Source: Cyanosarcina radialis HA8281-LM2 (GTDB taxonomy: Bacteria > Cyanobacteriota > Cyanobacteriia > Cyanobacteriales > CCAP-1448). Taken from it: a stretch of DNA of 64,000 nucleotides. Made by a program: the position numbers and the translations under genes. The notes under the pieces are model-generated. The model was not told the DNA's origin and did no database searches. It was given only the letters and a program-made list of their open reading frames with translations. This document shows, piece by piece, positions 1 through 64,000 of this stretch. Location of the stretch: contig JAHHHA010000032.1 in assembly GCA_019359615.1 (NCBI GenBank), positions 1-64,000 on the forward strand. The letters are read 5' to 3'. Within the stretch, counting starts at the first letter, position 1, and the number at the start of each line of letters is the position of its first letter.

Positions 1-64
1 CCTGTTTTAAGGCTTTTTGTAATTTTTCTATTTGGGGTGGATGCAGATGATTTTTAGCTGGCAT
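1..64 (-). CDS. IS630-like transposase, N-terminal start only
   Basis: An ATG on the minus strand at 64 opens a frame that runs off the left edge of the window. The 21 visible residues begin MPAKNHLHPPQIEKLQKALK. This resembles the N-terminus of cyanobacterial IS630-type transposases, which start with a similar MPxxNHL...LQKAL segment before a helix-turn-helix. The recognition is from memory of the family and rests on a very short stretch. It lies beside an HsdR remnant and repeats, a typical place for a mobile element. The rest of the gene is outside the window. Confidence 0.5.
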   Translation of the reverse strand, partial: MPAKNHLHPPQIEKLQKALKQ

Positions 65-107
65 TTCAGTGATTATTTGAATAAATTAACCTTTAATTAT
101 ACCCTAT

Positions 108-428
108 TTAAATGCTGAACAGCTTACTTACTAGCTCTACAGTGCGATCGCTAGGTGCTATGCTACCCCAAACTCTGCGCCTACAGTTTCTTTGAACGAA
201 CTGACGATCGAATTGTCTTTCTAAGCAGTCGGCGTAAAGTTTGGCTTGCTGTTGCCCAGCGGTGGGATTTTCGCGGGTGCGTTTGGCTTCGACGATGGCT
301 AAAGGTCTGCCGTCGTCGCCCCAAAGGACGTAATCGACTTTGCCTTTGCCGCTGTCGTTGGGCATTCCTTCGACTTCGACTTCGGTGCTGAGTGACCCCT
401 CTCGGCCCTCACCCCAACCCTCTCCCAC
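108..428 (-). pseudogene. Remnant of type I restriction enzyme R subunit (HsdR)
   Basis: The frame encodes about 60 residues typical of the N-terminal nuclease domain of HsdR: a segment VDYVLWGDDGRPLAIVEAKR carrying the D...ExK nuclease signature, followed by QQQAKLYADCLERQF. Complete HsdR proteins are about 800-1100 residues, so this 106-codon frame is a fragment. Its first dozen codons lie inside a palindromic repeat, and its last 35 codons do not look like HsdR. The gene was therefore cut at both ends. No hsdM or hsdS is seen nearby. It is almost certainly non-functional as a restriction enzyme. Confidence 0.75.
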
Positions 429-449
429 GGGAGAGGGTTGGGGTGAGGG
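406..449. repeat. Perfect 44-nt palindrome of the CCCTCACCCC/CTCTCCC family
   Basis: Two perfect 21-nt arms (CCCTCACCCCAACCCTCTCC plus C) are separated by AC. Related copies lie near 959, 1085, 35798, 43170, 58331 and 60980, always outside intact genes or where a gene is broken. The family is a REP-like dispersed palindrome able to form a strong hairpin. Confidence 0.85.
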
Positions 450-466
450 GAGCCGTAAAGACAGTC

Positions 467-538
467 GTAGGGTGGGTTAGTCGTGGCGATCGTTTCGATC
501 GAAAACTGATAAATTTTAATCTGCGACGTAACCCACCG
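467..538. repeat. Imperfect inverted repeat with GGTGGGTTA/TAACCCACC ends
   Basis: A GTAGGGTGGGTTA arm and a TAACCCACC arm enclose about 50 nt containing CGATCGTTTCGATCG. This kind of dispersed inverted repeat is common between cyanobacterial genes. It sits between the HsdR remnant and the DUF559 gene. No gene is seen in it. Confidence 0.55.
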
Positions 539-587
539 CCATTTTGCCTGGGCATTCTTTAAATAGAATTATCGAGCGATCGCTTTT

Positions 588-971
588 ATGAATCTAGAAA
601 TTTCCCAGCTATCGGGCTGCCAGAGGCAAATTCCCAGAGAAATTTTACAACGCGCTCGCGAACTGCGAAAACAACAAACGTCAGCCGAAGAACTTTTATG
701 GGAATGTTTGCGGGATCGCCGTTTCCTGAAAGCCAAGTTTCGCCGCCAGCACAATATTGGCAAATACATCGCTGATTTTTATTGTCATGCAGCTTTGCTG
801 GCGATCGAAGTCGATGGAGCAGTTCACGACTCGCAACTAGTTGGAGATGCCGATCGCGATGAGTGGATGCAATCTCACGGGCTAAAGGTGCTGCGATTCA
901 GGAATGATGAGGTTTTTGACGAATTAGAGCAAGTTTTAGGGGCGATCGGGCTGTGTTTGCCCTCACCCTAG
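588..971 (+). CDS. DUF559 domain protein (VSR-like nuclease fold)
   Basis: The 127-residue product has the hallmarks of DUF559: a basic start with TSAEELLWECLRDRR, then KFRRQHNIGKYIADFYCHAA, IEVDGAVHDSQ and a C-terminal LRFRNDEVF segment. These match the core of the PD-(D/E)xK/VSR-like nuclease fold (D in IADFY, E in IEVDG). Length fits the family (about 115-130). Family members are often found alone near repeats and mobile DNA, and their biological role is unknown. No clear ribosome binding site precedes the ATG. The last codons run into the palindromic repeat at 959, so the natural C-terminus may have been altered. Confidence 0.8.
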   Translation: MNLEISQLSGCQRQIPREILQRARELRKQQTSAEELLWECLRDRRFLKAKFRRQHNIGKYIADFYCHAALLAIEVDGAVHDSQLVGDADRDEWMQSHGLKVLRFRNDEVFDELEQVLGAIGLCLPSP

Positions 972-1136
972 CCCTCTCCCACGGGAGAGGGAACAAGAGA
1001 GAGAACCGGAGAGGAGGCTCCCCTTCTCCTGCGGGAGAAGGGGCCGGGGGATGAGGGCTACCCCCACGAGCGCTTGCCAGGTTTGCCCTCACCCTAGCCC
1101 TCTCCCACGGGAGAGGGAACAAGAGGGGGAACCGGA
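955..1136. repeat. Tandem pair of a palindromic repeat (955-1010 and 1081-1136)
   Basis: The stretch GTTTGCCCTCACCCTAGCCC through the CTCTCCCACGGGAGAG hairpin to GAACCGGA occurs twice, 126 nt apart, almost identical. Between the copies is another inverted pair (CCCTTCTCC...GGAGAAGGGG). The remaining 1137-1521 stretch has no convincing gene. It holds one copy of a second dispersed repeat (1284-1361) and the AT-rich leader of the mrp operon. Confidence 0.85.
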
Positions 1137-1283
1137 ATCGCATTGCCTTATTACCCTACACCCATCCGGAAACCAAGCGGCCCCCCTCTAGGAACTCTAA
1201 TCCCCACGCTATAGATTTACTCCGTCAAGCTTTCCGCACCGTCAAAGTACGTCACCCCCGTCTCTACATTAGACCTAGCTTGA

Positions 1284-1361
1284 AAATTGTTGAGAGGACT
1301 GAAATCGTCAAAACTCTAACTTATTACTTATTACTTGACTTCTGCAAGAAGTCTATTTAGG
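1284..1361 (+). repeat. Copy 1 of a ~78-nt dispersed element with a GACTTCTGCAAGAAGTC hairpin
   Basis: From ATTGTTGAGAGGACTGAAAT to AAGAAGTCTATTTAGG this segment is matched, in reverse orientation, by 14237-14313 with only a few substitutions and one small gap. The 3' part contains a 7-bp-stem hairpin GACTTCT-GCA-AGAAGTC. Two copies 13 kb apart in opposite orientation suggest a small non-autonomous mobile or REP-like element. Confidence 0.75.
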
Positions 1362-1521
1362 GGATAGACCGATCGCACCTCATCGTGCATAATAAAATTA
1401 CTATCAACCTTAAATATATCATTGATATAACTCTATTTAACATATAGAGTCGAACAAAAAAAGCGATCGCAATTTCAAGTAAAAAGCCTGAGCCAGCTTA
1501 GTCGAGCGTTTGGAGGGTAGC

Positions 1522-1857
1522 GTGCTAGAAGCCTTTGTGTTTGCCACTGTATTGTGTGGTTTTTTCGGCATCATCTGGAAAAAGAATCTGATGATGAAGA
1601 TCGTCGCCATGGATGTCATGAGTACGGGAGTAATTGGCTATTACGTCGTCATCGCCGCCCGCGATGGATTGTTCGCGCCCATAGTTTCGGATGCGAATAA
1701 AGGGGCGTATGCCGATCCGGTTCCCCAGGCGGTGATTTTGACAGCGATCGTCATTGGTTTGTCGATTCAGGCTCTGATGTTAGTCGGGGCGATGAAATTG
1801 GCCAAGGATAATCCCACCTTAGAAATCAGCGAGATCGAGAAGGGCAATACACCATGA
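1522..1857 (+). CDS. mrpC: Mrp cation/proton antiporter subunit C (NuoK-like)
   Basis: This is a small, three-helix membrane protein of the MrpC/NuoK family and part of the Mrp Na+/H+ antiporter in the cytoplasmic membrane. Its segments (FVFATVLCGFFGIIW, VIGYYVVIAARDG, AVILTAIVIGLSIQALMLV) match the family layout, and the length (111 aa) is usual. I chose GTG at 1522 because GGAGG lies at 1512-1516, 5 nt upstream; a TTG at 1510 is the alternative. It overlaps mrpD by ATGA. It is the first gene of the mrp cluster. Confidence 0.85.
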   Translation: MLEAFVFATVLCGFFGIIWKKNLMMKIVAMDVMSTGVIGYYVVIAARDGLFAPIVSDANKGAYADPVPQAVILTAIVIGLSIQALMLVGAMKLAKDNPTLEISEIEKGNTP

Positions 1858-3344
1858 CCGCGCTAACTTTAACCTGGATTGCCTTCCCGTTTTTAGTCGG
1901 ATTTACGATCTACTTGCTGCCCAAGCTCGATCGCTATCTGGCGCTGTTCGGGGCGCTGTTTTCTGCCGGGTATGCCGCGTGGCTGTTCGTCCATCAGTCG
2001 CCCATAGAACTGAGATTGCTCGATCGCTTTGGGGTCAGCTTGTTACTCGACCCGCTGGCGGGCTTTTTTATCCTCACCAACGCGCTGGTGACGTTAGCAG
2101 TAATTCTCTACTGCTGGCGCAGCGATAAGAATACTTTTTTCTATGCCCAAACGCTGATTCTGCACGGCAGCATCAACGCGGCCCTAGCTTGTACCGATTT
2201 TATCAGCCTGTACGTGGCGCTAGAGGTACTCAGCATCGCTTCCTTTTTGCTGATTGTCTATCCCAGAAGCGATCGATCGATTTGGGTGGGCTTGCGTTAC
2301 CTGTTTGTCAGCAACATCGCCATGCTGTTTTATCTGGTAGGGGCGGTGCTGGTGTATAAAGCTCATCATTCTTTTGATTTTGTCGGGTTAAAGGTAGCAC
2401 CGCCAGAGGCGCTGGCGTTGATATTTTTGGGCTTGCTGGTTAAGGGCGGAATTTTTATTTCTGGACTGTGGTTGCCCTTGACTCACTCGGAATCCGAAGC
2501 CCCAGTTTCCGCCTTGATGTCGGGCATTGTAGTCAAAGCGGCGGTGTTGCCCTTAGCGCGTTGCGCCCTGCTGTTAGAAGAAGTCGATCCGATCGTGCGG
2601 ATTTTGGGGGTAGGAACGGCACTTTTGGGCGTATTCTATGCCGTGTTTGAAAAAGATACCAAGCGAATCCTGGCATGGAGTACGACTTCGCAGTTGGGTT
2701 TTATCCTAGCCGCACCGGAAGTAGCAGGCTTTTACGCCCTAACGCACGGACTGGTTAAGGCTGCACTGTTTCTAATTGCAGGGATTTTGCCCAGCCGCAA
2801 CCTCAACGAATTGCAAACTCGATCGATTCCCACTCCAATCTGGATTGCCTTGGCCGTTGCTAGTTTTTCGATTTCTGGATTTCCCTTGCTATCGGGCTTC
2901 GGGGCCAAGGTGCTGACGATGAAAAATTTGTTGCCTTGGCAGGTTATCGGCATGAACGTTGCCGCCTTCGGAACGGCAGTTACTTATGCCAGATTCATCT
3001 TTCTCCCCCACAGACAGCAGCAGGAAGCAGAGCGATCGCCTTTACAACCGGGTTTTTGGGCGGCCATGGCCTTGTTACTCGGTGGGTTGATAGTCGCGAA
3101 TGTCGTCTACTACGACGCTTACAACCTGCAAAACATTATCAAACCCCTAGCTACGATTGCTCTAAGCTGGCTGGCTTATTGGTTTGTTTTTCGCCGGATT
3201 GCCATCAAACTGCCTCGAATGCTAGAGGAATTCGATCATCTCATCGGGTTCATGGGGTTAAGTTTAGTTCTCCTCTTCTGGATCGCTATAGCCCGATCGA
3301 ACCCTTTATTTTCTGGCTTACCGTTCTATTTTGGAGCGCCATAG
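1854..3344 (+). CDS. mrpD: Mrp antiporter subunit D (NuoN/NuoM-like)
   Basis: The 496-residue polytopic protein belongs to the proton-conducting transporter family shared by Mrp MrpD and complex I NuoL/M/N. It has the buried Glu in SLYVALEVLSIASFL, and the Lys/His-bearing core LVKGGIFISGLWLPLTHSES...VVKAAVLPLARC. About 13-14 hydrophobic helices are apparent. It should form the ion path of the antiporter. It starts inside mrpC (ATGA overlap), so the two are translationally coupled. It is the only large antiporter-type subunit in this cluster. A 168-nt gap separates it from mrpE, wider than any other gap in the operon. Confidence 0.9.
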   Translation: MTALTLTWIAFPFLVGFTIYLLPKLDRYLALFGALFSAGYAAWLFVHQSPIELRLLDRFGVSLLLDPLAGFFILTNALVTLAVILYCWRSDKNTFFYAQTLILHGSINAALACTDFISLYVALEVLSIASFLLIVYPRSDRSIWVGLRYLFVSNIAMLFYLVGAVLVYKAHHSFDFVGLKVAPPEALALIFLGLLVKGGIFISGLWLPLTHSESEAPVSALMSGIVVKAAVLPLARCALLLEEVDPIVRILGVGTALLGVFYAVFEKDTKRILAWSTTSQLGFILAAPEVAGFYALTHGLVKAALFLIAGILPSRNLNELQTRSIPTPIWIALAVASFSISGFPLLSGFGAKVLTMKNLLPWQVIGMNVAAFGTAVTYARFIFLPHRQQQEAERSPLQPGFWAAMALLLGGLIVANVVYYDAYNLQNIIKPLATIALSWLAYWFVFRRIAIKLPRMLEEFDHLIGFMGLSLVLLFWIAIARSNPLFSGLPFYFGAP

Positions 3345-3397
3345 CGCGAGCAGATAACTGAATAGACTGTTGGCAAAAAACCACATTTTAGATTTAG

Positions 3398-3437
3398 AAC
3401 GCAGATGAATAGCGGATAAACGCAGATAAACGCAGAT
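3398..3437 (+). repeat. Three AACGCAGAT direct repeats between mrpD and mrpE
   Basis: The motif AACGCAGAT occurs three times in 40 nt (AACGCAGATGAATAGCGGAT then AAACGCAGAT twice). It lies in the only sizeable gap of the mrp operon. It may be a decayed repeat rather than an operator; no promoter can be assigned with confidence. Confidence 0.5.
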
Positions 3438-3512
3438 GTTTTTGATAATTTATCGACTTATCCAAGAAATCTATCGCTCGAGTTCCATGCTCTTATTCTG
3501 GATCGCGCTTGT

Positions 3513-3896
3513 ATGATCGGACACTTGATTCTCAGGCTCACAATTTGGTTTTTACTCACTGCTAATTTCAGTGCGGCCAATATTGTCATTGGCGTAGCGA
3601 TCGCCTTAATTTTACCCCGCAGTTCCACCTCTCCCGAACGTCTAAAAGACTTGTTGCGAGGGTTGTGGAAGATTATCGTCGCCGTTCCCCAGGCTTATAA
3701 GGAAGCGTTTGAACTGATCTTCCGTCCCCACAACGAAGAGGAAATTGTCATGGAACGAGTGCCCGGTAAGCGATCGCCCGGATTGATTTTCCTCGATATC
3801 TTTTTGATTACTTTTACGCCCAAAACTACGGTTTTGAAATATCACGACCGGGGCTGGTATGAAGTCCATCACGTATGTCGGAGGAAACGATCGTGA
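3513..3896 (+). CDS. mrpE: Mrp antiporter subunit E
   Basis: The 127-residue product has the MrpE pattern: an N-terminal membrane segment (LTIWFLLTANFSAANIVIGVAIALIL), a cytoplasmic amphipathic section (LRGLWKIIVAVPQAYKEAFELIFRP), and a C-terminal stretch ITFTPKTTVLKYHD that matches the family's conserved tail. MrpE is a required accessory subunit of the Mrp complex. It is slightly shorter than the usual 160 residues. Its stop overlaps the proposed GTG of mrpF by four bases (GTGA). Confidence 0.85.
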   Translation: MIGHLILRLTIWFLLTANFSAANIVIGVAIALILPRSSTSPERLKDLLRGLWKIIVAVPQAYKEAFELIFRPHNEEEIVMERVPGKRSPGLIFLDIFLITFTPKTTVLKYHDRGWYEVHHVCRRKRS

Positions 3897-4150
3897 TTCT
3901 CAACATAGCTTTAATCGTGATGATTCTGGCGTTGCTGATTCCCCTCTATCAAGTATGGAAAGAGGAGGAAATTTGGCAAACTATGCTCGGTCTTGCCAGC
4001 GTTTCGACCAAATCGGCCGTGATGATTTTACTAGTTTCCGTCCTGCGGGACGATTGGATGGTTGGGGTGGTGGGCGTAATCGTTCTCACTGTAGGCAATG
4101 CTGGGTTTATGCTGCTGGCTCATATTCTCAAACAGATGGGGGACGCATGA
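3893..4150 (+). CDS. mrpF: Mrp antiporter subunit F
   Basis: A small three-helix membrane protein of the MrpF family, starting with ILNIALIVMILALLIPLYQVW and ending with a third helix GVIVLTVGNAGFMLLAHIL. I prefer GTG at 3893 (85 aa) because GGAGG lies at 3879-3883, 9 nt upstream. It also gives the typical MrpF N-terminus and a four-base GTGA overlap with mrpE. An ATG at 3875 would add six residues. The gene overlaps mrpG by ATGA. Confidence 0.85.
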   Translation: MILNIALIVMILALLIPLYQVWKEEEIWQTMLGLASVSTKSAVMILLVSVLRDDWMVGVVGVIVLTVGNAGFMLLAHILKQMGDA

Positions 4151-4437
4151 TCGACTTGCTAAGTTATCTCTGTATTGGTTTGGGTCTGTTTTTCTGGTTT
4201 TGGGGAACTCCCGTTCTTTTGACCCAGAGATCGGTTCTTTTTAAGCTGCACAATCTATCGGTAGCAGATACCCTCGGCTCGATCGCGATTATTTTCGGGC
4301 TGCTGGTGAAACGACCTAGAGAATGGCCGCTGCTGTTGCTGGCTATCCTTTCCCTGGCTTTGTGGAATACGATGTTGGGCTACGTGCTGGCCTATTGCTC
4401 TAGTAGTGCAAACCCCAGGAGGAATGTTAATGGATAG
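4147..4437 (+). CDS. mrpG: Mrp antiporter subunit G
   Basis: This 96-residue protein with three hydrophobic segments matches MrpG/PhaG. The central motif VLFKLHNLSVADTLGSIAII corresponds to the family's conserved R..HxLSxADTLG loop, followed by a last helix. MrpG is a small structural subunit of the Mrp complex. The ATG at 4147 overlaps the mrpF stop (ATGA), and its last 8 nt overlap the following gene, whose AGGAGG lies within mrpG. Confidence 0.85.
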   Translation: MIDLLSYLCIGLGLFFWFWGTPVLLTQRSVLFKLHNLSVADTLGSIAIIFGLLVKRPREWPLLLLAILSLALWNTMLGYVLAYCSSSANPRRNVNG

Positions 4438-4984
4438 CTACGTTTACGCGATCGCAGCCCTGTTGCCCCTGACCGCGGTGATGGTGGTGTTGCAGACCAA
4501 TCCTTACCGCGCTCTGGTCGTGCGGGGGATTCTAGGAGCCATAGCAGCCTTAGTTTATACGGTTTTGGGGGCGGCAGATGTCGCCCTCACCGAGGCCCTG
4601 GTCGGAACCCTGCTGGCGATTACCTTGTATGCCATTGCCGTGCGATCGTCTTTAGTTCTGCGCTTGGGGGTGCTAAAAGACGATGTTGAAACCGCAGGCG
4701 ATCCTAGCAGCGATCGAATCAGTTCTTTCCAGCAATTGATGCAGGATCTCCGCACTATTTTTCATAAATATCATCTGCGCGTCGAGTTGGTATCTTACCT
4801 CGATCCAAAGAGTTTGCAGCAGGGATTAATCGACAAAGAAATTCATGCCATTTGCGATCGCTCGCAACCCGATTGCATTACTACCCGCCTCCGTCGCGTC
4901 TACGAAATCGTGCAAGCTGAATTGCCATCTGCTGAGATTCTTTTAAAGTCGATCGAGCCAGCTAATTCTAAGGAGGCGCATTGA
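4430..4984 (+). CDS. DUF4040 protein equivalent to the C-terminal part of MrpA
   Basis: The N-terminal ~95 residues hold three membrane segments with the sequence ALVVRGILGAIAALVYTVLG and ADVALTEALVGTLLAITLYAIAV. This matches DUF4040/MbhD, the domain found at the C-terminal end of long MrpA. A further ~90 residues form a soluble tail with no family I recognise (KYHLRVELVSYLDPKSLQ...). The start at 4430 is set by AGGAGG at 4417-4422, 7 nt upstream; GTG at 4406 is less likely. The NuoL-like 500-residue half of a normal MrpA is absent here. The stop overlaps the next ATG (TGATG). Confidence 0.8.
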   Translation: MDSYVYAIAALLPLTAVMVVLQTNPYRALVVRGILGAIAALVYTVLGAADVALTEALVGTLLAITLYAIAVRSSLVLRLGVLKDDVETAGDPSSDRISSFQQLMQDLRTIFHKYHLRVELVSYLDPKSLQQGLIDKEIHAICDRSQPDCITTRLRRVYEIVQAELPSAEILLKSIEPANSKEAH

Positions 4985-5643
4985 TGAAGTGGATCTATGT
5001 AGCTGCGGGAATTGCCTTTTACATCAAAATGCTCCTGCTGGCCAATCCGTCCCCGCGCTTGCCGTTTTCGATCGTCGAGGCAGTTCTAGAAGATAGCGGC
5101 GTACCGAACGTGGTTTCGGGAATTATTCTGCGGAATCGACTTTACGACACCATCTTTGAAGTCATCGTGTTTACGATCGCCATCATGGGAGTAAAGTTTT
5201 TGCTCTCTAACGAACGTCCCCTCAGCCAAGTTTACCAATTCAGCGATCGCTCTTCTATTCTCCTGGCCCGTTTAGGGGCGACGATTTCCGCTTTAGTGGG
5301 AATCGAACTAGCAATTCGCGGACATCTCAGTCCTGGCGGTGGGTTTGCAGCAGGTGTAGCCGGAGGAACTGCGATCGGTTTAGTGGCAATGACTTCATCT
5401 ACTGAGTGGATGCAGAAAGTCTATCACCGCTGGCACGCCGCCGAGTGGGAAAAGGTATCGGTACTAGTCTTCGTTCTGCTGTCGATAATCACGCTAGCTG
5501 GCTGGGAACTACCCCACGGAAAGTTAGGCGAACTCTTCAGCGGGGGAATTCTGCCGATTCTCAATATCCTAGTCGCTATCAAAGTAGCATTGGGTTCGTG
5601 GGCGGCAGTTTTAATTTTTATTCGCTATCGGGGACTGTTATGA
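4984..5643 (+). CDS. mrpB: Mrp antiporter subunit B (MnhB domain)
   Basis: The 219-residue product contains an N-terminal extension with NPSPRLPFSIVEAVLEDSGV and VNVVSGIILRNRLYDTIFE-like sequence (as in MbhE/MrpA tail). The MnhB domain proper follows: IELAIRGHLSPGGGFAAGVA, where the GHLSPGGGFQAG-type motif is the family signature. AGGAGG at 4971-4976 fits the ATG at 4984 better than the TTG at 4981. This is the last gene of the mrp operon, which probably exports Na+ in exchange for H+. Confidence 0.85.
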   Translation: MKWIYVAAGIAFYIKMLLLANPSPRLPFSIVEAVLEDSGVPNVVSGIILRNRLYDTIFEVIVFTIAIMGVKFLLSNERPLSQVYQFSDRSSILLARLGATISALVGIELAIRGHLSPGGGFAAGVAGGTAIGLVAMTSSTEWMQKVYHRWHAAEWEKVSVLVFVLLSIITLAGWELPHGKLGELFSGGILPILNILVAIKVALGSWAAVLIFIRYRGLL

Positions 5644-5701
5644 TATCAGCTTAATTCGATGCTCGCACTACACATTATGGTCGATCGCCCAGATGTCAAC
5701 T

Positions 5702-6259
5702 CTACACCTCTCTGATTATCCGACAAGGATTGCCTGCGGCCACGACATTAGCTGGAATATCTTTAGTAACAACGCTTCCCGCCCCGATCGTCGTATTGTT
5801 GCCAATAGTGACTCCCGGACAAATAATTACCCCACCGCCGATCCAAACATCATCGCCAATAGTAACTGGTGCGGCCATCTCCAAACCCGATCGCCTAGTT
5901 TCTGCATCTAAGGGATGATATGCCGTGTAGATTTGAACTTTGGGAGCTATCAAAACGTTGCTACCGATATAAACTTTGTTGCAATCTAAGATAACGCAAT
6001 CGTAGTTGATATAAAGATTTTCTTTGACGTAAATGTGACAGCCGTAGTCGCAGCGAAATGGCGGTTTGACTTCAAAAATTTCACCGATCGAGCCAAACAG
6101 AGCTTTAACGATCTCCCGTCGCTTTTGGCGATCGCCAGGGCGCGATAAGTTGAAATCGTGTAAGAGATTTTGAGCTTTTAGGTGCAGGCGTTCGAGTTCG
6201 GGATCGATCGCGATGTATGGCTCGTTGGCTAACATCTTTTCCCTCTCTGTCTTGCTCAT
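5702..6259 (-). CDS. Maltose/galactoside O-acetyltransferase-type protein
   Basis: A 185-residue LacA/Maa-type acetyltransferase: the N-terminal Mac helix region (MSKTEREKMLANEPYIAIDPEL), then the left-handed beta-helix with hexapeptide repeats (VYIGSNVLIAPKVQIYTAYH, VTIGDDVWIGGGVIICPGVTIG). His in YTAYHPLD is the expected catalytic base, and the C-terminal GNPCRIIR motif closes the helix. It should transfer acetyl from acetyl-CoA to a sugar hydroxyl; the true substrate is unknown. It ends 58 nt from the mrpB stop and converges on it. The antitoxin/PIN genes lie just upstream on the same strand. Confidence 0.9.
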   Translation of the reverse strand: MSKTEREKMLANEPYIAIDPELERLHLKAQNLLHDFNLSRPGDRQKRREIVKALFGSIGEIFEVKPPFRCDYGCHIYVKENLYINYDCVILDCNKVYIGSNVLIAPKVQIYTAYHPLDAETRRSGLEMAAPVTIGDDVWIGGGVIICPGVTIGNNTTIGAGSVVTKDIPANVVAAGNPCRIIREV

Positions 6260-6264
6260 TGCTA

Positions 6265-6492
6265 CTATATAACGTTAACTGAATAGGCACAAACTGCTGG
6301 CTCTACTGTTGCAATTGTTAGATTATTTTGTAACTTGCCTAACTGGTATTTGACAATTACTTCCCAAACTGAAACTACACTCAGATAGACCTCGTTGTCA
6401 GGATCGCGAATTGCATCTCGAACGTTTGTTGATAACTGTGGGTTGCCAGTGATGAACCACAAAAAGATATGCGTATCTAGCAAAATCCTCAT
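6265..6492 (-). pseudogene. PIN-domain (VapC-type) toxin with its centre deleted
   Basis: The 75-residue frame starts like a Sll0205-type PIN toxin (MRILLDTHIFLWFITGNPQL ... SVVSVWEVIVKYQLGKL) and ends like the last ~20 residues of the same family (LTIATVEPAVCAYSVNVI). Normal members are about 125-130 residues. The missing part is the middle, including the DPFDR-type acidic residue and helices. Visible catalytic acids are Asp6 and the Glu of SVWE, but the third acid is gone. The join is in frame, so a short product could still be made and perhaps bind the antitoxin. It overlaps the antitoxin gene by ATGA. Confidence 0.8.
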
Positions 6493-6725
6493 TTACCCTC
6501 GAATGCTCTGAGAATATCTTCCGATAAAGAAGCATTAAAATCATCTGGAACTGTAAACTCTCCCGCACGCAAAGCAAACGGTCGCAATTCCTTAGTCGCG
6601 TTAATAAGTCTAACTTCAGCGATCGGCTGGTCGGATCTAACAACGATAAGAGTCTCACCGGCCTCTACTTGACGCAGGTACTTCAGGGGATCGCGTTGAA
6701 TTTCCTCGATCGTTATTGTTAGCAT
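6489..6725 (-). CDS. Type II antitoxin, Phd/YefM-like
   Basis: The 78-residue protein begins MLTITIEEIQRDPLKYLRQV and continues EAGETLIVVRSDQPIAEVRL, the usual N-terminal DNA-binding layout of Phd/YefM antitoxins in cyanobacteria. The C-terminal tail (FTVPDDFNASLSEDILRAFE) is the toxin-binding arm. It is full length and upstream of, and overlapping, the PIN gene. Such antitoxins normally repress their own promoter. Here the partner toxin is internally deleted, so the antitoxin may persist as a repressor or as protection against toxins encoded elsewhere. Confidence 0.85.
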   Translation of the reverse strand: MLTITIEEIQRDPLKYLRQVEAGETLIVVRSDQPIAEVRLINATKELRPFALRAGEFTVPDDFNASLSEDILRAFEGK

Positions 6726-6938
6726 TAGTCTTCCTCAATGTCACGGACAAATACAACAATGGAGTTTTCCGATCCTAACCCACAAACAATAATCTCCGAT
6801 CGTTAAAGCCAGCATTCGCGATCCCGTGTATTGCGATTTGCGGGCGACGAGATTGTTATGCAGATTCCGCCATTAGTCTGACGAAGTGGATCGTCGCTTC
6901 CTCTAAGCTTGAAAAGATCGATCGAGGATAAAAGAACA

Positions 6939-7652
6939 ATGACGCAATTTTGGCTTTGGTTTGGGTGCATCAGCATGACAGCAGGAGCGATATTTTTTGG
7001 GTTTGGAGCCGATCGCGCCAAAAGCCAGCGGTGGCAAGTCGTCTACAGTTTGAACTTTTTCATTTGCGCGATCGCCGCAGCATTATACTTGGCAATGAGC
7101 TTCAAACAAGGATTTACCTACATCGGAGATCGGCCAGCCTATTTAACTCGGTATCTAACTTGGACGTTTTCCACTCCACTGACGATCGTATTGCTGAGTT
7201 ATCTCGGACGAACAAGCATTCCGATCGTCGCCAGTATGGTTGGTGCAGACGTATACACGATCGTGACAGGCTTTGTGGCGACCATTTCCACGAAGCCAGT
7301 GAGTAATATTTGGTACGTTGTTAGCTGCGGTGCCTATTTAGGATTGGCATATTTATTGCTGAAACAGTATCGCCAGCAAGCAGAACGGCACTACCCTAGA
7401 GCAAAAAAAGTTTTTTATCGGTTACTAGCGGTTCATCTAGTTATTTGGACTGCTTATCCGATCGTCTGGATTTTGGCTAGCACTGGTTTTAACGCGATCG
7501 ATAGCACCACAGAAACTGCTTGCTATACCATTCTCGATATTGCGGCTAAAGTTGGCTTTGGATTCTTAGCTTTGAACTCTCTGAATCAGTTAGAGCAGGC
7601 TGAATCGGCAGCCCGACAAGCACAAGAGCGAAGCTTCAGTCGTTTGAACTAA
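6939..7652 (+). CDS. Microbial rhodopsin, cyanobacterial halorhodopsin (anion pump) type
   Basis: This 237-residue, seven-helix protein is a microbial rhodopsin. The retinal Schiff-base lysine is Lys204 in LDIAAKVGFG, with Asp200 as the conserved counterpart of bacteriorhodopsin Asp212. Helix C reads RYLTWTFSTPLTIVL: the Asp85/Thr89/Asp96 positions of bacteriorhodopsin are Thr74, Ser78 and Leu85. Thr-Ser at the first two positions is the signature of inward anion pumps, and WTAYPIVW is the helix F retinal pocket. The start ATG 6939 has GAGGA at 6924-6928, and MTQ-W-W fits my recollection of the Mastigocladopsis protein. It should pump chloride (or similar) inward in light. No carotenoid cleavage gene is adjacent. 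Confidence 0.9.
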   Translation: MTQFWLWFGCISMTAGAIFFGFGADRAKSQRWQVVYSLNFFICAIAAALYLAMSFKQGFTYIGDRPAYLTRYLTWTFSTPLTIVLLSYLGRTSIPIVASMVGADVYTIVTGFVATISTKPVSNIWYVVSCGAYLGLAYLLLKQYRQQAERHYPRAKKVFYRLLAVHLVIWTAYPIVWILASTGFNAIDSTTETACYTILDIAAKVGFGFLALNSLNQLEQAESAARQAQERSFSRLN

Positions 7653-7705
7653 TTGGGCGCTAGGTGATTTTTATGAGGATATTTACTATGACTAGGACTT
7701 CGGCG

Positions 7706-7755
7706 TAGCCCAGGCGAGTCGGATCGCTTTCCACATTGAGGATGAAAATTTGGTA
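7706..7755 (-). pseudogene. Remnant of a Uma2-family gene
   Basis: About 45 nt (TAGCCCAGGCGAGTCGGATC and on to TTGAGGATGA) closely match the middle of the intact Uma2 gene at 27747-28493 (the part near 28193-28235). No frame remains. It is a scrap of a former Uma2 copy between the rhodopsin and the secreted protein. Confidence 0.6.
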
Positions 7756-7826
7756 GATAAATCTAGTAGCTCTGAAACTAAAAAGCCTTTTAGCGATCGA
7801 GATTGCTGACGTTCGATCGCGCGACT

Positions 7827-8447
7827 TTAATTGCTATCTTCATAAATTTCTCGCCAAACTTTTACCGTTGCTTGCCCGATTTCACTATCTACGGTTTCTC
7901 CTCCTTCTAAAACTAGGCGAATGTTGGCATTGCGATCCGGAGCATTTTTAAGTGCAGTTGCTAATTCTTTATTGACGGTAAAGTTGCCATTTTCGCCTGG
8001 GAGTTGCACGACTCGATCGCCTACTTTGACATACAGTTGACGAATTGTACTGGCGGTCGTTCTTTCTAAACAAGTTCCATCCCAACTGCCCCATTTATAG
8101 GGAAAATAACCACCATATCCGCCGCTACAAACTTGCTGGTTAGCCGTCAGCAACACGCGAATCGAATTGCGGCTCCAAAGACTGATTACCTTTCGCGATC
8201 GTTTATCTTGTAAGTCGTTGCGATCGAACACTGCTAAAAATTTCCCTTCAAAGGGGTCGTTGACGCTTACAAGTTTCGACCACGGTACACTTAAATCTGG
8301 CTCTAGTCCTGCCGATGCAACGGTGGGCAATTCTGTAGATGCTTTGGCAACATTAGTTTGCGCAATACTTGCATGAGGAGCGATTAAAACAAGTCCTGTA
8401 GCGATCGCCATCATCCAACTTCGGCGGTATAAAAACTCGATCGACAT
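7827..8447 (-). CDS. Secreted protein of unknown function
   Basis: The 206-residue product begins with basic residues then a hydrophobic core and an Ala-x-Ala-like cleavage region (IATGLVLIAPHASIAQ), so it is probably exported. The mature part has no family I recognise. It contains a Gly/Tyr-rich stretch CSGGYGGYFPYKWGSWDGTC with two Cys that could form a disulphide, and a C-terminal beta-rich half (VKVGDRVVQLPGENGNF, IRLVLEGGETVDSEIG). A short scrap matching its last residues lies at 28541-28590, so the gene had a relative elsewhere. Function is unknown. Confidence 0.7.
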   Translation of the reverse strand: MSIEFLYRRSWMMAIATGLVLIAPHASIAQTNVAKASTELPTVASAGLEPDLSVPWSKLVSVNDPFEGKFLAVFDRNDLQDKRSRKVISLWSRNSIRVLLTANQQVCSGGYGGYFPYKWGSWDGTCLERTTASTIRQLYVKVGDRVVQLPGENGNFTVNKELATALKNAPDRNANIRLVLEGGETVDSEIGQATVKVWREIYEDSN

Positions 8448-8505
8448 GGCTTTAATCCTGTCAGATAATCCCTAAAACTATTCTAGCGATTCGGATCGTT
8501 CGCAG

Positions 8506-8874
8506 TCAGTCTGTATTAGATACAATCTCTCTATATTCGCTCGAAGCGGAATGTAGAGCGATCGCTTTGGTTAAATCTTCCCGTTCTAAGGTCAAAGATC
8601 CGGCTTTGAAGACTTCTATTTGCAATTCATCGGCGATCGCTTCTACAAAACTCTCTAGCAACCCTTTAGGAACTTCATGTTCTAGCAGTGGCATTCTAAT
8701 TTCTAGCACTCCCCGATCGTAGGCAATTCTCCAAGCGCGATCGTCGGCGACTTCCTCCATTAGATTTTTAAAAGTCTGCCAACTAATACCCCTCATAACT
8801 ACTCTGGTTTCTTTGGACTCAGGAGGAACTGGCTGTTCGATTAAAGCTTTGTTGGCAGTTACCATCTCTACCAC
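8506..8874 (-). pseudogene. Uma2-family endonuclease, C-terminal half missing
   Basis: The frame opens as a typical cyanobacterial Uma2 protein: GISWQTFKNLMEEVADDRAW, ITYDRG-like IAYDRGVLEIRMPLLEHE, and EDLTKAI. It stops after about 115 residues. The family (PD-(D/E)xK fold) needs the following PDxxYY and D-LVIEID-type segments, which are absent, so the nuclease active site is incomplete. The last codons (ASSEYREIVSNTD) do not look like the family. The gene is probably dead. The 8875-9151 interval upstream holds no gene that I can see. Confidence 0.75.
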
Positions 8875-9151
8875 TGTGTAGTTGGCTTTTCTATTGTTAT
8901 TATAGTCGCGCTATCTGCTGACAAACTCAGCTACAAACGAGAGACAACTTTATTTCGTTGGGGCGATCGCATGGTACGCGATCGATACCTAAGAACCAAT
9001 TCCGGTGGGCTATACGATCGGTCGTCGGGTTTTAAGTTTGAACTGAAAAAAAACGTTCCCCTCTTTGAGTGGCGATAGTTAGAAAAAATTTGACACAATA
9101 GGATGAAGTCAAGTTACCCCGCACTTAAAGGCGATCGCCCTTTTCCTTCCT

Positions 9152-10345
9152 ATGACCGATCGAACTTCTCAGATTTGCATTCTCGGTGGTGGCTTTGGCG
9201 GTTTGTATACTGCCTTAAGATTGAGCCAGCTACCTTGGGAAAAACACCAAAAACCTGAAATCGTCTTAGTCGATCGTTGCGATCGCTTTTTGTTTGCACC
9301 TCTGCTCTACGAACTCGTCACGGGGGAAATGCAAACTTGGGAAATTGCCCCCCCATTTGTCGAACTCCTGGCTGGCACGGGGGTACGTTTTTGTCAGGGT
9401 GCAGTCGCTAGCATTCATATCGAAGATCGGCGGGTAGATTTACAAGATGGTGTCGAACTGCACTACGATCGCTTAGTCTTAGCCCTGGGAGGTGAAACTC
9501 CTCTAGATCTAGTACCGGGTGCTGCTGAGTATGCCATTCCTTTTAAGTCTCTAGCCGATGCCTATCGCCTAGAAACCCAACTAGACATTTTAGAAGCCTC
9601 CGAGATCGATAAAATTCGGGTAGCGATTGTCGGTGGCGGTTACAGCGGGGTGGAGTTAGCTTGCAAGTTAGCAGATAGACTGCAACAACGCGGACGACTG
9701 CGGCTGATCGAACTAAGCGATACCATTTTGAGTACCTCTTCTGACTTCAACCGCCAAGCCGCTCAAAAAGCTTTGGAGGAACGCCATGTTTGGCTCGATT
9801 TAGACACCAAAGTCGAAAAAATCGAACCCAATGCCATTTCTTTGCTGTACAAAGGTCAGTCAGATACAATTCCCGTCGAGTTAGTTTTGTGGACGGTAGG
9901 AATGCAAGTAGCTGAAGTAGTCCGCCAGTTACCGCTGCCGCACGACGCACGAGGTAAACTAACTACTTTACCCACCTTACAAGTAAGCGATCGCCCAGAA
10001 ATTTTTGCCTTGGGAGATCTGGCAGATTGTCGCGATGCCGAAGGTCAACAATTACCTGCAACCGCACAAGTTGCCTACCAACAAGCCGATTACGCCGCTT
10101 GGAATATTTGGGCATCTTTGAGCGACAGGCCTTTATTGCCCTTACGTTATTTCCCTTGGGGAGAAATGATGACTCTAGGGGCAGATAATGCCACTCTCAC
10201 AGGCTTGGGACTAAAATTAGACGGTCTGCCTGCTTACGTCGTCCGTCGTTTAGCTTATTTGTACCGGATGCCCACTCTCGCTCACCAATTAAAAGTTGGT
10301 TTCAATTGGATCGCTCAACCTCTGCTGGAAGCTTTCAGCAATTGA
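9152..10345 (+). CDS. ndbB: Type II NAD(P)H dehydrogenase, NdbB type
   Basis: The 397-residue flavoprotein starts with an FAD-binding GxGxxG-type motif (ICILGGGFGGLYTALRL) and has a second NAD(P)H-binding Rossmann motif (VAIVGGGYSGVELA, ~residue 160). A third conserved block, IFALGDLADCRDA, binds FAD, and the tail is a C-terminal amphipathic membrane-docking region. The block LFAPLLYELVTGEMQTWEIA matches my recollection of Synechocystis slr1743 closely. NdbB has been linked to demethylphylloquinone reduction in vitamin K1 synthesis as well as NAD(P)H-quinone oxidoreduction. It stands alone, 277 nt from its nearest neighbour. Confidence 0.85.
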   Translation: MTDRTSQICILGGGFGGLYTALRLSQLPWEKHQKPEIVLVDRCDRFLFAPLLYELVTGEMQTWEIAPPFVELLAGTGVRFCQGAVASIHIEDRRVDLQDGVELHYDRLVLALGGETPLDLVPGAAEYAIPFKSLADAYRLETQLDILEASEIDKIRVAIVGGGYSGVELACKLADRLQQRGRLRLIELSDTILSTSSDFNRQAAQKALEERHVWLDLDTKVEKIEPNAISLLYKGQSDTIPVELVLWTVGMQVAEVVRQLPLPHDARGKLTTLPTLQVSDRPEIFALGDLADCRDAEGQQLPATAQVAYQQADYAAWNIWASLSDRPLLPLRYFPWGEMMTLGADNATLTGLGLKLDGLPAYVVRRLAYLYRMPTLAHQLKVGFNWIAQPLLEAFSN

Positions 10346-10731
10346 CATAGCGTTTCTCAATTTGATGCGATACAGTTTGACCTCTCCCCAAACCTCTCTC
10401 CACCTCTCCCTGCCCTCTCCTACAAGGCTACCGTATATACACAAGTCCCCCAGAGCTTTGCTAGACGCGGCTTGCCCACCCTACGGGAAGCCGAAGAAAG
10501 CGTCTACATCCCCCAAACCCTTCTCCCCAGGGAGAAGGGGAGCCAGAGTTAAGCCAGTTTCCAGTTCAGTCGCCAGCAATTCTCCATGACCAATTCAGGC
10601 GGTTAGAGTCTTTCGTCCCTCTCCGGTGTGAGAGGGATTTAGGGTGAGGGCAAGATGTGTATACACCTTAGCCTACAAGGAGAGGGTAAAGGAAGTTTCT
10701 TTTGGTTGGAAGGGGGGTAGGGGGTTAGGTC
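10346..10731. repeat. Gene-free stretch with several palindromic repeats
   Basis: No gene is visible. 10380-10430 is a degraded CCTCTCC repeat. 10462-10506 is an interrupted inverted repeat (TAGACGCGGCTTGCCC ... GGGAAGCC ... GCGTCTA). GGGAGAAGGGGA near 10530 and GTGAGAGGGATTTAGGGTGA near 10628 are further pieces of the CCCTCACCC/CTCTCC family. GTATATACAC and GTGTATACAC boxes occur at about 10433 and 10657 in opposite orientation. It lies between ndbB and the convergent map gene and is probably a repeat sink. Confidence 0.65.
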
Positions 10732-11559
10732 TTACACCTTAGAGCGATCGGTCAAAATCTCGTAACCGTCTTCGGTCACTAATACCGTATGTTCAAACTG
10801 GGCCGACAGAGCGTTATCGACGGTAACGGCGGTCCATTTGTCTTGCAGGATGCGAGTTCTCTTGGATTTAGCATTAACAATAGGTTCGATCGCCAATGTC
10901 ATTCCAGAGCGCAACTTAACGTTAGGCATTTCGCGAGTCCGAAAGTTGAACACCGACGGTTCTTCGTGCAGGTTGCGTCCGACACCGTGGCCGGTGAAGT
11001 CTTCCACTACGGCATAGTTATTAGCTTCTACCCGATCTTGAATGGCTCCGGCAATATCCATCAGGTAGTTGCCCGCTTTGACTTGCTCGATCCCTGCGTA
11101 GAGAGCTTCTTCTGCTACCCGAATTAATTTGGCGGCTTCTGGTGTAACTTCCCCGACAGCAATGGTAATGCAGGAATCGCCATGGAATCCTTGGTAGTAA
11201 GCCCCAGTATCGACCTTTAACACATCTCCAGTGCGGATCGTTTTTTTGGGGCTAGGGATGCCATGTACTACTTCGTGATTGATGCTAGAGCAAATAGAAG
11301 CTGGGAAACCGCAGTAGCCCTTAAAACTGGGAGTGGCTCCCATTTCGCGGATGCGCTTTTCGGCATGAGCGTCTAAATCGGCTGTCGTCATCCCCGGTTC
11401 TACCATCTGCGAAATTTCTTTCAGCACCGTAGCCACGATCTTAGCTGCCTGTCGCATGATCTCAATTTCCCGCTGTGACTTGATTTCAATGCCTCGGCGT
11501 TGTTTTTTCTCCTGGGGAGCTTGAGTAGGTGGGAAAAGTAGATTATTCAAAATGTTCAT
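10732..11559 (-). CDS. map: Methionine aminopeptidase, type I
   Basis: The enzyme removes the initiator Met from nascent proteins. The 275-residue protein has all metal ligands in order: two Asp in [18 protein letters not shown], His in [12 protein letters not shown], Glu in AIEPIVN and Glu in [14 protein letters not shown]. The substrate-side His of NHEVVHGIP is present. About 25 extra N-terminal residues ([19 protein letters not shown]) precede the catalytic domain, as in other cyanobacterial forms. It is transcribed away from ureE, with about 100 nt between the two starts. Confidence 0.95.
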
Positions 11560-11659
11560 GTGGTTGACAGATGGCTAAGATGTAGGGTGTCATTCTTTAG
11601 ATAGTTTATCTACTCTTAATCTTAGCTTTAAAGATTGCCCAGCCATTCAACCTGCTGCC

Positions 11660-12094
11660 ATGCTGACTTTAACCGATCGATCGCCTGCCGATCCCAATGC
11701 CAAAGTGAGTTTGACGATCGCTTTAACGGCTGAGGAACGCAATCGCAGCCGCGATCGATTGTTTCTCCCCGACGGACAAGCGATCGATCTCCGTTTGCCT
11801 AGAGGTAGCGTCCTGGCTGATGGCGATTTATTGCAATCTGAAGCTGGCGATATTTTAGTGCGAGTAACAGCTAAACCAGAACCCGTGTTGACGGTGACGG
11901 CTAGCGATCGTTTGGATTTGTTACGGGCTGCTTATCATCTGGGCAACCGCCATATAGCTTTAGAAATTACTACTGACTATTTAAGGCTATCTCCCGATCC
12001 GGTTTTACAGGCCATGGTCGAACAGTTAGGACTTCAGGTAATAGCAGAGATTGCACCTTTTCAGCCAGAAAGAGGAGCCTATAGTCATCATTAA
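11660..12094 (+). CDS. ureE: Urease accessory protein UreE
   Basis: UreE is the nickel metallochaperone for urease activation. The 144-residue product has the N-terminal beta domain ([21 protein letters not shown]) and the C-terminal ferredoxin-like domain with the nickel-site motif AAYHLGNRH, followed by [18 protein letters not shown]. The tail ends in HH, a short version of the His-rich tail. No other urease genes are in the window, so ureE is detached from the operon, as in several cyanobacteria. Confidence 0.95.
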
Positions 12095-12099
12095 AAGGG

Positions 12100-12250
12100 G
12101 ATGGGGAGATGGGGAGATGGGGAGCAGCCCTTCGACAACGCTCAGGGAAAGAGGGGAAAATTAACTACTGACAACTGAGATTCTGTTGGCGCAGCCTGCG
12201 CTCGGCACATACTCCTGAACTCCTTCAAGCTGAGCGTAGCCGAAGCTTGA
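12100..12250. repeat. Short ATGGGGAG tandem repeat and an inverted repeat downstream of ureE
   Basis: Directly after ureE there are about three units of the octamer ATGGGGAG (12102-12124), the same unit that is expanded at 22424-22534. It is followed by fragments reading CTTCGACAACGCTCAGGG and CTTCAAGCTGAGCGTAGCC, typical dispersed repeat sequence. The stretch separates the convergent ureE and kinase genes. Confidence 0.65.
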
Positions 12251-12266
12251 ACTCCTGTCTTCTGCC

Positions 12267-14009
12267 TCAACTTTTCTGGATCGCTTTAATAGTTTGGTAA
12301 TCAGAGATTTTCCACTTGCCATTGTCTAATTGCAAGTTGTAGCGAACTAAGAGCGTATCTAAACCGCTACTTTTGCGATCGATCCTCCCTTTACTGTTAT
12401 ACAGGGTGCGCCGTTCGGTAACTACAACCTCGATCGTGGCATTATTTTCGCTAGATTCAAATCGCTCGATCGAATCGATTCTTTGTACGCCATATTGATA
12501 GTAAGAATTATTTTGCTGCAACCACTCTCGCGAACTAACATCGCCCTTGTTATTCGGTCCTTGGATGTTGTTGCGATAAGCTTCGCCCGTGGTTAGTTCC
12601 GTACCCAATTCGCGATCGTAGGGAGGCCCGAAAATCGTGCGTTTGGCTGTTTGCCATCTAGCAATTAAATCTCTGGCTTCTTCCCGTGAAAGAGAATTGG
12701 TAGTAGGAGGAATGGGGGTGGGAGGTGCTGTTGGTGTCGGCGTGTAAATCGGAGTTGGTGTGGGGGTTGGTGTAGGATTAGACGTACCCTCGCGCGTAGG
12801 TAGCGGCGTGGGGGTAGAAGTAGAGTTAGACGTGTCGGGAGGGGTAGATGCTGGGGTGGGAGTGTCAATTGGTGTTGGGGTCGGACTGGGTGTAAAAACT
12901 GGAGTTGGTGGGGGCGGGTTTTGAGTCAGGGTAGAACCTGTCGGTAGAGAGATAATTTTGCTAGCTACCAATCCGCCAACAACTACAGCCCCGGTGACGC
13001 TACCGATAATTAAGGCTTTTTGCCAATCTGCCATTCTGGTAGCAGCAGGCGTGGCAGTGGCTACGGGTTGAGAAACTACAGGCTGGGTAATAGCAACGGG
13101 TACGGTTGGCTGCGGCGGTGGATATGGTGGTTCTGAAGCTTGGGTGGGGGGTAAAGTTGGGTGATGTACGGGTACGGTTGGCATCAGCGGCACGATGCCC
13201 CGCTGCAAGTCTTCTAGCATGGCTTTGGCATTAAGATAGCGATCGCGCCAATGAGACTGAATCGCCTTATCTAAAACCCCTACCAGGGCAGGACTGACGT
13301 TAATAGCATGGTGTCGCCAGAGGATTTCGCCTGTAGTCGGATCTGCCTGCAAAGCTGATGGGATCTGGCCGGTAAGCGCATAAATCGCCGTCAAACCCAA
13401 GCTATAGAGATCGCTGGCAAACACCGGACGGCCTACTGATTGTTCTGAAGGCATATAACCGGGCGTACCGATGATAATTGATGGCGCGAGGCTACCTCCA
13501 GATGTAACTACCGTACTGAAGGTTTCTTTGACAGCACCGAAATCGATTAATACTGGTTTGCCATCCGATTGGCGCAAAATAATATTTTCGGGCTTGAGAT
13601 CGCGATGGATCTTTCCCTGCGAGTGGATGTAATCGAGTACGGGTAATATTCCCAGCAGAATTTCTTTGACTTCGCTCTCGCTTAAAGTTCTCGATCGCTG
13701 TACCTTTTGCGCTAGAGTTTCCCCTTGAATCCATTCCTGTACTAAATAAAATTCGCCGTTTAACTCGAAATAAGCGTATAATCGAGGAATTTGCGAGCAG
13801 CCATCGCCTAAAGCTTCTAATAGAGCCGCTTCTCGCTGAAATCTTTCTTTTACCAGTTGGTATACTTGCGGATCGTTAGTTCTAGGTTTGAGTTGCTTGA
13901 TGACGCACTTCCGCCTAGAAGGCATATGAATATCTTCAGCGAGTACGGTTTTGCCAAAACCGCCTTCTCCCAGTTCTGCAATAATTTGATAGCGATTGTC
14001 TAACAGCAT
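12267..14009 (-). CDS. Ser/Thr protein kinase with C-terminal ARC6-like (IMS) domain
   Basis: Residues ~1-270 form a Hanks-type kinase: glycine loop ELGEGGFGKTVLAED, ATP lysine in CVIKQLKP, catalytic loop IHRDLKPENI, and DFG in LIDFGAVKETF. A membrane helix follows near residue 335-355 (ALIIGSVTGAVVVGGLVA), so the kinase is cytoplasmic. A long Pro/Thr-rich linker (about 90 residues of PTPTPTP-like sequence) leads to an extracytoplasmic domain. That domain runs from LSREEARDLIARWQTAKRTI to KWKISDYQTIKA and matches the IMS domain of ARC6/CDP1 plastid division proteins. The combination is known in cyanobacteria; ligand and substrate are unknown. All catalytic residues are present. Confidence 0.9.
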   Translation of the reverse strand: MLLDNRYQIIAELGEGGFGKTVLAEDIHMPSRRKCVIKQLKPRTNDPQVYQLVKERFQREAALLEALGDGCSQIPRLYAYFELNGEFYLVQEWIQGETLAQKVQRSRTLSESEVKEILLGILPVLDYIHSQGKIHRDLKPENIILRQSDGKPVLIDFGAVKETFSTVVTSGGSLAPSIIIGTPGYMPSEQSVGRPVFASDLYSLGLTAIYALTGQIPSALQADPTTGEILWRHHAINVSPALVGVLDKAIQSHWRDRYLNAKAMLEDLQRGIVPLMPTVPVHHPTLPPTQASEPPYPPPQPTVPVAITQPVVSQPVATATPAATRMADWQKALIIGSVTGAVVVGGLVASKIISLPTGSTLTQNPPPPTPVFTPSPTPTPIDTPTPASTPPDTSNSTSTPTPLPTREGTSNPTPTPTPTPIYTPTPTAPPTPIPPTTNSLSREEARDLIARWQTAKRTIFGPPYDRELGTELTTGEAYRNNIQGPNNKGDVSSREWLQQNNSYYQYGVQRIDSIERFESSENNATIEVVVTERRTLYNSKGRIDRKSSGLDTLLVRYNLQLDNGKWKISDYQTIKAIQKS

Positions 14010-14164
14010 CCGATGCGATCGTCTTTTCCCTCTAAAGTTTCCCCATCATTAGGACTATTGCCCAGCTTTCTCCACAGCTTACCCTGAAGGAGAAGCGATC
14101 GGCACGTCCTTCCTTGGTTATACAAGCTAGCGCCTTGATTTTCGGGAAATTTAGGACTTACGCA

Positions 14165-14400
14165 CGCCTAATATTGTAGAGGCGCAATGCATTGCGCCCC
14201 TACCAGCGGTGGAGGCAACAGGGGAAATACATCAATCCTAAATAGACTTCTTGCAGAAGTCAGGTAATAGGTAATAGGTTGAGTTTTGACGGTTTCAGCA
14301 CTCCCAACAATTATTTTTTCACTTTTGCAGGAGGTCTAATGATTTGTGGGATAGCCGTCTCGGCTGTCCCACAAGGCGGGCATCCTGCCCGCCCCACAAG
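14165..14400. repeat. Gene-free stretch with three repeat types, including copy 2 of the 78-nt element
   Basis: No gene is seen in 14010-14453. 14180-14203 contains GGCGCAATGCATTGCGCC (perfect palindrome). 14237-14313 is the second, inverted copy of the 78-nt element at 1284-1361, with the GACTTCTGCAAGAAGTC hairpin. 14341-14400 holds two adjacent palindromes: GTGGGATAGCCGTCTCGGCT/GTCCCAC and GGCGGGCATCCTGCCCGCC. These look like successive insertions of small palindromic repeats between the kinase and sqr. Confidence 0.75.
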
Positions 14401-14453
14401 AAAAAGACAGCTAGCTCATCAAATTTAGAATCGCTATACAAACCATGAGCCAT

Positions 14454-15719
14454 CTAAACCTTCATCCACGATCGAATCAATTCCCCTTCGTGTTGTTTCC
14501 CCTTTAACATCCGATTCCAATAGACCCAAGGCAAAACGTGGCGTTTTAGCACCCACATACTATATCGTTCCTTGGTGGGGTCGAGGGGGAAACTCGGTTC
14601 CGGCTTGCCGTCGTAGTCAAACTCGGCCATGATCGTTTTGCCAAAACCCGTAATCAAAGGGCAACAGCTATAGCCGTTATAGCTAGCGGTTAAAGGTTGC
14701 TGTTGTAAATAGCTGAGGAGATTTTCCACCAGCACGGGGGCTTCTTTGCGAATCGCGGCAGCAGTTTTAGAAGTGGGTAGCGAAGAAGCATCTCCCAGAC
14801 TAAAGACGTTGGGATAGCGATTGTGCTGCAACGTATGTTTGTGGACATCGACCCAGCCGCCTGGGGCGGAGATCGCCAGCGGGCTGTTTTTAATAAAATC
14901 TGGGGCGCTCATCGGCGGGGCGACGTGCAGGATATCGTAGGGCAAAACGACTGTATTCGTACCCTCATCTGTCGTGACTTCAAACACCGCTTCCTTGGCT
15001 TCCGGGCGAATTTCTTTGAGGTTGTGTTTGGTCTTCAGGGTAATCTCCTTGCGCTCCAGCACTTGCATCAAGGGATCGACGAAGGTAGCGATCGCAAAAA
15101 TCTTCGGGCCAGCGGTGCAGTAGGTTAAGTTCGATCGCGTCCTTACCCCGTTACGCCTAAAGATATCGTCTGCCAAATACATGATTTTCTGAGGCGCTCC
15201 GGCACATTTAATCGGGGTGGCAGGGAAAGTAAATAAAACGTTTCCGCCCTTGAATTCATTCAGCAATTGCCAAGTATATTTCGCCCCTTCGATCGCATAG
15301 TTACTGCAAACACCATTCTTGCCCAGCGCTTCTTCCAATCCTGCTACCGATTTCCAGTCAAGCTGAATTCCCGGACACACTACTAAAGCTTGGTAGGATA
15401 CAGTTTTCCCGCTGCGAGTTTGGAGTTGATTGTGTTCCGGATCGAAGGATTCCACCCCGTCTTGCATCCATTTCACGCCAGGGGGAATGCAACTTTGTTC
15501 CGGTTGAATCGTTTGCTCGTAGTCGTAGCAACCCGCACCTACCAGAGTCCAAGCGGGTTGGTAATAGTGTTGGGATGACGGCTCGATAATCAGCACGTCT
15601 AGCGCTGCATCCCGATCCTTAAGTTGCGCGGCTACTGTAATTCCGGCAGCACCGCCGCCGACAATAACCACTTGATGCTGTGCGATCGAAGGCGCGGGCG
15701 AGGTTCCTGTGGCACTCAT
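14454..15719 (-). CDS. sqr: Sulfide:quinone oxidoreductase, type II
   Basis: This membrane-associated flavoprotein oxidises sulfide and reduces quinone. The 421-residue protein has the FAD motif VVIVGGGAAGITVAAQL, the FPATPIKCAGAPQKIMYLAD segment holding one redox Cys, and the Cys pair in YSCCPLITGFGKTI. A further Cys lies in VGAGCYDYEQT. This pattern fits the type II (eukaryote-like) SQR group rather than type I. I use ATG at 15719; a TTG at 15770 would add 17 unlike residues. No persulfide dioxygenase, rhodanese or arsR-type regulator gene is adjacent. It may serve sulfide detoxification. Confidence 0.9.
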   Translation of the reverse strand: MSATGTSPAPSIAQHQVVIVGGGAAGITVAAQLKDRDAALDVLIIEPSSQHYYQPAWTLVGAGCYDYEQTIQPEQSCIPPGVKWMQDGVESFDPEHNQLQTRSGKTVSYQALVVCPGIQLDWKSVAGLEEALGKNGVCSNYAIEGAKYTWQLLNEFKGGNVLFTFPATPIKCAGAPQKIMYLADDIFRRNGVRTRSNLTYCTAGPKIFAIATFVDPLMQVLERKEITLKTKHNLKEIRPEAKEAVFEVTTDEGTNTVVLPYDILHVAPPMSAPDFIKNSPLAISAPGGWVDVHKHTLQHNRYPNVFSLGDASSLPTSKTAAAIRKEAPVLVENLLSYLQQQPLTASYNGYSCCPLITGFGKTIMAEFDYDGKPEPSFPLDPTKERYSMWVLKRHVLPWVYWNRMLKGKQHEGELIRSWMKV

Positions 15720-15848
15720 AGAGCAATTCTGTGTGATGAAAAAATTAATGCTGCCGTCATTTTCCCTCAAAAACTAGGCTCTAAAACTGAGATGAACTCA
15801 ATTTTAAGATGAATTTTACAATCGCCCATAATCTTCAGTTTTATTTTG

Positions 15849-16307
15849 CTAATCGGGAGGAAAATTGTTAGGGTTTATGCCTACAGAAGTAATTAACAGC
15901 GCCACCACTAATGCCACTCCATAGGCAATTACCAATCCTAGAAAAGCGTCTTCTATTAAGTTCCAGTGAGGAGAATTGCCAGGACCAGTAATGGGAACGT
16001 TGCCTAGCAAGATTTGCAGGTTAGAATAACAGCGATCGCCTTGTTTGACTCGATAGCAATTGCCAGGTGATGACAGAATAGTTGTAACTTGTAATGCTAA
16101 AACTAGGACCCACATCCAATATTTGATTCGTGCTGTTTTGGTGCGATTTTGCCAAACAAAAAACCACCACCATAGCAAAATAATTCCATAGAATGGTAGC
16201 AGCAAAAACAAATATATTATCCAGCCGATAATAGTATTAGAAGTTGCCAAAAATAAGACAAAACTCAAGCCAAGATAAACTGTTAATGCCCAACCAAGTT
16301 TAACCAT
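15849..16307 (-). CDS. Membrane protein of unknown function
   Basis: From ATG 16307 the 152-residue product has four hydrophobic segments (LGWALTVYLGLSFVLFLA, IIGWIIYLFLLLPFYGIILLWWWFFV, WMWVLVLALQVTTIL, LGLVIAYGVALVVALLIT). Between helices 3 and 4 is a loop with two Cys (GNCYRVKQGDRCYS). I recognise no family. A longer frame to 16436 overlaps the 3' end of the lipase gene and is a shadow. It lies 31 nt downstream of the lipase gene on the same strand and could be co-transcribed. Confidence 0.6.
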   Translation of the reverse strand: MVKLGWALTVYLGLSFVLFLATSNTIIGWIIYLFLLLPFYGIILLWWWFFVWQNRTKTARIKYWMWVLVLALQVTTILSSPGNCYRVKQGDRCYSNLQILLGNVPITGPGNSPHWNLIEDAFLGLVIAYGVALVVALLITSVGINPNNFPPD

Positions 16308-16338
16308 CGTCTTGCTTTTTGAGTTGAGGTGCGAGCGG

Positions 16339-17574
16339 TTAGCCACCTTTGCCAGAATTCGTTCCACAAGTCGATCTGGTGGGTCGTCCGGCAAAGCGAT
16401 CTTCGATCCACCCGACGGTAAAAATACCGGATTCATTCCGCGCGTCGTGTCCTACACCAGGCAGTCGAACGAATTGAACGTTTTCTCCCGCAGCACATCG
16501 TCGGGCTACATCGGCCTCGCTTAACTCGATCGGAATCAACGTATCGGCCGTGCCGTGAGTTACCAGTAAGGGTACAGCTATGCGTCCGCGTGGTGTATTG
16601 GTATCGATAATCGTCCGCCAAGGTTCGGTTTTGAGGAGATCGACCTTCAGGTACTCCGACGGTTTCAAGAGTTCGCCCAGAGTTAAGAAGGCCAGAGGAG
16701 TAGAGACGCACGTTCTGGCCATGCGATCGAATTGGTCCCGTTTTTCTGGCTGAATTATTGCGTCCAAGTTGGCGTTAGGATAGGCATGGCTCCAGGCATA
16801 CAGGGCTTCTGAAATAAAGACTCCGCCACCTTTATCGTCGGTTTTCGCTTTGATGATCCCTGCCAAATTAATAGCTGGGGCCGAAGCTGCTGCCGCCACG
16901 AGTTTCAATTCAGGTGCGTATGCGGCCGCAGACTGGGCCGTCCACAGAGCGGCCTGTCCTCCTTGGGATGCCCCCCAGACGACGAAGCGATCGCCTGCAT
17001 TTACGTCTAGCTGCCGCGCCGCTCGCACAGAATCGAGGATGGAGTAGGCAGAAACGTTTCCCACCAGATAGGGATGCACTCCAGGGGTTCCCAGACCGGG
17101 ATAATCTGTAGCTACCACTACGAAACCTTGGCGTACCATCAGGTCTACCACGGGGGTTTGTTTGTAAGGGTCTTGGGTATGGCTGACACCGCACTCTGGC
17201 AGCACTCCAATAGTGCCGTGCGCCCACGCGATTAACGGGCGAGGGGATTTGCTGGGTTCTTTTGGTGCTACTACTACTCCAGTTACGGCTATTGGCTCGC
17301 CGTTCTTACCCGTGGAGCGATACATGATGCGCCAAGCAACTGCCCCTTCCGGCAAACTATCGAGGAGAGGTTCTTGACGGAGGATTTTACCTGGAGCAAC
17401 TGCTGGCAGTGGATTTGGTGGGGTATAAAAGGCAGGCGGTGGCACTGGGGTAGCAGCAATTTGAAAGCGCCAGTACGAGATCGCGATCGCTACGATCGCA
17501 GCAATACAGCCCAACACCAACCAACGAACCCACGGACTAAACCTTTTCCATCGCGATCTGATTCGGGTTATCAC
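16339..17574 (-). CDS. Membrane-anchored secretory-lipase-like alpha/beta hydrolase
   Basis: The protein has an N-terminal basic region, one membrane helix (WLVLGCIAAIVAIAISYW) and a large exported hydrolase domain. The nucleophile elbow is GASQGGQ. The acid is probably the Asp of HGTADTLIP and the base the His of PGVGHDA, and an oxyanion segment is WAHGT. This matches the LIP family of secretory lipases. Start choice: GTG at 17574 has GGAGG at 17586-17590; a TTG at 17643 would add 23 residues. It is divergent from the FAD monooxygenase gene. The substrate is unknown. Confidence 0.8.
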   Translation of the reverse strand: MITRIRSRWKRFSPWVRWLVLGCIAAIVAIAISYWRFQIAATPVPPPAFYTPPNPLPAVAPGKILRQEPLLDSLPEGAVAWRIMYRSTGKNGEPIAVTGVVVAPKEPSKSPRPLIAWAHGTIGVLPECGVSHTQDPYKQTPVVDLMVRQGFVVVATDYPGLGTPGVHPYLVGNVSAYSILDSVRAARQLDVNAGDRFVVWGASQGGQAALWTAQSAAAYAPELKLVAAAASAPAINLAGIIKAKTDDKGGGVFISEALYAWSHAYPNANLDAIIQPEKRDQFDRMARTCVSTPLAFLTLGELLKPSEYLKVDLLKTEPWRTIIDTNTPRGRIAVPLLVTHGTADTLIPIELSEADVARRCAAGENVQFVRLPGVGHDARNESGIFTVGWIEDRFAGRPTRSTCGTNSGKGG

Positions 17575-17681
17575 TCTCGCCCTCGCCTCCAGCTTCGGAA
17601 CGGTAGGAAATGTCTTTAGACGATAATATAAGCGTTCTTGCAAAATAGGGATAGGGCGATCGAATTTGGAGGTTTGAGTTT

Positions 17682-18926
17682 ATGTCTGCTAGCAAAACCT
17701 CGATCGATAGAGAAGAAATCGAACGCGACATCATCGACGTGCAACAAACTACCTGTTGCGTTGTGGGTGGCGGACCAGCGGGGGTAGTTTTAGCCTTTCT
17801 CCTGGCGCGTCAGGGGATTTCGGTAATGCTGCTGGAGGCCCACAAGGATTTCGATCGCGACTTTCGGGGAGATACGATTCACCCCTCGGTGATGGAGATT
17901 ATGGCAGAACTTGGTTTAGCCGATCGCTTGTTGCAACTACCTCACACCAAAGTTAGTACCCTGAACTTAATCGGAGATGGCAATGCCGTCACCGTTGCCG
18001 ATTTAAGCCGCCTGAAGACGAATTATCCCTATATCACCTTCATGCCCCAAGTGCGATTTTTAGAATTTATTACCGAAGAGGCGAAACAATATCCTAGTTT
18101 TCAACTGGTAATGGGTGCTAACGTCCAGGAATTGATTGAAGAAGATGGTGAAGTTCGCGGCGTGCGATATCGCGGACATGGGGGATGGCATGAAGTGCGA
18201 TCGCTCCTCACCGTTGCCGCAGACGGCAGACACTCGAAGTTGCGGCAATTAGCTCATTTAGAGCCGATCTCCACCTCTCCCCCGATGGATGCCCTGTGGT
18301 TCCCCCTGCCACGCCATCCAGAAGAGCCAGAGGGGATAACAGGCCGAATCGGTCGCGGTAAGATAATGGCGATGCTCGATCGAGGCGACCAGTGGCAGAT
18401 TGCCTACGTGATTCCCAAAGGAGACTACCAAAAACTGCGGGCGGCAGGGTTGGAAGCATTTCAGCGATCGATCGTCGAGGTGGTACCGGAATTGAGCGAT
18501 CGCGTGCATCTTTTGCACGATTGGAGCCAAATAGCTTTTTTAGCCGTAGAATCGAATCGCCTTCCTCGTTGGTATCGTCCGGGATTGCTACTCATAGGTG
18601 ATGCTGCTCATGTCATGTCGCCAGTAGGAGGAGTAGGGATTAACTATGCCATTCAGGATGCCGTTGCGGCTGCAAACGTTCTCAGCCAGCACTTCAAGGC
18701 GGGTAAAGTCCCCTTGAAGGCTCTAGCAGCCGTTCAGCGCCAGCGAGAGTTGCCCACTCGAATTATCCAAGCTTTTCAAGAAGCAATCCAAAAGCGGATT
18801 ATCTCTCAGGCTCTCGACTCGAATCGCACCTTCACCCCGCCAGCTTTCTTACGCTTGCCAATTCTGCGAGATTTGCCAGCCAAGTTAATTGCTTTTGGGG
18901 TTTTTCCCGCCCACGTCAAAACTTAG
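17682..18926 (+). CDS. FAD-dependent aromatic-type monooxygenase
   Basis: The 414-residue flavoprotein belongs to the PHBH/UbiH-like class A monooxygenases. It has the GxGxxG FAD motif (CCVVGGGPAGVVLAFLLARQG), the second FAD motif DGRHSKLR (TVAADGRHSKLRQLA), and the GD motif LLIGDAAHVMSPVGGVGINY. It should hydroxylate an aromatic or polyketide-like substrate with NAD(P)H and O2. GGAGG lies 9 nt before the ATG. The VOC pseudogene and aldo/keto reductase follow on the same strand, which suggests a small catabolic or secondary-metabolism group. Confidence 0.85.
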   Translation: MSASKTSIDREEIERDIIDVQQTTCCVVGGGPAGVVLAFLLARQGISVMLLEAHKDFDRDFRGDTIHPSVMEIMAELGLADRLLQLPHTKVSTLNLIGDGNAVTVADLSRLKTNYPYITFMPQVRFLEFITEEAKQYPSFQLVMGANVQELIEEDGEVRGVRYRGHGGWHEVRSLLTVAADGRHSKLRQLAHLEPISTSPPMDALWFPLPRHPEEPEGITGRIGRGKIMAMLDRGDQWQIAYVIPKGDYQKLRAAGLEAFQRSIVEVVPELSDRVHLLHDWSQIAFLAVESNRLPRWYRPGLLLIGDAAHVMSPVGGVGINYAIQDAVAAANVLSQHFKAGKVPLKALAAVQRQRELPTRIIQAFQEAIQKRIISQALDSNRTFTPPAFLRLPILRDLPAKLIAFGVFPAHVKT

Positions 18927-18982
18927 AAAATTGAGGCGATCGCTAAACAACTCTTGCCATAGAAGTCACAAAGGTGATGTAG

Positions 18983-19441
18983 ATGAAAATATTCGATCGA
19001 GTTACGACAAATCCAAATGCAGAGAGTCTGAGTTCGATACAAATAGACCACGTTTGCTTGAACGTACCGAACTATGAGGAAACCCTTCGGTGGTATCAAG
19101 AAAAGCTCGATGCCACTATTACTCGCGAGTGCACAGTTGATGTCTTTCCCGATCTAAAACTGGCTTACTTGGACGTGTAGGGCTTTCGGATCGAAATCAT
19201 CGGTAGCACTCAACCTCTATCTGGAATGCCAACGGCTCAAAACTTTGGCGATGGACTTCGCACCAGTGGCATCGGACATTTTTGTTTTCGAGTAGATGAT
19301 GTCGATGCCGTGCTAGCAGAATTGAATCGAAGAGATGTTCCTACCTTTGTACCCTTGGGCAGCTATCCCGATGCTGGGGTTCGACTTTGTTTTATCCGAG
19401 ACAACAATGGCAATCTCATCGAGTTCGTCACGTCTTTGTAA
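18983..19441 (+). pseudogene. VOC (glyoxalase/dioxygenase fold) protein interrupted by an in-frame TAG
   Basis: Reading through gives 152 residues with two beta-alpha-beta-beta-beta modules. The first is IDHVCLNVPNYEETLRWYQE (first metal His). The second begins GIGHFCFRVDDVDAVLAEL (second His) and ends VRLCFIRDNNGNLIEFV (metal Glu). A TAG at 19178-19180 falls right after KLAYLDV, where family members continue into GFRIEI, and the frame resumes at once without a shift. A single-base change from CAG, AAG or GAG would explain it. The product is probably truncated, unless the base is a sequencing error. Confidence 0.8.
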
Positions 19442-19456
19442 TTGAGGTTGAACTTA

Positions 19457-20323
19457 ATGGATAATTTGGTGACAACTTTTGCAATCGGTGGCGATTTGTC
19501 GGTCAACCGCATCGGCTACGGTGCTATGCGCCTGACGGGACAACCGGGAAATTTTGGACCCTATCCAGAATGGGAATCCGGGCGGCAACTGTTACAAAGA
19601 GCGATCGATCTCGGCATTAACTTAATCGACACCGCAGAAGCCTACGGTCCTGGTTTTAACGAAGAGTTAATTGCCTCTGCTTTGCATCCCTACCCCAAAA
19701 ACCTAGTCATCGCTACCAAAGGCGGCATCAACAAACCTGCTCCTGATGATATTCGGGCTGATGGTAGCCCAGGAAATTTGCGGCGCGGCTGCGAAGAGAG
19801 CTTGCAGCGATTAAAACTCGATCGCATCGATCTGTATCAACTCCATCGCCCCGATCCCAACGTGCCGCTAGCAGAGTCGGTGGGAATGCTAGCAGAACTA
19901 CAACGAGAAGGTAAAATTCGTCATATTGGCTTGTCGAATGTCACGATCGCCCAGATCGAAATGGCTCGCCAGATTGCTGCGATCGCTTCCGTGCAAAACC
20001 GTTTCAGCTTTGTCGATCGCAGCGGCGAAGATGTCCTCGACTACTGCACCCAAAATCATATCGCCTTTATTCCTTGGGGTCCCCTCGGTGCCAACCCACT
20101 GAAACCAGGCGCACCCTTGGCGCGATCGGCAGGTGTATTGGCTGACATTGCAGCCCGTCATGGCGTGAAACCCAATCAGATTGCTCTGTCGTGGTTGCTC
20201 CATCGCGCTCCCAATATTGTCTTAATTCCTGGAACGACAGCGAGCGCGCATTTAGAAGAAAACGTGGCATCTAGTTCGATCGCTTTGAGTGCAGAAGACA
20301 TCGCCCCTTTGAGGGCAACTTAA
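19457..20323 (+). CDS. Aldo/keto reductase
   Basis: The 288-residue TIM-barrel oxidoreductase uses NADPH. Catalytic residues are visible: Asp and Tyr in NLIDTAEAYGPG, Lys in VIATKGGI, His in DLYQLHRPDP. The C-terminal NADPH-binding part is IVLIPGTTASAHLEEN. The start ATG 19457 follows GAGG at 19444-19447; a TTG at 19442 is upstream. It is the third gene of the monooxygenase/VOC/AKR run, 15 nt after the VOC stop. The substrate is unknown. Confidence 0.9.
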   Translation: MDNLVTTFAIGGDLSVNRIGYGAMRLTGQPGNFGPYPEWESGRQLLQRAIDLGINLIDTAEAYGPGFNEELIASALHPYPKNLVIATKGGINKPAPDDIRADGSPGNLRRGCEESLQRLKLDRIDLYQLHRPDPNVPLAESVGMLAELQREGKIRHIGLSNVTIAQIEMARQIAAIASVQNRFSFVDRSGEDVLDYCTQNHIAFIPWGPLGANPLKPGAPLARSAGVLADIAARHGVKPNQIALSWLLHRAPNIVLIPGTTASAHLEENVASSSIALSAEDIAPLRAT

Positions 20324-20329
20324 AATTCT

Positions 20330-20412
20330 TGTAAGGTAGGCATCGTGCCTGCCTTCTCAAATGTAGGCATCCTACCTTTGAGAAGATACTCATCCTGCCT
20401 GCCTTTGAGTTT
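20330..20412. repeat. GTAGGCATC-type palindromic repeats
   Basis: Several overlapping copies of GTAGGCATCxTGCCTGCC and CTTTGAGAAG lie downstream of the AKR gene. Related units occur at 50299, 56935 and 57502. They can form stem-loops and may act as terminators or be REP-like elements. Confidence 0.6.
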
Positions 20413-20441
20413 AATTTCTGGAGAAGTAACCGCAATCACCA

Positions 20442-20477
20442 GTAGAGGGAGGATCTCGATCGAGATCCTCCCTCTAC
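20442..20477. terminator. Perfect 36-nt palindrome between AKR and psaC
   Basis: GTAGAGGGAGGATCTCGA is followed immediately by its exact reverse complement, giving an 18-bp stem with no loop bases. It sits 24 nt beyond the psaC stop and 118 nt beyond the AKR stop, between convergent genes. It has no T-run on either side, so a role as a bidirectional 3'-end/stability hairpin is only inferred. Confidence 0.55.
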
Positions 20478-20501
20478 ATAGCTTTCGATACTGTAAGACC
20501 T

Positions 20502-20747
<246 letters not shown>

Positions 20748-20955
20748 CTAAATAAAGACTCCTTTTTGAGAGTTTTTTAACGCTTGAGACTCATAATCAA
20801 CGCTTAGTTTACCGCAGTTGGCGGAGTTCCCTCTAGCAAAAGGCAACAGAACTTTAAAGTTTTTAATATCTTTTGGTAATAATCTCAATAGACGGTAGGG
20901 TCTGCCGACGAGTGCGATAACATCCAGATGTAGTCTAGATTACGTCTTGAGGTTT

Positions 20956-21312
20956 ATGGAACCCGACTATTTACCTACCGAGGTGATTTTGACGCATCCA
21001 CCCCAATCCCTCGGTAACGTCCAGTTAGATTGGATGCCACAACCTGGAAACTATCTCGATCTCAAAGGTAAAACTTACGCCGTTTTAGAGCGCCGCCACC
21101 GCTATCAATTTAAAGCTGGCCGTTATCGATTGCAGAAAATCGCTCTCTACGTTCAATCTGCCCCCAGACCTGTAGAAACTACTTTTGTCGAAGGACGTTG
21201 GATTGTAGGGGATGCTAGCTGTCGCTTCAATGCTGCCTCAGAACTGCTGCGCTGTGCGGTTAATCCAGAGGGGCCTTGCGATCGCTGTCGTTTCTACGAA
21301 CCTTTAACCTAA
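20956..21312 (+). CDS. DUF6464-like conserved cyanobacterial protein
   Basis: The 118-residue protein has the features MPQPGNYLDLKGKTYAVLER...HRYQFKAGRYRLQKIALYVQ and a C-terminal CAVNPEGPCDRCRFYE segment with three Cys. I recognise it as a conserved cyanobacterial family (DUF6464). Its function is unknown; the Cys cluster could bind metal. The frame also has a TTG at 20947; ATG at 20956 is more likely. It is divergent from psaC. Confidence 0.7.
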   Translation: MEPDYLPTEVILTHPPQSLGNVQLDWMPQPGNYLDLKGKTYAVLERRHRYQFKAGRYRLQKIALYVQSAPRPVETTFVEGRWIVGDASCRFNAASELLRCAVNPEGPCDRCRFYEPLT

Positions 21313-21365
21313 CCGTTTTCTTATCTCGTTTTGCTCTGGATGTATGATACAGATCGCGTCGATTT

Positions 21366-21427
21366 AGGCGGGTTTGAATTAACCTAAATCCTTACCAGGC
21401 AAAGATCTGGGCGAAACCCGCCCCTAC
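21366..21427. repeat. Copy 1 of a ~62-nt element with GGCGGGTTT...AAACCCGCC ends
   Basis: The element starts GGCGGGTTTGAATTAACCTA and ends GGGCGAAACCCGCCCCTACA. A second copy lies at 24703-24769. The ends are inverted repeats, as in a miniature transposable element. This copy overlaps the 3' end of fmt by four nucleotides. Confidence 0.75.
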
Positions 21428-22425
21428 AAAACATCGAACGCTTCTCCTACCGTTAAGCGCATTCCATTGGCAAAATCCCAGCCAGATTGAGGGCGTTTGC
21501 CAGCAAGTTGCACTTCTTGCAACAACAACAGTCCTTCTCCGGTTTGCACGATCGGGCCGATATTCTTGACGATCGCGATCGCTTCTCCAGGTTGGGCTGT
21601 GGCTGAAGAGAAGGTATTAAAATTCTCTTTGAGGAGGCTTAAGGTTGGCGGTAAATCTGCCCAGTAATCCTCGCCAAGGGGAACTGTAGCCAGAATTTTC
21701 AAGTTTTGCCCGCGAAATTTGGCTGCACAATCGGGGAAAAAGCCTCTAATTTGATTGTGGATCTCGATCGCTCGTCTCGACCAATCAATCGCGTAGTCTG
21801 ATTTTTTAATTAGAGGGGCATAAGTTGCTTGGGAGTTGTCTTGAGGTTGGGGTTGAATTCCTTGGTCTTTTAGTTTGAGGAGAGTTTCAACTAACAAGTC
21901 GGCCCCCAGACTAGCTAGAGTTTGCCCTAATTGCTCTGCATTATCTAACAATCCAATGGGGGTATAAGCTGTTAAGAGAACAGCCCCAGTATCCATCCCA
22001 GCATCCATTAACATAGTGGCGATCCCGGTTTCCTTTTCCCCATGGTAGAGACACCACTGAATCGGAGCGGCTCCTCTATATTTGGGCAAAATCGAGCCGT
22101 GGACGTTTATACAGCCTATTTTGGGAATATCGAGGATTTCTTGAGACAGAATTTGACCGTAAGCTACCACCACGAATACATCTGCTTCTGCCTGTCGCAG
22201 TCGATCGATCGTCTGGGGATCTTTTTTGATCCTTTCGGGCTGCCACACGGGTAGCTGATGCTCTAAAGCTAAGGTTTTCACGGGTGAAGGGAGTAGCTCG
22301 TTCCCTCGCCCTCGACGGCGATCTGGTTGAGTAACTACACCTTTGACAATAAATTCTGGCTGAGCTAGCAATCGTTCCAAAGTAGGAACCGCAAATTGAG
22401 GCGTACCGAAGAAGATGACTTTCAT
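21424..22425 (-). CDS. fmt: Methionyl-tRNA formyltransferase
   Basis: This enzyme formylates initiator Met-tRNA using 10-formyl-THF. The 333-residue protein has the N-terminal Rossmann part ([20 protein letters not shown]) and the SLLPKYRG motif as [16 protein letters not shown]. The catalytic Asn (CINVHGS), His and Asp (LMDAGMDTG) follow. The C-terminal tRNA-binding domain is complete. The start codon directly abuts an octamer tandem repeat (22424-22534), so its whole visible leader is repeat sequence and no Shine-Dalgarno is present. Confidence 0.97.
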
Positions 22426-22534
22426 GGGAGATGGGGAGATGGGGAGATGGGGAGATGGGGAGATGGGGAGATGGGGAGATGGGGAGATGGGGAGATGGGG
22501 AGATAGGGGGATGGGGAGATGGGGGGATGGGGAG
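22424..22534. repeat. Tandem repeat of the octamer ATGGGGAG, about 13 units
   Basis: From the fmt start outward the octamer ATGGGGAG repeats nearly perfectly, with the far units showing GGGGG variants. The same octamer occurs three times after ureE (12102-12124). The repeat forms the complete proximal leader of fmt and gives artefactual Pro/Ser-rich frames on the minus strand. Confidence 0.95.
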
Positions 22535-22732
22535 AATTTTTAACTCCACACTCCACACTTAACACTTAAAACTTCCTAACCTTCTGAACTTCTGAACTTC
22601 TGAACTCCTAAATTCGTGGTTTCGTAAATTTTAGTGAACGAGTTAAATTGTGTGGTCCTAACTTGGTATAACCGATCGTGTATTTGCTTCTCATATCAGA
22701 AAGCTGTTATTTCATTATTTAATCTCCAATTC

Positions 22733-23746
22733 ATGTTCAAACCCCTGTTACATCTGGGATCGTCTTGCCCAAAACCTTATTTATCGCTCTTTGCAGCTAC
22801 TTTACTGATGACTCCTAGTACACCTGCTCTAGCAGACCATGAGGATGGTTTGTCAAAGATATCAATAGTTATGACCGTTCATGCTGGAGTGACACAAATA
22901 TCTAAACCAGATAGCTTAACCAACTCAAAGCTATTGCGTCAGGCAGTTAATGTCTTACAGCCCACACTAACCCAGGAAGTTGTTTCTTCAACAGTTACGG
23001 CCTCTCCAGCGATCTTGCCACAAATATTGACTCGTTTGCCCGAAGCGGCTTTTAGAAGCAAGCCAGAACGGGGACAAACCGATCCGCTTGATAGTCCTTA
23101 TCCAGTGCCGTGGGGTTGGGTGTTGAACACTCAAGAAAAAGTTGCAGCTAGCGGTAAACCTAGTGTCCATTACTATCGCAGCCCGTCTTTAGTTTCTCCA
23201 GATGGTCAGTATGCAGCTTACAGCCGGATTGAGATGCGGGTAGAAACAGAGTTGCATCGCAGCCGCGTTAGTAGCGTAATGTTTTTAGAAAATTTACAGA
23301 CTGGCAAGTTGCAGAAGATCGCCGCGACTTCTCCATTGGCGAATCATTTCTTTCCTGGCAACAAATCGGTCGATTTATCGGGAGCGATCGCGATTTTAAT
23401 GCCAGTTTCTTGGTCGGCCAATAGCGATCGCTTGCTGGCGCGTCAGTTTGAAGGCATATTTAGTTCTTCTGATGCCTCTGATTTTGCTGTGGTTTGGGAT
23501 CGCAAGTCTAATCAGACTACCACAGTTGCTCCCAATCGCCGAGACTACGACGCTGCGGTGTTGTTGGGTTGGAGCAACAACAACCCCAGTCAGGTGCTAT
23601 TTCGGGCTGGAGATCTAGAAGATGAAGAAATGCCTCTATGGGCGGTTAATTTAGACGGACAAACGCTGGCAGCGGTGGAAGATAAACCGATGGTTTTGGG
23701 AGTAAACCTCAATCCGGTGTGGTCTGGGCCTCAAAATCGTTATTAA
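22733..23746 (+). CDS. Exported protein with beta-propeller-like repeats, function unknown
   Basis: From ATG 22733 the 337-residue product has a signal peptide (LSLFAATLLMTPSTPALA, cleavage likely after ALA). The mature part includes SPDGQYAAYSRIEM, VSWSANSDRLLARQFEG and VWDRKSNQTTTV, resembling blades of TolB/PD40-type propellers. I recognise no named family. The stop is followed by a 276-nt gap before the next gene. A longer frame from 22634 lacks support because it has an unusual N-terminus. Confidence 0.65.
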   Translation: MFKPLLHLGSSCPKPYLSLFAATLLMTPSTPALADHEDGLSKISIVMTVHAGVTQISKPDSLTNSKLLRQAVNVLQPTLTQEVVSSTVTASPAILPQILTRLPEAAFRSKPERGQTDPLDSPYPVPWGWVLNTQEKVAASGKPSVHYYRSPSLVSPDGQYAAYSRIEMRVETELHRSRVSSVMFLENLQTGKLQKIAATSPLANHFFPGNKSVDLSGAIAILMPVSWSANSDRLLARQFEGIFSSSDASDFAVVWDRKSNQTTTVAPNRRDYDAAVLLGWSNNNPSQVLFRAGDLEDEEMPLWAVNLDGQTLAAVEDKPMVLGVNLNPVWSGPQNRY

Positions 23747-23807
23747 ATCAACCGTTACAGTCCCAGCGCGATCGCTCTGCTTGGATCGGGGCGATCGTCC
23801 AACCCAG

Positions 23808-23995
23808 CCTTGTTATCATGGCAGTGCAATAGCTGTAGGTTGAGTTGACGGCAGGAAACCCAACGAACCCAATTTTAAGTCTCATTTTGGCTGAAACAGT
23901 CCAGTAGGGTGCATTATCGCAGCGTAACGCACCGCTACTTCTATGTTATGAAGTTTGCCGCGTAAGTCCTGAACCGTCCTTGTTATCATGGCAGT
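23808..23995 (+). repeat. 18-nt direct repeats flanking a ~150-nt repeat insert
   Basis: CCTTGTTATCATGGCAGT occurs at 23808-23825 and again at 23978-23995. Between them is dispersed-repeat-like sequence (GTAGGGTGCATTATCGCAGC, then GTAACGCACC). The arrangement looks like an insertion that duplicated its target, just upstream of a Uma2 gene. No gene lies in it. Confidence 0.7.
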
Positions 23996-24022
23996 AAGCT
24001 ATTGCTGAAGGAAGCCTCAGCC

Positions 24023-24661
24023 ATGTTTGTTCTCGTTTCTCCAGAAAAGAGCCAATTACCACCTGGTGCTGTGGTGCGGTTGCCTGCTACCTGGCAAGAA
24101 TATCAGAGTTTGTGCGATCGACGGGGAGATGGATCGATCCCGCGCCTCAAATATCGCCATGGAGAAGTTTTGCTGATGTCGCCCTTACCAGTACACGGTC
24201 GAGATGCCAACCTACTTGCGGACATTGTTAAAGCCTTGCTCGATCGCGACGATCGAGAATATGATGCCTTTACACCTGTAACTATGACCTTACCGGAAGA
24301 GAGCGGGATCGAGCCAGATTATTGCTTTTACATCGACAATTGGGAAGCGGTTTCTGGGAAAAAACGCATAGACTGGCGACGCGATCCACCACCAGATTTA
24401 GTTATTGAAATTGATGTCACCAGTTATTCTGACGTGCGAGATTATCTTCCCTATGCCGTTCCCGAAGTATGGTTATTTAAAAACCAGCAGCTATTAATTT
24501 ACCAACTACAAGGAACAGATTACCAAATTGAAACTCAAAGTCGCTATTTTCCAGATTTCGATCTGCCAAAAATAGTCGATCGCTGCTTACAAATTACCTA
24601 CGATCGCAACTCTAGTGCCGCTATTCGCCATCTCAAACAAAACTTCGATCTATATTGTTAA
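24023..24661 (+). CDS. Uma2-family endonuclease (intact)
   Basis: The 212-residue protein is a complete Uma2 (DUF820) member: LPATWQEYQSLCDRRGDGS, PRLKYRHGEVLLMSPLPVHG, PDYCFYIDNWEAVSGKKRID, and PDLVIEIDVTSYSD, with the acidic and D/E-x-D/K-like residues of the PD-(D/E)xK fold. Then PEVWLFKNQQLLIYQL. ATG 24023 is preceded by AAGGAA at a good distance; a TTG at 24002 is less likely. These genes are numerous in cyanobacteria, and their function has not been settled. Confidence 0.85.
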   Translation: MFVLVSPEKSQLPPGAVVRLPATWQEYQSLCDRRGDGSIPRLKYRHGEVLLMSPLPVHGRDANLLADIVKALLDRDDREYDAFTPVTMTLPEESGIEPDYCFYIDNWEAVSGKKRIDWRRDPPPDLVIEIDVTSYSDVRDYLPYAVPEVWLFKNQQLLIYQLQGTDYQIETQSRYFPDFDLPKIVDRCLQITYDRNSSAAIRHLKQNFDLYC

Positions 24662-24702
24662 TTGTGCCTGCACAAATAGCCAGACGCAAATCTCGATCGG
24701 GG

Positions 24703-24769
24703 CAGGGCGGGTTTGAATTAATCTAAATTTTTAGAGGATAAATATCTGGGCAAAACCCACTCCTACAAG
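24703..24769. repeat. Copy 2 of the GGCGGGTTTGAATTAA element
   Basis: Matches 21366-21427 (GGCGGGTTTGAATTAATCTA ... ATCTGGGCAAAACCCACTCC). The inverted ends GGCGGGTTT and AAACCCAC are partly decayed. It lies between the Uma2 gene and the 639-residue protein. Confidence 0.7.
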
Positions 24770-24842
24770 TTAAATTCGTTGGTTTTAACTGTATACTTAA
24801 GATTTAATTGGTTCAACTTATTATCAAAAAAAATATATTCAT

Positions 24843-26762
24843 GTGTCTAAGATCCGCCAAAATCTGCTAAAAATCATATCAAAAAAACGCCGATGTTTAA
24901 CTTTAACTATTGTAGTTAGTATTCTAGGCATTGGTGTTGTTTCGTATTGCCGGAATCAGCAAGGTTCTGTAACACCTCAGATATCTAACTATGAGATTTA
25001 TCGTCAAATTCCCATAGCGCAGCCTAATTATTACCCTTTAGATCGGCAATATGCAGCTAATCTTTATCAGCCAGTGGGTTTGTGGACTGGGCGATTAATA
25101 TTACCTGAAAATCGATCGCCTAATTCTAGCCGTTTCGTATTGTTTGAAGTTTACAATGCTCCTGATAATGCTAAAGATTTAATCGGTAAAGTAGTTAAAT
25201 TACAGTGGAGCGATCGCCCTGATGTCAAAGATTATCGTCAGTTAGTAACGCGAGATATTCGGTTTGCAGAAAAGACTATAAAAAGTCAAAGAGTAGGTAA
25301 TTTACATCCAGATAGATTAAATAATAAAAAAGCGATCGATCCTTTGGAATCTCTGGCAGGTGCTAGACCGGATGATAATGTTATAGTTAGGCTGCAAGAA
25401 CCGATATCGCTCTTGCAAGATGGCAAACAACCTATATTAAAAATCGATCGAGAGCCAGTACAAATTACGGGAAGAGTGTATGGATTAGTTAATATTGTCA
25501 AGCGAGAAGCAAATGGAGATCGGGGCGATCGCTTTTTAGTTCGCCACTTTAATAAAGGCTCAAAACAATTTGATGGCGAATTAGAAACTATTCGCATTCC
25601 TCAAGTCATAGCCGATCGCAGCAGCATCCCTAAATCGACCAATCGAGATATCGAAAAATCTCCGCTCAATCCGACTGGTTGGTATATTTATGGGGCTAAA
25701 GATGCTAATGGAATTTTTGTAGTTCAAGCGATCGAACCCCGTGCTTTAATGCGCTTGCAGCCGAATGAGGTGCGATTGAACCAGCAAGATGCGATCGCTT
25801 ATATTGACGAAGAACTATGGAAAAATACGGCTGCCCAAAAGGGTACGGCTAAAGTTATTTTGCTCGATCCAAATTCTTCTCAACCACAGGAGGCGGTTTC
25901 GCGCTGGAAAGAAGGCGATAGGGCAATTGTCATTCATATTTATGGCGGCATTGGCGGTAACAAAGCCGAATCAACCACTTATGGCATAGTCACGGGTCAC
26001 TTTGCTTATGGAATTGCTACTGTAGTGCGAGATCCTCTGAGCGGTGAATTGCGCTTCGATATCGAATACAAGCAGATCTACGCCCATAATCCCGATGGGA
26101 TTATAGCAGGGTCGATCGAATGGTCCGGTTACATGGGAGATTTGCAACGGGGCTGGCTGGGAAATCGACCAGTTGCTGATGCAATTGTTAAACTCGATGC
26201 TGTCACTCAAGATTACGATTTTGGTGGCATCAAACTATCACCTCTAGATGAATTTACTAAGCAGTTAAATATTATGATGGCGCGATATCGAACTGGCGAC
26301 GGTACTGGGGCGGCTATTGTCTCGCCAGCGGCCTCTTGCGTTCAAGATGCCAATCAAGCGCTTTATATTACGATTAAGCGCATTGAAGCCCAGGTAGGTG
26401 CTAATCCTCAGATTCAAGCCTGGTTGAAACTTCATCCCCAAGATTCGCAAACTTTACGATTCGATCGATTAGTGAAATTAGGACGAGCGATCGAACAAAA
26501 TTTAGCACCTTTAGGAATCGTGCGGTCTGACTGGCAGCAAAACGCCGAAAACTTAGCCGGAACTAGTCCAGGTGGAGATTTCATTAGCACTTTTTTAAGC
26601 TGGCGAACGATTTTACCGCGTCGCGCCCACGATGAAATTGCTACAATTTTTCTCCAAAATGGGGCCAGTATATGGATTCTTCGCAGCAATCAAGTAGGTG
26701 GATTCGATCCAGATATTGCGCCCGAAGCGCCTACAGCTTTGTTCGGTCATCGCACGAATTAA
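24843..26762 (+). CDS. Large membrane-anchored protein of unknown function
   Basis: The 639-residue product has one N-terminal membrane helix (CLTLTIVVSILGIGVVSYC) and a long extracytoplasmic part. Recognisable blocks, such as GWYIYGAKDANGIFVVQAIEP and HFAYGIATVVRDPLSGELRF, belong to a conserved cyanobacterial family. I recall relatives continuing into a membrane CAAX-protease-like domain after a GASIWILR..QVGG..PDIAP segment; here the protein ends just after that segment (TALFGHRTN). If that recollection is right, this is an N-terminal-only version. The start is GTG. It ends 7 nt before the SDR gene and is probably co-transcribed. Confidence 0.65.
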   Translation: MSKIRQNLLKIISKKRRCLTLTIVVSILGIGVVSYCRNQQGSVTPQISNYEIYRQIPIAQPNYYPLDRQYAANLYQPVGLWTGRLILPENRSPNSSRFVLFEVYNAPDNAKDLIGKVVKLQWSDRPDVKDYRQLVTRDIRFAEKTIKSQRVGNLHPDRLNNKKAIDPLESLAGARPDDNVIVRLQEPISLLQDGKQPILKIDREPVQITGRVYGLVNIVKREANGDRGDRFLVRHFNKGSKQFDGELETIRIPQVIADRSSIPKSTNRDIEKSPLNPTGWYIYGAKDANGIFVVQAIEPRALMRLQPNEVRLNQQDAIAYIDEELWKNTAAQKGTAKVILLDPNSSQPQEAVSRWKEGDRAIVIHIYGGIGGNKAESTTYGIVTGHFAYGIATVVRDPLSGELRFDIEYKQIYAHNPDGIIAGSIEWSGYMGDLQRGWLGNRPVADAIVKLDAVTQDYDFGGIKLSPLDEFTKQLNIMMARYRTGDGTGAAIVSPAASCVQDANQALYITIKRIEAQVGANPQIQAWLKLHPQDSQTLRFDRLVKLGRAIEQNLAPLGIVRSDWQQNAENLAGTSPGGDFISTFLSWRTILPRRAHDEIATIFLQNGASIWILRSNQVGGFDPDIAPEAPTALFGHRTN

Positions 26763-26769
26763 TATAATT

Positions 26770-27618
26770 ATGCCTAGCGATCGCAAATCGGTGTTAATTA
26801 CTGGTTGCTCTTCTGGAATCGGCAGAGGTTTGGTAGATGAATTTATGCAGCGAGGCTGGCACGTTTTCGCCACGATTCGGAACCTCGAACAACGCCAAGA
26901 TCTGGTAGCAGAATTGTTAGGCAAATATCCCGATCGCCTGACAATACTAGATTTAGAAGTAACTGACAAAATTCAAAGAGATGCCGTTGTCAAAGTAGTA
27001 AAAGAAACGGGCAGATTGGATTGTTTAGTTAATAATGCTGGTTTTGGATTGTTGGGCGTTTTAGAGAATTTAAGCGAAGAGCAAATTCGTTATCAAATGG
27101 AAGTTAACTTTTATGCGCCAGCGTTTCTCACTCGCGATCTGCTGCCATTACTACGCCAAACTAAAGGAAAAGTCGTTTTCGTTTCTTCTGTCTGCGGTTA
27201 CGTCGGATTTCCTTTAATGTCTGCCTATTGTGCTAGTAAGTATGGGTTGGAAGGCTTAGCTGAAAGTCTTTATTACGAAATAGAACCTCATGGAGTTGAC
27301 GTTAGTTTAATTGAAGTAGGTTTGACTAAAAGCAACTTTGGCGATAATGTAATTTGGGGGACTGGAGAAATTGCAGCTTATCGCCTGCAAACCGATAATT
27401 ATCATCAAGAAAAAGCTAAATTGAGCTTGAAAGCCAAAAATAATATTTCTTTAATAGGTAAACGAGTTGCAGAAATCGCGGAAGGACGCATAAAAAAGCT
27501 GCGAATTCGCGTTGGTGAAGAAGCACAATTAACTCATTTATTTCAACGACTGTTGCCTGCAACTATTTGGGTGAATTTGTTGAAAAGATTTCACCGTCAA
27601 AAGCTTTTAAAAAAGTAG
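26770..27618 (+). CDS. Short-chain dehydrogenase/reductase
   Basis: The 282-residue classical SDR has the cofactor motif TGCSSGIGRGL, the NNAG motif (CLVNNAGFG), and the catalytic Ser and YxxxK (SSVCGYVGF, YCASKYGLEG). The N-terminal Gly motif followed by FATIRN suggests NADP(H) preference. The substrate is unknown; the closest functional types are retinol/steroid-like or acyl SDRs. The start ATG 26770 is 7 nt after the preceding gene. A frame starting at 26698 lies inside that gene and is rejected. Confidence 0.9.
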   Translation: MPSDRKSVLITGCSSGIGRGLVDEFMQRGWHVFATIRNLEQRQDLVAELLGKYPDRLTILDLEVTDKIQRDAVVKVVKETGRLDCLVNNAGFGLLGVLENLSEEQIRYQMEVNFYAPAFLTRDLLPLLRQTKGKVVFVSSVCGYVGFPLMSAYCASKYGLEGLAESLYYEIEPHGVDVSLIEVGLTKSNFGDNVIWGTGEIAAYRLQTDNYHQEKAKLSLKAKNNISLIGKRVAEIAEGRIKKLRIRVGEEAQLTHLFQRLLPATIWVNLLKRFHRQKLLKK

Positions 27619-27746
27619 CAATCGCTTCCCCTTGGCAAACTTGGCGTTCGCTCGCCACCCAGTTACTTTGGCGCTATTACTTGAATGTCGAGCCGAAGAG
27701 AGCGAAGTCATTAAAATAACAATCTTAGCGATCGATGTCTCGGTTT

Positions 27747-28493
27747 TTAGATCGAATCTGGGTCTGCTCCCAATTCTCGCAACTTTGCCGCTAAGCGATT
27801 GGCTCGTTGCTGTTCGGCATCGGCTCGTTGCTGTTCGGCTTCTTCTGGCAACAAGACGACATTACCCGCTTCGTCGTAAAACCTCAGCCAAACAGCATTG
27901 TCGTCTTCAACCTGGCCGCGCCAAGTTCCTACCCACAGATTTAAACTCTGACACCACAACCATCTTTGGGGATTTTCTTCGATCGGTTGGTAGCCGCGAT
28001 CGCTATCTAAGTGCCATCCTTGTAAGGAGTTTTCTTTAAAAGGATGAAACACGAAATAATCTTTGGTTTTAAAGACTTGTTCGTAAAGACGTTTTTTTGA
28101 CCCCAAATCTTCAGCTTCGGTTGAATCAGATAGCAATTCAATAATTACATCTGGGTAACGCCCGTTTTCTTCCCAAACCACCCAGCCCAAGCGAGTCGGA
28201 TCGCTTTCAACGTTGAGGACGACCAAAAAATCGGGGCCTTTAAAATCTCTATTTCTGGCTTGTTTGCTGCTGTAATAAACAAACATATTACCGCCAACAA
28301 AAAAGTCTTGGCGTTGCGCCCAATCATGTTTGAGCGATCGAATCAACAAATTCATCGCGACGCGGTGGCGGTTGCTTTCCAATGGTTCTCCGTCATCAAA
28401 AATTAAATCTGTCGGTGGCATGGGAGGTTGCCAGTCCAGATTGTCGGTTACTTCTATAGGAGAGGTTGGCGTAATTTGCGGTGTCATCTGCAT
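27747..28493 (-). CDS. Uma2-family endonuclease with charged coiled C-terminal tail
   Basis: The 248-residue protein has the Uma2 core (NLDWQPPMPPTDLIFDDGEP, GPDFLVVLNVESD, YPDVIIELLSDSTEAED, RLYEQVFKTKDYFVFHPF). Its C-terminal tail EEAEQQRADAEQQRANRLAA is a helical Q/R/A-rich repeat often seen on cyanobacterial Uma2 proteins and again on the copy at 50338. The catalytic acids in PDFLV and PDVIIELL are present. It is convergent with the SDR gene; 27619-27746 holds no gene. Confidence 0.85.
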   Translation of the reverse strand: MQMTPQITPTSPIEVTDNLDWQPPMPPTDLIFDDGEPLESNRHRVAMNLLIRSLKHDWAQRQDFFVGGNMFVYYSSKQARNRDFKGPDFLVVLNVESDPTRLGWVVWEENGRYPDVIIELLSDSTEAEDLGSKKRLYEQVFKTKDYFVFHPFKENSLQGWHLDSDRGYQPIEENPQRWLWCQSLNLWVGTWRGQVEDDNAVWLRFYDEAGNVVLLPEEAEQQRADAEQQRANRLAAKLRELGADPDSI

Positions 28494-28540
28494 GATGAAT
28501 GATGAGTTATGAAAACACCCAGTCGTCCACAGGAATTTAA

Positions 28541-28590
28541 CTGCTATCTTAATCGAGTTCTCGCCAAACTATCTACCGCTTCTCCCCAAC
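28541..28590 (-). pseudogene. Scrap matching the C-terminus of the secreted protein at 7827
   Basis: On the minus strand the sequence reads GGAGAAGCGGTAGATAGTTT then TTGGCGAGAACTCGATTAAG, resembling GGETVDS and VWREIYED of the 7827-8447 gene with a deletion between. It lies just downstream of glmS. It is too short to be a gene and is probably a decayed relative. Confidence 0.45.
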
Positions 28591-28595
28591 GGATA

Positions 28596-30497
28596 TTATT
28601 CCACCGTGACAGATTTAGCTAAATTTCTCGGCTGATCGACATCTAAACCGCGATGGGCGGCAATCTGATAAGCCAGTAGTTGCAGCGGAATTACCGTCAA
28701 AATGGGAGAGAGCAATTCATCTACGGCTGGAACGGGGATCGTATCGTCAAAGGTATCGGCAGCTTCGGAATCGTTCGTGGGGGTAACGCCAATTAAACGG
28801 GCATCGCGGGCTTTGGCTTCCTGGGCGTTGGAGAGGACTTTATCGTAGACATTTCCAGGCATCGCGATCGCTACTACTGGGACTTTAGCATCCAACAAGG
28901 CGATCGGCCCGTGCTTCATTTCTCCCGCTGGATAGCCTTCAGCGTGGATGTAGCTGATTTCTTTTAATTTCAACGCCCCTTCTAAAGCGATGGGAAAATT
29001 TATCCCCCTACCAAGGAAGATAAAATCTTGGGTTTCAGCTAACTCGTGAACCAGGTTTTCGACGTAGCGTTCTTGACTTTCTAAAATTACTTCAATTTCG
29101 GCGGGTAGCTGCCGCAATCCCGATATAATCTGTTCTAATTTAGTTGGGGCGATCGTTTGACGGCGATAAGCTAAATCCAACGCCAAACAATAAAATGCCA
29201 TCAATTGCGCCACAAAAGTTTTGGTGGCTGCCACCCCAATTTCAATGCCAGCATGAGTGTTGATAATATTGGGTATCATTTGCCCTAGCGTACTTTCCGG
29301 GCGATTGGTTATTCCTAGCAATCGAGGTTGAAAAGAGGGCCGATTTCCGTTTTGACAATAGGCAGCGCGGCGCTCTTTTTCCATCGCCAAAGCTGCTAGA
29401 GTATCGGCTGTTTCACCCGATTGGGTGACACCAATGGAGAGGGTATTCGGTGTTAGGGGCGATGGCGCGTAGCGAAATTCCGAAGCGTATTGCACCATCG
29501 TTGGAATTCCTGCTAGTTGTTCTAACAGATATTTACCGACTAATCCGGCGTGCCAACTGGTACCGCAAGCAACTATTTGTATTTGCTCTAAATCTCTGTA
29601 GAGTTCGTCTGATAAACCCAAGTTAATGGGGGAATTTTTCGATTCTGGTTGCCAGTCGTCGTTGAGATAAGATTCCAAACAGGCTCGCACTACCCCTGGT
29701 TGCTCGTAAATTTCTTTGAGCATGAAATGCTTGAATCCCTGTTTTTCCACCATTACAGGGTTCCAGTTGAGGGTGCGCGGGCTTTTCTTGAGTCGATCGC
29801 CTGCAAAGTTATAAACTTCTACTCCTAGAGATGTCAGCCTGGCCATTTCTCCGTTTTCTAAAGGCAAAACGGCATTGGTATGAGGGACTATGGCGGGGGT
29901 ATCGGAAGCGCAGAAAAACTCGCCTTTCCCAAATCCAATGACTAACGGGGCTTGTTGCCGCGCCACGATGAATTCGTCGGGATAGTCGGCAGAAATAACC
30001 GCAATTGCAAATGCACCCTCTAATTTGTTGACGGCTTGCCTCACCGCTTCTAACAGGGGAGAGGGAGAAATAGATGAAGAAGAAGAGAGAAATTCGGCAA
30101 TCAGGTGGGGGATAACTTCGGTGTCGGTATCCGAGCGAAATTCGTGTCCCCGTTCTTTCAGTCCTTCTCTTAATTCCCGATAGTTTTCAATAATGCCATT
30201 TTGCACCACTGCCAACCGTCTAGCTGTATCCGTGTGGGGATGGGCGTTGTATTCTTCGGGCTTGCCGTGAGTTGCCCAGCGGGTATGTCCGATGCCGATC
30301 CGCGATGGGTTGACTTGACTTTCTAATTTTTCTCGCAAGTTGCAGAGTTTGCCTTTGGCGCGAATGCAATCTAGCTGCCCTTCCAAAACTGTAGCGATAC
30401 CAGCCGAATCGTAGCCTCGATACTCTAGTTTTTCTAGCCCAGAGAGCAAGATGTCTGTAGCTGCTTGCGTGCCAATATAACCGACGATGCCACACAT
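28596..30497 (-). CDS. glmS: Glutamine--fructose-6-phosphate aminotransferase (isomerising)
   Basis: GlmS makes glucosamine-6-phosphate for peptidoglycan and lipopolysaccharide. The 633-residue protein has the N-terminal glutaminase domain with nucleophile Cys2 (MCGIVGYIG), then two SIS isomerase domains (IVACGTSWHAGLVGKYLLE; YASEFRYAP; GVTQSGETADTLAAL). The tail is DQPRNLAKSVTVE. All are canonical. The ATG has a GAGAGGAG Shine-Dalgarno. Length fits the family (about 610-635). Confidence 0.98.
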   Translation of the reverse strand: MCGIVGYIGTQAATDILLSGLEKLEYRGYDSAGIATVLEGQLDCIRAKGKLCNLREKLESQVNPSRIGIGHTRWATHGKPEEYNAHPHTDTARRLAVVQNGIIENYRELREGLKERGHEFRSDTDTEVIPHLIAEFLSSSSSISPSPLLEAVRQAVNKLEGAFAIAVISADYPDEFIVARQQAPLVIGFGKGEFFCASDTPAIVPHTNAVLPLENGEMARLTSLGVEVYNFAGDRLKKSPRTLNWNPVMVEKQGFKHFMLKEIYEQPGVVRACLESYLNDDWQPESKNSPINLGLSDELYRDLEQIQIVACGTSWHAGLVGKYLLEQLAGIPTMVQYASEFRYAPSPLTPNTLSIGVTQSGETADTLAALAMEKERRAAYCQNGNRPSFQPRLLGITNRPESTLGQMIPNIINTHAGIEIGVAATKTFVAQLMAFYCLALDLAYRRQTIAPTKLEQIISGLRQLPAEIEVILESQERYVENLVHELAETQDFIFLGRGINFPIALEGALKLKEISYIHAEGYPAGEMKHGPIALLDAKVPVVAIAMPGNVYDKVLSNAQEAKARDARLIGVTPTNDSEAADTFDDTIPVPAVDELLSPILTVIPLQLLAYQIAAHRGLDVDQPRNLAKSVTVE

Positions 30498-30655
30498 GGG
30501 ACTTCTCCTCTCTTGAATGCCAGATCGTATATTACCTTGCCCAAATCTACAAGGGCGATCGCTAGAACGTCAAGAATCTTTAAGGACGATTCGATCGCCC
30601 ATTGCGGACTCTTAGACACAGTTAAGCTTATTCCAAAATTGAATATTATAATTCT

Positions 30656-31009
30656 ATGGTATGGACAATTATCTTTCACCCAGCCTTTAGAGATTGGCTT
30701 TACGAACAGGAAGAAGACGTTCAAGATTCAATCTTGGCAATTCTGGGAGTGTTAAAACAAGAAGGACCTCTGCTGGGAAGACCCTATGTGGATACCATCC
30801 AAGGTAGTAAATATCCCAATCTCAAAGAGCTTCGAGTTCAACATGGTGGCGAGCCTTGGAGAATACTATTTGCCTTCGATCCGATGCGTCAAGCGATCGT
30901 ATTAGTTGGAGGAAATAAAACTGGCGATAAACGATGGTATGAGAAAAATATTCCTTTAGCAGAACAAAGATTGGACGAACATCTGGAAACTTTAAAAGAG
31001 AATGACTAA
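30656..31009 (+). CDS. higB: RelE/HigB-family toxin (phage Gp49-like)
   Basis: The 117-residue protein belongs to the HigB/Gp49-like (DUF891) toxins: IIFHPAFRDWLYEQEEDVQD, ILGVLKQEGPLLGRPYVDTI, KELRVQHGGEPWRILFAFDP, AIVLVGGNKTGDKRWYEKNI. The last block with Lys/Arg/Tyr is the expected mRNA-interferase active region. Toxin-first order with the antitoxin overlapping by TAATG is the usual HigBA layout. The unit should be an mRNA-cleaving toxin neutralised by HigA. Confidence 0.85.
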   Translation: MVWTIIFHPAFRDWLYEQEEDVQDSILAILGVLKQEGPLLGRPYVDTIQGSKYPNLKELRVQHGGEPWRILFAFDPMRQAIVLVGGNKTGDKRWYEKNIPLAEQRLDEHLETLKEND

Positions 31010-31329
31010 TGATTACTTTTGACTCAGAAATGGAAAAATTACCTCCCGAACGGAGAGCTAAAATCGAAACTAAAACTCAAGAGTTACTGAAGCAAGTTAA
31101 TACAATCAAACAAATTAGACAAGAATTAGGGTGGTCGCAATCAGATTTAGCCGAACGACTTGGTATGCAACAATCGACGGTATCAAAATTAGAAAAATCT
31201 CCAGAAAATATCACTCTAGGGAAGTTAGCTAATGTGGTTACGGCTTTAGGTGGAGAATGGAAAATAGTCTTGAAGTTTCCCCATACTGAGGAAATCGAAT
31301 TATCTAGTAGCGATGCTAACTCAGTATAG
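31009..31329 (+). CDS. higA: HigA-type XRE antitoxin
   Basis: The 106-residue protein carries an XRE helix-turn-helix (IRQELGWSQSDLAERLGMQQ then STVSKLE) preceded by a helical segment and followed by a dimer/toxin-binding tail (WKIVLKFPHTEEIELSS). It starts one nt before the toxin stop (TAATG) and so is translationally coupled. A decayed partial copy of this gene lies at 35925-36110. Confidence 0.9.
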   Translation: MITFDSEMEKLPPERRAKIETKTQELLKQVNTIKQIRQELGWSQSDLAERLGMQQSTVSKLEKSPENITLGKLANVVTALGGEWKIVLKFPHTEEIELSSSDANSV

Positions 31330-31385
31330 TTGGCAGAATCGATCGCCAATACTCGTTCTAGTTGGTTAATAAGTTCGGCGGATTT

Positions 31386-31891
31386 TTAAGCGACAGCATC
31401 CAATCGATACACATCCATCTTCGCTCCATAAAATACCGTTTCCCTCTCATATCGCATACCTAGCTTTTCCAGTATCCTAACTGAGGCAGTATTCGATCGC
31501 TCAACAATACCTAGAATGTAGGGAAACTCGAACCGTTCAAATCCATATTCGATCGCCCCTATTGCTGCTTCAGTTGCTAACCCCTTACCCCAATATTTAG
31601 AATCTAGCCGATATCCAATTTCTTTTTCATCTTTGTTATCTATTTGCTCTACTGCTATCCCGCAATAGCCAATTAACCGATCGCTCTCTTTGAGAGTAAC
31701 AGCCCACTTCCCAAATCCAAATTTTTTGTACGAGGTAATGAAACTCTCGATTTTTTCTTGCGTTTGTGAGATGGAAAAAACGTCAGTTGGAGAAAATTTC
31801 ATTACTTGTGGATCTGCCAGAATCGGTGCGAGTTCTCGAAAGTCTGTCCGTTGAAATTCTCGAAGAACAAGCCGTTGTGTTTCGATCGGCA
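31386..31891 (-). pseudogene. RimJ/RimL-type GNAT acetyltransferase split from its start codon by an IS
   Basis: The body encodes a complete GNAT domain from PIETQRLVLREFQRTDFREL to GMRYERETVFYGAKMDVY. It includes the acetyl-CoA loop (DSKYWGKGLATEAAIGAIEY) and SNTASVRILEKLG. The IS at 31892-33061 is inserted within the start codon: the A of ATG and the GAGGAA ribosome site are now at 33070-33086, while TGCCGATC continues at 31891. The frame stays open into the IS (to an ATG at 31952), so a fusion product with IS-derived N-terminal residues is possible. Confidence 0.88.
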
Positions 31892-33061
31892 GGGAGCATC
31901 CAGTTTTGGCAGAAATAATCAAATAGCGAGTAAACCATTGAGGTAAGCACAACGAACGGAGAGGATTTGATTGACACTCTCAATCTGCCACTGTGCGCCA
32001 GAAATTTTGCTCCTAGCGCCAATCTGTTTAATGGCTGACTCGACAGCACCAGAACCAATAGAACAAAGTTGTTCAGCCTGGTAATAGCTGTAGTTGACCA
32101 GGCGAGAGTGATGTTTTTCCAGATAAGCCATGAAATTCTTCACTTGTCGGCCTCGGCAATTGTCAAATAAAGCTTTAGTTGCTTCTACTTGACCCTGCCA
32201 CAATAGAGCTTCAGCAGCTTTGAGGCGCTTGAAAGAACCACCAACTTTATAGAGATTCTCCTTGAGATGATACCAATCTAAAATTTCCCAACGAGAAAAT
32301 TGTTCGGATTGACCCAACTGTTGCACCAGATTCCACACCCCATCATGACCATCTCCCAAGCACACCAGCGGGTTCACCAACTCCTGGCTATTGACGTAAT
32401 CAACTAATGATTGGTTGTCATCAAAAAAAGCACCAGAGTAAATTCCTTGGAGACGAACCGTTTTATAGTCTCGCCAATATCCGCCCGCTTGTGGTTCCCC
32501 CCGCAGTCGGACTTTGCCACCATCGACACTGACTTCTCCAACGGCTTGCAGAGCCGATGGTAATGGCAAATCTTGTAACAACACCAGTTGTTGTTGTGTT
32601 GAGTGACTCACTTTCACTCCGGTCAGAGCCTCGATCTCACTTTCAGCATTTTGGTAGGATTCGTTGGCTGATAGCCTCAAACAGCACTTTTGCAGCAGTG
32701 GGCTTAACCGACTTCTGGGCTTGACACCCAGTTTCTCTAACTGTTTGGCTTTTAATTTCAATTCCCCCACTAGGCTTTTGATTTTCCTGGTTTTACCGAT
32801 TTTGGTTCTAGTTTTTTGTTCGATAAAAAAAGGGCGATTTCTGGGCTGACGTGTTCTAAGATTTGACTGCGTACTGTTTTTTCTATGCTTTCCAGGTCGG
32901 TCAGCTTACTTGGTTCGGTTTCTTCATATAACAGTGCTGCCAATTCTTGTAAGCAGGCTTTGAGCCGCTCTTGTCGCTCCTGGTTCATCGTTGCTGCTCC
33001 ACTCTTCTTGCCCTCTTATCTTCTCCTAAAATCTGTAGAGCTTCCAAAAGTGGATGCTCCC
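31892..33061 (-). mobile_element. ISKra4-family insertion sequence, 1170 bp, complete
   Basis: Terminal inverted repeats GGGAGCATCCAGTTTTGG (31892-31909) and, on the other strand, GGGAGCATCCACTTTTGG (33044-33061) differ at one position. An 8-bp direct repeat GATCGGCA flanks the element (31884-31891 and 33062-33069), which is the target duplication. The transposase gene inside reads on the minus strand. The near-perfect ends and target repeats indicate recent insertion. Family assignment rests on the transposase sequence type. Confidence 0.92.
31919..32988 (-). CDS. ISKra4-family transposase in two frames (likely -1 frameshift)
   Basis: The first frame (32988 to 32770, 72 codons) encodes the N-terminal part MNQERQERLKACLQELAALL. 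The second (32770 to 31919) continues VGELKLKAKQLEKLGVKPRS. The two join if ribosomes slip -1 in the A-rich stretch before the TAG at 32770-32772 (several A-AAA tetramers: GTAAAAC, GGAAAAT, TCAAAAG). DDE acids are visible: SVDGGKVRLRG, CLGDGHDGVW, SGAVESAIKQIG. Two overlapping frames occur in some ISKra4 members, so programmed frameshifting is more likely than decay. Confidence 0.8.
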
Positions 33062-33259
33062 GATCGGCATTTTGTCGGGCTTCCTCGCTCAGCTAAATCG
33101 AGTTATTGCACAGGAGTATAACTTAACGCGAGTTCGGAATTCGGAGTTATATCGAATCCGGTTGAATAACCGTTTGCTCGCGTGTGGCTTCGGATCGGAC
33201 TTTAAGCTTATCCCGAACTGAGGTTAACTTACTGCCGATCGCAGATGGCTCAAGCTTTG

Positions 33260-35686
33260 TTATTCAACTAACTGAAAGCGAACGCGTCCGAACGGTTGGC
33301 TCTGCAATTGTTGTTCCTCGATCGCGACTGGTTGTTCGTCTATCCAAACTCGATCGATTGCCATTCCGTGCAGGTGCAGTTGGACATTTCGATAAGGAAA
33401 AACGTATTCTCCCTGTTGTTCCCAAGTTAGTTCCAAACCTGTTTCGTTTCGCACCATCTTAAAGCGATCGAGCCGCGATTCTCCATATCCGTCTCCAGCG
33501 TCGCTGTATAGGTAGCCTTCGCTTGTGCCTTGTTGGAAAGGGTAAAGGTGCAAAATCAGTTGTCCGTTTTCTGCCATCGGTAAAATGCTGCCCGCTTTTA
33601 CTAGTAAGGGAATCTGCTCTAGCGGTGCTGCCAACTCAACTTCTCGACCGCCCTCAAACAGGGCATCGTTCCAAAAGTTATACCACTGTCCTGGGGGTAG
33701 GATAACCCGACGCGATCGATCTCCATCGCGAACTATGGGACAAACTAACAGCGCATCGCCAAGACAGAACGCATCTTCCACGCCCCAAAGCGAGCTTTCT
33801 TGCCAGTTTGCCCAAAACACCGGGCGCACGGGAGGATAGCCTTTTTGAGTTGCTTCCCAGGCCAAGGTGTAAAAGTACGGCAACAGGCGGTAACGCAACT
33901 GGAGAAATTGCCGCATGATGCTCAGATAAGGTTCGCCATACGTCCAGGGGGCGCGAGGTTCGACGTTGTTGGAAACGTGGGTGCGGTAGAAGGTGAGAAA
34001 AGTCGCCATTTGGAACCAGCGCAAGTAGAGTTCCGCACCGGGATTGCCTTGAAATCCACCAATATCGGGGCCACTGTAGGGAATCCCCGATAGTCCTAGC
34101 CCTACTACCGTGGCGATAGTTTGACGCAATGCTTCCCAACTAGAGATAATATCGCCCGTCCACGTCCAGGCGTAGCGTTGCAGTCCCGCCCAACCGGAAC
34201 GCGAGACGATAAAAGGGCGCTGGTGAGGTCGGTATTCTCGCAAGCTTTGATAAGCAGCTTTAGCTTGCATCAAACCGTAGATATTGTGTGCCTCCCGATG
34301 ATCTCCGCCGCGACCTTCTAAGTAATGCCGGGCCACTTTCGGCAAAGATCGATCGCCCCAAGCAATAAACGCTGCTGGCTCGTTCATGTCGTGCCAAAAT
34401 CCAGCAACCCCGACATCTAAAAGGTAAGGATACTGCCGACTCCACCAGGCCCGCACCTTAGGATTGGTGAAATCGGGAAAGACACTTCGACCCGCCCATA
34501 CGGGAGCTACTACTAACTCGCCATTCGGGTAGGTGCAAAAGGCTTCTAATATTTGCCCTTCTAAAAACAAGTTACTCGATCGACTGTACTTGATTCCAGG
34601 GTTGATGATGGCGATGAATCGCACGTCCATTTCTGCCAGTTCTTTGGTAAAACTGGCAAGTTTGGGGAAGCGTTTCGGATCGATGCTGAAAGCCCGATGT
34701 CCTACTTGACAGTCGATATCTAAGTGGATGGCGCTCAGAGGCAGATTGTAAAGTTGAAAAGCTTTGGCTTCTTCGCGAACGGCAGCTTCAGTACGGTATC
34801 CCCAGCGGGATTGGTGATAGCCTAACGCCCAGCGAGGAGGTAGGGGCGAGCGACCTGTTAGTTCGGTGTAGCGGGTCAATAGTTGCGATGGTTCGCCCAC
34901 CGTGAAATAGTAGCGCAGGGCCCCGCTTTCAAAATCGGCAGTAGCGACTTCTGTAAAGGTAAACTCCGCAGGAAAGGTATTTTCATAGAAGATCAGGTAA
35001 CTCCCCAAGTCATGCAGCCCTAAGTACAGGGGAATGCAAATGTACATCGGGTCTGACCCCGGCCCGTACATCCCCGCTGCATCAAAATTCCACATCCGGT
35101 AGGTTTTAGGGCGCTGCTTTTCATCTTTGGCGGCTCGCAAGTTGAGCCTAGAAGCCCGTTCTCCTAAGCCGTAAATCTGCTCTTCCGATCGCAGATTAGC
35201 TCGATGCGCCCATCGTTCTCCTTGGCGTTGAGGCGGCAATTCTTCCCGCAATATTTGCCCGGATCGATCGCTAAAAGTCAGATTCCCCTTAATGCCGACC
35301 GTCACGGTTAAGGCATTACTAGATACCGTTCGAGTATCGTCTGCTTCTGCCAGCGTAGTTTCTACATCATCCCAATCCTGACGAGCGATCGCATAAGGTA
35401 CGGGGGCAATTCCTGGTAGCCAATGCACTCGCACTAGGTCGGGGGTTAAAAAGCAGATTTCCAGTTCGGCGTTTTCAAAGTAGAAACGAGCGCCTCGATC
35501 GATCGCTTCAGCTTGCAAGAGTTTTCCAGGTTCGAGCGGACTTACCGCAGCCAGAGGTGGGATGTATCGACGTTCGGAGCGATCGCGCTTGAGGCTGTAG
35601 AGATAGGCTTGGGGTGCGTACTTCATGTAAAAGAGCGACCCCCACACAAACTTGAATTTTAGCGATAGCTGTTTCCAAACTCCCAT
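33260..35686 (-). CDS. Glycoside hydrolase family 31 alpha-glucosidase
   Basis: The 808-residue enzyme has the GH31 layout. An N-terminal beta domain is followed by the (beta/alpha)8 barrel with nucleophile Asp in GFWHDMNEPAAF and acid/base Asp in YAWTWTGDIISSWEAL. Substrate motifs are GLGERASRLNLR and IHLDIDCQVGHRAFSID, and C-terminal beta domains follow. It should release glucose from alpha-glucans or alpha-glucosides. No signal peptide is evident, so it is probably cytoplasmic. It lies upstream of the IS-cut GNAT gene on the same strand, about 200 nt from it. Length is usual for bacterial GH31. Confidence 0.93.
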   Translation of the reverse strand: MGVWKQLSLKFKFVWGSLFYMKYAPQAYLYSLKRDRSERRYIPPLAAVSPLEPGKLLQAEAIDRGARFYFENAELEICFLTPDLVRVHWLPGIAPVPYAIARQDWDDVETTLAEADDTRTVSSNALTVTVGIKGNLTFSDRSGQILREELPPQRQGERWAHRANLRSEEQIYGLGERASRLNLRAAKDEKQRPKTYRMWNFDAAGMYGPGSDPMYICIPLYLGLHDLGSYLIFYENTFPAEFTFTEVATADFESGALRYYFTVGEPSQLLTRYTELTGRSPLPPRWALGYHQSRWGYRTEAAVREEAKAFQLYNLPLSAIHLDIDCQVGHRAFSIDPKRFPKLASFTKELAEMDVRFIAIINPGIKYSRSSNLFLEGQILEAFCTYPNGELVVAPVWAGRSVFPDFTNPKVRAWWSRQYPYLLDVGVAGFWHDMNEPAAFIAWGDRSLPKVARHYLEGRGGDHREAHNIYGLMQAKAAYQSLREYRPHQRPFIVSRSGWAGLQRYAWTWTGDIISSWEALRQTIATVVGLGLSGIPYSGPDIGGFQGNPGAELYLRWFQMATFLTFYRTHVSNNVEPRAPWTYGEPYLSIMRQFLQLRYRLLPYFYTLAWEATQKGYPPVRPVFWANWQESSLWGVEDAFCLGDALLVCPIVRDGDRSRRVILPPGQWYNFWNDALFEGGREVELAAPLEQIPLLVKAGSILPMAENGQLILHLYPFQQGTSEGYLYSDAGDGYGESRLDRFKMVRNETGLELTWEQQGEYVFPYRNVQLHLHGMAIDRVWIDEQPVAIEEQQLQSQPFGRVRFQLVE

Positions 35687-35797
35687 ACCACTTACCTAAA
35701 CCTGTTTCACACAAGTTAGCTGGCCTTCGCGAACTGCGCTTCTATCGATCGAGGGAAATTTAGCGATCGTATTAAAGGCAACCGCGTACACCGATCT

Positions 35798-35873
35798 GCC
35801 CTCACCCCCTCAATCCCCCTATCCCGACCTCACCCCCGACCCCTCTCCTGCAAGGAGAGGGGAGAAGAACTAA
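35798..35873. repeat. Degraded CCCTCACCCC/CTCTCC palindrome copy
   Basis: GCCCTCACCCCCTCAATCCC then CCCCTCTCCTGCAAGGAGAG form a hairpin of the same family as 406-449. It lies in the 538-nt gene-free stretch between the GH31 gene and the 417-residue membrane protein, which otherwise holds a higA remnant (35925-36110). Confidence 0.7.
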
Positions 35874-35924
35874 CGATCGCTTTTAACTCATAAATACAGA
35901 AATTGCCTGCGGCCAGCCCAGATA

Positions 35925-36110
35925 GAATCGCAGCTAAAACTGAAGAGTTATGAAAGCAAGTTAATCCGATCGAACGGATTAGAGCAGAGTTAGGGCGATC
36001 GTTTACAGTTTTGCGTGGAGAATGGAAAATAATTTTTAAATTTTCCCATACTGGAGAAATGAAATTATATAGTAGCGATGTTTGCCAATATGACTAGCAG
36101 AAATAATAGC
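35925..36110 (+). pseudogene. Decayed partial copy of the higA antitoxin gene
   Basis: Two blocks match higA. 35931-35995 (CTAAAACTGAAGAGTTATGA, AAGCAAGTTAATCCGATCGA) corresponds to 31068-31130. 36012-36085 (GTGGAGAATGGAAAATAATT, CCCATACTGGAGAAATGAAA, TAGTAGCGATG) corresponds to 31250-31315 and continues past the stop. The XRE helix-turn-helix between them is deleted and frames are broken. No toxin remnant is seen upstream. Confidence 0.8.
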
Positions 36111-36224
36111 GATCCCCATTTAGTAAATTAACGGCCGAACTTCCATTCGATCGCTTACTTCGCTCTTGGCAGAAAGTCAAGTCTAGGATATTGTATCCAG
36201 TTGGGAGGACACGACAATTTAGAT

Positions 36225-37478
36225 ATGCAAACCTATCCAAACCTGTCTCGAACCTATTCATTGCTAGCCTCTCCTAGAGCTAGACGGTTTTTGATACCCC
36301 CTTACGAGCGTTTCAAATTCATATTGTTATTTGCTTTATTGACAGCATTTGGCTGGTTATTAGCTGCGTATTTGGGTACAGAGGTTCGCAATCTGATTTT
36401 TACGCCTCAACTTCCATCGCCTTTAACCCCCTTCGACATAACTATTCCAGGAGGGGCACTGGGAGGGGCGTTTATTCAGTTTACTGTTTTCGGAACAGTT
36501 CTCGGTACAGCCCAGTGGTTAATCTTACGCCAATACGTACCGACATGGAAGTGGATTGGCGCTACGATCGTTAGTTGGATAGCGATCGGATTGGTAGGAG
36601 AAATATTGTTTCTTAGCTTCAAAGATACTTCTGCTATTGGTGCTATTAGTAATTTTTTATCTTACTTTCAACCGTGGTCGTTTATGTTATTGCAGGCAGT
36701 AGGTACTATTCCGCTAATTGCAGTAGGAGTCGCTCAATGGTTCGTGTTGCGCCAGTATGTCAGAGCGGCTAATTGGTGGATTTTGATTCCTCCAATTAGC
36801 GTCATCTTTTGGAGTTTTTATGCGTTTGCGATCGGGCAATTGCTTTCCTGGCTGGGGGCGATTTCAGGGCCTTCACCCTACAGTCATGACATCTTTCGAG
36901 GGGCGATTTTGGGTAGCGTGCAAGCGATCGCTTTATGTGCCTTTCGCCAGCAAAATAGCAATCCGAAGGCTAGTAACATTAATGAATTAGATTCACCTTT
37001 AAACTCAGCACCCGAAATTACCAACTGGCAGCAAGTTAGATTTTTATCTCGCAAGTTATACCAGCAAATCAATTCTGCTTGGAAAGGAGAGATAAAACCT
37101 GCTGACAACTTAGAGTTAAAAGCCACTCAAAACTTAATTTATTTAGTAGGAGTAGCTGAAAACGGTGCGATTTTAACCTATCAACCAGTTAACCAAGCGG
37201 CTAGCGATTACCAGCATCTAACCCCACTACCCGATTTAGTCTATCGTCCTAGAAGTCAGAGTGAAGAACCGATCGATCGAACTCCTCTGGCTCGGTTTCA
37301 GGTTATTATGACTCCCGCTGGCAGTTTGGAAATTCGCGATTGGGGCGGTAAACCGCTGCTAGCAGTTGCTCTAGGTGCAATAGCAATTGTCACTGTCGCA
37401 GGTGTAGCCATGACTTGTATAGAGTCGAACCTGCCTCAATCTTGGTTGTCAACTCAAAGCGATCGAAACCAGACTTAG
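36225..37478 (+). CDS. Polytopic membrane protein with internal duplication, unknown function
   Basis: From ATG 36225 the product has 417 residues with about eight membrane segments. Two similar units occur: GTAQWLILRQYVPTWKWIGA and GVAQWFVLRQYVRAANWWIL. A weaker third (LGSVQAIALCAFRQQN) follows. After a cytoplasmic domain of about 130 residues (residues ~255-375) there is a last helix (LLAVALGAIAIVTVAGVAMT). Such QW.LLRxx repeats occur in cyanobacterial membrane proteins of unknown function. GGGAGGA lies 15 nt upstream, so a TTG at 36201 is not excluded. Confidence 0.65.
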   Translation: MQTYPNLSRTYSLLASPRARRFLIPPYERFKFILLFALLTAFGWLLAAYLGTEVRNLIFTPQLPSPLTPFDITIPGGALGGAFIQFTVFGTVLGTAQWLILRQYVPTWKWIGATIVSWIAIGLVGEILFLSFKDTSAIGAISNFLSYFQPWSFMLLQAVGTIPLIAVGVAQWFVLRQYVRAANWWILIPPISVIFWSFYAFAIGQLLSWLGAISGPSPYSHDIFRGAILGSVQAIALCAFRQQNSNPKASNINELDSPLNSAPEITNWQQVRFLSRKLYQQINSAWKGEIKPADNLELKATQNLIYLVGVAENGAILTYQPVNQAASDYQHLTPLPDLVYRPRSQSEEPIDRTPLARFQVIMTPAGSLEIRDWGGKPLLAVALGAIAIVTVAGVAMTCIESNLPQSWLSTQSDRNQT

Positions 37479-37590
37479 CAAGTTACAGCCCAATTTCCTA
37501 AAACTATGATGTGCAGACTCGCTATAGTTTTTAAAGACATTAAAGTATAAAAGAAAAGAGTCTAACAATTCAATCCGTCAAAATAGCAAT

Positions 37591-39174
37591 ATGGTGATGC
37601 GCTCAGGTCAAACGAGACACCCGTGGCCTTTCTATTGGTCTATTCTGGGGGTGTTAGCAGTCACGCTCGCGCCAGCCGTTTTGCTGCTAGCTATCTCGTA
37701 CTTTCAAGCCATTCATCGCACCCAAGATTGGTTGAAAGATAACATCGATACGGCTGCTCTTAGAACCGATAGCCTGCTAGAGGCAGCCGAAAAGATCTTG
37801 ACTCGCATTGGAGAAGATACAGAAGGGCGCGTCAGTCCAGAAACGTTTAATCTCATTCGGCGCTACGTCTACAACGATCCTCGATTTCGCGAAGCTGGCA
37901 TTATCGACGACAAAGGGTTTTTAGTCCTCACCAGCCTCGGACCTGTAAATCCTCCAGTTTTGGTCTTGCCGGAGCACCGGATCGACCCCAAGCGCCAGTC
38001 AGTTCAAATTATCGGCCCGGTCAAAACGGCGGTGATGAAGGAGCGATCGATTATCCTGAGCCTGCCAATCCCCAAGCGAGGGGAGGCAAATTTGATGGTC
38101 GATCCTGTCGTGCTTACCTACTTTTTAGAAGATAGCGAACTCGGAGATAACGGTTTTATTGCCTTTGTCGGGCGCAAGGGTCAGGTGTTGACTGGAATGG
38201 GGGCATTACCAGGCGATCTCCAGCAACGGCTGACGAATGCCGATGGTTCCAGCATCCAGGTCGGGCGATCGACTAAAAATGGCGAAGTGACGGTTATCGG
38301 CTCGGTGCCGACCCGGTGGGCGTTGCGATATTGGATGCCGGACCTCTTAGCAGGTGGAGCGTTGGCACTTGTTGGCAGCGGGGTAGCGATTTTCCTCTTT
38401 CTCCGCTTTGCTCGACGGGCATACGGGATCGATCGCGACCTCCGCCTGGGACTGGAAAACCGCGAGTTTGAGGTTCACTATCAGCCGATCGTAGACCTAG
38501 AGACGGGGCAATGCGTGGGTTCGGAAGCGTTAGTCCGCTGGCAACATCCCGACTTAGGCCTCATCTCTCCTGGAGTGTTTATTCCCATTGCCGAAAAAAC
38601 CGGGCTGATTAAACCTTTGAGCGAATGGATTATCCGCCAAGTCATCCAGGAACAATCAGAATTGTTGGCCCAATTTCCCGATCTCTACGTCTCGATTAAC
38701 TTGCCCCCATCTTTATTGATGTCTGAAGAGTTTTTGGATGGTGTCGTCAAGCTCCTAACTGCATCCGGCTTTCCCACTCGACAAATGATGTTTGAAGTGA
38801 CGGAAAACGATTCGATCGATCGCCTCCATGCGACTAATATGGCTAAGCTGCGGAAATTGGGAGCCTGGTTTGCCCTAGATGATTTCGGCACGGGTTACTC
38901 AAATCTGAATTATTTGAACGAGTTTCAGTTCGAGTATTTAAAGATCGATCGCTGCTTTATTCAGCGGATTCAACCTGGTGAAACCCATAGTCCGATCTGC
39001 GATACTGTAATCGAATTAGGCCAAAAACTGGAATTGCAGATGGTGGCAGAAGGAGTAGAAACTCAAGAGCAGTGTCAATACTTGCGTCAAGCCGGAGTCA
39101 GGTACGTGCAAGGTTGGCTATTCGCCAAAGCCATGCCGTTTAATAAGTTTAAACAGTTCGTACAAAACAAGTAG
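37591..39174 (+). CDS. CSS-type sensor EAL phosphodiesterase (c-di-GMP hydrolase)
   Basis: The 527-residue protein has TM1 (~16-36), a ~200-residue periplasmic domain, TM2 (~250-270) and a C-terminal EAL domain (~283-520). Catalytic residues are all visible: SEALVRW, SINLPPS (Asn), FEVTEN (Glu), LDDFGTGYS (Asp-Asp), LKIDR (Lys), AEGVET (Glu). It should cleave c-di-GMP. The periplasmic part resembles the CSS-motif domain, but the Cys-Ser-Ser position reads LVLTSLG and the domain has no Cys at all, so the thiol-based control known for such enzymes is lost. A glutamate-receptor-like channel gene begins 15 nt downstream. Confidence 0.85.
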   Translation: MVMRSGQTRHPWPFYWSILGVLAVTLAPAVLLLAISYFQAIHRTQDWLKDNIDTAALRTDSLLEAAEKILTRIGEDTEGRVSPETFNLIRRYVYNDPRFREAGIIDDKGFLVLTSLGPVNPPVLVLPEHRIDPKRQSVQIIGPVKTAVMKERSIILSLPIPKRGEANLMVDPVVLTYFLEDSELGDNGFIAFVGRKGQVLTGMGALPGDLQQRLTNADGSSIQVGRSTKNGEVTVIGSVPTRWALRYWMPDLLAGGALALVGSGVAIFLFLRFARRAYGIDRDLRLGLENREFEVHYQPIVDLETGQCVGSEALVRWQHPDLGLISPGVFIPIAEKTGLIKPLSEWIIRQVIQEQSELLAQFPDLYVSINLPPSLLMSEEFLDGVVKLLTASGFPTRQMMFEVTENDSIDRLHATNMAKLRKLGAWFALDDFGTGYSNLNYLNEFQFEYLKIDRCFIQRIQPGETHSPICDTVIELGQKLELQMVAEGVETQEQCQYLRQAGVRYVQGWLFAKAMPFNKFKQFVQNK

Positions 39175-39188
39175 ATACAAAAGTCAGG

Positions 39189-40367
39189 ATGCTGGATCGA
39201 GATCGACAAGTTAGGCGTTTTCAATGGTGTTCGATCGGGGGACGGGCGCTCGCTGGTGGAGGGGCGATCGTACTATCGCTGTTAGCGACACCAACTTATT
39301 CTCAATCTCCCGCTGCTTCTCCCCCTCCTAAATCTGCTGTGCGCTCGACAGTACGCCCCGTACGTATTGCTACCAGACTTGCCCGGCCAGATGCTTTTGA
39401 AGAAAACGGGCAAATCGTCGGTTTTAGCATCGATCTGGGACGCAGCATCCTGAAAGAATTGCAGCGAGATTCAGAGTTCAAGATGTATGCCAGCGTCTCT
39501 GAGATTCTGCAAGCGATTCGTTCCGGGCAGGCAGATCTAGGATTTGCTGCGATCGCAATCACTCAGCAGCGAGAACGGGAGTTTGATTTTTCCCATCCCA
39601 TCCTAGTTGCCAGCTTACAAATCATGGTATTGCGTCCAGAAAAGCAAACCAGAACCGTCGAACAAGAGTTAGTCCGACGATTGCTCGATCCCCCTTTGCT
39701 GCGATTGATCGGTATTGTTGCCCTATTAATGCTGATTCCAGCCCATATCGTCTGGTATTTTGAGCGGGGAAACGAAAATGGGCTAATCCCCAGTAAATCT
39801 TATATACCCGGTATTTTTCAGTCTCTCTGGTGGACCATTTTAGCCCTGCTCGGACAGACAGATAAAATGCCCAATGGTTCGGTAGGCAAGATGGTGGCTC
39901 TGTTTTGGGTGCTAATCGGTATTGTGTTCGTCGCCTATTTTACGGCCACCATCACCGCTGAATTGACCGTTCAGGAAATTCGGGGCGACATTCAAGGTTT
40001 AAGCGATTTGCGCGATCGCCGAGTTGCCCTAGTCGCAGACGATGAAGCCCTTCAGTACCTAGAGGACAGGGACATTTACCAGGTGACGCAGTTCGATCGA
40101 CTCGAAGTTGCTTATGAGGCTTTACTATCCGATCGAGTTGATGCGATCGTCGCTTCCCGCCCCCTGTTGCTTTACCATGCTTCCCACGAAGGACAAGGTA
40201 AGGTGCAAGTGGTCGGCGTGCCATTCCGCGAACAGTTCTACGCGATCGTCATGCCAGAAAATAGCCCTTACCGGAAATCTCTCAATCAGGCGATCTTAAC
40301 TCTCAAGGAGAATGGCGCTTACCAGAAAATTTATCGGCAATGGGCAGGCATAGACCCCCAGGATTGA
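39189..40367 (+). CDS. Prokaryotic ionotropic-glutamate-receptor-like channel
   Basis: The 392-residue protein has a signal segment (~18-40), ligand-binding lobe S1 (~56-150, GFSIDLGRSILKEL, QADLGFAAIAITQQREREFD), TM1 (~171-190), a re-entrant pore loop (~206-230), TM2 (~235-261) and lobe S2 (~262-388). This order is that of Synechocystis GluR0. The pore loop, however, reads GIFQSLWWTILALLGQTDKM with no TVGYGD potassium filter. It aligns with the animal AMPA-receptor loop (GIFNSLWFSL..FMQQ), and TM2 ends YFTATITAELTV, like SYTANLAAFLTV. It is probably a ligand-gated cation channel of unknown selectivity. It probably forms an operon with the EAL gene. Confidence 0.85.
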   Translation: MLDRDRQVRRFQWCSIGGRALAGGGAIVLSLLATPTYSQSPAASPPPKSAVRSTVRPVRIATRLARPDAFEENGQIVGFSIDLGRSILKELQRDSEFKMYASVSEILQAIRSGQADLGFAAIAITQQREREFDFSHPILVASLQIMVLRPEKQTRTVEQELVRRLLDPPLLRLIGIVALLMLIPAHIVWYFERGNENGLIPSKSYIPGIFQSLWWTILALLGQTDKMPNGSVGKMVALFWVLIGIVFVAYFTATITAELTVQEIRGDIQGLSDLRDRRVALVADDEALQYLEDRDIYQVTQFDRLEVAYEALLSDRVDAIVASRPLLLYHASHEGQGKVQVVGVPFREQFYAIVMPENSPYRKSLNQAILTLKENGAYQKIYRQWAGIDPQD

Positions 40368-40437
40368 AAAGAGGGGGAAATTTCCGCTTTAACTTCCAAC
40401 AAATTGCTTTCTATGGCGAGCATTTCTTGACTCACCC

Positions 40438-41037
40438 TCAATTCGACGAGCTATGGTGTCGTCCGACCTGATAGAGCAGTAGTAATGCTACGATCGCTCC
40501 CACCAATCCAGCCGCGATCGCGTTGATAGTGGCTTGAATGGTAATCATATTCGAGGCCGTAATCAAGGCTCCAGGAGCGATCGTCGTCCCCACGGGAGCG
40601 GGAGTAACTACCGTTGCCCCTTGAGGCAGCCTCAACATTTTGAAGGTTAATTCCCCCACCCGCAACAGGGCGATTAATACTGAGATCCCGATCGTGCCCA
40701 GATTAGCAATCAGCCCCACTTTAAGATCTCTAATGACATTGGCCTTGGCGGGACGCAGATCTGGAGCTTTTAACTTATTCCCCACCCGCGTATAGCGATA
40801 ACACCAATAAATGCTGAAGCACAAAACCAGCAAACAAACGATCGCCAGGGACATCCCAAAAGACAATCCCAATTGCCCCTGGTTAGGGCTGAACAAAATC
40901 GTTGTCACCACCACCAAAATTGGAATAAAGCCCAGCAAAACTTGCAGCCAAAAGCCAAGCCAGCCCAGCCAACGGAAGGATTGAGCAATTTGTTGCGTGG
41001 TTGGGTTAGGTACTTTAAAACTTAAAAAATCAGACAT
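40438..41037 (-). CDS. DUF3611 (Tic21-like) membrane protein
   Basis: The 199-residue protein has four hydrophobic segments (WLGFWLQVLLGFIPILVVVTT, LSFGMSLAIVCLLVLCFSIYW, IANLGTIGISVLIALLRVG, ATINAIAAGLVGAIVALLLLY) and the conserved block YTRVGNKLKAPDLRPAKANV. This matches DUF3611, the cyanobacterial family related to chloroplast Tic21/PIC1, for which roles in protein import or iron transport have been argued. The ATG at 41037 is used; a TTG at 41046 is the alternative. It converges on the channel gene. Confidence 0.8.
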   Translation of the reverse strand: MSDFLSFKVPNPTTQQIAQSFRWLGWLGFWLQVLLGFIPILVVVTTILFSPNQGQLGLSFGMSLAIVCLLVLCFSIYWCYRYTRVGNKLKAPDLRPAKANVIRDLKVGLIANLGTIGISVLIALLRVGELTFKMLRLPQGATVVTPAPVGTTIAPGALITASNMITIQATINAIAAGLVGAIVALLLLYQVGRHHSSSN

Positions 41038-41044
41038 GGGATAC

Positions 41045-41085
41045 AATTGTTAATTTACAATTCGCAATTCGCAATTATTAATTTT
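41045..41085. repeat. AATTCGC heptamer tandem repeat (STRR-like)
   Basis: TTACAATTCGCAATTCGCAATTATTAATT contains the heptamer AATTCGC in tandem. Similar runs occur at 50155-50182 and 61331-61375. Heptameric short tandemly repeated sequences (STRR) are known from filamentous cyanobacteria. It lies between the YihY and DUF3611 genes. Confidence 0.7.
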
Positions 41086-41111
41086 AGTTTCAGGGCTACT
41101 CGTAAGAGCGA

Positions 41112-42047
41112 TTATTGCTGCACTCGATCGATCCCTCTATGCCGACGAGAGCCGAACATATGGGCATAAATGTAGGATAGAACGCAACCGAACAGGAAGA
41201 TTTGAAACGTCAGAAAAATCCACAGCATCAAAATCATGACGCTGCCGATAACCCCGTAGGAGAGGAAGTGACTGCCAAGGGCGATCGCACTATTGCTGGC
41301 TAATTGTTGCAACCCTACCACTAAAAAAGCTGTCAACAGGGCGCTCAACCAAATATCCTGCCAGCCTACGTAAACAGATGGCAAAATTTTAAACAAAATG
41401 CCAGCAGTCAGCGCCAGAATTAGCACGGAAGAACTGACTTGCAGCCCTCTGGTAAGTTGAAGTTCGTCAACTTCAATAAAAGAGAATGTGGATTGAAAAT
41501 TGGCAACCAGTTCCAGGATAATTTTAATCGCAATATTGGTAATCAGAGAGGTCAGAAGTAATAGGGCGCTGGCAAACACCAACAGAAAAGCCAGCAGTTT
41601 ATTAAAAATAAAGAACAGTATCATCTTCAAAACCGACCCAGCTTCAGAGACGCGGCTGGGCGATTGCCAAATCTTATTGATGGCAGCCCTCAGAACTCCG
41701 AACACCGCACTAGCGGTAAATAGGAGCAAGCAGAACCCAACGATTCCCGCCCCCACGCTATTCTCGTTGAGGGAAATTACGGTTCCTGCAATCAAATCGC
41801 GGACTTCTGGGGGCAAATATTTTTGGGCTGTTTCTTTGGCGGCTTGAAATCCCCCAGAGTTGGGTCCGAGAAACCAGCCAATAATGCTCAAAACCACTAA
41901 CAGCATCGGAAATAGTGAGAAGAGAGCATAGTATGATAGCGATGCTGCCATCCCAGGGCAGTTATCCCGATCCCACTTCAACCAGGTTTGAATTAAAAGT
42001 TGGGCTGGTTTAGAAGGCAGAATAGTCGAGCGAAAATACTCAAGCAT
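41112..42047 (-). CDS. YihY/BrkB-family inner-membrane protein
   Basis: The 311-residue protein has six membrane segments and the YihY signature near the N-terminus: CPGMAASLSYYALFSLFPML, followed by conserved VFGVLRAAINKIW, and RGLQVSSSVLILALTAGILF. The family was once mislabelled RNase BN; its true role (possibly a transporter) is unknown. It stands between the DUF3611 gene (same strand, 65 nt away) and a divergent transglutaminase gene. Confidence 0.9.
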   Translation of the reverse strand: MLEYFRSTILPSKPAQLLIQTWLKWDRDNCPGMAASLSYYALFSLFPMLLVVLSIIGWFLGPNSGGFQAAKETAQKYLPPEVRDLIAGTVISLNENSVGAGIVGFCLLLFTASAVFGVLRAAINKIWQSPSRVSEAGSVLKMILFFIFNKLLAFLLVFASALLLLTSLITNIAIKIILELVANFQSTFSFIEVDELQLTRGLQVSSSVLILALTAGILFKILPSVYVGWQDIWLSALLTAFLVVGLQQLASNSAIALGSHFLSYGVIGSVMILMLWIFLTFQIFLFGCVLSYIYAHMFGSRRHRGIDRVQQ

Positions 42048-42229
42048 AGGGCCGATTGTGGGTTTAATAAACCTGAAGTCATTATGTCACTCCGATCGTC
42101 TGTCGCGGCCGTGCGAGGATGGCGATCGCTCCGATACTTAATGCTTTCCTGACAGACTGCACTGGTTAACCAAAAGAATTCGGAATTAACTCCTTTCCTC
42201 CTTTCCTCCTTTCCTCCGAACTCGTTATC

Positions 42230-43138
42230 ATGAGCGCAATTTACGACCTGGAACACGTTACCGCCTACCGTTACGCCAATCCGGTAACGTTTGGCGAGCA
42301 TCGAGCGATCTTCTTACCTAGAGCCAGTTATGGCGGGCGGATTTTAAGCTACTCGATCGAAACCAACATCTCCTCTAAAATCCGCTGGGTGATGGATACC
42401 CTCTCGAATAATGTCGCCATCATCGCACCCCAGGAACCCGCAACCGAGTTGGTAGTGACGTATCGCATTAGAGGGGAGCATTTTGGCCACGAACCGATCG
42501 CCGAATTTCCCCTCGATCCTCGCGCCGAAGAAATCCCAGTACAGTATACGCCGGATGAATGGGACGATCTGGCGTTATTCATGCGCCCCCATGCCGCCGA
42601 TCCCGATGGCAGCCTAGCCGCCTGGACCAAAAGCTTTGTCGCAGGCGATCGAGATAATACCCTAGACGTGCTGCAACGGATGATGGATACCATTCATAGT
42701 TCCCTCACCTACCAGGCACGGGAAGCAGAAGGAACCCAATCCCCTTCCCAAACGCTGCGCCTCAAATCCGGCACTTGTCGGGATTACGCCTGGTTGACGA
42801 TCGAAGCTTTGCGCCGACTGGGTTTTGCCTGTCGCTTTGTCAGCGGCTATTTATACGATGCCGTCCTAGACGGTGGAGAGATTGGGATGACGGGTTCTGG
42901 AGCGACTCACGCCTGGGCGCAGGTTTATCTTCCCGGTGCGGGATGGCGCAACTACGACCCCACCAACCTCATTACTTCAGGGTTCGATCTAACTCCAGTA
43001 GCGATCGCCCGTCATCCCGGACAGGTTCTTCCCCTATCAGGCTCGTGGTTTGGCGACGCGCAGGACTATCTGGGGATGGATGTTCGGGTCGCGATCCACA
43101 AGCTCGGTTCCCTCCCAGAATTTAAAGTTGCCCTATGA
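42230..43138 (+). CDS. Transglutaminase-like cysteine protease-fold protein
   Basis: The 302-residue protein has an N-terminal bacterial transglutaminase-like domain (IYDLEHVTAYRYANPVTFGE) and a catalytic core with Cys in SGTCRDYAWLTIEALRRLGF, His in GSGATHAWAQVYLPGAGW and Asp in NYDPTN. The triad is complete. Such soluble forms may act as amidases or proteases. The ~1.5-kb partners sometimes found with this family (alpha-E domain, circularly permuted ATP-grasp) are not here. A repeat element begins directly at its stop codon. Confidence 0.9.
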   Translation: MSAIYDLEHVTAYRYANPVTFGEHRAIFLPRASYGGRILSYSIETNISSKIRWVMDTLSNNVAIIAPQEPATELVVTYRIRGEHFGHEPIAEFPLDPRAEEIPVQYTPDEWDDLALFMRPHAADPDGSLAAWTKSFVAGDRDNTLDVLQRMMDTIHSSLTYQAREAEGTQSPSQTLRLKSGTCRDYAWLTIEALRRLGFACRFVSGYLYDAVLDGGEIGMTGSGATHAWAQVYLPGAGWRNYDPTNLITSGFDLTPVAIARHPGQVLPLSGSWFGDAQDYLGMDVRVAIHKLGSLPEFKVAL

Positions 43139-43223
43139 GATCGAATCCACTCAGCACTCGCCAGGTTTGCCCTCACCCGCCTGCGGCTCCCCTCTCCCGT
43201 GGGAGAGGGGTTGGGGGTGAGGG
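43139..43223 (+). repeat. Extended repeat: GATCGAATCCACT module plus CTCTCCC palindrome
   Basis: GATCGAATCCACTCAGCACT leads into GCCAGGTTTGCCCTCACCC and a CCCCTCTCCCGTGGGAGAGG hairpin. The same composite in reverse orientation is at 58331-58419. The repeat begins at the base after the transglutaminase TGA. Confidence 0.8.
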
Positions 43224-43291
43224 CTGGATTAAGAGTTTTAATCGCCAGATTTAGTATGAGTTCTTCAATGTTACCGATTCGATAAAAAATT

Positions 43292-45787
43292 ATGCCAATG
43301 CCCCCCAGTGACCTGCAAGGATTGAGCGATCGCGAAGCGGCCAACCGTCGCGCCGCCGGACAGGGAAATGACGTACCCATGCAAACCAGCCGCACCTACT
43401 GGGAGATCGTGCGGGACAATGTGTTGACGTTCATCAATGGGGTGTACTTTTTCCTGAGTTTGGTGCTGATCGCGCTGGGACGAGTCAGCGATGTGGGCGT
43501 ATTAGCCTTCGTGATCTCGATGAATGTCGTGGTAAATGTAATTCAAGAGATTCGCGCCAAGAAAAAACTCGATACCATTGCCCTACTGACGCGCCCGCAC
43601 GCCAGCGTAATTCGAGAAGGTCAGGAACGAGAGATCGACCCTAACGAAATTGTGGTGGGCGATCTGTTGGTAGTGCGTCCGGGCGATCAGATCGTAGTTG
43701 ATGGCTCCGTTGTCGGATCGAGCGAGATTAAAGTTGACGAGTCTTTATTAACCGGAGAATCGGACTTAATTCCCAAACAAGCAGGCAATATAGTCTACTC
43801 CGGTAGTTTTTGCGTCAGCGGTACTGCCTGCTACGAGGCCGAGAAAGTCGGGGCTGAAAGTTTAGCCAGCAAAATGACTGCTGAAGCTCGAAAGTTTCGC
43901 AAGGTGCTGACACCGCTGCAACACCAAACTAACCTCACCATCCGGTTGTTGCTGGGCGTGGCCATTCTTTTGAGCTTGGTGACGACACTGCGGATGGTGT
44001 TGGGGGTGATTCCCTTTAGCTTGGGGGTGCAAAACATCGCGGTGATCGTCGGGCTGGTTCCCAGCGGGCTATATTTGATGATTACCTTGGCCTATACTTT
44101 TGGGGCCGTGCGGATTGCCAACCAGAGCGCCCTGGTACAGCAAGCCAACGCCGTGGAATCGATCAGCCACGTCGATGTCATGTGCCTCGACAAAACCGGG
44201 ACGCTGACTACCAATCGGATTCATTTGCAAACGGTAATTCCCATCGATCGCGATCGCCCTCAACTGGAATCGATTTTGGGAGACTATGCTGCCAGCGCCA
44301 CTACCAGCAACAAAACCAACGATGCGATCGCTACTGCCTTGCCCAAATCCCCAAGAGCGATCGCCAAAGAGATGGCCTTCGGTTCGGCGCACAAATGGAG
44401 CGCGATCGCTTTTGCTGACGGGCCGGGAGTCTACATCCTCGGCGCTCCAGAGATTTTAGCTGCGTCTGTGCCGCTATCCGACAACTTGCAAGCCCTCATC
44501 AAAGAAGGGGCCGATCGAGGATTGCGAGTGCTGTTGTTTGCCTACAGCCCAGCAGAGACACAATTGCAAGATGAGTCGGACAATCCCCTGCTGCCCCCCG
44601 ATCTAACGCCGCTGGGAATTTTATACTTTGGCGACGAGTTGCGTCCCGATGCCGCCCAAACCCTGGCAGAGTTTCGGCAAGCAGGCATTGAGGTCAAAGT
44701 GATTTCTGGCGACAACCCAGCTACCGTGGCAGCGCTGGCCAAACAGGCAGGTTTAAGCAATGACATCATCGCCGTTTCCGGGCAAGAACTGGCACAAATG
44801 GATGATGCCGTTTTTACTCAGATGGCGGAAGATAGTACGATTTTTGGCCGGATTACGCCCGAACAGAAAGCCCGTCTGGTCAAAAGCCTGCAAGAGCGCG
44901 ATCGCTATGTGGCCATGATGGGGGATGGGGTAAATGACGTACTATCGCTGAAACAAGCTAATGTCAGCGTTGCTATGGAAAGCGGCAGTCAGGCCACCCG
45001 TGGCGTGGCGGACATCGTGTTATTAAAGGACTCGTTTAATGCCCTCCCCAAAATCTTTCTAGAAGGACAGCGGATTCGCAATGGGGTGATGGATATCAGC
45101 AAACTGTTTATGGTGCGAATCTTTTCCTTTATTCTGGCGATCGTGGTCGTCGGTATGGCGACGTTCACGTTTCCCTTTAGTATCAAAGCCAGCACCATTG
45201 CCACCTTCCTCACCGTGGGAATTCCGCCCTTCTTTGTCACCCTCTGGGCGCAGCCTCACAAACCTAAAAGGCACGACGGTCACGACTTGGTGCATTTTGT
45301 CGTGCCTGCCACCCTCACCCTATCTCTAGCCAGCATCCTCGTCTATCTGTATTTCCTGGCAGAAAATCTAGCTCCCATTCTGGGCTGGCTGCGCGGTGAA
45401 ATTCCCTTACAGTCGCTCGATAGATTGATTTCTTTAAAGGATATTTCCCACGCCCAGCAGATCGCCGAAAAAGGCATGGTGACGATGCAAATTTTTGGGG
45501 GGCTGTTACTCCTACTCTTCCTCAAACCCCCCACCCGATTTTGGGTAGGCGGAGAGCGGTTGAGCGGAGACTGGCGGTTTACGCTAATGGCTGGGGCGGT
45601 TTTCTTGCTTTACGCTGTCATGTTGGCAGTGCCGTCGATCGGTAACTTATTTGAACTCTATCCCGTAGAACCGGGTTATTATTGGGCGATCGGCTTGCTG
45701 GCATTTATTTGGGCGCTGGTGGTGCGATTCATCTGGAAAAAGGCACTGCTCGATCGCTTTCTCGGTATCAAAATCAGCCCGTTCTAG
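43292..45787 (+). CDS. P-type cation-transporting ATPase (CtpE-like)
   Basis: The 831-residue protein is a P-type ATPase with actuator motif LLTGESDLIP, phosphorylation motif CLDKTGTLTTN and hinge motif MMGDGVNDVLSLKQANVSVA. The TM4 segment is IAVIVGLVPSGLYLMITLAY. VPSGL replaces the PEGL seen in Ca2+ pumps, and no CPC heavy-metal motif or N-terminal metal domain is present. The overall size and TM4 type resemble the CtpE group, which includes a mycobacterial Ca2+ transporter, so the ion is uncertain. Its last 34 nt are duplicated at 47048-47081. Confidence 0.88.
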   Translation: MPMPPSDLQGLSDREAANRRAAGQGNDVPMQTSRTYWEIVRDNVLTFINGVYFFLSLVLIALGRVSDVGVLAFVISMNVVVNVIQEIRAKKKLDTIALLTRPHASVIREGQEREIDPNEIVVGDLLVVRPGDQIVVDGSVVGSSEIKVDESLLTGESDLIPKQAGNIVYSGSFCVSGTACYEAEKVGAESLASKMTAEARKFRKVLTPLQHQTNLTIRLLLGVAILLSLVTTLRMVLGVIPFSLGVQNIAVIVGLVPSGLYLMITLAYTFGAVRIANQSALVQQANAVESISHVDVMCLDKTGTLTTNRIHLQTVIPIDRDRPQLESILGDYAASATTSNKTNDAIATALPKSPRAIAKEMAFGSAHKWSAIAFADGPGVYILGAPEILAASVPLSDNLQALIKEGADRGLRVLLFAYSPAETQLQDESDNPLLPPDLTPLGILYFGDELRPDAAQTLAEFRQAGIEVKVISGDNPATVAALAKQAGLSNDIIAVSGQELAQMDDAVFTQMAEDSTIFGRITPEQKARLVKSLQERDRYVAMMGDGVNDVLSLKQANVSVAMESGSQATRGVADIVLLKDSFNALPKIFLEGQRIRNGVMDISKLFMVRIFSFILAIVVVGMATFTFPFSIKASTIATFLTVGIPPFFVTLWAQPHKPKRHDGHDLVHFVVPATLTLSLASILVYLYFLAENLAPILGWLRGEIPLQSLDRLISLKDISHAQQIAEKGMVTMQIFGGLLLLLFLKPPTRFWVGGERLSGDWRFTLMAGAVFLLYAVMLAVPSIGNLFELYPVEPGYYWAIGLLAFIWALVVRFIWKKALLDRFLGIKISPF
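45753..45786 (+). repeat. 34-nt direct repeat, copy 1 (3' end of the ATPase gene)
   Basis: ATCGCTTTCTCGGTATCAAA through ATCAGCCCGTTCTA is repeated at 47048-47081 with one mismatch. Together the copies bracket the amidase gene and its Fur-box leader. Confidence 0.95.
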
Positions 45788-45897
45788 TGGCGACAGCAGA
45801 AAGGATAGAGCGGGAGAGCTTTTCTTGCAGGTATATAGACCGATTCGATCGTCCTGCCTAACATCGCTGCTAGAACTTGATGCTTTACTTATGCATT

Positions 45898-45916
45898 GAT
45901 AATGATTATCATTTTA
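45898..45916 (+). promoter_or_regulatory. Putative Fur box
   Basis: GATAATGATTATCATTTTA matches 16 of 19 positions of the classical Fur consensus (GATAATGATAATCATTATC) and is nearly symmetrical. It lies 52 nt before the proposed start of the amidase gene, in an AT-rich stretch that should contain the promoter. Iron-dependent repression by Fur is inferred from this match alone. Confidence 0.75.
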
Positions 45917-45968
45917 TAATTTATTCTCAACATGGCATTGTATGACTTCGCCAAAAGTGAGGAACCTT

Positions 45969-47045
45969 ATGCAGCGATTCAAGATTCATCAGTTTGTTTC
46001 TGCACCAATCGCTAGCGCGATCGCAGTCGGCGTAAGCGGGATCGATCCGCAGCTAGCTTTGGCTTGTACCAGAGCCGTGTACGTCGGACCTGAAGATACA
46101 GTTATTACCGTCCGCAGCATGGACTGGGTGAGCGATATGAAGTCAAATCTTTGGGCTTTACCGCGCGGCGCGAACCGCGACGGTGCTGCTGGATCGAATT
46201 CTATCCGGTGGACTTCTAAGTATGGCAGCGTGGTGGCGACAGGTTGGGATGTAGGGACGGCAGATGGCATGAATGAAAAAGGTCTGGTCGCTAATATGCT
46301 ATATCTGACTGAATCGAAATATCCCAAACCGGCCCGCAACGATCGGCGCAAGCCGCTTTCGCTGTCTCTGTGGGCGCAATATATGCTCGATAACTATGCT
46401 ACCGTTGCCGAAGCCGTGGAGGATTTACGTCAAGAGCCATTCTATGTAGTGCCAACGATGACTCCAGATGGACATGGCGGTACGATGCACTTGTCGCTTT
46501 CAGACCCGACGGGGGACTCAGCTATTCTGGAGTATATCGACGGCAAGCTGGTGATTCATCATGGCAAAGAATATCAGGTGATGACCAATTCGCCAGTATT
46601 CGACCAGCAACTGGCGCTGAATGCCTACTGGAAAGATATTGGCGGCACCACCATGTTACCCGGTACCAATCGCGCTGCCGATCGCTTTGCGCGCACTTCG
46701 TTTTACATTAATGCCATTCCCAAAACTGCCAACAATCCCGAAGCGATCGCGGCAGCTTTTTCCGTAATTCGTAATAGCTCCGTACCGCTTGGAATTAGCA
46801 CTCCCGGACAGCCTAATATTTCCTCGACCATCTGGCGCACGGTAGCCGACCACAAAAACAAACGCTATTACTTTGAATCGACCCGCACCCCCAACGTGTT
46901 TTGGGTAAACTTAGCCGACATCGATTTTACGCCTGGAAAACCGACGAAGAAGCTGACGCTGACTGACGGGGCTATTTTTACTGGTAATACGGCAACACAG
47001 TTCAAACCAACTGCACCTTTCAAGTTTTTGCCAGCAAACCCATAG
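45969..47045 (+). CDS. Exported choloylglycine hydrolase/penicillin V acylase-family amidase
   Basis: The protein is an Ntn-hydrolase of the linear amide C-N hydrolase family. From ATG 45969 (TGAGGA at 45958-45963) a signal peptide (SAPIASAIAVGVSGIDPQLALA) ends right before CTRAVYVG, so cleavage would expose Cys as the N-terminal nucleophile. Also visible are VRSMDW (Arg/Asp), GMNEKGL and VMTNSPVFDQQLALNAYWKD (Asn, Tyr regions). Length is 358 aa. Substrates of environmental members include N-acyl homoserine lactones and penicillin V; the true one is unknown. An ATG at 45942 is the alternative. It is preceded by a Fur box and bracketed by 34-nt direct repeats. Confidence 0.88.
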   Translation: MQRFKIHQFVSAPIASAIAVGVSGIDPQLALACTRAVYVGPEDTVITVRSMDWVSDMKSNLWALPRGANRDGAAGSNSIRWTSKYGSVVATGWDVGTADGMNEKGLVANMLYLTESKYPKPARNDRRKPLSLSLWAQYMLDNYATVAEAVEDLRQEPFYVVPTMTPDGHGGTMHLSLSDPTGDSAILEYIDGKLVIHHGKEYQVMTNSPVFDQQLALNAYWKDIGGTTMLPGTNRAADRFARTSFYINAIPKTANNPEAIAAAFSVIRNSSVPLGISTPGQPNISSTIWRTVADHKNKRYYFESTRTPNVFWVNLADIDFTPGKPTKKLTLTDGAIFTGNTATQFKPTAPFKFLPANP

Positions 47046-47047
47046 TC

Positions 47048-47081
47048 ATCGGTTTCTCGGTATCAAAATCAGCCCGTTCTA
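47048..47081 (+). repeat. 34-nt direct repeat, copy 2 (3' end of the Crp-family gene)
   Basis: This is the second copy of the ATPase 3'-end sequence. It covers the stop codon of the convergent Crp-family gene. The copies differ at one base (ATCGG versus ATCGC). The geometry suggests the ATPase and regulator genes once adjoined, sharing this sequence. Confidence 0.95.
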
Positions 47082-47789
47082 ACCGCTAAAATGCGGAATT
47101 TCTCCTTCAGCGATCGCGTTTAACCGCTCTCGATCGAGCAATGCAATTTTGCCCCCTCGCTGATAGCTGACAACGGTTTGAATCTGCTTGAACAGGCGGA
47201 CGCACTCTTCATAAGTAATGCCGATACTGCGGGCGATTTGATAGTAGGATAAGGATGCTTTTAAGTAAACACGATCGTCTACGATCTGCGTTCCCCGTTC
47301 TCGCGCCACCGACAGCACGAACTGGGCGAGTCGCACGATCGCCCGTTCTGAAACCAAGCCATGCACGATGCCGTGCAGGTGTTGCAGGCGTTCTGTGAGG
47401 ACGGCAAAGATCCGCAAAGCCACGTCAGGAGTCTGTCGAATTAATTCTAATAAAGCCGTTCGTTCGATCGTGAGAATTTGGCAATCTCGATCGGCAACAA
47501 CGGTGGCGGGTGAAATGCCATCACCGAACAAGGCTGGCGCGGCAAAGGGTTCTCCAGCAGATAACTTGCGCAACAGGGTTTCCTTCCCAGTGCTACCGAT
47601 TTTCTTGATTTCGATCGTGCCGCTTAAAACCGCGAATAGTTTGGCAGGCAGGCGATCGCCTTCATGTAAGATAATTTCGCCCTGTTGGTAGGATCTGACA
47701 GCAGCATGAGGTTGCAGTTGCACCAGTTCCTCGGCTTCTAGTCCAGCCAAAATAGAGATTTGCTGCAATTGTTCGATCGCGATGGGCAT
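47079..47789 (-). CDS. Crp/Fnr-family transcription regulator
   Basis: The 236-residue protein has a cyclic-nucleotide-binding-fold domain (~10-125: YQQGEIILHEGDRLPAKLFA, KLSAGEPFAAPALFGDG), a long dimer helix (RIFAVLTERLQHLHGIVHGL) and a C-terminal Crp-type winged helix (ASLSYYQIARSIGITYEECV). The phosphate-binding RxS of cAMP-binding members is not evident, so the ligand may be absent or different. No Cys cluster of FNR type is seen. The target genes are unknown; the neighbouring amidase and ATPase are candidates only by position. Confidence 0.88.
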   Translation of the reverse strand: MPIAIEQLQQISILAGLEAEELVQLQPHAAVRSYQQGEIILHEGDRLPAKLFAVLSGTIEIKKIGSTGKETLLRKLSAGEPFAAPALFGDGISPATVVADRDCQILTIERTALLELIRQTPDVALRIFAVLTERLQHLHGIVHGLVSERAIVRLAQFVLSVARERGTQIVDDRVYLKASLSYYQIARSIGITYEECVRLFKQIQTVVSYQRGGKIALLDRERLNAIAEGEIPHFSG

Positions 47790-48038
47790 TGTGGTTCGAG
47801 GATCTAGCTCAACTAAACTTTTGGGTAGTGCAAAGCCTTCGAGGTATTTCTATACTAATCGCATAGATACGGCGTAAGACCGAGCTTATATCTAGAATTT
47901 CGAGCGATCGCTGTCTCTGACTTCAGATCTAGAGTTGGGGGCAATACGTGCTACGCACAGGAGGACGCGGCTGGAGTCGTCGCACGGCGGAACTCCAGCG
48001 TCCGTCGCTTCGCCAACGTATTATTGGATGTCGATCTG

Positions 48039-50138
48039 ATGATTTCTCTACCAACTCTTTTGGTCAATATCCGTCGTCGGAGGTTGCCCTGGATCGTTCT
48101 AGCCAGCACTCTTCTACTAACGCTGTTAGCGACCTACTATGCGTTCGTCACATCGAAAACCAAAAATCAATGGCGATTTGAGAGTTTAGCCCAGCAAGCA
48201 CAAGCAGATCTAGAAAATCGGATCGATACCTACATTGCCTTGCTGCAAGCGGCCAGCGGGCTATTTGCTGCCAGTGAAACGGTCGAGCATCAAGAGTTTC
48301 ATGCCTTCGTTGGGAGAATTGAATTCCAAAAACGCTATCCCGGCGTTCGAGGCATTGGGTTTTCCCTCCGCTTATCGGCCCGCGATCTGCCGCAACTGAC
48401 TAGCCGGATGCAACAACAGGGGTTTCGTGACTTTAAGATTCGACCCCAACAACCGCCGCGCCCAGAATATCACACCATTCTTTATTTAGAACCCCTCGAT
48501 CGACGCAACCAAGCAGCGATCGGCTACGATATGTTTACCGAACCAACCCGTCGCGCGGCCATGGAACGGGCGCGGGATACAGGTTCCCCCGCTGCTTCCG
48601 GGCGGGTGACGCTCGTGCAAGAAATTTATGCCCACAAGCAATCTGGTTTTTTAATTTATCTGCCAGTTTATGCTGGGGGTAAAATTCCAGCAACAGTAGA
48701 AGCTCGTCGTGCAAACCTGCAAGGCTTTGTCTACAGTCCCTTTCGGGCTAGCGATCTGTTGAACCACGCCGTTTCCGGCCAGCCAACTCAATGGCTCGAT
48801 CTGGCAGTCTATGCTGGAGAGATTCGTCCGGATACATTACTACATAACTCAAATTCAACTCCTGCGGCATCCACATCGGCTCAGTTTAAAACCGTTAAAA
48901 CCTCGAACGTCGCCGGACAACCCTGGAATTTAGTATTTAGCTCTCGTCCAGCGCTAGAAAATACCTCCGAGAGCCAGCAAGCTTTCTACCTGCTGTTTGG
49001 TGGGTTCGGACTGAGTATATTGCTGTTTTGGGCGATCGCCAATTTTCAAGACGTTACCGCACGCAAACAAGCCGAACAGGTCTTAGCCGACTACAATCGC
49101 ACCCTGGAACAGCAAGTAGCAGAAAGGACTCAGGAACTCTCGCAAGCCCTCCATCACCTGCAAATGGCTCAAGAGGAACTGATTGAATCGGAGAAGATGG
49201 CAGCACTCGGACAACTCGTGGCTGGCATTGCCCATGAAATCAACACCCCTTTGGGGGCGATTCGTTCCTCTGCGGGCAATATTTCTAAGTTTCTGGCTCA
49301 GACCCTCATAGAGTTACCGACTCGATTAAAGTCTTTTTCTCCAGAGCAAGATCGAGCCTTCCTCGCCTTGCTAGAACGATCGCTGCTAACTCAACCGCTC
49401 CTTTCGGCCAAGCAGCGGCGACAGTTGAAGAAACCCTTAATCGAGAACTTGCAGGCTGCTGGGATCGCCAAAGCTAACGGGTTGGCTGACACCCTAGTTG
49501 ACATGGGGATTTACGACGATATCGATCGATTCTTACCCCTACTAACGCGATCGGATGGCGATCGTCTGCTGGATATTGCTTATAAGCTCTCTGGAATCCA
49601 AAGAGGCATTCAAACTATTAACCTGGCGATCGATCGGGCCTCAAAAGTTGCTTTTGCCTTGAAGACCTACGCTCATTACGATCGATCGGGCGAAATGGTA
49701 TCGATCGATCTCATAGAAGGTATCGAGACGGTGTTGACGCTCTATCAAAATCAACTCAAACAAGGCGTGAAGGTGAAGCGCAATTATGCGGTGCTACCGC
49801 TTGTTCGTTGCTATCCCGACGAACTCAACCAAGTATGGACTAACTTAATCCACAACGCCCTACAAGCGATGGAGAATCGAGGGACTTTGACGATCGATGT
49901 TGCCCAAAGCGATCGACAAGTGCGAGTCAGGATTAGCGATACGGGCAAAGGGATACCGGAGTCTATTCGATCGAGAATTTTCGAGCCATTCTTCACGACT
50001 AAATCTTTGGGTGAAGGCAGCGGTTTAGGACTTCACATCGTCCGCAAGATTATTGAGAAACATACAGGGGCAATCTCAGTTACCAGTCAGCCCGGACAAA
50101 CGACTTTTCAGGTTTTGCTGCCGATCGAAGCCAGTTAA
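48039..50138 (+). CDS. CHASE-domain sensor histidine kinase
   Basis: The ~699-residue membrane kinase has TM1 ([20 protein letters not shown]), an extracytoplasmic CHASE domain ([40 protein letters not shown]), TM2 ([19 protein letters not shown]), a coiled coil ([20 protein letters not shown]), and the kinase core. The H box is [16 protein letters not shown] box [14 protein letters not shown]1 DTGKGIPES and G2 [12 protein letters not shown] ~170-residue insert between H box and ATPase domain is typical of this cyanobacterial type. CHASE domains bind small molecules. The start is uncertain (TTG 48024 or ATG 48039). Confidence 0.9.
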
Positions 50139-50291
50139 AATTCCTAAAACAATTGTCAATTGACAATTCGCAATTCGCAGTTAAATTGGTCGCTGCCCTG
50201 CAAAATCTCTTATCCTGGAATCACAGTTACATATTTCCTTCACCAGCAACTAATTGGTCTCGATCGCGATTTTCAATTGAGTGAATTACAT

Positions 50292-50326
50292 TCTTGTGGG
50301 GTAGGCATCTTGCCTGCCCCACTCTG
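50292..50326. repeat. GTGGGGTAGGCATCTTGCCTGCCCCAC palindrome
   Basis: A hairpin (GTGGGGTAGGCATC / TTGCCTGCCCCAC) of the same type as at 20330, 56935 and 57502 lies upstream of the Uma2 gene. A heptamer repeat (AATTCGC) lies at 50155-50182 in the same gap. No gene is seen in 50139-50337. Confidence 0.65.
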
Positions 50327-50337
50327 GAGAGTGCCCG

Positions 50338-51099
50338 ATGACAATTGCCAAATCCCAACCCAAACTTACCCTCCCGGATCACAAGCAACTACCAGAATCC
50401 GATGGTACTTTCGTGAAGAACTTCCAGGAACATCCTCAAAGCCTGCTGCTCACCGATTCTATTTACCCCGTCCTGAATGCCCTACACCCAGACGGACGCT
50501 ACGCCATCGGGCAGGATTGCGGCATCTATTGGCGACTGACCGAGCCACCCGAATGCGGTGCAGAAGCACCTGACTGGTTTTATGTTCCGAACGTACCACC
50601 CTTACTTAATGGCGAACGGCGGCGTTCTTATGTCTTGTGGAAAGAGATTATTGCCCCTCTAATTGCGATCGAATTTGTTTCTGGAGATGGCACAGAAGAA
50701 CGCGATCGCACCTCACCCTTTGCTGGCGATGAGTCGAAAGCCGGAAAGTTTTGGGTTTACGAGCAAGCAATTCGAGTGCCATTTTACGCCATTTATGAAG
50801 TCGAGAAAGCCTCAGTCGAAGTCTACGAACTGATTGGCAACCGCTATCAACGATGCCGCCCCAATCAACGAGGACACTATCCCATTCCCCAGTTGGGCGT
50901 GGAATTAGGAATTTGGCAAGGAGAGTATCTCAACCAGACGTTACCCTGGCTGCGCTGGTGGGATAGTGAAGGGAACCTGTTACCGACGGGAGACGAGCGA
51001 GCCAATTTGGAAAAAGAGCGAGCCGATCTCGAAAAGCAACGATCTGAGCGACTAGCAGCTAAGTTGCGAGATCTGGGGGTTGACCCGGAAACAGTCTAA
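50338..51099 (+). CDS. Uma2-family endonuclease with heptad-like C-terminal tail
   Basis: The 253-residue protein has a Uma2 core: LTDSIYPVLNALHPDGRYAI, APDWFYVPNVPP, LIAIEFVSGDGTEERD, GKFWVYEQAIRVPFYAIYEV. The C-terminal tail ERANLEKERADLEKQRSERL repeats a charged heptad-like unit and ends LAAKLRDLGVDPETV, as in the copy at 27747. It interrupts the run of two-component genes and is probably unrelated to them. Confidence 0.85.
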   Translation: MTIAKSQPKLTLPDHKQLPESDGTFVKNFQEHPQSLLLTDSIYPVLNALHPDGRYAIGQDCGIYWRLTEPPECGAEAPDWFYVPNVPPLLNGERRRSYVLWKEIIAPLIAIEFVSGDGTEERDRTSPFAGDESKAGKFWVYEQAIRVPFYAIYEVEKASVEVYELIGNRYQRCRPNQRGHYPIPQLGVELGIWQGEYLNQTLPWLRWWDSEGNLLPTGDERANLEKERADLEKQRSERLAAKLRDLGVDPETV

Positions 51100-51141
51100 T
51101 AAGCTGCCATGGCATTTTTAAATCTATCCAGGTGACACCTA

Positions 51142-51543
51142 ATGTCCGAATTGGCAATTATCTGTGTCGATGATGAAATCGTTGTCCTGGATAGTCTCAA
51201 GGCACAACTCAAGTCAGCATTTGGAGAGGCATACCGTTACGAAGTTGCGGAAGATGCTGATGAAGCCCTAGAGCTAATTGAAGAACTCACGGAAACTGAA
51301 GTCAAAATTATTTTAATTGTGGCCGATTGGTTGATGCCTGGAATGAAAGGCGATGATTTTCTCATTCAGGTTCACCAGAAATATCCTAGTATTATTAAAA
51401 TTATGCTCACGGGTCAAGCCAATGCCACAGCGATCGAACGAGCGAGGAGGGAGGCTAATCTCCTGTGTTGTATCCATAAGCCTTGGTCGGAAATAGAATT
51501 GGTAGAAGCAATTCGATCGGCACTAGCAAGTTTAGAAATATAA
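51142..51543 (+). CDS. Single-domain response regulator (REC)
   Basis: The 133-residue receiver domain starts LAIICVDDEIVVLDSLKAQL (acidic pocket Asp-Asp), has the phospho-acceptor Asp in LIVADWLMPGMKGDD, Thr in IMLTGQAN and Lys in CIHKPWSE. There is no output domain. It is similar to the REC domain at the start of the next protein (ICVDDE..VLD, MLTGQA, KPW), so one probably arose from the other. It may pass or sequester phosphate between the two kinases. Confidence 0.92.
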   Translation: MSELAIICVDDEIVVLDSLKAQLKSAFGEAYRYEVAEDADEALELIEELTETEVKIILIVADWLMPGMKGDDFLIQVHQKYPSIIKIMLTGQANATAIERARREANLLCCIHKPWSEIELVEAIRSALASLEI

Positions 51544-51615
51544 CCAAAAAATTCTTCTATCTCAAGCATTTGAATTTATCTATGGAATTTTCATAATTCA
51601 TAATTCATTCTTCAG

Positions 51616-53934
51616 ATGAACAAACAGGTAATTATTTGCGTTGATGACGAAATCGCGGTACTTGATGCGCTCAAGGTCGAGTTAAAAGAGGCGATCGCGG
51701 ATGATTACTTAATTGAAATTGCTGAAGGCGGAGAAGAAGCTTTAGAGTTAACCAAAAAACTGCTAAAAGATGGCGATCGAATTCCTTTAATTATTTCGGA
51801 CTATCTAATGCCCGATATTAAAGGAGACGAATTATTAAAACAAATTCACGCTCTTTCTTCCGAAACATTTAAGGTCATGCTGACCGGACAAGCGAATCTA
51901 GAAGCTGTTGGCAATGCGATTAAATATGCCAAATTGTACCGCTATATTGCTAAGCCCTGGCAATCTGACGACTTACAATTGACGGTAAAAGAGGCGATCG
52001 AGAGCTACTGGCAAAAGCAAAAGTTAGCCGAGCAAGCAGCCCAATTGCAACAAATGAATCAAGCATTGCAAGAGTTAAACGGCGAACAAACCGCCGCCAT
52101 TGAAGCACTTAAAAAAGCGGAAGAGAAGTATCGTAGTATTTTTGAAAATGCCTTTGAAGGGATTTTTCAAACCTCGATCGACGGACGCTTCATCAGTGCC
52201 AATCCAGCTTTAGCCCATAACTTGGGTTATGACTCTCCTGAAGAGTTGATGGCAACCGTGACGGATATGCGGCATCAACTGTATGTCGATCCACATCGCC
52301 GAGATGAATTTGTGGCTTTAATGCGACAGGACGATCTCGTATCGGGGTTTGAAGCTGAAGGGTATCGCAAGGATGGCAGTACCATTTGGGTTAGTATTAA
52401 TGCCCGTGCGGTGCGCGATGTTAACGGCCAACTTCTATATTTTCAGGGATTCATCCTGCACATTACCGAGCGCAAACAGGCACAAAAACTACTAGCTCAG
52501 TACAATCAAACTCTAGAACGGCAGGTTGCCGATCGCACTTTGGAGTTGCAGCAGGAAATTGCCGATCGCCAACGGGCCGAGGTTGCCCTTCAGGACAGCG
52601 AAACCCGATTTCGGCAACTTGCGAGCGCCACCTTTGAAGCAATCGCGATCGCTCAAGCTGGCAAGCTTTTGGATGTCAATCAGACCTTCGCCGATATGTT
52701 TGGCTACGATCTAGGTGAAGTAATGGGGATGCACTCCTCTAGTTTTCTCCCTCCAGGAGATTGGGAAGAGATCGAGCGGCGGCTTGGGTTACGCGATGAA
52801 GGTCCCTATGAATGTCTTTGCGTTAGAAAGGATGGGACGAGCTTTCCGACAGAAGTGAGAGTTAGGTTTATGTCTGCTGGCGATCGCACGATCGACATTG
52901 CTGCCATCCGAGACATCACCGAGCGCAAACGCATAGAAGAGATCTTAATTCGATCGCGAGATTTCTATCTGGCTCTATTCGACTCCTTGCCGGGGATGAT
53001 TTGGCGAGCGGGTTTAGATGCTAAGTGCGATTATTTCAATCAAGCATGGCTCGACTTTACAGGTCGAACTCTAGATCGAGAGATGGGAGATGGTTGGTTA
53101 GAAGGCATCCATCCAGACGATTTAGAGCGTTGTGCCAACACTTATAGGCAAGCATTTCAAGTGCGTCAGCCTTTCAATATGGAGTATCGTTTGCGCGATC
53201 GTGCGGGAGAATACCGCTGGATTTCCGACACGGGCAGACCGTTCGACGACCTCAATGGCAACTTTAGCGGCTATATTGGCTTCTGCTACGACCTCACTAC
53301 CCACAAACAAGCTGAAGAAGCATCGATTTTAGCAGAGCGCAACCGCATGGCGCGAGAAATCCACGATACTCTGGCGCAAGCCTTTACTGGAATTGCGCTC
53401 CAGGTAGAAGCAGTTTCGCGAATGTCGATCGCCCTGTCAGAGCCAGCCCAGGTGAGCCTGATTCAAATCTACGATCTAGCTCGTTCTGGACTGAGCGAAG
53501 CCCGCCGTTCGGTCAAAGCGTTGCGCCCTCAACTATTGGAAAAAGGCGATTTACCGAGCGCGATCGCTCGTTTTGTCGCCAAAATGAATGCCTCTGCTAG
53601 TTCCCCGCTGGTCTATCGAGTGGTGGGGGAACCTTATCCTTTGCCATTAGAGGTAGAAAATAACTTGTTGCGGATCGGGCAAGAAGCGGCGACTAATGCG
53701 ATTAAGCACGCCAAGGCTGAGGAAATTAGCATCGAACTGATATACGAACCGAGTCGGTGCATCTTACAGATTAAAGACAACGGACGGGGCTTTGTCACAA
53801 GCGATCTGTCTGTTAGTAAGGGCTTTGGTTTAATTGGCATGAAAGAGCGTGCCAGATCGATCGCAGCCCATCTCAGCATTCAAAGCCACCCCGGACGCGG
53901 TACAGAGGTGGTGGCGATCGTCGAGCGAAGTTAA
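51616..53934 (+). CDS. Hybrid REC-PAS-PAS-PAS NarX-type histidine kinase
   Basis: The 772-residue soluble protein has an N-terminal REC domain (Asp in LIISDYLMPDIKG) and a coiled coil (~135-170). Three PAS domains follow (starting near KYRSIFENAFEGIFQTSIDG, TRFRQLASATFEAIAIA and FYLALFDSLPGMIWRA), each with a PAC-like tail ending ITERK. The HisKA_3 dimer domain has the His in RNRMAREIHDTLAQAFTGIA. The ATPase domain is LRIGQEAATNAIKHAKA, DNGRGF, GFGLIGMKERA. HisKA_3 kinases pair with NarL-type regulators, and one lies 61 nt downstream. Confidence 0.93.
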   Translation: MNKQVIICVDDEIAVLDALKVELKEAIADDYLIEIAEGGEEALELTKKLLKDGDRIPLIISDYLMPDIKGDELLKQIHALSSETFKVMLTGQANLEAVGNAIKYAKLYRYIAKPWQSDDLQLTVKEAIESYWQKQKLAEQAAQLQQMNQALQELNGEQTAAIEALKKAEEKYRSIFENAFEGIFQTSIDGRFISANPALAHNLGYDSPEELMATVTDMRHQLYVDPHRRDEFVALMRQDDLVSGFEAEGYRKDGSTIWVSINARAVRDVNGQLLYFQGFILHITERKQAQKLLAQYNQTLERQVADRTLELQQEIADRQRAEVALQDSETRFRQLASATFEAIAIAQAGKLLDVNQTFADMFGYDLGEVMGMHSSSFLPPGDWEEIERRLGLRDEGPYECLCVRKDGTSFPTEVRVRFMSAGDRTIDIAAIRDITERKRIEEILIRSRDFYLALFDSLPGMIWRAGLDAKCDYFNQAWLDFTGRTLDREMGDGWLEGIHPDDLERCANTYRQAFQVRQPFNMEYRLRDRAGEYRWISDTGRPFDDLNGNFSGYIGFCYDLTTHKQAEEASILAERNRMAREIHDTLAQAFTGIALQVEAVSRMSIALSEPAQVSLIQIYDLARSGLSEARRSVKALRPQLLEKGDLPSAIARFVAKMNASASSPLVYRVVGEPYPLPLEVENNLLRIGQEAATNAIKHAKAEEISIELIYEPSRCILQIKDNGRGFVTSDLSVSKGFGLIGMKERARSIAAHLSIQSHPGRGTEVVAIVERS

Positions 53935-53958
53935 GGGAGAGAGGGCAGAAGAGTGTAG

Positions 53959-53979
53959 AGACGTAGCAGTGCTACGTCT
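53959..53979. repeat. AGACGTAGCA-G-TGCTACGTCT palindrome
   Basis: A perfect 10-bp inverted repeat with a single central base lies in the 61-nt gap between the kinase and the NarL-type regulator. It is a common cyanobacterial dispersed palindrome and might alter the kinase/regulator expression ratio. Confidence 0.7.
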
Positions 53980-53995
53980 AGAAGAGGGGTAAAAC

Positions 53996-54628
53996 ATGGC
54001 AGAAGAAGCGAGTATGGTTCGAGTTTTGATTGCCGACGATCATCCAGTCGTCCTTCAGGGTTTGAGCGCGATCTTGGAACAAGAGACAGACATGGCGATT
54101 GTCGGGCAAGCTCAAAATGGAGTTGAGGCCGTCAAGCTCTATCGCCACCACCAGCCTGATGTGATGCTGATGGACTTACGAATGCCTGAGATGGATGGGG
54201 TGGCAGCGATCGCGGCCATTTGCGCTGAGTTCGATCGAGCCTCGATCGTCGTCCTCACTACCTTTGATGGCGATGAAGACATTCATCGGGGACTTCAAGC
54301 TGGGGCGAAGGGATATCTGCTCAAGGACGCAGGTGCGGAAGAATTATTGGCAGCTATTCGCACCGTCTTCAAGGGGCAAAAGTATATTTCGCCTGCGATC
54401 GGCGCTAAATTGGCAGAACGCACGATCGTACCGGAACTGAGCGATCGCGAGTTAGAGGTACTCCAACTGATGGCCAAGGGTAAAAGCAACCGAGATATTG
54501 GGGCAACTTTACATATTACTGAGAACACCGTCAAGTTTCACGTCAACCATATTCTGGGGAAATTAGGAGTAAGCGATCGAGTGCAGGCGGTGTTAGTGGC
54601 GCTCAAGCGAGGCATTACCAGCGTTTAG
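53996..54628 (+). CDS. NarL/FixJ-family response regulator
   Basis: The 210-residue protein has an N-terminal REC domain (VRVLIADDHPVVLQGL, phospho-Asp in VMLMDLRMPEMDG, Thr in VVLTTFDG, Lys in GYLLKDAG). The C-terminal LuxR-type helix-turn-helix (LSDRELEVLQLMAKGKSNRD, ITENTVKFHVNHILGKLGV) is intact. It is the likely partner of the HisKA_3 kinase upstream. By position and strand it may activate the gene block that begins 190 nt downstream. Confidence 0.95.
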   Translation: MAEEASMVRVLIADDHPVVLQGLSAILEQETDMAIVGQAQNGVEAVKLYRHHQPDVMLMDLRMPEMDGVAAIAAICAEFDRASIVVLTTFDGDEDIHRGLQAGAKGYLLKDAGAEELLAAIRTVFKGQKYISPAIGAKLAERTIVPELSDRELEVLQLMAKGKSNRDIGATLHITENTVKFHVNHILGKLGVSDRVQAVLVALKRGITSV

Positions 54629-54641
54629 CTTTCCCACTCAA

Positions 54642-54662
54642 GATCGGGTAAAACCCGATCTC
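54642..54662. terminator. Hairpin AGATCGGGT-AAA-ACCCGATCT after the NarL-type gene
   Basis: A perfect 9-bp stem with a 3-nt loop lies 14 nt after the regulator stop. No T-run follows, so it may be a 3' hairpin or a weak terminator. No other feature is seen between here and the small gene at 54821. Confidence 0.55.
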
Positions 54663-54820
54663 CTACCCAAAAGAGTAGGTGGCGGCTACCGATATGGATA
54701 GCCTTAGACTCCACTTGCTGATGGCGGCAAAGTCAGTTTTGTTTTCTAAATTGGCATAAGAGATAAACGCTAGCTAGCTGGGATTCTCTGACACAAACGA
54801 TCGCATTAGGAGAATCACTG

Positions 54821-54976
54821 ATGAAATGCCCTGAAAACCACTTTGTCAACTCTCAAGCTTTTCTTCTATTAATGGCTCGCTTCCAGTCTGTAAGGACGCG
54901 CCAGTCTCGTTTGCTCTGTCGTTCCTTAGACGAAATTAACGGGGCATCGATCGAGATCTGGAACCAGACAGCTTAA
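54821..54976 (+). CDS. Small protein of unknown function (51 aa)
   Basis: An ATG with AGGAG at 54808-54812 (8 nt away) opens a 51-codon frame: MKCPENHFVNSQAFLLLMAR, then a basic segment, then SLDEINGASIEIWNQTA. No family is recognised. Good ribosome site, closeness to the next gene (33 nt) and the same strand support it. It opens the block of small genes before the dioxygenase. Confidence 0.5.
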   Translation: MKCPENHFVNSQAFLLLMARFQSVRTRQSRLLCRSLDEINGASIEIWNQTA

Positions 54977-55009
54977 TTGCAACAACCTTATTCTCAGGAG
55001 GCTCGACCC

Positions 55010-55231
55010 ATGCAACTTCAGTACCGTGGCATCCCATACGAACGTAATTCTACCGTCATTACTGCCACCCCCAGTAAAGCGATCGGCAAGTATCGCGGTG
55101 CAATTCTAAAAGCCCAACATTACGTCATACCTCCGATCTTTCCTCGATCGATCGACTTGAAATATCGAGGCGTTGATTATTGCTCTCCTGGTTACTTCGC
55201 ACCTATGCAGCCGACTTTGGCTGCTCGATGA
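55010..55231 (+). CDS. DUF4278-type small cyanobacterial protein
   Basis: The 73-residue product begins MQLQYRGIPYERNSTVITAT, the DUF4278 opening (MxLxYRGxxYE), and repeats a related unit later as LKYRGVDYCSPG. CAGGAGG at 54995-55001 fixes the ATG at 55010. The family is small, cyanobacterial and of unknown function; members respond to stress in several species by report. The internal second YRG unit suggests two half-repeats. Confidence 0.8.
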   Translation: MQLQYRGIPYERNSTVITATPSKAIGKYRGAILKAQHYVIPPIFPRSIDLKYRGVDYCSPGYFAPMQPTLAAR

Positions 55232-55246
55232 AACCCTAGCAACTTT

Positions 55247-55290
55247 GCGAGTATGAGGTAGCTCAAAGATATTAATGAGAATTACTCGCA
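55247..55290 (+). promoter_or_regulatory. 44-nt hairpin leader element, copy A
   Basis: GCGAGTA pairs with TACTCGC (7 bp), enclosing an inner TGAGGTAGCTCA palindrome. Copy B at 55594-55637 is 37/44 identical, and its one outer-stem change keeps a G-U pair. Both copies lie just after a small gene and before the next one. This may be an intercistronic RNA structure or a small mobile palindrome. Confidence 0.65.
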
Positions 55291-55422
55291 CTATGTAAGC
55301 AATGGTTCTTGCAGCCAGTATTCCAGACAAAGGGAATGTGAGGTGTGAGGCGTTGCCTTGACTAAAAATGACACCCTTACACCCCATACTCAAACCTCAA
55401 TTTGTTGCAGGAGAAATTTATC

Positions 55423-55578
55423 ATGAGCAGCACGACGATAATTCCAAATCCTAAAGCAAGTATCCAAAAAACCTTACAACCTTTAGCATCGAAGACTCCC
55501 AAACGTGGAAGACTGACTGCTAAGTGGTTCGCCTTGAATGGCAGGTTAGTTTGCCAGTGGATATTAGATGCCCCTTGA
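55423..55578 (+). CDS. Small basic protein of unknown function (51 aa)
   Basis: An ATG preceded by GCAGGAGAA encodes 51 residues: MSSTTIIPNPKASIQKTLQP, then SKTPKRGRLTAKWFALNGRL and VCQWILDAP. The second half (KRGxLTAKW...GRLVCQW) has the look of a conserved small cyanobacterial protein, though I cannot name the family. It lies between hairpin elements A and B, and its stop is 15 nt before hairpin B. Confidence 0.6.
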   Translation: MSSTTIIPNPKASIQKTLQPLASKTPKRGRLTAKWFALNGRLVCQWILDAP

Positions 55579-55593
55579 AAGATCGGAAATTTT

Positions 55594-55637
55594 GCGAGTA
55601 TGAGCTACCTCAGAGATTTTATTGAGAACTGCTCGCA
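55594..55637 (+). promoter_or_regulatory. 44-nt hairpin leader element, copy B
   Basis: Matches copy A in layout and 37 of 44 positions. Its inner 12-mer TGAGCTACCTCA is the exact reverse complement of the TGAGGTAGCTCA of copy A, as if the loop had been inverted. It lies 36 nt before the ATG of the 94-residue gene. Confidence 0.65.
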
Positions 55638-55672
55638 TGATGTTACTAGAGTCATTGAAGGAAACACCAATT

Positions 55673-55957
55673 ATGAAGAACGCCACCATAGTTCGTAACT
55701 CATCCCCAGTTAAAACTTCCCCTGCGATCGCGCTGGTTCCTAATAATACGTTGCTGACAGCAACTCCAGAAGCAGGACGGGAATTGGCAGTAACCATGGC
55801 AAGGCTGATTGTCAAACTGACTCAGCCGGACGAACAGAAGCGCCAGCAGATGCGAAGTGCCTACGAAAATGACGCAATGATGCTGATTGCCGCCAGCCAA
55901 GTTGTAGCCACTGAGTTTGCCACGATCGCTGCTGCTAATAATTACTGGCGCAAATAA
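55673..55957 (+). CDS. Small protein of unknown function (94 aa)
   Basis: From ATG 55673 (AAGGAA about 10 nt upstream) the product reads MKNATIVRNSSPVKTSPAIA, then a predicted helical part ELAVTMARLIVKLTQPDEQK, RQQMRSAYENDAMMLIAASQ, EFATIAAANNYW. No family is recognised. A longer frame from 55622 would start inside hairpin B and is rejected. The dioxygenase gene follows after 49 nt. Confidence 0.6.
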   Translation: MKNATIVRNSSPVKTSPAIALVPNNTLLTATPEAGRELAVTMARLIVKLTQPDEQKRQQMRSAYENDAMMLIAASQVVATEFATIAAANNYWRK

Positions 55958-56006
55958 ACAAACCAATTCGTAATTAATCGCATTTATCATCATCTAGAGG
56001 TTAGTC

Positions 56007-56912
56007 ATGCAAAACATCACGCTCGATAACATTACTCAAGCCGTCATCAATCACGGCGATCGCGGTCAAGCGCATCCTCGCTTGCATCAAATTTACGCCA
56101 GTCTGGTGCAACATTTACACGACTTCGTGCGAGAAGTAAATCTGACCGAATCAGAATTGCAGTTAGGACGCAATTTCCTCAACCGAGCTAGCCGCCACAC
56201 TCAAGAGATTCCCGATGGCGAGATTCATATGTTGACCGATTTGTTGGGGATCTCTGAGTTAGTGGAACTGCTGCACGATCGCCCAGATGGAACCGCCACC
56301 GAACGCAATTTAGAAGGACCAACTTATTTACCAAATGCCCCCGAACGGCAGATGGGCGATCGCTTGGGAGTTGATGCCGATAGCGAGCCGCTATTCTTAT
56401 CGGGGCGCGTCTTAGATCTCACCGGACGACCGATCGCTAATGCTCTAATTGATGTGTGGCAAGCCAACTCGAAGGGACTCTATGACATTCAAGATCCCTC
56501 TCAGCCAGAGGGTAACTTTCGAGGGTGCTTCCGAACTGGGGCGGATGGCAAATATGCCTTTGAAACCGTCGTGCCCCTGCCATATAAAGTTCCAGAGAGC
56601 GGACCTTGTGGCACAGTCCTGGGGTTGCTGGGACGACATCCTTGGCGAGCCGCCCATATCCATTTCAAACTCAGTGCTGCGGGCTACACGCCGCTAACAA
56701 CGCAGATCTTTATCGATGGAGATCCGCACCTCGATTCGGATACCACGTTCTCGGTTAAGTCTGCCATTATCAAACTGCAAAAACACGACGCACCAGCCCA
56801 ATTGAGAGCGCCAGATCGAAGCCAACCATTTTATACCAGCGAATTCGACTTTATTCTCAGTCCGCAGGTTCGATCGACAGTGGTTGGAAAAGCCCTTGTT
56901 GCTACCTATTAA
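56007..56912 (+). CDS. Intradiol ring-cleavage dioxygenase (catechol/hydroxyquinol type)
   Basis: The 301-residue protein has the N-terminal helical dioxygenase domain (LHQIYASLVQHLHDFVREVN) and the Fe(III) catalytic beta-sandwich. The two Tyr ligands are in GPTYLPNAP and PLPYKVPESGPCGTVL, and the two His ligands in RAAHIHFKLSAAGY. ALIDVWQANSKGLYDIQ is the family signature. It should open a catechol-like ring between the hydroxyls. No muconate pathway genes are adjacent. GAGG precedes the ATG. Confidence 0.92.
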   Translation: MQNITLDNITQAVINHGDRGQAHPRLHQIYASLVQHLHDFVREVNLTESELQLGRNFLNRASRHTQEIPDGEIHMLTDLLGISELVELLHDRPDGTATERNLEGPTYLPNAPERQMGDRLGVDADSEPLFLSGRVLDLTGRPIANALIDVWQANSKGLYDIQDPSQPEGNFRGCFRTGADGKYAFETVVPLPYKVPESGPCGTVLGLLGRHPWRAAHIHFKLSAAGYTPLTTQIFIDGDPHLDSDTTFSVKSAIIKLQKHDAPAQLRAPDRSQPFYTSEFDFILSPQVRSTVVGKALVATY

Positions 56913-56982
56913 ACGTTTTCAGCAATTAAACTCAAAGGCAGGCAGGATGCCTACCTCACAAGAACTGTTCGAGATGCCTGTT

Positions 56983-57498
56983 ATGTCCGAGCCTTCTTCA
57001 ACCCCAAGAAATCCTTTGATTGGCACTTGGAAATTGCTCTCAGCGATCGCCATTCTCCCAGATGGCACGATCGATTCTGAGGTTTACGGGCCTCATCCCA
57101 GCGGTTACATTACCTACACGCCTGACGGTTACATGATGGTGATGTTCGCTCGAAGCGATCGAGCGCCGTTCAGCCGAGATGTGCGATCGCCCTTCAGCGA
57201 TGAAATCGACTCCGTTCCGGTGGAAGAACTGGCTCTGGCATTTATTGGCTTCAATGCCTATGCAGGCAGATACGCAGTCGATGGCAACACCGTTACACAT
57301 TACCTGGAAGTTGCTTCTATTCCGAATCGAGTTGGCACTAAGTTAGTTCGTACCTTCACGATTAGCGACAATCGGATTGCGCTGAGAACTCCAGAGGCTA
57401 GCGTTGACGGTGTAACCAAAGTTTTTGAGTTGGTGTGGGAGTCGATCGAGATCGGATCTGGGACGGGCAAGATGCCCATCCCACAAGAGATAGATTGA
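56983..57498 (+). CDS. Lipocalin-like domain protein
   Basis: The product contains the Lipocalin-like (lipocalin_5) pattern: NPLIGTWKLLSAIAILPDGT, PSGYITYTPDGYMMVMFARS, FNAYAGRYAVDGNTVTHYLE and VRTFTISDNRIALRTP. Such proteins are often encoded beside oxidoreductases and may bind small hydrophobic molecules. The frame extends upstream to 56884, but 56935-56975 is a palindromic repeat, so ATG 56983 is preferred. The last eight codons (GTGKMPIPQE) also lie in a repeat, so both ends of this gene have been invaded by repeats. Confidence 0.75.
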   Translation: MSEPSSTPRNPLIGTWKLLSAIAILPDGTIDSEVYGPHPSGYITYTPDGYMMVMFARSDRAPFSRDVRSPFSDEIDSVPVEELALAFIGFNAYAGRYAVDGNTVTHYLEVASIPNRVGTKLVRTFTISDNRIALRTPEASVDGVTKVFELVWESIEIGSGTGKMPIPQEID

Positions 57499-57501
57499 CT
57501 T

Positions 57502-57524
57502 GTAGGGTAGGCATCCTGCCTGCT
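57502..57524. repeat. GTAGGGTAGGCATCCTGCCTGC repeat
   Basis: A palindromic unit like those at 20330 and 50299 follows the lipocalin-like gene. Related sequence at 56935-56975 and 57466-57488 overlaps its two ends. Confidence 0.65.
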
Positions 57525-57571
57525 CTAACCTTAAAGATTTAGATAACGCTTCATTTACTAGGAGTAACTCA

Positions 57572-58297
57572 ATGTTAACCTTTGTCTTAATTCACGGTTC
57601 TTGGCACGATGGTACGAGTTGGAATCCTGTTATCGAACATCTAGAAGCTGATGGACATCTGGCTTTTGCGCCCACGATCGCCGGACATGGGAGAGGAGTC
57701 AATAAAAATGTCAGCCACGCTCAATGTACGCAGTCAGTTGTAGACTACATCCTCGACAAAGATTTAACGAATATCGTGCTGTTGGGACATAGTTACGGCG
57801 GTACAGTGATTGCTAAAGTTGCCGAAGCTATTAGCGATCGCATTAGACGACTAATTTTCTGGGATGCTTTTGTTCTCAACGATGGCGATAGTCTCAGAGA
57901 TAATCTGCCGCCGCATTATCAACAGTTATTCGATCGCCTAGCCGAAGAATCGGGCGATAATACGGTGATGATTCCGTTTGATATTTGGCGAGAAGCATTT
58001 CTCAACGATGCTGACATCGAATTAGCTAGATGCAGTTACGAACAATTATCGCCGGAGCCATATCAACCGTTAATTGACAAGTTGGATTTAAAGCAGTTTT
58101 ATTCGCTGTTCATCCCTAAAAGTTACCTTTACTGTAGCGATGATATAGCCCTACCTCAAGGTGAATATGGTTGGCATCCTAGAATGTCTAATCGTTTGGG
58201 TTTATTCCGACTCGTACAAATGCCTGGTAGTCATGAGGTGATGTTTTCTAACCCAGTTGAATTAGCGAAGAAAATAATTCTGGCAGGACGCGACTAA
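57572..58297 (+). CDS. Alpha/beta hydrolase (EstC/salicylate-esterase-like)
   Basis: The 241-residue soluble hydrolase opens with FVLIHGSWHDGTSWNPVIEH, the HG oxyanion segment of this group. It has the nucleophile elbow LGHSYGGTV and His in PGSHEVMFSNPVELA. The acid is probably in LYCSDDIALP. It resembles plant-type esterases that act on small methyl esters. The leader TAGGAGTAACTCAATG is nearly identical to that of the gene at 63203. Confidence 0.85.
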   Translation: MLTFVLIHGSWHDGTSWNPVIEHLEADGHLAFAPTIAGHGRGVNKNVSHAQCTQSVVDYILDKDLTNIVLLGHSYGGTVIAKVAEAISDRIRRLIFWDAFVLNDGDSLRDNLPPHYQQLFDRLAEESGDNTVMIPFDIWREAFLNDADIELARCSYEQLSPEPYQPLIDKLDLKQFYSLFIPKSYLYCSDDIALPQGEYGWHPRMSNRLGLFRLVQMPGSHEVMFSNPVELAKKIILAGRD

Positions 58298-58330
58298 GAC
58301 TAAATTCGATTATTAAAATCAGGAATTCAG

Positions 58331-58419
58331 CCCTCACCCCCATCCCCTCTCCCAAGCTTGGGAGAGGGGTGCCGGAGGCGGGGTGAGGGCAAACCAGGTT
58401 TTGCTAAGTGGATTCGATC
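58331..58419 (-). repeat. Extended repeat: CTCTCCC palindrome plus GATCGAATCCACT module
   Basis: The reverse strand reads GATCGAATCCACTTAGCAAA ... GGTTTGCCCTCACCCCGCC and a CCCCTCTCCCAAGCTTGGGA hairpin, matching 43139-43223. The remaining 58420-58557 carries no gene; it is the leader of the thioesterase operon. Confidence 0.8.
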
Positions 58420-58557
58420 TAAGAGCGATATTTCGCCATGAGGCGATCGCTTAACCTGTGATTATCCGAATTCTCGATCGAACTTCAAAGGCGGGATCTA
58501 GAGTGTGGGGCGTGCGAACGATCGGATGAAAGTCTTAGAATAAGATGAGGTAAGAAA

Positions 58558-58983
58558 ATGCCAAAAACAATTTCCTTCGATTTAGAGATTTACTCCTATC
58601 AAATCGATTTGATGGGTCATGTTAATAATGCCATCTATATTCAGTGGATGGAAATCGGACGTACTAAGTTATTAGAGGCGGTCGAACTACCAATTCAAGC
58701 TACCTTTAAACAGGGGTTCGCGCCCGTTTTAATTCACACCAGTATTACCTACAAATCTCCGCTTTGTTTAGGCGATCGCGTTACTATCGAACTCTGGATT
58801 TCCGAACTGAACCATGCCTCTGCAATCTTAGAGTTTCGATTCTATAATCAACACCAAGTCTTAGTAGCAGAAGGACTGCAAAAAGGACTATTTGTTGACT
58901 TGCAAACAATGCGTCCTAGACGACTGTTTCCTGGAGAGAAAGCCTTGTTTAGTTCTTACTTACGCGAAGAGGTGGCGGTATGA
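58558..58983 (+). CDS. 4HBT-family acyl-CoA thioesterase
   Basis: The 141-residue hot-dog protein has the motif YQIDLMGHVNNAIYIQWMEI, including the Asp/His-Asn of YbgC-type thioesterases, and the beta-strand part LGDRVTIELWISELNHASAI. It should hydrolyse acyl-CoA thioesters, possibly in phylloquinone or other quinone-ring synthesis, but that is inference. GAGG precedes the ATG. It overlaps the next gene by ATGA and opens the thioesterase-YwiC-PTOX operon. Confidence 0.88.
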   Translation: MPKTISFDLEIYSYQIDLMGHVNNAIYIQWMEIGRTKLLEAVELPIQATFKQGFAPVLIHTSITYKSPLCLGDRVTIELWISELNHASAILEFRFYNQHQVLVAEGLQKGLFVDLQTMRPRRLFPGEKALFSSYLREEVAV

Positions 58984-59846
58984 CATCATTAAACCCCGAT
59001 CCAGTCTTGGCAAACTCTCCGACGCAGGACAAATCTCGTCAATCTAGATGGCCGAACTGGTGTCGTCCCCTCTTTTCCCCAGAGCATGGGGTATATGTAG
59101 TGCTGCTGGTTTCATTTCTCACTGGAGCCGCTGCCGCTCAAGCTTGGACGCAGGCAACCACCCTAGCACTGATTTGTGCGTTTTGTGGTTTTCAGGCAGA
59201 GCATCCATTCGTGCAGCAAATCAGACAGCGCAAAAGTTTTAAGCTTCGGTTTTGGGTTTGGGGCAGCTTGTATGGTGGCATTGCGTCAGCAATTGCTCTT
59301 TATCTCTACTGGCAGACTGGAGAGCGATTCTCCCCGCTGCTGTGGATTTATCTGACAGCGATCGCAGCGCTAATATTCGATGGCATTTCGGTTTTGCACC
59401 GCGATCGCAAATCGATTCTCAACGAAATCGTCACCTTTACAGCCACTTGTCTGGCGGCTCCCTTTGCCTATGTCGTCACCACTGGAAACATCTCTGCGAT
59501 CGCGATCGGATTGTGGATACTCAACACGCTTTTCTTCTCCAGTTCGATCTTTACAGTTAAACTCCGCAAACCTGCAAAAGATGAGCCACTATCTGCGCCA
59601 GTGCGACGCTCGATCGTCTACCATCTTATCGCCACCACGATCGTTGTGGAAGCGGTCGTTGCGGGCATCTTGCCGCTCTCCACGGCACTTGCATTTACTA
59701 TTCTCCTGGTTAAAATGGGGTTAATTCTCTGGCAGCGAGAGTGGTATTGCACCACCAAGATTCAGACTGTAGCCACGATCGAAACAGTCACAGCATTATT
59801 ATTTTCGATCGCGACGGCAATTTCGGTTTTACCCGCGCATTTATAG
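58980..59846 (+). CDS. YwiC-like membrane protein
   Basis: The 288-residue protein has about eight membrane segments, beginning after a cytoplasmic start with FSPEHGVYVVLLVSFLTGAA. The P-EHG motif and the repeated helices match the YwiC-like family. The role is unknown; family members sit near nitrate/respiratory genes in Bacillus. Here it is translationally coupled to the thioesterase gene (ATGA) and 24 nt ahead of the PTOX gene, suggesting a quinone- or respiration-linked task. Confidence 0.82.
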   Translation: MTSLNPDPVLANSPTQDKSRQSRWPNWCRPLFSPEHGVYVVLLVSFLTGAAAAQAWTQATTLALICAFCGFQAEHPFVQQIRQRKSFKLRFWVWGSLYGGIASAIALYLYWQTGERFSPLLWIYLTAIAALIFDGISVLHRDRKSILNEIVTFTATCLAAPFAYVVTTGNISAIAIGLWILNTLFFSSSIFTVKLRKPAKDEPLSAPVRRSIVYHLIATTIVVEAVVAGILPLSTALAFTILLVKMGLILWQREWYCTTKIQTVATIETVTALLFSIATAISVLPAHL

Positions 59847-59870
59847 CAATTCTCACAGGAGAAACGCACC

Positions 59871-60569
59871 ATGAAAGCTTTAATTCGATCGCTTGTCGGT
59901 ATTTTAGTCTTCTTCATTGATGTCATCTACCGCGATCGCCCCTATGCTCGTTTTTACGTCTTAGAAACGATCGCTCGCGTCCCCTACTTCGCCTACCTAT
60001 CCGTTCTCCATCTCAACGAAACTCTGGGCTTTTGGCGCAAAGCCGACTGGCTGAAAGTTCATTTTGCCGAAACCTGGAACGAACTGCATCACCTGCTGAT
60101 TATGGAATCGCTGGGCGGAGATCGAGCTTGGGGCGATCGCTTTTTAGCCCAACACATTGCCTTGGCTTACTATTGGATCGTCGTCCCTCTGTATATGCTA
60201 TTTCCCCGATATGCCTATTACATGATGGAGTTAATCGAGGAACACGCTTATCACACCTACGACACCTTTCTGCAAACGCATGAAGAGGTACTAAAAGCGC
60301 AACCCGCCCCCCAAATTGCCATCAACTACTACCGAGATGGCGATCTCTATATGTTCGAGGAAATGCAGACCTCGACTCGCTCTGAGTTTCGTCGCCCTCC
60401 AGTGGATAACCTGTACGACGTGTTTGTCAACATTCGCGATGATGAATCCGAACACGTCAAGACCATGATTGCCTGTCAGCATCCTGAAGCCCGGATTACT
60501 TTCAAAAGCCCGCATACACTGCCTCAGCCGATCGAGGCGGAAGTAAAGGCGGCTCTCTCTAAAAACTAA
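59871..60569 (+). CDS. Plastoquinol terminal oxidase (alternative oxidase family)
   Basis: The 232-residue di-iron protein oxidises plastoquinol with O2. Ligand motifs in order: LETIARVPYFAY (Glu), FAETWNELHHLLIMESLGG (Glu, His, Glu), IEEHAYHTYD (Glu), and RDDESEHVKTM (Glu, His). These are the six di-iron ligands of AOX/PTOX. The spacing and the ARFYVLET start match chloroplast IMMUTANS-type PTOX. It acts as a safety valve for electrons in the thylakoid or cytoplasmic membrane. CAGGAGAA precedes the ATG. Confidence 0.96.
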   Translation: MKALIRSLVGILVFFIDVIYRDRPYARFYVLETIARVPYFAYLSVLHLNETLGFWRKADWLKVHFAETWNELHHLLIMESLGGDRAWGDRFLAQHIALAYYWIVVPLYMLFPRYAYYMMELIEEHAYHTYDTFLQTHEEVLKAQPAPQIAINYYRDGDLYMFEEMQTSTRSEFRRPPVDNLYDVFVNIRDDESEHVKTMIACQHPEARITFKSPHTLPQPIEAEVKAALSKN

Positions 60570-61265
60570 CCTTCTGTTTCAAAGACCTCAGCAGCGGTTA
60601 GTTCTAGTTCTGGGAAGGTCGGCGAGATAATAAGATCGCGATCGCGAAACATCCCGACTTCGGAATAGACATCCCCTTGCAACTCCAGCACTGCGATCGT
60701 CTGAGTGCTGGGGTCAACCAGCCAATATTCACCAACCCCAATAGCTGCATATTGCGCCCGTTTGTTGAGGTAATCTCTGTCTCTATTGGTTTTTCCAGGG
60801 CTGACGACTTCAGCAATTAGTCGAGGGGGAGGCAGATCGCGAGTAATAGTTAGCCGTCGTTCGGTCAATCGAATATGTTCTACCCTCAGAATTGCTAGGT
60901 CGGGAAAGCGGTTAGCAGGATCGTTGAAATTTAGAATAGGAACTTGTAGTAGTCTGTCAACTTAAAATTGACAGGTTGTTTCTCCCCTCTCCCAAGCTTG
61001 GGAGAGGGGTTGGGGGTGAGGGCTAGCCATCACTTCTACCTTGACGAAGCAGTAGTTCTAGGGCGTGAATTCTAATTAACCGGAGCGGCGCAACCTTGGC
61101 GATTACTAGCAAAAATTGCAGACGATTGGCAATAAAGTTATTTAACTCTGACTCTGGCGGCAATTCAACTAGCTCTCCATCAATTAGTTGGAACCGTCCT
61201 TCCAGATCGTCGCTGTAGGACAGATACTCTTGAAATGTGGCAAACCTGGGTTTTGCTTGGGTCAT
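60566..61265 (-). pseudogene. Uma2-family gene split by a ~96-nt palindromic insert
   Basis: The N-terminal part starts at ATG 61265 (AGAGGA upstream): MTQAKPRFATFQEYLSYSDD ... RLIRIHALEL, then runs into the insert and stops at 61023. The reading frame resumes after the insert as LLQVPILNFNDPANRFPDLA and continues ILRVEHIRLTERR to the stop at 60566. Together the pieces make a normal ~190-residue Uma2 protein. The insert spans about 60954-61049, with a similar CAGTAGT/TAGTAGT at each border. The gene is broken by a REP-type element. Confidence 0.85.
60954..61049. repeat. Palindromic element inserted in the Uma2 gene
   Basis: It contains CTGTCAA-CTTAAAA-TTGACAG (60954-60974) and a CCCCTCTCCCAAGCTTGGGA hairpin with TTGGGGGTGAGGGC (60980-61022), the same family as 406-449 and 58331-58389. 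Because the interrupted gene can be reconstructed, the limits of the mobile unit can be read here. Confidence 0.8.
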
Positions 61266-61330
61266 GGCAACTGTCCTCTGATTGGACGATGCCACGATTT
61301 TAACAAACCATGTCGATCGCTACATTCTTT

Positions 61331-61375
61331 AACAATTGTCAATTCGCAATTCGCAATTCGCAATTGTTAATTGCA
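61331..61375. repeat. AATTCGC heptamer tandem repeat (STRR-like)
   Basis: AACAATTGTCAATTCGCAAT then TCGCAATTCGCAATTGTTAA contains three to four AATTCGC units inside an inverted pair (ACAATTG / CAATTGT). It resembles 41045-41085 and 50155-50182. It gives a spurious N-terminal extension to the GMC frame. Confidence 0.75.
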
Positions 61376-61443
61376 GTTTCAAAGTTCCTGGATCGATCCA
61401 GGACAAAAAAGATTTCTTCTATCAATTTTTTGAGAGGCGAAAA

Positions 61444-63102
61444 ATGAGCGTGAGAAATTTTAATCTATCGAGCGATCGCTCCACTACTTACGACTTTATT
61501 ATTGTTGGGGCTGGGGCGGCAGGTTGCGTCCTAGCCGATCGACTCAGTGCCGATCCTCAACATCGGGTGCTGCTACTGGAGGCAGGCCAGCCAGATAACA
61601 AAAAGGAGATCCGCATTCCAGCGGCTTTTAGTAAGTTGTTCAAAACCGAGTACGACTGGAATTACAGCGCCGTTCCTCAGCCGGAACTGAACGGACGGGA
61701 GAGCTACTGGGCTAGGGGGCGGACTCTGGGCGGCTCGACTTCCATCAACGCCATGATGTACCAGCGCGGGGTTCCAGAGGATTACGATCGCTGGGAATCT
61801 TTAGGCAATCCCGGATGGGGTTGGAAAGATATGCTGCCCTACTTTCGGCGCTCTGAGTGCAACAGTCGCGGCAGCAGCGAACTGCACGGCGATAAGGGAC
61901 CGCTCTACGTTGAAGATTTGCGCGATCCGAATCCCCTGAGTCGGGCATTTATTCAGGCAGCACAAGCGATCGATATTCCTTACAATCCAGATCTCAACGG
62001 CGATCGATTAGATGGGGTGGGCTGGGTGCAAGTGACGCAGCATCAAGGACGGCGCTGGAGTGCGGCAGATGCGTTTCTGCGTCCCGCCATGCGACGCTCT
62101 AACTTAGAGGTACTGACAGGGGCGCAGACTACTCGAACGATCGTCTGCGATCGTCAGGCGATCGGCGTTGAATATATCCGCGAGGGAACTATACACAGAG
62201 CTAATGTTACCCGCGAAGTCATCCTAGCTGGAGGGACCGTCGGCTCGACTCAATTACTTTTACTTTCTGGCATTGGCTGCGCCCAACAACTCCGCGAACT
62301 GGGAATTGATGTAGTTATCGATCTACCAGGTGTCGGTCAGAACTTGCAAGACCATGTTGCCACCCCAGTCGTCAGAGGTAGCAAACAGCCCCTATCGATG
62401 CTCGATGCTAGTTCGCCGCTAGAACTGGTCAAATATTTGTTCCTCCGACGGGGGATGTTAACCTCCAGCGTTCTCGAAGCGGCGGCTTTCCTGCGCACTA
62501 CCCCAGATCTAATCGCACCCGATCTAGAACTGCAATTTGCTCCGGTGGTGTTCTACGAATACGGGCTAATTCCCCCCACCGAGCATGGCATGACCATCGG
62601 CCCGACTTTGATTGCCCCCCGAAGCGTTGGTACGTTCCGGTTGCGATCGCCCGATCCGCTCGATTCCCCCATCATCGATCCCCAGTATTTATCCGATCCA
62701 GAAGGACGCGATCTGAGGGTGCTAGTTGCTGGAGTGCGAAAAGCTCAAGAAATTTTTGCGGCCAAACCCATGCAGCCCTATGTCAGTAAGCCCATCCTCC
62801 CCGATCGAGAACTACAGAGCGATCGCGAAATAGCCGAACATATCCGTTCGGCTTCAGGTGGCTGGTGGCATCCAGTCGGCACTTGTCGGATGGGTACCGA
62901 TCCTCTAGCAGTGGTCGATCCAGCTTTGCGGGTTCGTGGGGTGGCCGGGTTAAGGGTGGCAGATGCTGCGGTGATGCCGACAATTCCCCGCTGCCATACG
63001 ATGGCACCGACGATCGCGATCGCAGAAAAGGCAGCCGATTCGATCTTGGGGCGATCGCCTCTAGCAGAAATGTCTTCAATACCTTTGAGTGAATCCACCT
63101 AA
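61444..63102 (+). CDS. GMC-family oxidoreductase (choline dehydrogenase-like)
   Basis: The 552-residue flavoprotein has the FAD motif FIIVGAGAAGCVLADRL, the GMC signatures GRTLGGSTSINAMMYQRG and GGTVGSTQLLLLSGIG, and catalytic His in WWHPVGTCRMG. The second catalytic position is His in PRCHTMAPT, where many members have Asn. It should oxidise an alcohol with O2 or a quinone as acceptor. The ATG 61444 is preceded by GAGAGG. Its nearness to PTOX fits a quinone-linked dehydrogenase, but this is inference. Confidence 0.9.
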   Translation: MSVRNFNLSSDRSTTYDFIIVGAGAAGCVLADRLSADPQHRVLLLEAGQPDNKKEIRIPAAFSKLFKTEYDWNYSAVPQPELNGRESYWARGRTLGGSTSINAMMYQRGVPEDYDRWESLGNPGWGWKDMLPYFRRSECNSRGSSELHGDKGPLYVEDLRDPNPLSRAFIQAAQAIDIPYNPDLNGDRLDGVGWVQVTQHQGRRWSAADAFLRPAMRRSNLEVLTGAQTTRTIVCDRQAIGVEYIREGTIHRANVTREVILAGGTVGSTQLLLLSGIGCAQQLRELGIDVVIDLPGVGQNLQDHVATPVVRGSKQPLSMLDASSPLELVKYLFLRRGMLTSSVLEAAAFLRTTPDLIAPDLELQFAPVVFYEYGLIPPTEHGMTIGPTLIAPRSVGTFRLRSPDPLDSPIIDPQYLSDPEGRDLRVLVAGVRKAQEIFAAKPMQPYVSKPILPDRELQSDREIAEHIRSASGGWWHPVGTCRMGTDPLAVVDPALRVRGVAGLRVADAAVMPTIPRCHTMAPTIAIAEKAADSILGRSPLAEMSSIPLSEST

Positions 63103-63130
63103 CCTCGATCGAAATTGAAATGACACAACT

Positions 63131-63142
63131 TGAGGTAGCTCA
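63131..63142 (+). promoter_or_regulatory. TGAGGTAGCTCA palindrome, possible third leader element
   Basis: The 12-mer at the core of hairpin element A recurs exactly here, 61 nt before the ATG at 63203. The outer GCGAG stem is not conserved, though GCGATCGAGCGAT follows. The leader GGAGTAACTCAATG is shared with the gene at 57572. Confidence 0.4.
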
Positions 63143-63202
63143 TAGAAGCGATCGAGCGATTTTTGCATCATAGAGCTAACAGAGATCGATCGGAGTAACT
63201 CA

Positions 63203-63685
63203 ATGAATGTCGATCGCAGAAATTACCAGGAATTGAAAATTGAAACCCTGGCAAAGCTTTATTTAGAGAGCGCACCTGCTGAAATTACCGACGCAGCGAT
63301 CGCCCAAATGTGCGACTGGCTGATGGATGAATTTCGTACTCTACCTTTGAATCTAGTATTTTCCGACTATAGGCGCTACGACAATGCTGCCGAGATGTTC
63401 GCAGATATCGATCGAGATCGGCTGTGGGTATCTGCCGATAGTTACGACGGATCGATTTATCCCAATCCGATTTATGGCTTCATTTTACAAGCCGTACACG
63501 ACTACGACCATTACCTCACTAAAAGTGACTTCAGCCTCACTGGAGAAATCGCTGCCTACAACGCCATTGCCAAACGCGCTCCTAGCTTGGAGATTCAAAA
63601 GATTCTCTACTCCGAAATCGTGTTGCGATCGGCAGCTTATCTCTATTTAAGGCGATCGCCAAATTCAAAAGTTGTTTTTCCATAA
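63203..63685 (+). CDS. Protein of unknown function (160 aa)
   Basis: The product reads NYQELKIETLAKLYLESAPA, CDWLMDEFRTLPLNLVFSDY, and GFILQAVHDYDHYLTKSDFS followed by LTGEIAAYNAIA. The VHDYDHY cluster of His and Asp looks conserved and could bind metal. I recall similar VQAVHD...H segments in phage- and plasmid-encoded proteins of unknown role. GGAG lies at 63193. It is followed 18 nt later by the zinc-ribbon gene. Confidence 0.65.
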   Translation: MNVDRRNYQELKIETLAKLYLESAPAEITDAAIAQMCDWLMDEFRTLPLNLVFSDYRRYDNAAEMFADIDRDRLWVSADSYDGSIYPNPIYGFILQAVHDYDHYLTKSDFSLTGEIAAYNAIAKRAPSLEIQKILYSEIVLRSAAYLYLRRSPNSKVVFP

Positions 63686-63703
63686 ATTGCGCCGAGGTTA
63701 ACC

Positions 63704-63829
63704 ATGATGCACGAATGTCCCTGTTGCGGCTATCGCTTGCTAGCACAAATTAAACACCACGAAATCGATTGGTTCTGTCCTCATTGCTGGGCATCAATGC
63801 CCCTCCTCCATAGCAAGAAGACAAGCTAA
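63704..63829 (+). CDS. Tiny zinc-ribbon protein (41 aa)
   Basis: The product has two Cys pairs: HECPCCGYRLLAQIKHHEID and WFCPHCWASMP. CPCC and CPHC at 18-residue spacing would bind one zinc. Tiny proteins of this pattern (CPCC..LL....EIxWFCP.CW..MP) are widespread in cyanobacteria without known function. GAGG lies at 63694-63697. A second ATG at 63707 could also be the start. Confidence 0.8.
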   Translation: MMHECPCCGYRLLAQIKHHEIDWFCPHCWASMPLLHSKKTS

Positions 63830-63890
63830 CTCGAAGATGCTTTCCTCTGATTTGACCGCAATGAAAATTTACCCTTTACAGGAGCGTTCT

Positions 63891-64000
63891 ATGTCTCAAA
63901 CAATACCCCATCTCCAAACAGCACCGGGTTATCAAGTTCTAGCAGCAGCGGGCAAAACCGTTTTGCGCCCTGGCGGACGGGCAGCAACCGATCGATTGTT
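63891..64000 (+). CDS. Start of a probable SAM-dependent methyltransferase
   Basis: The frame begins with AGGAG at 63881 and reads MSQTIPHLQTAPGYQVLAAA, then GKTVLRPGGRAATDRL before the window ends. This resembles the N-terminus of a class I methyltransferase family found in cyanobacteria (GYQxLAxxGKxVLRPGGR). The call rests on about 36 residues. The remainder is outside the window. Confidence 0.5.
   Translation, partial: MSQTIPHLQTAPGYQVLAAAGKTVLRPGGRAATDRL

Follow-up and report, generated by a model that had tools for sequence, protein, structure and literature searches.

The rhodopsin gene and its surroundings

The window, by which we mean the whole 64,000-nucleotide stretch analysed from Cyanosarcina radialis HA8281-LM2, carries a rhodopsin gene on the forward strand at 6939-7652, which translates into 237 amino acids from ATG to TAA with no internal stop. 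An alternative TTG start upstream, at 6909, would give a product of 247 amino acids; the ATG at 6939 lines up with the positions where SyHR and MrHR begin. The protein matches the Bac_rhodopsin family of Pfam (PF01036, E=1.2e-46, residues 2-216), and with this domain, a seven-helix model and the retinal lysine Lys204 in helix G it has the features of a type 1 rhodopsin. NCBIfam assigned no family to it. The gene and the codons discussed below are as follows (BR and PR refer to the numbering of reference rhodopsins).

6939..7652, + strand: predicted cyanobacterial halorhodopsin gene, 237 aa, ATG to stop TAA
7158..7160, + strand: Thr74 codon, BR Asp85 site; anion site in SyHR
7170..7172, + strand: Ser78 codon, BR Thr89 site; anion site in SyHR
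7182..7184, + strand: Thr82 codon, BR 93 = PR 105, the colour-switch site
7191..7193, + strand: Leu85 codon, BR Asp96 site
7248..7250, + strand: Asp104 codon, BR Asp115 site, 30 residues past the BR Asp85 site without gaps
7434..7436, + strand: His166 codon, equivalent to SyHR His167; in all rows with Thr or Ser at 74 and no row with Asp
7482..7484, + strand: Thr182 codon, equivalent to SyHR Thr183 and MrHR Glu182
7545..7547, + strand: Ala203 codon, preceding the retinal lysine; Ser in SyHR and MrHR
7548..7550, + strand: Lys204 codon, retinal Schiff base

A Mrp-type Na+/H+ (cation/H+) antiporter cluster occupies about 1510-5643, upstream of the rhodopsin gene and on its strand; between them, on the reverse strand, is a maltose O-acetyltransferase-like gene (5702-6259). 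A small reverse-strand ORF (6492-6734, also given as 6495-6725) has no Pfam match, looks antitoxin-like by eye, and is 62% identical to an ORF that lies near the rhodopsin gene of Hydrococcus sp. Prado102, on the other side of that gene. Scans for promoters and terminators each returned a single site, where shuffled sequences averaged 1.6 and 0.9. When the first 18 kb of the window were compared with the flanks of 16 loci (at most 1.5 kb or up to 4 kb on each side, depending on the genome), no operon or conserved partner was common to the TSL clade described below, and some neighbours were common to close relatives within one genus group.

Other contigs of the genome carry two carotenoid oxygenase-family genes, both nearly full-length, which could, judging from their family, supply retinal. 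The same genome also encodes a second rhodopsin (locus L002, 288-1004 on the reverse strand of contig C4), which is 26% identical to the query, has Anabaena sensory rhodopsin as its best match (1xio, E=2.5e-107), and carries the motif D-T-A and a proline at the BR Asp212 site. Elsewhere in the window, a reverse-strand frame at 22076-22558 opens with near-identical S-P-H-L-P-I repeats and is likelier a low-complexity repeat than a gene, and the forward-strand frame at 59871-60569 encodes a protein that by eye resembles an alternative/plastoquinol terminal oxidase.

Assignment to the cyanobacterial halorhodopsins

Relatives were collected from order, class, family and phylum samples that overlap one another. 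At E<=1e-30 the query matched 24 of 388 genomes in the order sample and 33 of 388 in the class sample, counts that include relatives of DTD proton pumps; at E<=1e-60 it had matches in 13 of 42 genomes from the family of one Leptolyngbya relative and in 4 of 386 drawn from the phylum. Scanning the contigs of named genomes gave 19 loci, and in the class sample loci were taken from 30 of 36 places, the other six being 32-36% identical (one is L025, and five were left out). The resulting 71 loci encode 64 distinct proteins. Among them, 45 full-length loci together with the SyHR and MrHR chains make up the 47 rows of cyanobacterial halorhodopsins (CyHRs) used here, or about 46 distinct proteins, as the branch between SyHR and L005 has zero length. 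Three loci (L019, L022 and L024) are absent from the 63-row alignment because of their short length; helix C reads TSD in L019 and in L022, which has a stop inside, and is absent in L024. The outgroup loci L066, L068 and L071 stand outside both trees, and L002, L069, L023 and L025 also outside the second. Eight of 72,556 plasmid records matched the query, at 27-38% identity, and no close relative was present among these records.

The best relatives in the PDB are SyHR (E=5.2e-89) and MrHR (E=7.3e-88). An AlphaFold2 model built from a 29-sequence alignment has a mean pLDDT of 92.1 and superimposes on the crystal structures of MrHR at 0.7 Å (Z 35.5) and of SyHR at 0.7-0.9 Å (Z 35.3). In the tree, the 47 CyHR rows, including the query, split from 13 outgroup rows with 99/99 support. 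The query has the CyHR residues Thr74, Ser78 and the helix-F histidine His166, the last being characteristic of the CyHR clade (PMC9617919). Arg71, Glu192, Asp200 and Lys204 are invariant in all 47 CyHR rows, that of the query included, and His166 occurs in every row with Thr or Ser at position 74 and in 0 of 16 with Asp there; it is from this invariance and this His166 pattern that we infer an inward anion pump. By its sequence the query is a cyanobacterial halorhodopsin, and very probably functions as a light-driven anion pump. The first-pass annotation, made from the letters of the window, had likewise read an MrHR-like anion pump, and this part of its interpretation agrees with the sequence, the tree and the model.

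The T-S-L motif in helix C

Ungapped alignment with SyHR and MrHR confirms that Thr74, Ser78 and Leu85 occupy the BR 85, 89 and 96 sites, as the earlier annotation had placed them. We checked ten rows (SyHR, MrHR, four haloarchaeal DTD proteins, one cyanobacterial DTD protein and three other CyHRs) and found the +4 and +11 site spacing identical in all, with positions 74-104 free of gaps; this identical spacing rules out an alignment shift that hides an acid at the third site.

The same annotation had taken TSD as the norm for cyanobacterial anion pumps, which proved too narrow. Of the 45 full-length CyHR loci, 19 carry Asp at the third motif site, 13 Leu, 8 Ile, 3 Val and 2 Thr, so that 26 of 45, with the query among them, lack Asp, and we rejected a third-site Asp as a defining feature of CyHRs. 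Published lists already contain TSV, TSL and TSI variations (PMC9617919) and TSD, TSV and TSL (PMC5877348); thus the TSL motif itself is in print and not new. By 2022 only two anion pumps of the cyanobacterial clade had been characterised, both with TSD (PMC9617919). Among the matches listed in the open-access literature we found no characterised TSL protein, and the accessible part of the 39-protein table of PMC7979833 has TSD, TSV, TTV, TSA and TTD and no TSL. In the accessible literature, the clade to which the query belongs is known by mention of its motif alone.

Evolutionary history of the TSL clade

All 13 TSL rows form one clade with support of 99/96, or 96/93 when eight signature columns are removed, and the smallest well-supported clade that contains every Leu85 row has no other letter at site 85. 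On these sequences Leu85 is a clade trait, more than a stray change. Eleven members belong to one Leptolyngbya-like family (f48; Leptolyngbya and Phormidesmis are the named members here), one comes from a MAG of Hydrococcus sp. Prado102, and one is the query, whose nearest relative is the Hydrococcus protein at 83% identity. Because the query genome belongs to another order than this family and its gene is nested among the family's genes, the rhodopsin gene was likely transferred between cyanobacterial lineages; a published analysis concludes that ion-pump rhodopsins of cyanobacteria have moved in this way repeatedly (PMC11528372, accessible part).

In nine pairs computed within the clade, dN/dS is 0.05-0.16 with synonymous sites partly saturated, a comparison of coding sequences that indicates purifying selection on the clade. 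A pseudogene reading finds no support in an open frame and a low dN/dS. The stop flagged in one relative (L027) is its own terminator, at codon 236.

Asp85 appears to have been lost about four times on the tree (in TSL/TST; in the TSI group with one TSV row; in SSI; and in a TTV/TSV pair), a count that is approximate since many inner branches of the other CyHRs are weak. The two S-S-I rows (L016, 1501-2202 on the forward strand, and L017) have Ser at the first site and sit on a long stem branch. TSL and TST group as one clade at 92/79 when all columns are used. Once the eight signature columns are taken out together with the longest outgroup branches, the position of TST with TSL is not resolved (53/0), and a constraint holding the two together is not rejected in the reduced tree (p-AU 0.63), in which the other 32 CyHR rows fall on one side at 96/92. 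The deep split within CyHRs is therefore supported, and the placement of TST is not.

Residues around the retinal that accompany Leu85

Leu85 does not stand by itself, since Thr82, Met100, Asp104, Gly135, Leu136 and Ala203 accompany it in 13 of 13 TSL rows. The TSD rows have Leu82, Leu100 and Asn104 in 21 of 21 and Ser203 in 20 of 21; SyHR and MrHR read Leu, Leu, Asn, Thr/Ile and Ser at 82, 100, 104, 136 and 203. All of these residues define one clade and so reflect a single evolutionary event or a small number of them rather than 13 independent ones. The set Thr82/Met100/Asp104/Leu136/Ala203 shared by the TSL rows may be new.

Site 82 corresponds to PR 105 by a published numbering table (PMC5877348), the position of the Leu/Gln blue-green switch of proteorhodopsins (PMC10807816, accessible part). 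It is Thr in all 13 TSL rows, Gln in two TST rows, and Leu in the 32 other CyHR and all 16 outgroup rows. Within the accessible portion of the open-access literature, nothing addressed how Thr at this site affects colour. The two T-S-T CyHRs with Gln here (L040, 1501-2193 on the forward strand, and L045, 1489-2193 on the reverse strand) are candidate blue-shifted anion pumps.

Site 104 is Asp in 15 of 15 TSL and TST rows and in 15 of 16 outgroup rows, and Asn in the 32 other CyHR rows. Because Asp is found both in TSL/TST and in nearly all of the outgroup, Asp104 looks to be retained from a proton-pump-like ancestor and Asn104 to be derived in the other CyHRs, the direction of change being read from this distribution. 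The corresponding BR Asp115 hydrogen-bonds Thr90 beside the retinal (PMC3411786, accessible part), and Thr79 of the query lies at that Thr90 site. SyHR has Asn104 here, which together with T137 and H167 borders a water-filled cavity on the side where the anion exits (PMC9617919). Residue 211, equivalent to SyHR S212 of the D85-N39-S212 network (PMC9617919), is Ala in 10 of 13 TSL and 2 of 2 TST rows. T82, D104 and A203 around the retinal are the likeliest source of any difference in behaviour, and we predict that TSL proteins have a changed colour or changed photocycle kinetics, in either direction.

Predicted transport and alternative explanations

The best explanation, to which we give a probability of about 0.78, is a CyHR that pumps anions inward, with Leu85 inherited within its clade, the substrate probably set by residues elsewhere, and the residues at the retinal altering colour or kinetics. 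Sequence, family, clade, signature residues and predicted fold are direct results of the analysis; transport, its direction, the substrate and the colour are predictions. Such a retinal protein would import anions with the energy of light: Cl-, probably Br- and possibly sulfate. With the protein in its dark state, Thr74 and Ser78 would bind the anion close to the protonated Schiff base that Lys204 forms, Arg71 and Asp200 being close by, much as T74 and S78 hold Cl- near the Schiff base of SyHR (PMC9617919). Isomerisation would then carry it past the Schiff base to leave on the cytoplasmic side near His166. Leu85 would come from the ancestor of the TSL clade, in place of an Asp whose loss MrHR tolerates and which has disappeared about four times on the tree, and is probably not a determinant of substrate; the larger contrast with SyHR and MrHR is the linked set of T82, M100, D104, L136, A203 and often A211, around the retinal and in the cytoplasmic half, which would change colour and photocycle kinetics more than the choice of ion.

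The possibility of sulfate depends on several residues. In SyHR, R71 is needed for sulfate binding and the polarity of His167 for efficient transport (PMC11995866, accessible part), and the loss of MrHR Glu182 has been given as a sulfate determinant, boosted by swapping in five SyHR-like residues of helix F (PMC9525653, accessible part). The query has R71, E192 (SyHR Glu193) and T182, and its residues 155-161 read A-K-K-V-F-Y-R, compared with A-K-K-V-F-R-K in SyHR and S-K-Q-A-F-R-T in MrHR, so that these residues are, from the alignment, mostly SyHR-like. Thr182 is a modest and non-specific argument, since it is present in 35 of 47 rows. The prediction is further weakened by Phe59, where SyHR has Arg59, placed near the anion gate (PMC11995866, accessible part), and by Gly63-Asp64, which brings in an acid where SyHR has Ala63-Gly64.

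The first-pass annotation had suggested that Leu85 itself may alter the photocycle or the handling of substrate (chloride, sulfate), and a rival explanation is that it does so strongly. Asp85 does lose its proton in the course of the photocycle, and a role as a barrier to chloride backflow has been suggested for it (PMC9617919), through which its loss may matter in vivo; Leu85 is universal in the TSL clade, and the Ser partner of the D85-N39-S212 network is lost along with Asp in 10 of 13 rows. However, the family does not conserve this site, 26 of 45 loci having no Asp there, and replacing the Asp of MrHR reportedly hardly changed the photocycle (PMC9617919), for which reason Leu85 alone is weak ground for a new substrate. 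The sulfate determinants described in the accessible parts of PMC11995866 and PMC9525653 also lie at other residues, and we consider a strong effect of Leu85 itself unlikely.

Other functions of the protein are less probable still. That the query pumps something other than anions, such as protons, is brought to mind by Asp104 beside the retinal, at the BR Asp115 site, and by the single change T74D, which turns MrHR into a proton pump (PMC9617919). Yet the acceptor site holds Thr74 and not Asp, and the donor site Leu85; moreover, BR Asp115 hydrogen-bonds Thr90 and a D115A mutant keeps the pocket, by the accessible part of PMC3411786, and we regard proton pumping as hardly credible. A photosensor, or another non-pumping photoreceptor that has kept the halorhodopsin fold, would fit with the lack of a neighbour common to the TSL clade, and the Anabaena-sensory-rhodopsin-like protein makes sensory use plausible in this genome; but all of the anion-site residues are kept, selection on the clade is purifying and the scanned neighbours include no transducer, which leaves this reading very improbable, if slightly less so than proton pumping.

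More tentatively, and with somewhat less than even confidence, the TSL proteins, perhaps with TST, may form a second cyanobacterial anion-pump lineage beside the characterised ones, with the cytoplasmic half remodelled as a unit. The acid at helix-C position 85 would be gone and the BR-like Asp104 kept, and the colour-switch site would have changed from Leu to Thr in TSL or to Gln in TST. If true, these would be spectrally retuned and possibly sulfate-capable anion pumps whose ion release does without the Asp85/Asn104 arrangement seen in SyHR and MrHR. A TSL member is in any case a natural test of the role of the helix-C Asp and of the residues that enable sulfate movement, as well as of whether anion pumps use the proteorhodopsin colour switch; should a Gln82 (TST) relative prove blue-shifted, the switch would be common to proton and anion pumps.

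Comparison with known systems

For the putative inward anion pump described here, the closest known system is SyHR of Synechocystis sp. PCC 7509 (7zou, 7zoy), which is 59.2% identical to the query and lies 0.7-0.9 Å from its model. The two have in common T74, S78, R71, E192, Thr182 (SyHR Thr183), His166 (SyHR His167) and the retinal lysine. They differ in that SyHR has D85, L82, L100 and N104 where the query has L85, T82, M100 and D104, and T137, S204 (before the lysine), S212, R59 and A63-G64 where it has L136, A203, A211, F59 and G63-D64. MrHR of Mastigocladopsis repens (6xl3, 6k6i) is 57.5% identical and has the same anion-site residues, with D85, L82, N104, S203, E182, N63 and P118 in contrast to L85, T82, D104, A203, T182, G63 and T118 of the query.

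Two further groups resemble the query in lacking an acid at the third site. The TSV/TTV proteins of Cyanothece PCC 7425 and Myxosarcina GI1, listed as BacHR in the accessible part of PMC7979833, absorb at 566 and 557 nm after expression; the TSV/TTV rows in our alignment, which may differ from the proteins measured, are not members of the TSL clade and still have Leu82 and Asn104. The haloarchaeal halorhodopsins HsHR and NpHR, by the description in PMC9617919, have Ala as the third residue and are without the helix-F His, and by published descriptions (PMC9617919, PMC5877348) their TSA motif shares with that of the query a Thr-Ser pair followed by a neutral third residue.
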